Made by a program: the position numbers and the translations under genes. From Candidatus Auribacterota bacterium (lineage in GTDB: Bacteria; Auribacterota; JAFGBW01): 34,033 nt of DNA. Location: NCBI GenBank assembly GCA_016932965.1, contig JAFGBW010000048.1:1-34033 (forward strand), written 5' to 3'. Within the stretch, counting starts at the first letter, position 1. The number at the start of each line of letters is the position of its first letter. Below the pieces are notes generated by a model, which worked only from the letters and a program-made list of their open reading frames with translations, searched no databases and was not told the origin of the DNA. Below, one piece after another: positions 1-34,033 of the stretch.

Positions 1-573
1 ATTTCTGCCAGTCGAATGCCCATCCAGGAAGCCACGGCCGGAATAAAGCGGTGCATTTCACCGTAAAGGTTGATGTTTTCAATCACTTCCCGGCGAAAGG
101 CTTTAAGGGAACATCCGTAATCGTGGAGTTTGACACGGGTGGACCAGGAAATGATTTTATTGGCGACTTGAGAAGGCAGACGGCGCGACCAGAAAGGATC
201 TTTTCGGATTTTTCTCCATCCGCTGACTATATCGTAACCTTCCTGGATTTTTTCGATTAGACGGGGAATATCGGCAGGATTGTTTTGTCCGTCCCCGTCC
301 ATGGAAATGATGATTTGACCATCGGCATGATCAAAACCTGCAACGAGGGCGCTGGTCTGCCCAAAATTTTTTCTGAGCTGGATCACCTTCAATTGAGGGG
401 TTTGTTTGATGGAGTGTTCCAACAGGCTGGCTGTGTTGTCCGAACTCCCGTCATCGACAAAGATGATTTCTGATTTTAGAGTTAAATTTTTGATAATATC
501 CTGAATTTCTTTTATTAAATTTTGGACATTTTTTTCTTCATTATAAACCGGAACAACAACACTCAGATCCATT
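1..573 (-). CDS. Family 2 glycosyltransferase (DPM1/ArnC-like), C-terminus cut by window edge
   Basis: Reverse-strand translation from ATG at 573: MDLSVVVPVYNEEKNVQNLIKEIQDII...IIFVDDGSSDNTA...VIQLRKNFGQTSALVAGFDHADGQIIISMDGDGQNDPADIPRLIEKI...LHDYGCSLKAFRREV. GT2 motifs DDGSSD and DGDGQ. Missing from the ORF track because it is open at the edge. Confidence 0.9.
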
Positions 574-586
574 TTAAATATAATCC

Positions 587-874
587 TTATGGCATTTTGG
601 GAGGCGGCTTTGGGTCGGGAAACAGATTTATCCCTATATCCTCAGCAGTCTCAATGAATTCCTCATCATTCACATCCCCAATGGTTTTGCCTTTTTTTTT
701 TAGTTTTTCAACCAGTTTAATGGATTTTTCCTGCATTTCTTCATGGGTCTCTTTCGATCCGCCGATCAAGGTGAAATCTTTTCCTTTGGTGATTCTTTTA
801 TGCCCGTCCTCATTGTCCAGTCCGACTCCTAGCATGAAACGTCGGCGGTTATTGGGAGTGGATGATAGAGTCAT
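587..874 (-). CDS. Small hypothetical protein (about 95 aa; 110 aa if started at 919)
   Basis: ORF 587..919. The internal ATG at 874 avoids overlap with the glgP stop. It fits between the GT2 gene and glgP on the same strand. Confidence 0.55.
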   Translation of the reverse strand: MTLSSTPNNRRRFMLGVGLDNEDGHKRITKGKDFTLIGGSKETHEEMQEKSIKLVEKLKKKGKTIGDVNDEEFIETAEDIGINLFPDPKPPPKMP

Positions 875-891
875 GACTACGCTGTTTTCTT

Positions 892-3435
892 TTATACTTT
901 TACTGGTTTGACTTTCCAAATGTCTTTAACGTATTCCAGAATAGTCCGGTCGCTGGAAAATTTGCCCATATTGGCAACATTGGTGATGCATTTTTTTGTC
1001 CACGCAACAGGGTCCTTGTATAAAAGATCCGCCTTTTCCTGAATTTCGACATAGGACTCAAAATCAGCCATCAGCATGAAGGTGTCCCATTCACGCAAGG
1101 ATTGAATAATGGCTTTAAATAGATCGGCATTACCCAGTGAGAAAAAACCGCATTCAATCAGATGCAGAATATTGTGGAGGGAGGGACTTTTTTTGATGAA
1201 GTCGCCCGGATGATAGCCTTTTTTCTTGAGGGCTTCGATTTCATGAGCTTTTAGTCCGAAAATAAAGATATTATCCTCACCGACTTCTTCCAGAATTTCA
1301 ATATTGGCGCCGTCCATGGTTCCCATGGTGAGCGCCCCGTTCAGGGCAAATTTCATGTTGCCTGTTCCGGAGGCTTCTTTTCCAGCCGTGGAGATCTGCT
1401 CGCTCAAGTCGGATGCCGGAATGATTTTTTCCGCCAGGGAAACTCTGTAATTCGGAAGGAAAATCACTTTTAATTTGTCCTGGACTTCAGGATCATAGTT
1501 GATCACTTCTCCTACACTGTGGATCAATTTGATGATCAGTTTGGCCATGAAATAACCTGGAGCTGCTTTTCCTCCGAAGAAGATGGTCCGTGGGACCCAG
1601 TTACTTCCGGGCGATGCTTTGATTTGGGTGTAACGATGAACAGCATACAATAACAGAAGTAGCTGACGTTTATACTCATGGATGCGCTTTACCTGGACGT
1701 CATACATGCTTTGAGGATTGATCTGGATGGAAAGCTCCTTATCAACAAGTTCAGCCAGCTTTTGTTTGTTGATGTTTTTCACTTTGATCCATTTTTTAAT
1801 GAAATCGTTATCTTCAGTGAAGGGGAGGATTTTTTTAAGTTGATACAGGTCGGTGACCCAGTCTTCGCCTATCTTGGAAGAAATGAGGTTTGATAGTTCT
1901 GGATTGCATTTTTTCAGCCAGCGTCTCTGCGTGATGCCGTTGGTTTTATTGTTAAACCGTTCGGGAAACATGTTGTAAAAGTGATTGAAAAAAGTGGATT
2001 TTAAAAGTTTTGTATGAAGGGCTGCTACCCCGTTTGTGGAATGTCCCCCGATGATGCTCAAATAAGCCATTCTGACTTTCTTTTCATTCCCTTCTTCAAT
2101 GAGTGACATGTCGCGCAATTTATCATTGTTACCGGGATACTTCATGGCGACCTGTTTAAGAAAACGGTGGTTGATTTCAAAAATGATCTGCAGATGTCGC
2201 GGCAGCAATTTTTCAAAAAGAGTGACCGGCCATGTCTCCAATGCTTCTGGCATGAGCGTGTGATTGGTATAAGCAAAAGTATGAACGGTGATTTCCCATG
2301 CGTCTTCCCAGGGAAGCTTTTCCTCATCCACAAGAAGCCTCATGAATTCGGGGATGGCTATGGACGGATGGGTGTCATTCAATTGGATGGCCATCTGGTC
2401 CGGAATCTCTAAAAAATCGTTTGAATGCCGTTTAAAACGTCTGAGGATATCCTGTAAGGATGCGGAAACAAAGAAATATTGCTGTTTGAACCGCAGTTCC
2501 CTGCCCGAAAAATTATTGTCATTTGGATAAAGCACTTTGGAAATATTTTCGCTTTCGAATTTTTCACTGATCGCCTTGAGATAGTCTCCGTGATTGAAAT
2601 AATCCAGGTTGAATTCATTCGTTGCTTTTGATGACCAAAGGCGCAGGGTGTTCACGATGCTGTTCTGATATCCTGGAATAGGAGTGTCATAGGGCATGGC
2701 CAGAACATCCTGAGTATCCACCCATTTATACCGCAAGAGTCCTTTATGGTCATGGTATTGTTCCACACGGCCTCCGAATTTCACTGTGAAGGTGAATTCA
2801 GGCCTGCCGATTTCCCAGGGATTCCTGAGCCGAAGCCAGGTGTCTGGATTTTCCATCTGGTAGCCGTTCACAATGGCTTGATTGAAAATGCCGTATTCGT
2901 AGCGGATGCCGTATCCGTGGCAGGGTATCTGAAGCGTTGCCATGGAATCCAGGAAACAGGCGGCGAGTCGGCCTAAACCTCCGTTGCCCAGTCCTGCGTC
3001 CAGTTCCTGGTCCCTCAATTCTTCGAGTTTCAGACCCAGTTCCCCAATCCCTTTCTCCACATCTTGTTCCAGTCCCAGGTTGATAACAGCGTTGCCTAGA
3101 TTGCGACCGGTCAGGTATTCGAGAGAAAGATAATAAACTCTTTTACATAATTTCTGATGATAAATCTGCTGGGTTTTGATCCACCGTTCCATCAGACGTT
3201 CGCGGATGACAAAGGCCAGACTCAGGAATAAATCATAATCTGTTGCTGTAAACTGATCTTTAGCAATCGAAAACAAGAGATTGGAGATGAAAGAATCTTT
3301 CAATGAATCCGCATCCATTCCCTGTTTGATTTTATCCAGGACTTTCGCATGCAGAGAGAATGGATGTGACGTGTTTTCAGTTTTCTTTTTATCGTCTTCC
3401 ATATGAATCGGTTCCTTATGATTTGTTAAGATCAA
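892..3435 (-). CDS. glgP: Glycogen/alpha-glucan phosphorylase
   Basis: 847 aa with GT35 motifs: YYLSLEYLTGRNLGNA, DAGLGNGGLGRLAACFLDSMATL, QLNDTHPSIAIPEFMRLL, PLP-site region EASGTGNMKFALNGALTMGTMDGANIEI. Confidence 0.97.
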   Translation of the reverse strand: MILTNHKEPIHMEDDKKKTENTSHPFSLHAKVLDKIKQGMDADSLKDSFISNLLFSIAKDQFTATDYDLFLSLAFVIRERLMERWIKTQQIYHQKLCKRVYYLSLEYLTGRNLGNAVINLGLEQDVEKGIGELGLKLEELRDQELDAGLGNGGLGRLAACFLDSMATLQIPCHGYGIRYEYGIFNQAIVNGYQMENPDTWLRLRNPWEIGRPEFTFTVKFGGRVEQYHDHKGLLRYKWVDTQDVLAMPYDTPIPGYQNSIVNTLRLWSSKATNEFNLDYFNHGDYLKAISEKFESENISKVLYPNDNNFSGRELRFKQQYFFVSASLQDILRRFKRHSNDFLEIPDQMAIQLNDTHPSIAIPEFMRLLVDEEKLPWEDAWEITVHTFAYTNHTLMPEALETWPVTLFEKLLPRHLQIIFEINHRFLKQVAMKYPGNNDKLRDMSLIEEGNEKKVRMAYLSIIGGHSTNGVAALHTKLLKSTFFNHFYNMFPERFNNKTNGITQRRWLKKCNPELSNLISSKIGEDWVTDLYQLKKILPFTEDNDFIKKWIKVKNINKQKLAELVDKELSIQINPQSMYDVQVKRIHEYKRQLLLLLYAVHRYTQIKASPGSNWVPRTIFFGGKAAPGYFMAKLIIKLIHSVGEVINYDPEVQDKLKVIFLPNYRVSLAEKIIPASDLSEQISTAGKEASGTGNMKFALNGALTMGTMDGANIEILEEVGEDNIFIFGLKAHEIEALKKKGYHPGDFIKKSPSLHNILHLIECGFFSLGNADLFKAIIQSLREWDTFMLMADFESYVEIQEKADLLYKDPVAWTKKCITNVANMGKFSSDRTILEYVKDIWKVKPVKV

Positions 3436-3563
3436 TGATAAACGTCACCGTAGCAAAAAGAAATAAAGCAAGTCAACCCAATCTCGCCGGTTTTCCCATG
3501 AATCAATAAAGGTTTGTAAGAAAAAACCGGTTTATGATGAACTGTGTCTCGGCAAGCGGGTGG

Positions 3564-4706
3564 TTATTTTAAAGATTGTAAATATTTCCCAATTGTTTTT
3601 TGTGCCCGGTCTTCAAGCTTATCAAATTGGAGCCCGATTTCATAATGTTGTTTTTCCTTGAGAAATGCATTCCATTTCACTTGTGAAGGGATACGGATGT
3701 CTTCATTGAATAATTTTATTTTTAAAAGTACATGGCTGGATGGCATGATCTCTTTATTAAAGATGATTTTGGCTCCTCCCAGAGAAATATCTTTGATGTG
3801 TGCTTGAGCAACGGTGAATTCAATTTCATCGTATAATTGCGAGTCCAGATCACATAGGCTCCTTGTCCATTTTCGATGTTCGGACCAGGATTTGTCATCA
3901 GAGGAAGACATGGGCGTATTCTGGGTAATGATTTCATCTATTGTTTTTCTTCCGAGTTTTCTGATGAATAATGTTAATAACCATTCGTTCACACGGTATT
4001 CTTCAAGTGAATCTGGAATGGTATATACGGTCTCATATTCAAATGGCGTTTCATTTTTTTCTTCGATTTTTTTAATAGTGACAGACAGTTTGCAGGGTTT
4101 TGTTGAACCCGGCATGTTCAGATCGAGAACGATATCTGTATTCAAGAAGAATCTTTCTTCGCAACTGAAGACAAGAACAGACTGGGCAAGATATGTGACG
4201 TCGGCATGAATGGATTCAAGGGACGTGGAAATGACATTCCCAGTAAAATGGCATTGAAAAATAGTCTGATCGGAAACGAGCTTAATGATAGCGGGCAGGA
4301 TGTGTTTTAATTGATCGGGAGAAAGGTTGGGTTTATGTTCCTGAGTTTGACTTTTTATGGGGGCGAGCTCCTTCTGGTGGAGGGAAATGAATTTATCGAT
4401 TTCAGATTTTGACTCAGGATCCAAAGCGTTGAATTTTACATGAAGATGATACAATATGCCCTGGAGGATCTCATTGCTGTTGATGATTTCCCCGGTAATT
4501 TTGGTGATTTTAGGAAAAGAGGTCGGGAATTGCAGTTCGAGATTTATTTTTTCGCCTTTGGGAATAAAGCTTTCAGCATTCATGCATAATCCGGTTTCGC
4601 TGAGATCCACAAGTTGAGTCAAAATTTTGGATTTTCCTGGGATGAAGTACCATGCTATGACCTTGGTCACGAACCGTGCCGATTTTCTGACGTCATTCTG
4701 ATTCAT
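3564..4706 (-). CDS. PilZ-domain protein (at least two, possibly three PilZ-like units)
   Basis: N-terminal KSARFVTKV...LVDLSETGLCMNAESFIPKGEKINLELQFP and C-terminal EHRKWTRSLCDLDSQ...IKDISLGGAKIIFNKEIMPSSHVLLKIKL both fit the RxxxR...D/NxSxxG PilZ pattern. Confidence 0.7.
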   Translation of the reverse strand: MNQNDVRKSARFVTKVIAWYFIPGKSKILTQLVDLSETGLCMNAESFIPKGEKINLELQFPTSFPKITKITGEIINSNEILQGILYHLHVKFNALDPESKSEIDKFISLHQKELAPIKSQTQEHKPNLSPDQLKHILPAIIKLVSDQTIFQCHFTGNVISTSLESIHADVTYLAQSVLVFSCEERFFLNTDIVLDLNMPGSTKPCKLSVTIKKIEEKNETPFEYETVYTIPDSLEEYRVNEWLLTLFIRKLGRKTIDEIITQNTPMSSSDDKSWSEHRKWTRSLCDLDSQLYDEIEFTVAQAHIKDISLGGAKIIFNKEIMPSSHVLLKIKLFNEDIRIPSQVKWNAFLKEKQHYEIGLQFDKLEDRAQKTIGKYLQSLK

Positions 4707-6174
4707 ATTTTTTTAATAAGGAGGATGACTGTATATCGATCTGTTTGTTTTTATAGCATTTTTTTTTAAAAATACATGATAAAATGATTTTAATTTTTTC
4801 CGTTACAAATATCATTCCGCAGGATGCAATCATCAGTAAATAGGGTTCGATAATAAAACGGTATCGTATCCGGGGCAGCACCAGGCTGTTCTGGAGCATG
4901 ACTAATGCGATCAATAACAGAACCGGAAGGAAAGCTGTCCGTTCTTTTATCCGGGAAAGAACAGGAATGAATCCGATTACGATGAAAGGATACAGGTTGG
5001 TAATGCAATAAGTTACTTTTCTGAACATGAAATAGAAGATGGAAGGGATTTCCCGGTAAGCGTGATAAAAGGGGATTAGCCAAAACACAAGGATTAGAAT
5101 GACCGTGTAAAGAGGAAAAAGTCTCACCCGGGGAATTAATCCAAGATACAATAGGAGCAAAAAAATGAATGGGACAGCATCAGTCATTTGTGCCTGCTTG
5201 AAATCAGAGAAAAGAAAAATGGCTAATTTTTCCGGGATTTTTTTTATGAACTCATGGGGTTCTTTCAGGATTTTGTTTCTGGCCTTATGATAGAAATAAG
5301 CATCGGCTTTCATTTCATCGTTCATGAGTTCCGGTTTTTTTTTAATTTCAGGTTCGATTTCTTTGGCATAATCTTTTTCCCCATAAGCCGCGGAGTATAA
5401 ATTGTATCCTGCTGAGGATGTTAAAAAACAAAAGTGATTCAGTGCCAGATAATTTCTTGCTGTCCATATTCCGAGACCGCATAAAAAAACAATCAGGACC
5501 AGTGAAAGGTGAAAGAATTTTTTAACAGCGGATTCGGAAGGAATCAGCCATATACCTGCCATAATGGGAAAACCAAGGTAGATCAGATTGGGACGGGTTA
5601 AACTTGCCGTGGCATACACAAGACCTATGGTCAGGGAAATGATTTTTTTCTTGTGATCCTGAAGTAATCGGATGAGTAAGAACAAAAAGAGAGTGAGAAA
5701 ACCTGCCAGAAATTCAGATAGAATTTTTGAATAAAAATAGATGAAAGGTTGGAAAAAGCAGGATAAAACAAGGCAAATATCAGCGCAGTGGTCTCGGAAT
5801 ATGAGAGAGCAGGTTTTGTGCATCATGAGCAAAAAGAGAAGCCCCAATACGCATTGAATGATTCTGACGCCTATGATCATGTTTTGTTCCCCTGTTATTT
5901 TTAGGATCAGGCTCAGAAACAGGGGGTAGATAGGGGGGCGGAACGCGGTTGGTTTGTCAGCTGGACAATAAAAACATGGCTTTTTATCCGCGAAGGTCCC
6001 CTTTTCAGCCAAGGAATGAGCTAATTCATAATATATACATTCATCTGCCTGCACTTCTTCCTTTTCTACCCATAAGGAATAATACAGGGATAAAGAAAAG
6101 TGGACGGATAAAAACAAGGTCATGAAAAGAATTCTGACTGGGGGACGGAATGACGTTTTTTTAAAATGAATCAT
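4693..6174 (-). CDS. ArnT/PMT-like (GT39/GT83-type) polytopic membrane glycosyltransferase
   Basis: 493 aa, many TM segments. N-terminal loop 'ADECIYYELAHSLAEKGTF...FRPPIYPLFLSLILKITGEQN' is typical of the dolichyl-phosphate-mannose/ArnT family. Overlaps the PilZ gene start. Confidence 0.7.
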   Translation of the reverse strand: MIHFKKTSFRPPVRILFMTLFLSVHFSLSLYYSLWVEKEEVQADECIYYELAHSLAEKGTFADKKPCFYCPADKPTAFRPPIYPLFLSLILKITGEQNMIIGVRIIQCVLGLLFLLMMHKTCSLIFRDHCADICLVLSCFFQPFIYFYSKILSEFLAGFLTLFLFLLIRLLQDHKKKIISLTIGLVYATASLTRPNLIYLGFPIMAGIWLIPSESAVKKFFHLSLVLIVFLCGLGIWTARNYLALNHFCFLTSSAGYNLYSAAYGEKDYAKEIEPEIKKKPELMNDEMKADAYFYHKARNKILKEPHEFIKKIPEKLAIFLFSDFKQAQMTDAVPFIFLLLLYLGLIPRVRLFPLYTVILILVFWLIPFYHAYREIPSIFYFMFRKVTYCITNLYPFIVIGFIPVLSRIKERTAFLPVLLLIALVMLQNSLVLPRIRYRFIIEPYLLMIASCGMIFVTEKIKIILSCIFKKKCYKNKQIDIQSSSLLKKYESE

Positions 6175-6214
6175 AGGGTCAGATAAATATTCTTTTCCTT
6201 TTTTTTGATCCGAA

Positions 6215-6971
6215 TTATTCTGTCACTTTTTTGGGGCCGATTTCTTTCTGGACAGGAGGAATTTCTCCGGCTTTGGGTTTTTGAATCTGTAAGCCCTGGT
6301 TTGCGAGGAATTCAGCCAGAGCCTGTTCTTCAAGAGCTTTTCTTTCCAGTTCCATTCCTTTTCCGAGATCCGAAGCGGATGAGAGGTCCTGCGTAACCCG
6401 CATTTTTCCGGAAGCTTTTTCGTAGCGTTTTTCCAGAACGTCCTGCGCGTTTTTCAAGGTGTCTCCTGCGTCGCCGGTCTTGAAAGCAATGCCTCCCAAG
6501 GCTGCCGCTGCTTCAGCCTGGGCTTCTTTCAGCTTCACTTGGCCCAGCTGTCTTTCCAGCCGGCGTATTTTTTCTTCGAATTCTTTCTGGGTGATTTTAA
6601 CGCTTCGCACATTGGATTCATATGCTTCGTTCGTATCTTTCATTTCCTGTGAGTCATGCTCAAGATCTGCTTTTAATTCCTGGAGTTCCCGTGCAAGAGA
6701 ACCGGCCAATTCCGTGTTTCCTGATTTGTAATTGGCCATGATTCTGGATTCAAGCTGTTTGGTTTTTTCCGTCTTGTTTTTAAGCTGAATCTTCAGCCGT
6801 TCCGCGATCCCCGCCAGTTTAGCCAGCGCCTCATTGTATTCCGTTATCTTGTTCGAAAAATCGGAACGGGCTGCTTCCAGGAGTGCTTCAGGATTTTTCT
6901 CTTCAATCCCGCTTATGAACAAACCGACGAATCCTTTCATGAGTCTTCCTAGTCTTTCAAAGATTCCCATT
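6215..6971 (-). CDS. PspA/IM30 (Vipp1-like) membrane-stress protein
   Basis: Starting at ATG 6971 after GGAGAAAG: MGIFERLGRLMKGFVGLFISGIEEKNPEALLEAARSDFSNKITEYNEALAKLAG...; long helical coiled coil, PspA-like. The ORF-track start at 7093 is probably too far upstream. Confidence 0.8.
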
Positions 6972-7093
6972 GTCTTTCTCCTTATTTTGATAAAATGAGT
7001 TGCCGCGAATAACGTTGTATTCGTGGTTCTCGTTATTCCAATTTCCATTCTTTTCGGTGATGATTTTCCATTATCAGTTTTGTTTTCGGGCAA

Positions 7094-8839
7094 TTAAACA
7101 TATTTTTTTAATGACTCGATCTTTTTTTCTACTTCTTCCGCTGAATATTTTGCGTAAGCAGGCGGTAAGAAAAGCGCATCCGTGCACTCCTTGACTGCAA
7201 TCCAGTCCATGTATTCCAGTTTTCCGGTTTGAACACGGAGTTTCATTTTTTTAATAACGCTCCGGAGAATCACCGGCAGGGATGACTTCGGTTTTCCCTG
7301 CAATTCGAATATCCGTAACGCTCTGATTAAAATGCCTTCAATTTCATTGCCGCTTAACAGGAATCCCTTGGGAAAGGACGGGAGGTCTTTTTCCCCTAGG
7401 GGGAATTGGATTTTTTTCGATACGGATATAAACAGCTGCCGGATTTCGCTTGTTGTCTGAGGAGGAAAGAGGGGAATATGGACGTCTAGTCTGCCCTGGC
7501 GTTTCAAATCGACTTCCAATAAATCTGGGCGGGATGTGGCCAGTATCCAGATGATTTTGCCCCGGTTGCGAGTATTGGACATTTCTTTTGCCAGCATGGC
7601 ATAGACTCTTCCCGAAAGTCCGCTGTCTCCTGTGCCGGATTCTCGTTTGCCTGTCATCTGATCCGCTTCGTCGATAAATACAATCACTTGTCCCAGAGCG
7701 CGAAGGATGGAAAAAATCGTTTCCAGATTGCTTTCTGTGGCTCCCACCCATTTGTCCCTGAAATTTTTCAATACCACGCAGGGAATCCCCAACTCCCCTG
7801 ACCAGCATTCCACGAGGTAGGTCTTTCCCGTTCCAATCCTGCCCGTGATAAGGTATCCCATCGGCAAGGCGTGCGTTTTCCCAGCACGCAGAAGCGCGGC
7901 ATCCTGTCGCAGCCATTTTTTGGCCGGCGCGTGACCTGCGATATAATCTAGATTGAAATCGGTCTGGAAAAATTCCAGAAGATTCTGGCATTCCTTTTCT
8001 ATCCGTTCTTTCTTCAGATCCATTAAGAACGAAACAGTGATGCGTTTACGGTTCTTCAGGACCGATGCGATTATATGATGGGCGCTGATGCGGCTTAATC
8101 CTCTCAGTTTTCCTGCCATTTCCTTTAAGGTCATATCGCTTTGTTTTTCAAGATCAGGAAAAGAGGTTCCATGTAGATATCGGAGATAGTCTTCCATTTC
8201 ATTTTCCTGCGGAAGCAGGAGTTCGATTCTGGCTGTTGCCGGATTATCCGTGATCAGGTGATTCAAATCATTCAATTTTTCCGTGATCAGGAAAATGGCG
8301 ATATTGCTGTTGATGATAGAAGGATCGTTTGCCCAGCTTAAAATTTTAACTACATGGGATGCGATATCGCCGGATAACTGCAGGGAATCACCACGGGGAG
8401 CGACAAACTGAGCGAAGTCAATCACTACAGCGAGTTTGTAAGGGGCGTATCCTTTTTCCTGTCCCCGGATGGTCTGGAGATGGAGGGTCTTGAGGATAAA
8501 ACCATCGATCAACTGAAGTGCGTAAAAGGGGATTCTTGCATTCTGCATCACTAAATCAGAAGAGCGGTCCCCGGTAACGGATACAAGCCATCCGGTCCAT
8601 TCCTTCTCGCCGCGGCTCGCCGTGATGCCTTTTCCCCGGTCGTAGTGAATCACACAATCGTAATTCTGGAGCATGATTTCATCCAGAAATTCCTTTAAAG
8701 GCAGGAAAACGGTTTTGCCGGTCTTTTCATCGGAATACGGAACCACGTCAAATACCGAACCGTATAGAATGAATTGGCTCGCAGAACACGAACAAAACAG
8801 TTCTTGTAACTGATTCGCCCACGCCGGAAGAAAAGTCAT
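7094..8839 (-). CDS. AAA+ ATPase, Ycf46-like, with degenerate N-terminal AAA-like domain
   Basis: Walker A GRIGTGKT, Walker B VIVFIDEADQM, sensor ATSRPDLLE and RQGRLD. N-terminal ~270 aa lacks a P-loop but has lid-like 'LKEMAGKLRGLSRISAHHIIASVL'. Directly upstream of the pspA-like gene. Confidence 0.85.
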   Translation of the reverse strand: MTFLPAWANQLQELFCSCSASQFILYGSVFDVVPYSDEKTGKTVFLPLKEFLDEIMLQNYDCVIHYDRGKGITASRGEKEWTGWLVSVTGDRSSDLVMQNARIPFYALQLIDGFILKTLHLQTIRGQEKGYAPYKLAVVIDFAQFVAPRGDSLQLSGDIASHVVKILSWANDPSIINSNIAIFLITEKLNDLNHLITDNPATARIELLLPQENEMEDYLRYLHGTSFPDLEKQSDMTLKEMAGKLRGLSRISAHHIIASVLKNRKRITVSFLMDLKKERIEKECQNLLEFFQTDFNLDYIAGHAPAKKWLRQDAALLRAGKTHALPMGYLITGRIGTGKTYLVECWSGELGIPCVVLKNFRDKWVGATESNLETIFSILRALGQVIVFIDEADQMTGKRESGTGDSGLSGRVYAMLAKEMSNTRNRGKIIWILATSRPDLLEVDLKRQGRLDVHIPLFPPQTTSEIRQLFISVSKKIQFPLGEKDLPSFPKGFLLSGNEIEGILIRALRIFELQGKPKSSLPVILRSVIKKMKLRVQTGKLEYMDWIAVKECTDALFLPPAYAKYSAEEVEKKIESLKKYV

Positions 8840-8891
8840 GGGGTTTCCCTTTTTGGATTGATTCTGGTTGTGATCATACTTGGTTTCGCTT

Positions 8892-8912
8892 TATACTAAA
8901 CAATTTAGTATA
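8892..8912. promoter_or_regulatory. Candidate operator: perfect 9-bp inverted repeat, 3-nt spacer (TATACTAAA-CAA-TTTAGTATA)
   Basis: Seen directly in the divergent intergenic region between the AAA+/PspA unit and metK. Confidence 0.45.
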
Positions 8913-9105
8913 TTCATCAATCATTTCTTCAGTTAGCTCTCTGTCCATGGGATACATTCATCTGAAACGGGGGGCGCAGTTGTATCAGAAACCTGCATGG
9001 GAATGATCTCATGCCGGAGGATTTTTTTCATCTTGTCATAGGCTGATTATTTTCATATTCTCACTGGCTAAATCTTAAATCATTTTAATTAACTCAAAAA
9101 GGATT

Positions 9106-10275
9106 ATGGAAATGGGTGGAGATTATTTATTTACTTCAGAATCAGTTTCCAGAGGTCATCCGGACAAGGTGGCCGATCAGATTTCTGATGCAGTTTTAGA
9201 CGCGATGATTGAACAGGACCCGGATTCCAGGGTGGCCTGCGAAACTCTTGTTACAACAGGTCTAGTTGTGGTGGCCGGGGAAATCACTTCCCGTGCTCAG
9301 GTGGATTTTCAGAAACTCGTCAGAAAGACGATAAGAGAGATCGGATATACGGATGCTGCGATGGGTTTTGATTATAAAACCTGCGCTGTCGTGAACACGG
9401 TCGGGAAACAGTCGCCTGATATTTCTCAAGGGGTCACGGCCACTGCCAGTCATGAACAGGGGGCAGGAGATCAGGGAATGATGTTCGGATTTGCCTGCGA
9501 TGAAACACCCGAACTCATGCCTCTCCCGATTTTACTGGCTCATCGTCTTGTGGCAAGATTAGCACAGGCACGTGAAAGAAAAGAGATGCTTTTCCTGCGG
9601 CCGGATGGGAAATCTCAAGTCACGGTGGAATATAAGGCTGGCAAGCCGTTCCGGATTCATACCGTGGTTGTTTCGACACAGCATGATGACGTGGTTCCCT
9701 ATAAGAAACTCCGTGAAGAAGTGATAGCTAAAATCATTAAAAAAGTGATTCCGGCAAAGCTGCTGGATAAAAATACCGTCTATCATGTCAATCCAACGGG
9801 ACGATTTGTGGTCGGCGGTCCTATGGGGGATTGCGGTCTGACAGGAAGAAAGATAATCGTGGATACTTATGGCGGCATGGGAAGACATGGCGGCGGAGCT
9901 TTTTCAGGAAAAGATCCAAGCAAAGTGGACCGCAGTGCCGCTTATATGGCCCGGTATGTCGCGAAAAATATTGTGGCGGCGAAACTGGCCAAACGTTGTG
10001 AAATCCAGATATCCTATGCCATAGGTGTGGCCAAACCGGTTTCTGTGCTGGTGGATTCTTTTGGAACCGGGATTCTCGATAATGAAAAACTGGCTGAGTT
10101 GGTGATCAAGCATTTTGATTTAAGACCGGCGGCCATTATTCAAAAACTCGGATTAAAGAAACCCGTTTATTGCGAGACAGCCTATCATGGACATTTCGGC
10201 AGGTCTCAGTTTTCCTGGGAGAAAACCGACATGGCAAACGTGTTGGCCCAGGGTGCAAAGAAGATGAAAAAATAA
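9106..10275 (+). CDS. metK: S-adenosylmethionine synthetase
   Basis: 389 aa: [97 protein letters not shown]. Confidence 0.98.
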
Positions 10276-10302
10276 ACGGTTTTCTCCGTCTGATAGAACC
10301 TC

Positions 10303-10329
10303 AAGGCGGGGGATTTACCCGCCTTTTCT
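10303..10329 (+). terminator. Rho-independent terminator downstream of metK
   Basis: AAGGCGGG-ggattta-CCCGCCTT, perfect 8-bp stem followed by TTCTT. Confidence 0.75.
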
Positions 10330-10455
10330 TGTGTTATCGGATAAAGTAAAAGAAACTGGTTCACCAAGAAGGACATACAAATAAAATGGTGAAATAGCAG
10401 GTCAAGATCCATTTCTTTTCATGCTTTTTACGTCCTTCATGGAACATATTCAACC

Positions 10456-12459
10456 ATGAAAATCGAAATCAATCCCATAAAAATATTTAACTGGCTGAAA
10501 ACACTTGTCATCGGAGGGGCCAGAAATCCCTTTGATGCAGGAATTTTTCAAAAAATTTCCCTCATTGCTTTTTTTGCCTGGGTCGGTTTGGGTGCAGACA
10601 GCCTTTCCTCATGCTGTTACGGTCCTGCCGAGGCATTCATTTCTTTAAAAAATCACCCTTATCTTTCTATTTTTGTCGCATTGGCTACGGCCTTTACCAT
10701 TTTTGTGATCAGCGCCAGTTATTCGCAGATCATAGAGTTGTTTCCCAGCGGCGGAGGAGGATATCTGGTGGCGAGCAAGCTGCTTTCCCCTACTTTCGGC
10801 ATGATATCCGGATGCGCTTTACTGATAGACTATGTGTTGACGATTGCGATCTCCATTGCCAGCGGAGCGGATGCATTATTCAGTTTTCTCCCCCCTGAAT
10901 GGATTCAATATAAACTGGCTTTTGCAGCCATCGGGGTGCTGATATTAATTTTGCTAAATCTGCGTGGGGTGAAAGAATCCGTCAGTATTTTAGCCCCTGT
11001 TTTTCTTATCTTTGTGCTGACTCACCTTTTTTTGATTCTTTACGCAGTCATCACCCATTTGTTGGACCTGCCCAAAGTCGCTGCCAATGTCACGTATGAC
11101 GTCACAAGTGCTTACTCGGAAATAGGCATCATCGGAATGTTTGTCCTGATATTACGGGCGTACAGCATGGGTGCTGGAACGTATACAGGAATCGAGGCGG
11201 TCAGTAATGCCATGTCGATTCTTCGAGAGCCCAGGGTGGAAACAGGAAAGCGAACCATGAAGTACATGGCCATTTCCTTGTCCGTTGCAGTGATCGGACT
11301 CATGTTTGCTTACTTTCTTTATGAGGTAGTTCCGTGTGAAGGAAAAACACTGAACGCGGTTGTTCTTGAAGCCATGACAGCGAATTGGGGTGAAAATATC
11401 AGCCGGATTTTTATTTCTGTTACCCTGATTTCTGAAGCGGCTATCCTGTTTGTTGCGGCGCAAACCGGTTTTCTGGGAGGTCCCAGGGTGTTGGCCAACA
11501 TGGCCTTGGACAAATGGTTTCCCACTCGTTTTGCCCTGCTGAGCGACAGGCTCATGACCAAGAACGGGATTTTTATGATGGGGATTTCCGCTTTGATACT
11601 GCTTTTCTTTACACGAGGTTCGGTTCAACTTCTGGTCGTGCTGTACAGTATCAGCGTGTTCATTACTTTTATTTTGTCTCAGCTTGGAATGGTCCGGCAC
11701 TGGTGGATAACCAGGGTGAAAGTGGAGCAATGGAAGAAAAAATTATTCATCAATGGCATTGGCTTGGTACTGACGATTTTTATTCTCATTTCAATGATCA
11801 TAGCCAAATTCCAGGAGGGGGGATGGATCACTCTTTTCATCACGGTCCTGCTTATTTTGGCTGTCGTAGTTATCAAGAATCATTATAAACGTGTGGCGAA
11901 AATGTTGGAGAGGCTTGATAGTCTGGTTCAGGTCTCAAAAACACCTGAAGGAGGAATCCCCGGCCGTCAAATTGAAGCTGCCGTTCCTGAATGTGAGCCA
12001 AAAGCAAAAACAGCGATATTGCTGGTCAATGGGTACAACGGATTGGGTCTTCATACTCTATTCAGTGTCATTCGTCTGTTCGGAAATACGTTTAAGAATT
12101 TTGTCTTTTTACAGGTTGGAGTCATTGATGCCGGGGTATTCAAAGGAGCGGCTGAACTGCAGCGTCTTCAAATCAAAGTAAAAAAAGAAGTCGACGCTTA
12201 TGTCAATTTTATGCGCAGCCACGGATATCCTTCAGAAGGGTATCTGGCCATTGGAACCGATGTGGTTGAAGAAACCGTCAAAATGGCCCCTCAAATCGTG
12301 GAGCGTTTCCCTCAAGCCATTTTTTTCGGAGGCCAGCTTATTTTTCAGGAATATTCCATCCTCTCCGCGTGGCTGGATAACTATCTTGTTTTTGCCATGC
12401 AGCGCCGTTTTTATTATCAGGGGGTTCCATTTGTGATTTTGCCTGTCCGGGTGATTTAA
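10456..12459 (+). CDS. APC-superfamily permease (KimA/YdaO-like)
   Basis: 667 aa with about 12 TM segments: AFFAWVGLGADSLSSCCYGPAEAF, PSGGGGYLVASKLLSP, plus a C-terminal soluble domain. Confidence 0.8.
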   Translation: MKIEINPIKIFNWLKTLVIGGARNPFDAGIFQKISLIAFFAWVGLGADSLSSCCYGPAEAFISLKNHPYLSIFVALATAFTIFVISASYSQIIELFPSGGGGYLVASKLLSPTFGMISGCALLIDYVLTIAISIASGADALFSFLPPEWIQYKLAFAAIGVLILILLNLRGVKESVSILAPVFLIFVLTHLFLILYAVITHLLDLPKVAANVTYDVTSAYSEIGIIGMFVLILRAYSMGAGTYTGIEAVSNAMSILREPRVETGKRTMKYMAISLSVAVIGLMFAYFLYEVVPCEGKTLNAVVLEAMTANWGENISRIFISVTLISEAAILFVAAQTGFLGGPRVLANMALDKWFPTRFALLSDRLMTKNGIFMMGISALILLFFTRGSVQLLVVLYSISVFITFILSQLGMVRHWWITRVKVEQWKKKLFINGIGLVLTIFILISMIIAKFQEGGWITLFITVLLILAVVVIKNHYKRVAKMLERLDSLVQVSKTPEGGIPGRQIEAAVPECEPKAKTAILLVNGYNGLGLHTLFSVIRLFGNTFKNFVFLQVGVIDAGVFKGAAELQRLQIKVKKEVDAYVNFMRSHGYPSEGYLAIGTDVVEETVKMAPQIVERFPQAIFFGGQLIFQEYSILSAWLDNYLVFAMQRRFYYQGVPFVILPVRVI

Positions 12460-12546
12460 TAAAAGGGAATTAAGAATTCGAAAAGAGATTTTTCAGCTCA
12501 TTATTGTAATGATTCATTCTCAATTCTTAATTAAGCAAAGCGAATC

Positions 12547-13554
12547 ATGTTCATAGACACAGCGAATGTTTTTATCAAGTCTGGCCACGGGGGGAGAGGA
12601 TGCCTGTCCTTTCACAGGGAGAAATACATGCCTAAAGGAGGGCCGGACGGCGGTGATGGAGGCAAAGGGGGCAGCGTTATTTTTATCGGCGATTCCGGTT
12701 TAAACACGCTTTCTAAATTCCGCTATTCCCCTAAACTCATTGCGGAAAACGGACAACCGGGTGAAGGCAATCAGTGTTCCGGGAAAAAGGGGAAAGATTG
12801 TAAAGTCACTGTTCCCTGCGGTACGCTGGTTAGGAATGCCCAAACCGGAGAACTCATATGTGATATATTGGCGCATGATGAAGAAGTGGTTGTGGCTGAA
12901 GGAGGGGACGGAGGACGTGGCAATCAGCATTTTGCGACCGCCAGAAATCAGTCTCCGCATCGTACAGAGCCAGGATGGCCGGGAGTCGGATTCAAAGCTG
13001 TGTTGGAATTGAAAGTCATGGCTGATGTGGGCCTTGTCGGGTTTCCAAATGCGGGGAAATCTTCTCTTTTGGCTGCTGTTTCAAAGGCCCATCCTAAAAT
13101 AGCGGATTATGCTTTCACCACACTTCATCCGAATTTAGGTGTCATCAATATGAGTGATTATAGGAGTATTGTGATGGCTGATATCCCCGGACTCATTGAA
13201 CATGCGTCGGAAGGCAAGGGACTAGGAATCCAGTTTTTAAAACATGTGGAACGGACCCGTGTGCTTTTATTTGTTATCGATGTTTCCTTTTATGCGTCGG
13301 TACCTCCCGGGGATGCATATCGTATCCTTTCAAAGGAAATTCATGAATTCGGTCATGACATCGAAGGTAAAAATAAGCTGATCGCTGCTAATAAAATGGA
13401 TCTGGATCCGGATAAGACTCAATTGAAGGATTTTCTCTCCCAACTTCCTGACCGGGAGCGAAAAAACGTTTTCCCTATTTCAGCTGCGACAAAACAAGGG
13501 TTGAAGCCTCTCATCCAAGCCCTGGATAAATTGCTGTTTGCGGTGCCTGAATGA
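12547..13554 (+). CDS. obg: Obg-family GTPase
   Basis: 335 aa: glycine-rich Obg fold (FIKSGHGGRGCLSFHREKYMPKGGPDGGDGGKGG), G1 GFPNAGKSSLL, G3 DIPGLIEHASEGKGLG, G4 NKMD. Confidence 0.97.
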   Translation: MFIDTANVFIKSGHGGRGCLSFHREKYMPKGGPDGGDGGKGGSVIFIGDSGLNTLSKFRYSPKLIAENGQPGEGNQCSGKKGKDCKVTVPCGTLVRNAQTGELICDILAHDEEVVVAEGGDGGRGNQHFATARNQSPHRTEPGWPGVGFKAVLELKVMADVGLVGFPNAGKSSLLAAVSKAHPKIADYAFTTLHPNLGVINMSDYRSIVMADIPGLIEHASEGKGLGIQFLKHVERTRVLLFVIDVSFYASVPPGDAYRILSKEIHEFGHDIEGKNKLIAANKMDLDPDKTQLKDFLSQLPDRERKNVFPISAATKQGLKPLIQALDKLLFAVPE

Positions 13555-14894
13555 CTCATTCTGTGTCTGATGAAAGACTTCAAATCAGAAATGCCAGAAA
13601 AAATTTCATTGCCATGGCAGCGACCTATTTCTGCAGCGTCTTCAATGATAATTTTTTTAAACAATCTGTGCTTTTACTGGCCGTAAGCGCAGGAAGAAAT
13701 GATGCTCAAGGTTTAGCCACCATGATTTTTACTCTGCCATACCTGATCGTAACGGCTCCGGCTGGATGGCTTGCAGACCGCTTTTCCAAGAGGAATGTGG
13801 TTATCTGTGTGAAAGTACTTGAACTCATCGCCATGATTATAGGAGCGTTGGGAATGCTTTTATTGAAACCCGGCGATTCGTTGTCCTCTTTCAGCTGGCT
13901 TCTGATTTTAACCATGCTGGCACTCATGGGAATCCATGCTTCTCTTTTCAGCCCGTCTTTAAACGGATCCATCCCGGAGCTTTATCCTGAATCATACGTG
14001 ACCCAGGCTAACGGGATTGTGAAGCTGGTTTGTACATTGGCGATCTTATGCGGCATTGCTTTAGCCGGATTTGCATTGGATTCTCAATCAACGTCCGCAA
14101 TCATCACATGGTTTCAGCATATTTTTCCTGCACCTGTAGGACAGTGCGTGGTGGCATTGACTGTTTTGAGCGTGGCGGTTTTTGGTTTGCTTGTGAGTTT
14201 TGGTGTCCCTAAAAGAAAAGCAGCCGGAACCCGGGATTCTTTTCCCTGGTTCGGTCCTGTCAATACGGTCCGGGATCTTTTGAAAATACGCGAAGATAGT
14301 TTACTGCATATCAGCGTCTGGGCTAATACCTTTTTCTGGTTTATGGGATCCCTCATGGTTCTTATAATCAATGAAATGGGGCCGATGCAATTCAATCTGA
14401 ATAAAACCTCCACCAGTGTTCTGGTGGTGGCTGAAATGCTGGGAGTGGGTGTCGGGGCGCTTTTGGCTGCCCGTTTCGCCAAAGGAGAAAAATGGTACCG
14501 GGTCCTGCTTCCCACCCTTTTCATGATGACGCTTTTTTTATTACTCATGTCCTGTATTATTTATATGCCTTCGTTTAAGTTCCGGGAGTTTTCATTCCAG
14601 GTTATGGTTCTTTTTTTGTTGCTGGTTTTGTTTGGCGTTTGCAGCGGATTATATCTGATCCCCCTGGAATCCTTTATTCAGATTCGCCCTTCAGCGGATC
14701 AGAAGGGAAAAGTGATAGCGGCATCCAATTTTGCCGCATTGATGGGTGTTTTTGTTGCCGGACCCCTGTATTGGATTCTGGCCAAATTGAACTTAAAGCC
14801 CACGCAGAGTTTCATGGTTTTGGCGGGTATCTCCGGTCTTTATGGGTGGAAACTTTTTTTATCTTTGAAACGGGCCGGGCTTACCCATAAATAG
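13551..14894 (+). CDS. MFS transporter (LplT-like)
   Basis: 447 aa, ~12 TM: FNDNFFKQSVLLLAV...LPYLIVTAPAGWLADRFSKRNVVI. Starts in an ATGA overlap with obg. Confidence 0.8.
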   Translation: MTHSVSDERLQIRNARKNFIAMAATYFCSVFNDNFFKQSVLLLAVSAGRNDAQGLATMIFTLPYLIVTAPAGWLADRFSKRNVVICVKVLELIAMIIGALGMLLLKPGDSLSSFSWLLILTMLALMGIHASLFSPSLNGSIPELYPESYVTQANGIVKLVCTLAILCGIALAGFALDSQSTSAIITWFQHIFPAPVGQCVVALTVLSVAVFGLLVSFGVPKRKAAGTRDSFPWFGPVNTVRDLLKIREDSLLHISVWANTFFWFMGSLMVLIINEMGPMQFNLNKTSTSVLVVAEMLGVGVGALLAARFAKGEKWYRVLLPTLFMMTLFLLLMSCIIYMPSFKFREFSFQVMVLFLLLVLFGVCSGLYLIPLESFIQIRPSADQKGKVIAASNFAALMGVFVAGPLYWILAKLNLKPTQSFMVLAGISGLYGWKLFLSLKRAGLTHK

Positions 14895-15047
14895 GCCTAG
14901 GTGCCAGGATGTGATATGGGAAATCATTACCAAGATAACGGCGTGTCATAGCCGCAATCCAATCAGTGGATTGATCATGCCAGGGATGAGGAGCTTGAAA
15001 TTTTTTTATGTCCTATAGTCCATTTCAGTGTTAATTTTATATCCACC

Positions 15048-16223
15048 ATGAATCCGAAAACAAAACTGACTTTCATTTGTCCGAGATACCTTACCGTTCA
15101 AGCGGGTGGAGCCGAGACTTATTGCCGGATGCTGGCTGAAAAATGCGCCCAATCCGGATATGCGGTTGAGCTCCTGGCTTCCTGTGCGACGGACCCTCAA
15201 ACTTGGAAAAATGAAGGTAAGGAACGGGCTTTTGAAAAGAGAGACGTTTCAGTCAGGCTTTTCCAGGCCAATACCAGGAAGAACCCTTCCCGTTTCCATG
15301 AACTGGAAGTAAGAATCGCTGAAGGGGACACGCTTTCTCAAGAGGAGGAGGCTGTCTGGCTGGAAAACAGCCTCAATTCTGATTCCATGATGGAATACAT
15401 CCAAAACAGCCAATCTGATTATTTTATTTTCATGCCGTATCTTTTCGGGATCATCATCAACGGTGTGAAAATTCATCCTGAAAAATCCGTTTTGATCCCG
15501 TGTCTTCATCCTGAAAATTTTTCCCGTCTTGATTGTATAAGAAATCTTTTTAAACAGGTTCCAAAAATACTTTTCAATTCCCCTCCGGAAATGGAACTGG
15601 CTCAGGAGCTTTATAATCTGCCGGATGAGAAATGTTTTTTTGTGTCTGTTGGATTTGACGGGGCTCTTGCCCACGACCCGGACAGGTTCAGGAAGAAATA
15701 CGGATTGAAGAGGCCCTTTATCACTTATGCCGGCCGGAGAGAAGGCGGTAAGAATTTCCCTCTGCTTTTGGAGATGGTACGGCTATATCAAAAGATGTAT
15801 CCGCATACTTTGGATTTTGTCACATTCGGATCAGGTCATGTGGAAATGCTTTCACAAGACCAGGGCCGGATTCATGATTTGGGATTTCTTTCCGAGGAGG
15901 ATAAATTCGATTGTTACAGCGGTGCGCTTTTTAACTGCCAGCCTTCCAGAAATGAATCCTTTTCCATCATCATCATGGAAAGCTGGCTTTGTGAGGTCCC
16001 GGTTTTAGTCAGTCAACATGGAGCAGTCACTTCTTACTGGACCCGGCTTTCAAAAGGCGGTTTTATTTTCAACGATTATTTCGAATTCGAACAAATCCTT
16101 GTGTACGGGCTTTCTCATCCTGATAGGCTGAAAGAAATGGGCAAGAATGGGAAAATTTTCGTAGAAAATAATTTCACCTGGAAGATCATCCTGGGCCGGT
16201 TCCGGGAAGCTTTGGGAATCTGA
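15048..16223 (+). CDS. Family 4 glycosyltransferase
   Basis: 391 aa: YLTVQAGGAETYCRMLAEKC, FITYAGRREGGKNFPLLLEMVRLY, CQPSRNESFSIIIMESWLCEVPVLVSQHGAV. Confidence 0.85.
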   Translation: MNPKTKLTFICPRYLTVQAGGAETYCRMLAEKCAQSGYAVELLASCATDPQTWKNEGKERAFEKRDVSVRLFQANTRKNPSRFHELEVRIAEGDTLSQEEEAVWLENSLNSDSMMEYIQNSQSDYFIFMPYLFGIIINGVKIHPEKSVLIPCLHPENFSRLDCIRNLFKQVPKILFNSPPEMELAQELYNLPDEKCFFVSVGFDGALAHDPDRFRKKYGLKRPFITYAGRREGGKNFPLLLEMVRLYQKMYPHTLDFVTFGSGHVEMLSQDQGRIHDLGFLSEEDKFDCYSGALFNCQPSRNESFSIIIMESWLCEVPVLVSQHGAVTSYWTRLSKGGFIFNDYFEFEQILVYGLSHPDRLKEMGKNGKIFVENNFTWKIILGRFREALGI

Positions 16224-16381
16224 ATTCGTCCGTCTTAAGACCCCCTTTATTTACACTGGTGTTAGGCCGTTTTATGGGCACCAATCTTTATCATCCTGTT
16301 TTAGCCGGCTTTCTTGATGTATCAACAATCGTTTCCATTTTTCTCTTGTTATGATCAGGGCATTAAAAATCACAAGCCATC

Positions 16382-16410
16382 TTGACTTTTTATTAGTTTT
16401 GGAGTAATAA
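16382..16410 (+). promoter_or_regulatory. Candidate sigma70-type promoter (TTGACT-17 nt-TAATAA) upstream of the tandem decarboxylase
   Basis: Direct reading of the sequence; AT-rich context. Confidence 0.35.
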
Positions 16411-16451
16411 AATATAACGAAAAGGATTAACATAATAAATAGTATAGCAAT

Positions 16452-19400
16452 ATGTTAAAACACTTAATACTAGTCATTTTCTTGTTTTATTTTGATGAGG
16501 AACCGTGTGTTAAAAAGCAGGTCCCCATCATTCAGAAGATATTCGGCTCAGATATAGATGCGGTTTCTTTTTGTTACGATTCCCTTGCCCCGCGCTCAAG
16601 GATAAAAGAACTTCCCAGCCATTCACGTTTTACTGCTGAAGAGTTGAAGGCGCATCAGGAAACTCCTATTGTGAATGCCATTCAGGAGAAAGCAAGGAAT
16701 GCTGTAGCCAGGTATTGCACTCCAGGCCATATGGGGGTACTTTATCCCGGAATAACAGCAGGGCTGCTTAAAGCGATTGAACCGGTACTGGCTTATGATT
16801 TTTCTGTTTCTATACAACATGCGGATGATCTGGTGCATCCGTCCACGTATATTCGCAGATCTGAGAAATTAATGGCGAATGCCTTTGGCGCGGACCGTTC
16901 TTCGATGCTGACCGGTGAAAGGAATCAGGCCAATCAGCTGGCTATGCGTAGCTATCTGCATGAGGGAGATGAGGTTCTGGTAGGGGGGATTGAAGTCGGG
17001 ACCATGATTTTGGATGGATTGGCGGAATTAAATGTCCGGCCGACACTGATCCCGACACCAAGAGATGCGGACGGGAAGCTCACTTTGAGTCCTGATGCCC
17101 AGACCATCATAGACATGATCGAACAGGCTGCAGTAAAAGCCAGAGAGACCCTGAAGCATTTAAAGAAGGAAAGAAAACACGTGATCCCTCTTACCGGATA
17201 CAAGGCTTTCATGCCCCGCGCTCTTATTTTATGTCAGCCTTCTTCTTATGGAACGGCCATAGTGGGACTGAAAAAAATCGTTCAAAAAGCTCATGAACAT
17301 GGGATGGTCGTCCATATTCAGGAAAGGGGAACCCCTTATCATTTTCATGATGATTTTCCTGAATCCGGAGTTGATGCCGGAGCCGATTTTGTTGTCCAGC
17401 CTTTTAGCGGGATCGTTCCCGGTTTTTTACAGGCCAGCGTGATACACCGGAATTTGAAATTTCTGTTCGAAGAAGATGCCTGGGCCACATTCAACCATAT
17501 TGTGGAGGTCACTGAATTGAGCGGGAATAAGTTGAGAGCCGCCAACAGGTATTTTAAGAACACATTAAAAATGTTTGATGAAATCAGTCGTCTGGAAAAA
17601 GATATCTCTGAAGTAGACCATGCAGGGGAAATAGCCAGAGTGACAGAAAGGATAAAGAATACAATGGATCGGATTGTCGGTTTGGTACCGGAGTCCGACC
17701 AGGGTTGGGTGCACTCTTCATTAAACGAGCTGTTTTCTTTTCAGGGTAAATCCGAGCAGATATTCAACCAGATAAAAGCCAGTTTTGTGTCCACCAGTTT
17801 TTCTTATGTTTCTCTGTGTGTCATGGATGATATCCGGAAATCGCTTGTGATGAACGGAAATAAATTTTTACAGGATGTCTTGGAAACCCGGAATCATTCG
17901 ATCAAGGTATTCAACCAGACTCTCATACAGGAGGTCCAAACCAGTTGTCAAACCGAATGGAGATCAAGCCTGACAAGTGAACCTACGCTATCTGAATTGG
18001 ACCGGGCTCAGAAAATAGCTGGAATAAAGCTTCATCCTGAAACTGCTCAAACAACAGGGTCGGATCCTTTCAAAATCAGCATCCGTTTTAATCAAAATCC
18101 AAACGGCTGGACAGCAAGAGCCATGCAGGAACGGCTCAAAAGGGATCCACAATGGAGAGTGATCGTGCAGGGGGCGAATCTTTCAACTTTGGCTTGTATC
18201 ATCAATCCTAGATATGCCTTGACAGATGAGATTCCTGATGTCATGAAACATATCATCCATATTACCCTGACTGAGAAGCCTACGAGTATTTTTATGGGTA
18301 AACCTGATGAGGCAGTGCTTCAAACACTTGTTCAGATACCTGGTTATGAAGAAAGGGTGATAGACGCTATTCCGTCCCCGGAAAAAAGACAGATGGCCAT
18401 GACTAATTTCGAAACCAATCTTCATTGGGATCATGTAGTACGTCTTTCCTGTTCAAAACTCATAGAGGAACCAGACCCTGATACTCGTTTTGTCTTAGCT
18501 GAAGACGTCATCATTCCTTATTTAGGAACCAATGCCATTTTCTTGCGCGGAACTGTTGTTGATGTATCCTTCAGAGGGTTTTTGAAAACCCTTTCCCAGG
18601 AAAGCGTGGATTATGTTTCTTATTTTAATATTTCCGGAATGTATCGCCGGGCGGGGAGAGAACCTTCGATGATGGTCATTCCACAGAAGAAAGAGGGGGA
18701 TAAATGGAAAACCGATGAGGCTTTTTCCGGAGGAGAGGGGCATGATCAATCTCTTCCTGAGATTGAAGAGAGATTGAAACCGGGAACAGAGGCCTATAGA
18801 AGGGCCCAACTGGAAGAACCGACGATCAGTCATTATCTGGAACAGGCGAAACTTTTTTCGCAAGATAAACGGACTACAGACCTGTATATGCCTGTCGCAG
18901 AGGCAGGTATTCCTTCCTATTTTGATTCCCCTTTTTTACAGAAGTTGAGTGAGCCAGTGACATACGATATGCCGTATAATTTTGATCCGCAGATCCCTTT
19001 TTTTATTGAAAAATCCCGTAAAGCACTGGCCAGATTAGTCGGTGCTGCGGATGCCTATTTTGTTCCGCAAGGGAGCACTCAATCCAATCAAATTGTCATG
19101 CAGTCTTATTTAAGATCAGGGGACAGGGTCATGCTGACCAGTAATTATCATCGTTCCATCGCCGGAGTGTTGAGCACGTTTAATTTGAAACCACCGATTT
19201 TGATCGATACGAAAAAGACAACGATCGAGGAAGGTTTTGTGGATGTCGGAGCCTCCTCTGAAGACATGATCTCAGCCATCCGTCAGGAGGTGGAACAGTC
19301 AAAAATCATGGCCCGCAGGGCAGGGGATGAAACAAATTATCAGGCGTTCATGCCCCGGGCCATTATCATCACAGCCCCTACTTATTATGGTTCCAGTCCT

Positions 19401-20600
19401 GATAAGTTGAAGGAAGTCATTGACGAGGCTCATGCGCACGGAATGCTCGTTCATGTGGATGAAGCCTGGGGATCGCATCTTCCGTTTCATCATGACTTTC
19501 CTTCCTCGGCTGTTGAATTAGGAGCGGATTATGTGGTGACTTCTTTTCATAAAACTGTACTGGGACTTCAGCAGTCATCGGTGGCTTATGTCAGTGCCCA
19601 AAGACGTTTTCATTCGGAGGAGGAGAGGATCCGTTTTGAATGGAAAATGCGCAAAGAGGTGCAGACATTGACTTCTTTATATCCCAACCTGCTGATGATC
19701 GGCGCTATTGATGCAGTCCGAAAATTTATAGCCGGCCAATATGCTCTTAAAGATTCCGGTATTTTTCATGACATCATAAGAATCCGTAAGCAAGCGGTTG
19801 ATGGATCTCTTGAAGGCCTGACTGAGGCAGGTATCAAGTTATTGGATTGCAACCAATTGGCGATGGGCGAAGATGGGATGGTCACAAGAAATATTCATGC
19901 GCCCCCAGAAAAAAGGCCTTTCAGACAGGATCCTTCCAAACTGGTTTTAAATTTCAAAGGGGCCGTCAATGAATGGAATGCTATTCTTGTGGCAAAAATT
20001 CTGGAAAGCGAAGGCTATATTCTTGAATTGGTGGACCCCTTTAATATTGTTTTGCTGCTGCCGTTAAATATCGTGACCCATGAACAGAAACTTTACGGTC
20101 TCCTGAAAATAATCACTGAACTTGTTATAAACCGATCCCCTTCTGATTTTATAGAAACCGGAATATTGCATGCGGAGGACCTGACCAAATTTCAATTTGT
20201 ATCCGAGGCTTTTTCCGCATTGAATAGAATGAAATTACAGCAAGTCATGAGTCCCCATGAAGTGCTTCAATCTATCATCCGGCCGGAGTTGATGCCTCCA
20301 GGCATTCAATATAAATATCTCCCTCTTTCAAAAACGTTTCCGAAGAGTGACAAGCGGTACATCCTGACAGAACAGGTCCTTTTGTATCCTCCGGGAGCAC
20401 CGGGGACTTTTTTACCTGGATTTGAAATCACTTCCGGATTCATCAATGCGGTTTCGAGTATATCCAAAGCAGGTATTGTGATGCATGGAGTGGAAAAGAA
20501 TCAAGGGGAACCCTATGTATGGGTGCTGGAAATCGAAGGCGAACCGTGTTTAGTGGATGCCATAGGGCCTGTTTTCAGAGGAACCGGGAGGTCTTCATGA
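16452..20600 (+). CDS. Tandem Orn/Lys/Arg decarboxylase-like fold-type-I PLP protein; N-terminal half lacks catalytic motifs, C-terminal half keeps SFHKT
   Basis: Two aligned repeats: 'YKAFMPRALILCQPSSYG...AHEHGMVVHIQERGTPYHFHDDFPESGVDAGADFVVQPFSGIVPG' and 'YQAFMPRAIIITAPTYYG...AHAHGMLVHVDEAWGSHLPFHHDFPSSAVELGADYVVTSFHKTVLG'. Start codon uncertain. Confidence 0.85.
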   Translation: MLKHLILVIFLFYFDEEPCVKKQVPIIQKIFGSDIDAVSFCYDSLAPRSRIKELPSHSRFTAEELKAHQETPIVNAIQEKARNAVARYCTPGHMGVLYPGITAGLLKAIEPVLAYDFSVSIQHADDLVHPSTYIRRSEKLMANAFGADRSSMLTGERNQANQLAMRSYLHEGDEVLVGGIEVGTMILDGLAELNVRPTLIPTPRDADGKLTLSPDAQTIIDMIEQAAVKARETLKHLKKERKHVIPLTGYKAFMPRALILCQPSSYGTAIVGLKKIVQKAHEHGMVVHIQERGTPYHFHDDFPESGVDAGADFVVQPFSGIVPGFLQASVIHRNLKFLFEEDAWATFNHIVEVTELSGNKLRAANRYFKNTLKMFDEISRLEKDISEVDHAGEIARVTERIKNTMDRIVGLVPESDQGWVHSSLNELFSFQGKSEQIFNQIKASFVSTSFSYVSLCVMDDIRKSLVMNGNKFLQDVLETRNHSIKVFNQTLIQEVQTSCQTEWRSSLTSEPTLSELDRAQKIAGIKLHPETAQTTGSDPFKISIRFNQNPNGWTARAMQERLKRDPQWRVIVQGANLSTLACIINPRYALTDEIPDVMKHIIHITLTEKPTSIFMGKPDEAVLQTLVQIPGYEERVIDAIPSPEKRQMAMTNFETNLHWDHVVRLSCSKLIEEPDPDTRFVLAEDVIIPYLGTNAIFLRGTVVDVSFRGFLKTLSQESVDYVSYFNISGMYRRAGREPSMMVIPQKKEGDKWKTDEAFSGGEGHDQSLPEIEERLKPGTEAYRRAQLEEPTISHYLEQAKLFSQDKRTTDLYMPVAEAGIPSYFDSPFLQKLSEPVTYDMPYNFDPQIPFFIEKSRKALARLVGAADAYFVPQGSTQSNQIVMQSYLRSGDRVMLTSNYHRSIAGVLSTFNLKPPILIDTKKTTIEEGFVDVGASSEDMISAIRQEVEQSKIMARRAGDETNYQAFMPRAIIITAPTYYGSSPDKLKEVIDEAHAHGMLVHVDEAWGSHLPFHHDFPSSAVELGADYVVTSFHKTVLGLQQSSVAYVSAQRRFHSEEERIRFEWKMRKEVQTLTSLYPNLLMIGAIDAVRKFIAGQYALKDSGIFHDIIRIRKQAVDGSLEGLTEAGIKLLDCNQLAMGEDGMVTRNIHAPPEKRPFRQDPSKLVLNFKGAVNEWNAILVAKILESEGYILELVDPFNIVLLLPLNIVTHEQKLYGLLKIITELVINRSPSDFIETGILHAEDLTKFQFVSEAFSALNRMKLQQVMSPHEVLQSIIRPELMPPGIQYKYLPLSKTFPKSDKRYILTEQVLLYPPGAPGTFLPGFEITSGFINAVSSISKAGIVMHGVEKNQGEPYVWVLEIEGEPCLVDAIGPVFRGTGRSS

Positions 20601-21577
20601 TGATCAGGAAGTTTTTATCAGGAAGCATCATGGTGTTCGTTCTTTTCTGCTATGTTTATCCTTTGTATGCCGTAACGAATTCGGCATTAGCCCCGAATTC
20701 TTCAGTGAATGGAACGTTTCTGCTCAAGAGGGTGACTCTCGATCCCAATGACAGGGGGGCGTTTACTGATATGATGGATCTGATCGAGGCGAATTTTCCT
20801 CCTGAAGAAAGACGGCCTGCTACACGAGCCGGCAGATTAAGAGTAGCCGGATTGATGCAGAGACATGGAGGAAATTGGGATGTATTCATGGCTGAATACA
20901 CGGCTCAAAAGTTATCTGATGGTCTGGTGACAGGACTTTCTTTTGAAGAATTGCTCGAACGGGAAAATTTTTATGCCTATATTTATTATTTTCATGAAAT
21001 TCCCATCGCTGTAGGGATTTTCATTAAAATAAATGATCAATTTGTCTTGGGGGATTATATCACGGTTTCAACTAAAAAAGTTCCAAAGGAGCTGCTTCCT
21101 GAGATCCAGGGTGTGAGCGGAGACTTGTTCGGGCAATTTTTTGATTTTGTTGAATCCCAGCTTGGCAGCGGAATCAGCGTGCTGATTGAATGTGAAAAGC
21201 CGTCCATGAGATCTGACCAGCGCCCCGACCGGGAAGATAAGAGAAAAGTGGCCCGGATTGCCTGGTATACCCGGTCTTTAGGATTCACTTTTATCAAGAA
21301 TCCATCGACTGAAGACATGCTGGAATATCTTCTGCCCAGTGTGAGCGGGACTCCGGCTTCCGTGGCTATTTTCATGCATCCCATGAAGAATAGTCCTTAC
21401 GCCGGCCTCAGGAGGAATGAACCCAGTATATGGGGCGGATGGTTCCAGGGGGAAAAAGCACCGGTCATAGAAGTTGCCCCGGAGACCTGCGGATTGATCA
21501 TCGCAAATTTAAGGGCGCAGTATTTGGCCCCAGACGCAGTTCTACCTACTGATTTCCCCGGGAAGGCTTCAGGGTAA
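20597..21577 (+). CDS. GNAT-like N-acetyltransferase protein with N-terminal hydrophobic/signal-like segment
   Basis: ATG in ATGA overlap with the decarboxylase stop: MMIRKFLSGSIMVFVLFCYVYPLYAVTNSALAPNSS...EANFPPEERR...IPIAVGIFIKINDQFVLGDYITVS...RIAWYTRSLGF. The ORF-track start at 20519 is probably too early. Confidence 0.55.
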   Translation: MMIRKFLSGSIMVFVLFCYVYPLYAVTNSALAPNSSVNGTFLLKRVTLDPNDRGAFTDMMDLIEANFPPEERRPATRAGRLRVAGLMQRHGGNWDVFMAEYTAQKLSDGLVTGLSFEELLERENFYAYIYYFHEIPIAVGIFIKINDQFVLGDYITVSTKKVPKELLPEIQGVSGDLFGQFFDFVESQLGSGISVLIECEKPSMRSDQRPDREDKRKVARIAWYTRSLGFTFIKNPSTEDMLEYLLPSVSGTPASVAIFMHPMKNSPYAGLRRNEPSIWGGWFQGEKAPVIEVAPETCGLIIANLRAQYLAPDAVLPTDFPGKASG

Positions 21578-21612
21578 TCCTCATTTTTTATCAGGAATAC
21601 AGGGGTCTGTGG

Positions 21613-23703
21613 TTAAAATTTCTTTGAAACTCCCACAGAGTATTGCCTGGCTGAAACAAGCTGATCCGCAAGCGGATAATCCGTCAGGCTCGCAGGAGCG
21701 TATATTTCTTCATCCGTAATATTGTAGACGGAGAAATAAATGTTCCATCCCTTGTCCTGAATGTTATCAAATCTGAATGTGGTATCAAAAACAGTGGTCG
21801 AGGATATTTCTTCCCTGGGATCACCCGCCTCACGGGGCATTTCTCCGGTGTAATCCATGTTGATATCCCAGTTGAATATGCCTTTATGCAGATTGAGACC
21901 AAAGGTAAATTGATTTTTTGGAATCCTGGGCAGATCAATATCCAGTTGCTCATCCTCTCCCTTGGTATAGGCATAGCTGCCGTATACATAATTTTTTTCC
22001 GCGAAATTGAATCGCATTTCGAATTCTGTCCCCCAGACATTGGTTTTTCCATAATTGATATAATATCTGGGAAACGTAGGCTGGGTGTAGTCCCTGTCAT
22101 TGGAAAGATCGATCAAATCACGGGTTTTTAAGTTATACACGCTGAGAAAAGTCTGCAGCTTTTCAGCAAAGATATAATTGACAGAAGCTTCTATGGAGGT
22201 GAGTGTTTCCGGGTCCAGGTTTGGATTGCCGATAATAAAAGGATTATTCCGGTCATAAAGCTGGGAAAAACTCGGTGATTTGAAGGCGGTTCCATACATT
22301 AATTTAAAAATGTCGCCTTTGTTGTTGAATGTCCATACGAGTCCGCATCTCGGATTAAACGTGCTGCCGAAATCATTAAATTTATCATATCTTCCGCCGA
22401 GAATCAGATACCAGTTATCTGAGATGGTCCATTCATCCTGAAGGAAAACCCCTGAAATTCTTCTGGTTTCAGGAATGATCCATGGGGCAATTTCAGACCA
22501 GTCAACGGTAACCGGATAACTGATGAAATACAGAGGATGTCCGTTTGCGGAATTTCCGATATCGCTGGTTTTCACCTGTTCAAAGAAAACACCTAAAAGG
22601 ATCTCATTGGTGTCACTGGAACGGATGTCCAGCATGATTTCACCGCGGTATTCCTCGGATTTATAGGTGTAATTCCCGTGAACACCTTCCGGCCAGTATT
22701 CGATATAGCCGTCTCCGTCTATGTCCATGCCCATGGTGTAATGATCAGGCAATACCTGAAAATCATCATCGCTGGAGTAGCGATCGTAAGATAATTTAGT
22801 TTTGACAATCATATTGTCTGTCAGGGAAAAATGATAGTTGCTTTCAATGAAGAAGAATTTCAAGGTGGAATTTTCCCCGTCTTCTGTCAACGCTCCCATT
22901 TGAGGGACGGGAAAGTCGAATTCCGTATCCGTGTAACTGGCATCCAAGTTCCAGTCTTTATACCGGTAATTGAGATCCAACAGCATTTTGGTTGCCCCGT
23001 TTTTCATTTCATTGGGGGCATAGGACAGCCCTGTTCCGTATAGGATATCTTGTTCCAGGGTGTTTTCAGGGCCGTCTGTTTTGGAATAATTGGCATTGAT
23101 TCCTAAATCCCAGTTTGTGGCTCCTTTTCCATATTGGATATTGGCCCGCATGGCATTGAAAGATTCTATTTTTACATCCGCAGACCCGCCATCTAAATCC
23201 GAAGGCTTTTTGGTAATGATGTTGATGATCCCGGCAAAAGCATTGGTTCCGTATAAGCAGGAACCGGGTCCCCGAATGATTTCTACCTGTTGGATATTTT
23301 CCAGACCAATATCATAAAATTCAGATCCTCCGAAAACAGGTTCCATGAGCGTGTGTCCGTTGACCATGAATTTGAATTTGTCGTTGACCACACCAGGAGC
23401 AATGCCGCGCAAGGTGACGATATTCACTCCATAGGTATTTTTGTATACTTCGATTCCCGGTACTTTGTTCAACAATTCGGAAAGGGTTCTCAATCCTTTC
23501 GACTTTATTTCCATTTCAGTGATTACGGTGATCGTTGAAGGGGCATTGAACGGGTCTTTTTCAGTCATGGTGGAGGTGATGACTTTAGGGATTTCCATGA
23601 ATAATAAAGCTTCCAGTCCTTCTTCTTCCTGGGCAGAGGCAAATCCTCCTGCCAAGAGAAGATAAATGGCAAGCAAATCTGTAAACAGATTTCTTTTTTT
23701 CAC
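21613..23703 (-). CDS. TonB-dependent outer-membrane receptor
   Basis: 696 aa: signal peptide MKKRNLFTDLLAIYLLLAGGFASAQ; plug PSTITVITEMEIKSKGLRTLSELLNKVPGIEVYKN...VEIIRGPGSCLYGTNAFAGIINIITKKP; C-terminal ...VSARQYSVGVSKKF. Confidence 0.95.
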   Translation of the reverse strand: MKKRNLFTDLLAIYLLLAGGFASAQEEEGLEALLFMEIPKVITSTMTEKDPFNAPSTITVITEMEIKSKGLRTLSELLNKVPGIEVYKNTYGVNIVTLRGIAPGVVNDKFKFMVNGHTLMEPVFGGSEFYDIGLENIQQVEIIRGPGSCLYGTNAFAGIINIITKKPSDLDGGSADVKIESFNAMRANIQYGKGATNWDLGINANYSKTDGPENTLEQDILYGTGLSYAPNEMKNGATKMLLDLNYRYKDWNLDASYTDTEFDFPVPQMGALTEDGENSTLKFFFIESNYHFSLTDNMIVKTKLSYDRYSSDDDFQVLPDHYTMGMDIDGDGYIEYWPEGVHGNYTYKSEEYRGEIMLDIRSSDTNEILLGVFFEQVKTSDIGNSANGHPLYFISYPVTVDWSEIAPWIIPETRRISGVFLQDEWTISDNWYLILGGRYDKFNDFGSTFNPRCGLVWTFNNKGDIFKLMYGTAFKSPSFSQLYDRNNPFIIGNPNLDPETLTSIEASVNYIFAEKLQTFLSVYNLKTRDLIDLSNDRDYTQPTFPRYYINYGKTNVWGTEFEMRFNFAEKNYVYGSYAYTKGEDEQLDIDLPRIPKNQFTFGLNLHKGIFNWDINMDYTGEMPREAGDPREEISSTTVFDTTFRFDNIQDKGWNIYFSVYNITDEEIYAPASLTDYPLADQLVSARQYSVGVSKKF

Positions 23704-23808
23704 GACAGACCTCCTTTTAATGTGATCATGAACAGGTTTTTACCTTATGATCTGGATTTTTTAAATTTTGTGAAACAGAATAAACAAAGATGATTTTTAA
23801 AACAAGGT

Positions 23809-23888
23809 TTATTTAAACCGGATTCGGGGATCAATAATGCTGTAACTGATATCGGAGAGGAGATTTCCCATGAGGAGAAGAGCCGTAT
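23809..23888 (-). pseudogene. Orphan 3' end of OppB/DppB-type ABC permease gene (duplicate of 33533-33612)
   Basis: Reverse strand reads ...HTALLLMGNLLSDISYSIIDPRIRFK*, matching the end of the permease at 33533-34033 (NTALLLVGNLLSDISYSIIDPRIRFK*). Confidence 0.85.
23811..23888. repeat. Left copy of 78-bp direct repeat flanking the AT-rich block
   Basis: Aligned to 33535-33612 with two mismatches (23818 C/A, 23871 T/C). Confidence 0.95.
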
Positions 23889-23932
23889 GAATCAAGAGTT
23901 TCACGATCGGTTTTCTGAGTTTACTCGACCGA

Positions 23933-23973
23933 GGGACAAATACTATACTATTATCTATTCTTGAGAATGTCCC
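23933..23973. repeat. REP-like inverted motif GGGACAAATACTAT...GAATGTCCC
   Basis: GGGACA (23933-23938) and TGTCCC (23968-23973) inverted; GGGACAAAT-N-CTAT is shared with the palindrome at 33499-33544. Confidence 0.5.
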
Positions 23974-24137
23974 CTATTCCCTATTCCATCGGAAGTGATC
24001 TTTTTCTGAAAGGAATATTTAGCTGTTTGTATCCGTGAATCGTATTTGATAGAAAAATCGTGATTAATTTTGAAGGAATTGTGGTGAGAGCTTTTAAAAT
24101 TGAAAACTCTCCTTTTTTTTTCAATAATTCAACTTTC

Positions 24138-24415
24138 ATGAATAAGACATTACTACTAAAACTGTTGATTGGTGATTTTACATTAAAACGATTATTTAAA
24201 TCTGTTTTTTTACATATTTTTTCTTTTTTATTTTCGGGGGTGTTCTTTTCTGATCACCTGATTTTTCGTCCTATACCTCGCTATTATACGATGAGATTCA
24301 GCATTTTATTATCCTGAATACCAATGACGGCAATAAGTTATATGGAATTCATTTTAAAAAAAAGCAAATATACAATCCTGTATTTCCACACAAAAAATTT
24401 GAGGTAGCATCATGA
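24138..24415 (+). pseudogene. Frameshifted N-terminal remnant of an alpha/beta-hydrolase-like gene
   Basis: Frame 1 MNKTLLLKLLIGDFTLKRLFKSVFLHIFSFLFSGVFFSDHLIFRPIPRYY, then a shift near 24287 to YDEIQHFIILNTNDGNKLYGIHFKKKQIYNPVF...EVAS*. Resembles the TM anchor plus 'LIFxPxPxxY...DG.xLxGxxF' start of membrane-anchored alpha/beta hydrolases. Confidence 0.45.
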
Positions 24416-25389
24416 TGACATTTATTAAAGCATATATAAAATCAATGCGTTTATACTACGCTTTTATTACGGGAATTGCCGGCTGGCTCGGGCTTTCATT
24501 CTATGAACATATTGCAACTGATTTCAGAACTGTAGAAATAATGCCTGCTGATGAAAAAAAAGGAGTTATATTAATATTATTATTTTTAAGCTGGGGGATA
24601 AATCAGATCTTCAATGATCTGTTAGGTTTGAAAGAAGACCGTATTAATGCTCCAGAAAGACCAATGGTAACAGGAGAACTCAACCCTTTTGCTGCTTCTA
24701 TTGTGTCATTTATTCTAATTATAATAACCGGCTTCATAACCTATTTTTATCTTGAACCAATTGCTATTTTGCCTTTTCTGGGGGGCATCATATTAAACAT
24801 GATTTATGAATTTGCAAAGGGATATGGAATATTAGGAAATGTAATTTTTGGATTAATGATTGCCATGTGTTCAATTTTCGGCTTTCTGGCAGCAGGTCCG
24901 ACACAAGCACCATATCTTACACAAAGCCGTTTATCAGTATTGAGCTTGATATGGTTAATGAACGGACTGATGACATTTTATACATATTTTAAAGACTATG
25001 AGGGTGATAAAGCAGTTAACAAGAGAACAATTGTCGTAAAATATGGAATCGAAAAATCAAGAATTATTGCCATAATGTCTTCTTTTCTGCCGTCAATTTT
25101 ATTTATTATAATATATTTACTTAATCTCATTGATGCACCGCTTAATAAGATATTCATCATTTTGGCTTTACTAACCTTTTTCCTGCAGGTATGGACCGGT
25201 GTGCTTTATTACAAAAATCCTGTCGGTAAAATGACATATTATTCGTTGGCAACAAATTTCAGGGCATGTACCTGCGGTCAGGCTGCATTTATTGCACTTT
25301 TTAATACTGAGCTTGCCATGCTCTTATTTCTATTTTCATATATTTTCGTCGGATTTTTATTTGATCTGCATACCAACCAGAAAGCCTGA
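24412..25389 (+). CDS. UbiA-superfamily transferase-like membrane protein
   Basis: 325 aa, multi-TM; first motif NDLLGLKEDRINAPERPMVTGEL, second motif YFKDYEGDKAVNKRTIVVKYG. Confidence 0.85.
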   Translation: MMTFIKAYIKSMRLYYAFITGIAGWLGLSFYEHIATDFRTVEIMPADEKKGVILILLFLSWGINQIFNDLLGLKEDRINAPERPMVTGELNPFAASIVSFILIIITGFITYFYLEPIAILPFLGGIILNMIYEFAKGYGILGNVIFGLMIAMCSIFGFLAAGPTQAPYLTQSRLSVLSLIWLMNGLMTFYTYFKDYEGDKAVNKRTIVVKYGIEKSRIIAIMSSFLPSILFIIIYLLNLIDAPLNKIFIILALLTFFLQVWTGVLYYKNPVGKMTYYSLATNFRACTCGQAAFIALFNTELAMLLFLFSYIFVGFLFDLHTNQKA

Positions 25390-25391
25390 AC

Positions 25392-26600
25392 ATGAAGGTC
25401 TTTGAACGGGCAGAAATCGGTAGCATTGAACTGAATAACAGAATAATCCGTTCATCCACTTTTGAAGGCATGGCGGATAATAACGGCTTTCCGACAGAAG
25501 AATATTTCACCCTCTATGAAAAATTATCAAAAAATAATATCGGGGGTATTATTACCGGATGCACATATATCTCAAAAGACGGAAAAATGGTCCAGCCCGG
25601 ACAGGCAGGGATTGACGATGATGAAAAAACTGCATCTTTCAAAAAAGTTACAGCAATTGTACATAAAAATAATTCAAAAATTTTTATGCAGATTTCTCAT
25701 GCAGGCAGACAGACGATATCTGACCTGATTAAAACCGAATGTATCTATGGATTCTCGGATAAAAAATCATTCTACTTCAATCAAAAGCCTATAGTATTAT
25801 CAAACAGTCAAATCCGTGATTTGATAGAAAAATTCGGGGATGCTGCAAAACGCGCACAATCAGCGGACTTTGATGGAATCCAGTTACATGCGGCCCACGG
25901 ATATTTAATACATCAGTCTATTTTATCATCAGTTAACAGCCGTGCTGATGAATTCGGCATAGATAAAAAAACTAAAATCGGCACAAAATTTCTTGATCTG
26001 ATTATTGAAAACATACGAAATAAATGCGGACCTGACTATCCCATACTTGTAAAAATAAGTGGGAGTGATGATTATATTCGCAAGTTTTCAGAATTACAAT
26101 TTATTGAATTGATCAGATTTCTCAATTCAAAACAAATTTCAGCGATAGAAATAAGTTACGGAACAATGGATTATGCATTAAATATTTTCAGAGGTAAAAG
26201 TATACCCTATGATTTCATATTAAAACACAATATAAAATATAAAACGAATAAATCATTGATTAAAAATATTTATAACTATCTGCTGTTCGCCATGTTGAAA
26301 CTTAAAACAATTCCTTTCGCGCTCGGATATAATATAAATTTTTCTATTTTGGCAAAAAAATATACTTCTATTCCTGTTATCTCAGTAGGCGGGTTTTTAA
26401 ATGGCAATGATATTTCAGATGCCATAGAGAATCATAAGGCAGATTTTGTAAGTTTATCCCGCGCTTTGATTGCTGAACCTGCATTTGTCAGCAGACTGAT
26501 TAATAAAGCTGACGATAAATCAATTTGTGCGAGCTGCAACAGATGTGCAATTATGTGTGACTCAAACCTGTCAACCAGATGCTTTGCCTTGAAAAGATAG
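25392..26600 (+). CDS. OYE-like NADH:flavin oxidoreductase with C-terminal cysteine cluster
   Basis: 402 aa TIM barrel: IMQISHAGRQT, FDGIQLHAAHGYLIHQSILSSVNSRADEFG, IPVISVGGF, FVSLSRALIAEPAFVSRL, CASCNRCAIMCDSNLSTRC. Confidence 0.88.
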   Translation: MKVFERAEIGSIELNNRIIRSSTFEGMADNNGFPTEEYFTLYEKLSKNNIGGIITGCTYISKDGKMVQPGQAGIDDDEKTASFKKVTAIVHKNNSKIFMQISHAGRQTISDLIKTECIYGFSDKKSFYFNQKPIVLSNSQIRDLIEKFGDAAKRAQSADFDGIQLHAAHGYLIHQSILSSVNSRADEFGIDKKTKIGTKFLDLIIENIRNKCGPDYPILVKISGSDDYIRKFSELQFIELIRFLNSKQISAIEISYGTMDYALNIFRGKSIPYDFILKHNIKYKTNKSLIKNIYNYLLFAMLKLKTIPFALGYNINFSILAKKYTSIPVISVGGFLNGNDISDAIENHKADFVSLSRALIAEPAFVSRLINKADDKSICASCNRCAIMCDSNLSTRCFALKR

Positions 26601-26857
26601 AAAAAACGGAGAATATTTTGAATATAGAAGAAAAAATAATATCAATAATACAGGAAAATCTTGAGGAAAAACATCCGGTCACTTTAGAATCTGACCTCCG
26701 CAACGATCTTACAATAGACTCATTCGGCACAATCATGATTTTGAATTCATTGGAAGATGAGTTCGGTATAACAATTGATGAACATGATTTTAAAGACATT
26801 GTAAAAGTCAATGATGTAATAAATCATATTAAAAGTAAAATAAATGAAAGCCAGTGA
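26579..26857 (+). CDS. Acyl carrier protein
   Basis: NIEEKIISIIQENLEEKHPVTLESDLRNDLTIDSFGTIMILNSLEDEFGITIDEHDFKDIVKVNDVINHIKSKI; phosphopantetheine site DSF. Start could instead be TTG near 26618. Confidence 0.85.
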   Translation: MLCLEKIEKTENILNIEEKIISIIQENLEEKHPVTLESDLRNDLTIDSFGTIMILNSLEDEFGITIDEHDFKDIVKVNDVINHIKSKINESQ

Positions 26858-28022
26858 ATTTTACAATTCTTTAAAAATTGATAAAAGCATTGCCGAAAAA
26901 CTGAATTTCAACCCATATTATATCAATCTTAATTCCGGAATCTCTGGAATTGTAAGAATAGGGCAGGAATATTACTATGACCTGGCATCAAATAATTATC
27001 TGGGATTATCATCAGATAAACGAATTATTGAAGTAATGCAGGAATCGCTCTTTAAATACGGCACATCCATGTGCGGTACACCTATTGCCACCGGATATCT
27101 GGACAAACTTAATGAGCTTGAAAAAAGACTGGCCTCATTTATAGGCCTTCAGGATGCCATCATATTCCCTTCCTGTTACCAGGCAAATACAGGTGTATTT
27201 TCAAGCATGGCCTCAAAAGATGATCTGATCTTGGTTGACCATTACGCGCATTCTTCACTTCTTCAGGGAATCAGATCGGCGGGCTGTAAAATAAAGCCAT
27301 TTCTACACAACAATATGAACCATCTGATAAAGAATCTGGAAAAATCCAGTCATTTCAGAAAAAAATTTATTGTAACAGAATCTGTATTTTCAACTGAAGG
27401 AACAATTGCCCCGATGGATGAAATTTCAAATATTTGCAAACATTACGATGCAATTCCAGTACTTGATGATTCCCATGGTATTGGCGTTATCGGTAAAACC
27501 GGAAGAGGGATTCTTGAAAAACAGAACATACTTAATTTTGAAGGTATTTATACCGCATCATTGGGAAAAGCCCTTGCAAATATCGGCGGTGTTATAGCCG
27601 GGAACAGCAATTTAATAGACAATTTAAGATATTCATGCGGAAATTTTATATACTCAACAGCAATACCCCCGGTTATGATATGCGGTCTTTTAAAAACCAT
27701 TGAAATACTTGAAAATGAATTCACATTTTTAAATTTGAGGTTATTAAACAACAAACAAAAGATAATAAATACGCTTACGAGCAGAGGTTTTAAATTGCAT
27801 AACGGGGAAGCTCCGATTATTTCGATAAAATGCGGATCTGCAGAAAACACAATATATTCAGCCAGACAATTCTTTGAAAATAGAATGCTTACCACACCGT
27901 TTATTCCTCCTTCTATTCCTCAGAATCAGGGTGTATTAAGATTAATCCCCGGAGCAGGACTCAAGGAGAATGATATTACTGAAATAGTTAAAGCTATAAA
28001 TAAAATACAGGCCCTTAAATGA
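26844..28022 (+). CDS. Alpha-oxoamine synthase (AONS/KBL/serine-palmitoyltransferase family)
   Basis: 392 aa: LASNNYLGLSSDKR, YGTSMCGTPIATGYLDKLNELEKRLASFIG, VDHYAHSSLLQGIRSAG, LDDSHGIGVIGKTGRG, PLP-lysine region TASLGKALANIGG. Confidence 0.93.
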   Translation: MKASEFYNSLKIDKSIAEKLNFNPYYINLNSGISGIVRIGQEYYYDLASNNYLGLSSDKRIIEVMQESLFKYGTSMCGTPIATGYLDKLNELEKRLASFIGLQDAIIFPSCYQANTGVFSSMASKDDLILVDHYAHSSLLQGIRSAGCKIKPFLHNNMNHLIKNLEKSSHFRKKFIVTESVFSTEGTIAPMDEISNICKHYDAIPVLDDSHGIGVIGKTGRGILEKQNILNFEGIYTASLGKALANIGGVIAGNSNLIDNLRYSCGNFIYSTAIPPVMICGLLKTIEILENEFTFLNLRLLNNKQKIINTLTSRGFKLHNGEAPIISIKCGSAENTIYSARQFFENRMLTTPFIPPSIPQNQGVLRLIPGAGLKENDITEIVKAINKIQALK

Positions 28023-28939
28023 AGTGCTTTTTAATTCTAAATCCTGGCTCAAAAAACGGTAAAAGCAGGAATAGTATTAACCGCATTATAAATGATCTTA
28101 AAAACACCAATTTAAGTTTTGATTATAAAATGACACAAACTTTGAAAGATGCATGTTTATTTTCAAAAGAAGCGAATTATTCAGATAAGTACGATGCTGT
28201 AATTGCAGTCGGGGGAGACGGGACAATAAATCAGACCTTGAACGGGTTTTATGATGATAAAGGCAGAAGAATTTCAAAAACAAAAATGGGGGTGATATAT
28301 ACAGGAACAAGCCCGGATTTCTGCAGAAATTATAACATCCCTGTTGATCCTGAAAAATCAATACGCACATTACTTAATCAGAAATCCAGATTCATTTCAA
28401 TCGGCCGGATTGAATGCAGTTCATCAGAAAGCATGTATTTTTCCTGCGCTGTTAATATTGGAATCGGCCCGGAATTAGCCAGAAGTGCTAACAGCGGAAT
28501 TCGGGCGAAACTGGGCGATTTTTTCGGGACATTTTATTCACTTCTGAAAATTCTTTATTCGTTTAAACCCGGCGAATATGAAATGACTATTGATAATAAT
28601 AAACAGAAACTCTCAGGAATTTATAATATTTCTATAGGCAAGGGATATAATATCGCTTCAGGAATAAAAGTATCAAATTCATTAACAGATACCTCAGATA
28701 ATCTTTATATTTTAAAAATTCAGAACCTTAATATTTTCAACATCCCCAATGTGTTATATACCGTTTATTCAGGGGGGGTAATTACCAACAATAAATATTT
28801 AGAGTTATCATACGGGAAAGAAATAACTGTATCAAATTTACGTACTGAATCTGAAATCGAATTTGATGGTGATCCTCATGGATTCCTTCCATGTAAAATA
28901 AAAACAGCAGAAGACAAACTGGAACTTATAACAGATTAG
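28019..28939 (+). CDS. Diacylglycerol-kinase-family lipid kinase
   Basis: 306 aa: FLILNPGSKNGKS, DAVIAVGGDGTINQTLNGF, MGVIYTGTSPDFCRN, EIEFDGDPHGFLPCKI. Confidence 0.9.
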   Translation: MKCFLILNPGSKNGKSRNSINRIINDLKNTNLSFDYKMTQTLKDACLFSKEANYSDKYDAVIAVGGDGTINQTLNGFYDDKGRRISKTKMGVIYTGTSPDFCRNYNIPVDPEKSIRTLLNQKSRFISIGRIECSSSESMYFSCAVNIGIGPELARSANSGIRAKLGDFFGTFYSLLKILYSFKPGEYEMTIDNNKQKLSGIYNISIGKGYNIASGIKVSNSLTDTSDNLYILKIQNLNIFNIPNVLYTVYSGGVITNNKYLELSYGKEITVSNLRTESEIEFDGDPHGFLPCKIKTAEDKLELITD

Positions 28940-28943
28940 TTCA

Positions 28944-29960
28944 ATGAACACTGAATTTGAAATTATAAAAATGATTGATAAAGTCTTATCACCTTCCCCA
29001 TCAAAATTAACTCAAATATATGAATCGGATTCGGAACTTTTTTATTTGAATAAAAAAAAATATCTTTGGAGTATAGATGATTTTTCTTCAGAAGATTATT
29101 TAATATCTTCCAATCCGGAGCAGTTAGGCTGGAATCTGGCGGCTGCAACAATAAGCGACATATACGCCTGCGGCGGCATCCCCGAATATTACAGTCATTC
29201 TGTCACGCTCGATAGCAACTGGGATAACAAATATATTTTAAAATTCTGCACTGGAATTAAAAAAGCTTTACAATATGCAGGGGTTGAATTCATTGCAGGA
29301 GATCTGAGTATTGCAAAAAACTGGAAATATACGGGAACTGTCATAGGAAAATCAGATGAAAAATTTGTATGCAGAAAAGGGGCTTGTCCGGGGGACAAAA
29401 TATATATTACCGGGAAAACAGGCTCCGGAAATCTTGAAGCGATTTTGAAATTAAATCAGAATAACACATATTTAAAGGAATTTTTTGCATCCCATAAATT
29501 CAAATTACCCATACGAAAAAAGGAATCCGGATTGATAAAAAAATATGCTTCATCCTGCATTGATACTTCAGACGGATTAATTAATGCTTTAAACACAATA
29601 TCAATGTTAAATAAAACAGGATTTTTGATTAATAACCCGGAATTAATCAAAGAATCAGGATTAATATCAAAAATAATGCATCTGCCTGAAGAATTACTGC
29701 TTGCAGGAGAGTGCGGAGAATATGAGCTGCTTTTTACAGTAAATCCGAAAAAGGCACATGATTTCCTGACCGAAGCCAAAAATAACCGCCTGAAATTTTA
29801 TTGTCTGGGACAAATGCTATCGTCTTTTAAATCGAAAATATTAATGAAGGGAAAAATTCAAATTGACATTTCTGATTTCAATTTCAGGGCAAGAGATTTC
29901 ATTAATCCTGAAACTTATATAGAATCCATGTGTAATTTTTTTAAAGGAAAACCCTATTAA
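28944..29960 (+). CDS. ThiL/AIR-synthase-superfamily kinase-like protein
   Basis: 338 aa: NLAAATISDIYACGGIPEYYSHSVTL, VEFIAGDLSIAKNWKYTGTVIGK, PGDKIYITGKTGSG, SSCIDTSDGLINAL, LAGECGEYELLFTV. Confidence 0.85.
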   Translation: MNTEFEIIKMIDKVLSPSPSKLTQIYESDSELFYLNKKKYLWSIDDFSSEDYLISSNPEQLGWNLAAATISDIYACGGIPEYYSHSVTLDSNWDNKYILKFCTGIKKALQYAGVEFIAGDLSIAKNWKYTGTVIGKSDEKFVCRKGACPGDKIYITGKTGSGNLEAILKLNQNNTYLKEFFASHKFKLPIRKKESGLIKKYASSCIDTSDGLINALNTISMLNKTGFLINNPELIKESGLISKIMHLPEELLLAGECGEYELLFTVNPKKAHDFLTEAKNNRLKFYCLGQMLSSFKSKILMKGKIQIDISDFNFRARDFINPETYIESMCNFFKGKPY

Positions 29961-31174
29961 TGACAAATCGTGTTGTTATTACAGGTATAGGACCTGTTTC
30001 ATCTATCGGTACAGGAAAAGACATATTTTTCAGAAATTTACTGGACCTGAAACTGAATATCTCAGAAATTTTTTCTGAATTTAAAGGATATAAATACAAG
30101 TCTAGGTTTGTTTCCCCTATGCCTGAATTTTCCCTGGAAGACATGAATATTCCATCCTCTATATATAAGATACTGCAGGATGAGGACAAATTAACATTAA
30201 AATCAGCAAAACTTGCGCTAGATGATGCGCATATAGACCTGAAAGAAATATCTGAATGCAGCATTATTTTAGGCACTGGTTTCAGTGGCTTGCAAAGGGC
30301 ATTTGAATCTTACCTTGTGCATATCGGAGTTGATGAAAAAAGATTCCATAGAATGATTATTCCTCAGACGATGCCTAATTCAGTTGCTGCATGGTTATCA
30401 ATCATATTTAAAATTAAAGGATCAAGCTTTACAATTAATGCGTCGTGCGCTTCCGGAACAATCGCCATTGGCGAAGCATATTTAAAAATAAAGAATGGAA
30501 ACGATAAGATAATAATAACAGGGGGTGTTGAATGTTTAAAAGATAAACATGGTGCTATCCGAAGAGGATTTGATGTTCTTGATACCCTGACAAAAGATGA
30601 GAACGGAGTCCCTTATCCATTTTCAAAAAACAGATCAGGATTTCTTTTTAATGAAGGAGCGGCCTGTATATTAATTCTTGAAAATCTGGACAACGCTATA
30701 ATAAGAAAAGCAGATATATATGCTGAAATTACAGATTATAAATCTAATAGCGACAGTTTTAATATTGTCCAAATTGAACCATCCGGAGAATCTATTAAAA
30801 ATTTGTTAATAAGTATTATAAATAAGAAGAAAATAGATTATATCAATACACATGGAACAGGCACCATTCCGAATGATGAAGTTGAAAGCAGAATAATCAG
30901 GGAAATATTCGGCAATAAAAATAATCAGCCTTTTCTTAATTCATCCAAGGGTATTCTAGGACACACACTGGGAGCAAGCGGAGCCTTTGAAACTGCAATT
31001 ACTGCATTATCTATTAAAGAATCAAAATTACACCCTAATAATATACCTGAACCAATGGAAAATTTAAATCTGATACCTGAAAAAACGGAATCTATAATCC
31101 ATAATGCAATTACAACTTCATATGGCTTTGGAGGGCATAATGCTGCCCTTTTCTTAAAAAGAATCGAATTATGA
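29960..31174 (+). CDS. Beta-ketoacyl-ACP synthase (FabF-like)
   Basis: 404 aa: VVITGIGPVSSIGTG, nucleophile NASCASGTIAIGEA, NTHGTGTIPNDEVESRII, SSKGILGHTLGASGAFETA (Cys-His-His triad present). Confidence 0.93.
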   Translation: MTNRVVITGIGPVSSIGTGKDIFFRNLLDLKLNISEIFSEFKGYKYKSRFVSPMPEFSLEDMNIPSSIYKILQDEDKLTLKSAKLALDDAHIDLKEISECSIILGTGFSGLQRAFESYLVHIGVDEKRFHRMIIPQTMPNSVAAWLSIIFKIKGSSFTINASCASGTIAIGEAYLKIKNGNDKIIITGGVECLKDKHGAIRRGFDVLDTLTKDENGVPYPFSKNRSGFLFNEGAACILILENLDNAIIRKADIYAEITDYKSNSDSFNIVQIEPSGESIKNLLISIINKKKIDYINTHGTGTIPNDEVESRIIREIFGNKNNQPFLNSSKGILGHTLGASGAFETAITALSIKESKLHPNNIPEPMENLNLIPEKTESIIHNAITTSYGFGGHNAALFLKRIEL

Positions 31175-32217
31175 AAGATAAAATTTTCATAACCGGTGCA
31201 AATGGTTTTATCGGCAGTCATATAACAGAATTATTTATAACTAACGGGTTTGATGTCGTATGTATACTTAGACAAGACAGTAACAGAAAAAATATTGAAC
31301 ACCTAAAAATTAAAACTTTCACCGGTGATATAACTGATTTGAATGCATTAACTGAAGCTATGAAGTCATGCACTTTTGTCATCCATTGTGCTGCTCATGT
31401 AAAAGATTGGGGTATATATGATGATTTTTATAAAACAAATGTTGTGGGAACATTAAATGTTATAAAAGCATGTCAGGCAAACAATATTAAAAATATTATT
31501 ATAACCGGATCAATTTCATCATATGGCGAAGAGGATAGTAAAACTGTAAAAAATGAAGATAGCCCTTATAATCCGCATTATCCCTATTTTCTGGATAAAG
31601 TTTTTCATTCACCTTTTAACTTTTACAGGGATACTAAAGCTCTTGCGACACGGACTGCAATAGAATATGCCTGCAAGTATAATTTAAATCTGACTGTTTT
31701 AGAACCCGCATGGGTTTATGGTGAGCGTGAATTCAATACTGGTTTTTTTGAATATCTGAAAACAGTTAAAAACGGAATTAAAATTATGCCTGGATCAAAA
31801 CAGAATAAATTTCATGTCATTTATGTAAAGGACCTGGCAAAAGCTTATTTGGCAGCCTTTAATCATAAATTAAAAGGCATTAACCGAATAATTATTGGAA
31901 ATAAAGAAGCCGACAACATGTGCAAAATATTTTTTAGTTTTTGTATAAAAGCAGGAATTAATCCCCCATATCTTGTGCCAAAATGGATAATCTATCCAAT
32001 TGGGTTTCTTCTAGAACTTGTTTACAAAATATTTAATGTTAAAACACCCCCGCTGTTAATGAGAAGCCGGATCAATATGTTTTATGACAATATTGAATAC
32101 GGTACAAGCAAATCCGAAACCATGTTAAATTTCAAATGCGATTATTCTCTCGAAAATGGGATAGAAAATACTGTTAACTGGTATAAGTTACACAACTATA
32201 TTCAGGAAACTGTCTAA
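31171..32217 (+). CDS. Extended SDR: NAD-dependent epimerase/3beta-HSD-like
   Basis: 348 aa: FITGANGFIGSHITELF, GDITDLNAL, VIHCAAHVKDWG, NVVGTLNVIKAC, ITGSISSYGE, active-site YRDTK. Confidence 0.9.
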   Translation: MKDKIFITGANGFIGSHITELFITNGFDVVCILRQDSNRKNIEHLKIKTFTGDITDLNALTEAMKSCTFVIHCAAHVKDWGIYDDFYKTNVVGTLNVIKACQANNIKNIIITGSISSYGEEDSKTVKNEDSPYNPHYPYFLDKVFHSPFNFYRDTKALATRTAIEYACKYNLNLTVLEPAWVYGEREFNTGFFEYLKTVKNGIKIMPGSKQNKFHVIYVKDLAKAYLAAFNHKLKGINRIIIGNKEADNMCKIFFSFCIKAGINPPYLVPKWIIYPIGFLLELVYKIFNVKTPPLLMRSRINMFYDNIEYGTSKSETMLNFKCDYSLENGIENTVNWYKLHNYIQETV

Positions 32218-33506
32218 TGGTAAATATTCAGAATATACAGGGAATAAATAAATATTTTTTGAATATAAGAATAAAAATCTCTGTGCTGTATTACTTTTTA
32301 AAATTTATTTTACATAAAAAAATCACTGTTAATTTATTTATTAGGATACTCAAACGCTTAAACTATTTTTTATCAACTTTGCAGCACAATAAATTTGTTA
32401 AAATTGGAAATAAAACAAGACTTGGCTTATATATCCCTGGATATCCGTCAAATGCCTTTTATACAGCGTGTAGAAAATTCGCAGTTTTTAATGAAAAATT
32501 ACCCAATACAACTGTTTTATTATCAATAACAAAAGCCTGCCGTTTTGACTGCCCGCATTGTTATCAGAAAAATGATCTGGGAAAAGACATGGATATTAAT
32601 ACTTTAATCAATGCAGTAAAAATTCTTCAGGATTCAGGAACAGCTTTTTTTAATATTGAGGGCGGAGAACCATTTCTTGTTTACGATCGGCTGAAAAAAG
32701 TCTGTGAATCTATTGATTCCCGTTCTGAAATCTGGATAAATTCAACAGGCGATGCAATGGATCTGGATAAATTGAACGGATTAAAAAAATTAAACGTTAC
32801 TGCAATAATGTTTTCATTGCACAGTCCATATCCTGAAAAATTAAATGAGTTCATGCGCTCAGAAATTGCATGGGAAACGATGCGGAATGGTATTGCTTTA
32901 TGCCATAAAGCTGATATTCCGGTTGCATTGAACACATGTCTCCCAAAGGAAGATTTTTATAACGGTAATTTTCAAAAATTAATGGATATTGCAAGGGACT
33001 TGAATGCGTCAATTATTCAAATAATCAAGCCTAAATCAACAGGAGGCTGGTTAAACACCGATGTTTCACATTTTTCGCAGGATGATCTGGATCATGTTAA
33101 AAAAACAGTAAATCTATACAATAATGATAAAAAATATAAATCCTATCCTTCAATATCCGCCCAGATAATAGAAGAAGATGAAAATATGTTCGGCTGTACT
33201 GCCGGGGGAACTGACCGATTTTATATTAATGCAAAAGGTGATGTGCAGCCATGTGAATTTTTAAATATCTCTTTTGGAAACATTCAGGAAGAAAATTTTG
33301 AAACAATATACAAGAGAATGAGAAATGTTTTTAATGAACCATGCGAATGCTGGGTATGTGAGACATATTGCAAGGAAATATTAAAAATAAAGAATGAAAA
33401 TAATATTAAATCTTTACCGTTGGATACTATACTTTCCGAGCAGATATATAAAAACTGGAATCGCGGAAGAAGCACAAAATTATACAAAAAAATTGAATCG
33501 TTTTAA
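32217..33506 (+). CDS. Radical SAM protein with SPASM-like C-terminus
   Basis: 429 aa: SITKACRFDCPHCYQKNDLG (CxxxCxxC), FFNIEGGEPFLVYDRL, C-terminal FGCTAGGTDRFYINAKGDVQPCEF...EPCECWVCETYC; long hydrophobic/basic N-terminal extension. Confidence 0.9.
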   Translation: MVNIQNIQGINKYFLNIRIKISVLYYFLKFILHKKITVNLFIRILKRLNYFLSTLQHNKFVKIGNKTRLGLYIPGYPSNAFYTACRKFAVFNEKLPNTTVLLSITKACRFDCPHCYQKNDLGKDMDINTLINAVKILQDSGTAFFNIEGGEPFLVYDRLKKVCESIDSRSEIWINSTGDAMDLDKLNGLKKLNVTAIMFSLHSPYPEKLNEFMRSEIAWETMRNGIALCHKADIPVALNTCLPKEDFYNGNFQKLMDIARDLNASIIQIIKPKSTGGWLNTDVSHFSQDDLDHVKKTVNLYNNDKKYKSYPSISAQIIEEDENMFGCTAGGTDRFYINAKGDVQPCEFLNISFGNIQEENFETIYKRMRNVFNEPCECWVCETYCKEILKIKNENNIKSLPLDTILSEQIYKNWNRGRSTKLYKKIESF

Positions 33507-33544
33507 ATAGAATTTGTCCCGCGGGACAAATTCTATTTAAAACG
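33499..33544. repeat. 46-bp perfect palindrome, zero spacer
   Basis: CGTTTTAAATAGAATTTGTCCCG|CGGGACAAATTCTATTTAAAACG; contains the stop codons of both convergent genes. Confidence 0.97.
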
Positions 33545-34033
33545 GATTCGGGGATCAATAATGCTGTAACTGATATCGGAGAGGAGATTTCCCACGAGGA
33601 GAAGAGCCGTATTCAGGGCGAGAAGTCCCATGACCACAGGATAATCCGAACGTAGAATAGAAGTGAAACTGAGCATACCGATGCCGTCAATGTTGAATAC
33701 CTTTTCAATGAGATAGGAACCGGCCAGAAAAATACCGATGAGGTGTCCTGAATTGGTGGCTATGGGGATGAGAGAATTTTTCAGCGCGTGTACCCAGATG
33801 ACCCTTTTTTCGCTCAGTCCTTTGGCGTACGCTGTCCGGATGTAATCCTGGTTCAGATTTTCAAGCAGTGAGTTTTTCATCAACACGGTCAGAGTCGCAA
33901 AGGATCCGATGGTGTAAGATAAGACGGGAAGAAAAGTGTGATGCAACAGGTCGGTTATTTTTCCGAAACAGGTGAATTGTTCCCAGCCGTCTGAATGAAA
34001 ACCGCCCAGGGGAAACAGATTCCAGAAACTGCC
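33533..34033 (-). CDS. OppB/DppB-type ABC transporter permease, N-terminus cut by window edge
   Basis: ...SYTIGSFATLTVLMKNSLLENLNQDYIRTAYAKGLSEKRVIWVHALKNSLIPIATNSGHLIGIFLAGSYLIEKVFNIDGIGMLSFTSILRSDYPVVMGLLALNTALLLVGNLLSDISYSIIDPRIRFK. EAA-loop-like segment; reading frame stays open to the window end. Confidence 0.93.
   Translation of the reverse strand, partial: GSFWNLFPLGGFHSDGWEQFTCFGKITDLLHHTFLPVLSYTIGSFATLTVLMKNSLLENLNQDYIRTAYAKGLSEKRVIWVHALKNSLIPIATNSGHLIGIFLAGSYLIEKVFNIDGIGMLSFTSILRSDYPVVMGLLALNTALLLVGNLLSDISYSIIDPRIRFK
33535..33612. repeat. Right copy of 78-bp direct repeat flanking the AT-rich block
   Basis: See 23811-23888; two mismatches by direct alignment. Confidence 0.95.

Follow-up and report, generated by a model that had tools for sequence, protein, structure and literature searches.

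Can a protein assembled from two homologous decarboxylase halves, only one of which retains a PLP lysine, form a working active site, and what would each half contribute to it? The question is raised by an ORF in contig JAFGBW010000048.1 of a Candidatus Auribacterota bacterium (assembly GCA_016932965.1), the analysed stretch of 34,033 nucleotides being referred to here as the window. The frame comprises 1,382 codons with zero internal stops (Table 1). No good ribosome-binding site was found just 5' of its ATG, and an alternative in-frame GTG start near 16509 was dropped because the codon reads GTT. The 326-aa protein encoded immediately downstream gave an AlphaFold model, from its single sequence, with a pLDDT of only 31.

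An initial sequence-only reading had proposed two homologous halves, and this is borne out. Local alignment of the N-terminal half (N-half) with the C-terminal half (C-half) gave a score of 297, compared with 40 ± 6 for shuffled sequences, and 106 identities over 363 columns. The Pfam family OKR_DC_1 (PF01276) matches both the N-half (E value 1.9e-18, 66.8 bits) and the C-half (2e-32, 112.9 bits), each passing the curated cut-off of 27. The motifs quoted in that reading are all present in the ORF translation, although PFSGIVPG had been misplaced at 17398-17415. By profile the fused protein is a member of PF01276, yet it departs from the family rule that all conserved motifs lie inside one catalytic domain. 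The catalytic set, consisting of the SxHK Lys, the DEA(H/W)G Asp, the ring His and the phosphate loop, is present in the C-half only, and neither half is complete.

Within the N-half the catalytic substitutions are K to G320, H to S319, S to P317, D to Q290 and, in the phosphate loop, G to E156; the ring His and the phosphate loop are also lost. These data agree with the earlier claim that both the PLP lysine and the VHVDEA Asp are missing from this half (Gly320 and Gln290). A displaced catalytic lysine, which would contradict that claim, was sought: residues 280-335 contain no Lys and the first one past the lost site is K336, so the N-half has no displaced lysine.

The C-half retains S1031, H1033, K1034, D1003, H900 and G874. 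Its match to the family, however, begins only after position 68 (Pfam) or 79 (26-relative profile), leaving PGH and DxLxxP uncovered, and its TSxSY motif is altered. The description of the C-half as an active-looking decarboxylase thus holds for its catalytic residues but not for a complete enzyme on its own. The region of the C-half corresponding to D116/D125 is aligned uncertainly, D839 being kept by one method while the other leaves the region unaligned. Judged from the sequence, the TS element may have been retained but shifted by two residues (T1074-S1075, TSLYP).

Table 1. Positions of the fused decarboxylase ORF, its motifs and the neighbouring gene in the window
Feature	Position	Strand	Basis or remark
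Fused OKR-decarboxylase ORF	16452-20600	+	1382 aa; ATG; exact start codon uncertain
N-half PLP-domain match, PF01276 profile positions 1-263	16662-17480	+	Pfam profile
PGH motif (P91-G92-H93), retained by N-half; predicted trans element, supplied by the partner	16722-16730	+	Alignment/profile
D125-x-L127-xx-P130 motif, retained by N-half; in C-half degenerate or deleted	16824-16841	+	Alignment
TGERNQANQ, N-half	16911-16937	+	Motif location
N-half insertion ending YKAFMPRA, common to C-half, absent from 26 single-domain relatives	17091-17222	+	
VHIQERGTPYHFH, N-half	17310-17348	+	Motif location
Gln290, where the family has an invariant, PLP N1-binding Asp	17319-17321	+	N-half
PFSGIVPG, N-half	17400-17423	+	Motif location
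Gly320, replacing the PLP Schiff-base lysine	17409-17411	+	N-half
T448-S449-x-S-Y452 motif, retained by N-half; predicted to contact the phosphate from the partner side	17793-17807	+	Alignment/profile
Degenerate YPPGIP position (YLGTNA), N-half C-terminal domain	18519-18536	+	Alignment
Degenerate PGH position (YMPVAEAG), C-half	18885-18908	+	Alignment/profile
C-half PLP-domain match, PF01276 profile positions 69-412	19008-20069	+	Pfam profile
Phosphate loop PQGSTQSNQ, kept in C-half	19065-19091	+	Motif location
NYHRS, with ring-stacking His900 and with Ser902, retained by C-half	19143-19157	+	Profile columns
C-half insertion ending YQAFMPRA, common to N-half	19251-19361	+	
VHVDEAWGSHLPFH, C-half	19449-19490	+	Motif location
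Asp1003 (VHVDEAWGSH), catalytic Asp kept	19458-19460	+	C-half
SFHKT, C-half	19542-19556	+	Motif location
Lys1034 (SFHKT), predicted PLP Schiff base	19551-19553	+	C-half
Degenerate or displaced TS motif (TSLYPNL), C-half	19671-19691	+	Alignment/profile
YPPGAP of C-terminal domain, C-half only	20385-20402	+	Alignment
Downstream gene	20597-21577	+	326 aa; ATGA overlap with decarboxylase stop; without family match

The query matches single-domain relatives in two pieces, residues ~50-220 to the relative's N-terminal part and ~850-1100 to its catalytic part, and conservation was therefore assessed column by column. The reference set comprised 26 single-domain proteins from genomes across bacteria, mostly of 440-530 aa with two of ~645 aa, among which 40 columns are conserved at 96% or more. 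Their profile aligned the N-half over positions 10-170, 175-255 and 263-313, and the C-half over 80-492 only. The N-half keeps 18 of the 40 columns (6/6 ahead of the phosphate loop, 8/20 in the catalytic block from loop to lysine, 4/4 just beyond the lysine and 0/10 in the C-terminal group), while the C-half keeps 30 (0/6, 18/20, 2/4 and 10/10, respectively); the union of both halves covers 38. Columns kept by one half only divide, N-half to C-half, as 8 to 0 outside the catalytic block versus 0 to 10 inside it, with a Fisher p of 2e-5 that is descriptive only, since the alignment had already been inspected when the region borders were set, and adjacent columns depend on one another. An earlier MAFFT alignment pointed in the same direction more weakly (6 to 0 versus 1 to 11, p 0.0004), and Pfam's own profile independently gives the same split. 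A further 19 single-domain relatives, none of them used to build the profile, were scored likewise: 14 reach 5/6, 17/20, 3/4 and 8/10 columns of the four groups or better, and the remaining five fall below those levels in just one or two groups. Two extended relatives, L060 and L061, keep 2/6 upstream columns and carry PVARG or PIARG in place of PGHKG, so the MPVAEAG of the C-half is not by itself proof of loss.

As each half has lost different conserved residues, the two probably make one working site together rather than two. We think it likely, though by no means certain, that the protein is an intramolecular pseudo-dimer whose halves share a single composite active site. In such a pseudo-dimer the C-half would supply the phosphate loop, His900, Asp1003, Lys1034 and the YPPG-containing C-terminal domain; the N-half, its catalysis lost, would present through PGH, DxLxxP and TSxSY the surface that completes the partner's site in homodimers. 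The halves would be expected to pack like the family homodimer, giving one composite site per chain and a dead, mirror-image second site, and the reaction would presumably be decarboxylation of Arg, Lys or Orn. The earlier suggestion that an internal pseudoenzyme provides some of the active site in cis gains support from this complementary conservation, in which PGH, DxLxxP and TSxSY of the N-half stand against the catalytic set of the C-half; the regulatory surface that the suggestion named as an alternative is conceivable too.

A trans role for the N-half motifs at the C-half site is suggested by aspartate aminotransferase, where Tyr70 and Arg292 both come from the partner subunit, and by structures of LdcI and the Lactobacillus ODC, in which we take Thr398 and Ser396, respectively, to be partner-supplied phosphate contacts from the TSPxY region. 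Relative to aspartate aminotransferase, the N-half keeps two regions equivalent to the partner-supplied ones and the C-half keeps its cis set. Along the chain of that enzyme Tyr70 precedes the phosphate loop and Arg292 lies ~34 residues past the lysine. Tyr70 has been placed close to the phosphate, at the interface between subunits, and Arg292 next to the substrate carboxylate (PMC6715241). Fold type I PLP sites draw residues from both subunits (PMC9081730), and in the present family the active site sits in the dimer interface and activity needs dimerisation (PMC4832331; PMC8983666). AlphaFold modelling of the N-half from a three-row alignment did not yield a usable model (pLDDT 41, pTM 0.34). 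A more speculative idea, to which we attach a rather low probability, is that the dead mirror-image site, the PLP cavity of the N-half facing the C-half, has been recruited as an allosteric pocket that might bind, say, a polyamine or nucleotide; the chain would then combine a catalytic site with a built-in sensor descended from the enzyme's own duplicate.

The halves share an insertion within the segment that precedes PTYYG and ends in Y(Q/K)AFMPRA, which is 59 and 49 residues long in the halves versus 24-32 in the 26 relatives. Because this insertion is common to both halves and occurs in none of the relatives, they probably derive from an internal duplication. The N-half and C-half also cluster in a tree, with support of 96/97, but both are long branches (end branches of 3.3 and 2.6 substitutions per site) and, as the program warned, such joins can be false; the common insertion is better evidence of duplication than the tree. 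The simplest history is one of internal duplication, in which tandem copies would have been fused in frame and then lost complementary sets of residues.

The pseudo-dimer has to be weighed against an ordinary homodimer with two active sites, built from the C-halves of two separate chains, in which the N-half would take no part in the active site and serve as a regulatory or scaffolding pseudoenzyme. Such a homodimer is consistent with the retention by the C-half of nearly the whole cis catalytic set and the C-terminal domain, with the possibility that the TS element is displaced and not lost, and with the extended relatives carrying the PVARG variant (L060, L061), which are presumably still active homodimers. 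It sits poorly, however, with a C-half that lacks the first 68-79 profile positions, DxLxxP included, and has no TSxSY match. Moreover, the N-half keeps exactly the parts that the C-half is missing and has lost its own catalytic and C-terminal motifs, a pattern that would not be predicted from a purely regulatory role. We consider the homodimer unlikely.

Loss of enzyme function, with both halves drifting or the protein now serving in binding or regulation, is also rather improbable, even though the two halves are very divergent, as their end branches testify, and the fusion has no known relative. Random drift would not spare complementary sets, and the extent of the catalytic block kept by the C-half, the near-complete union of conserved columns, the intact 1,382-codon frame and the even GC and GC3 over both halves all argue against decay. 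That an assembly or frameshift artefact has joined two adjacent genes deserves very little credence. The contig does belong to a draft of 300 contigs that is 93% complete, but the frame is single and stop-free, and GC and GC3 are alike in the N-half, the C-half and the linker, which speaks against a joined-up artefact. Neither half, furthermore, would be complete as a separate product, the C-half lacking the family N-terminus and the N-half lacking catalysis and the C-terminal motifs.

The fusion occurs in the source genome only among 44 genomes of its phylum, and no second copy was found among roughly 1,000 genomes. Among the matches listed, no ORF of more than 1,000 aa was seen in 384 sampled relatives, own genome aside, or in 149 genomes of another phylum; searches of 54 and 386 genomes from two further phyla, run without a positive control, gave no strong match. 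Peptide-pattern scans of an 84,980-species collection, using patterns that detect close relatives only, returned no relative, and the plasmid tblastn listed single-domain relatives only. Several candidates were rejected. Two proteins retrieved with two-half alignment patterns (L048 and L049) look amylase-type and branching-enzyme-type and share with the fusion nothing but EAHAHGM, by chance; a protein from viral contigs (L058) is an ordinary single-domain decarboxylase, and long matching ORFs (837-951 aa) proved to be ordinary extended forms. In the source genome no other PF01276 protein was found and the one alanine-racemase-fold decarboxylase is LysA, which makes the fusion the sole find besides LysA in these two PLP decarboxylase families; the census covered PF01276 and the alanine-racemase fold. 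The same genome gave no arginase/agmatinase match.

In its working the fused protein would most resemble the glycine-cleavage P-protein and serine palmitoyltransferase, while appearing to be a member of neither. The fused P-protein, reportedly described by Nakai et al. in 2005, has two homologous fold-type-I halves, a lysine only in the C-terminal one and one site per pseudo-dimer. The two proteins have in common two PLP-fold halves in a chain with the lysine confined to the C-terminal half, but the GDC-P profiles of Pfam and NCBIfam do not match the fused protein, which on this profile evidence is an independent case of the P-protein architecture and not one of descent at family level. Serine palmitoyltransferase is a fold-type-I pair in which LCB1 is without the lysine and keeps other active-site residues, and a single site per heterodimer has been hypothesized (PMC3794620); it differs in having two separate genes, another reaction and another family. 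The complementary conservation of the fused halves would fit such a pseudo-heterodimer. In the trypanosome AdoMetDC/prozyme pair (PMC5201418) a dead paralogue is likewise needed by an active polyamine-pathway decarboxylase, although these are separate proteins of an unrelated pyruvoyl enzyme and the prozyme acts by relief of autoinhibition, not by donating active-site residues.

Closer to home, the ancestral-form AAT-fold ADC/ODC/LDC enzymes (SpeA/YaaO type, ~480-500 aa), as presented in a 2021 decarboxylase study (PMC8503589), have the same Pfam domain and resemble the C-half in catalytic motifs and the N-half in upstream motifs. They contain one catalytic domain per chain, whereas here there are two divergent copies, neither complete, with identity of about 22-27%. 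The extended LdcI, AdiA and SpeF enzymes share the PF01276 core and have their active site at the dimer interface. Their extra length is an N-terminal REC/wing domain of ~130-150 aa; here it is a second decarboxylase copy, with ~60 residues preceding the first core domain and no REC/wing profile match in the fused protein. In the fusobacterial aODC-arginase fusion, according to the same study, an AAT-fold decarboxylase is joined to a probably inactive enzyme domain. That domain, however, is homologous to arginase, and the complete fusion has the same activity as its decarboxylase domain by itself. The passages of that study on REC-domain and arginase fusions mention no double-decarboxylase fusion.

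The observation is real, unusual and defined well enough for testing. As the halves can be expressed apart and together, the shared-site idea is directly testable. If true, it would mean that complementary degeneration of duplicated enzyme copies has been frozen in one polypeptide, converting a homodimer into a single-chain, one-site enzyme, and would add an independent case beside the glycine-cleavage P-protein and serine palmitoyltransferase. The protein would also reveal which conserved residues of the family act in trans, something that is hard to learn from symmetric homodimers.

The gene that follows the fused decarboxylase shares an ATGA overlap with the decarboxylase stop codon, suggesting that translation of the two genes may be coupled. 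The downstream protein has a signal-like N-terminus and was not found in the other genomes of the phylum (0 of 43). Searches returned no match in Pfam or NCBIfam and no convincing match in the PDB; judged by eye, parts of the sequence resemble a GNAT acetyltransferase. Both proteins carry a (D/N)S-(x)-LAP-x-S motif close to the N-terminus, which a scan of all six frames found nowhere else in the window.

Features of the decarboxylase operon and its surroundings
Feature	Position	Strand	Details
Motif, decarboxylase	16578	+	DSLAPRS
N-half insertion	17484-17771		residues ~345-440
Downstream gene	20597-21577	+	326 aa
Motif, downstream protein	20678	+	NSALAPNS
TonB-dependent receptor	21613-23703	-	convergent with operon
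Low-GC gene run	about 23800-33506		UbiA prenyltransferase, OYE-like flavoenzyme, BioF/Kbl-like PLP acyltransferase, lipid kinase, ThiL-like kinase, KAS II, SDR, radical SAM/SPASM

Within the N-half, the decarboxylase copy that lacks the PLP lysine, a probably helical insertion of ~95 residues lies between the lost-lysine position and the TSxSY motif; none of the single-domain relatives displayed in the alignment has it. In two extended-form decarboxylases, L060 and L061 (939-951 aa), PVARG/PIARG replaces the family motif PGHKG, a variation that may be the sign of a distinct subfamily.

The neighbouring TonB-dependent receptor matches siderophore/heme/B12-type models with scores under their cut-offs. 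Beyond it GC content drops from ~45% to ~34%, and a co-directional gene run, possibly an acquired biosynthetic cluster, starts at this drop.
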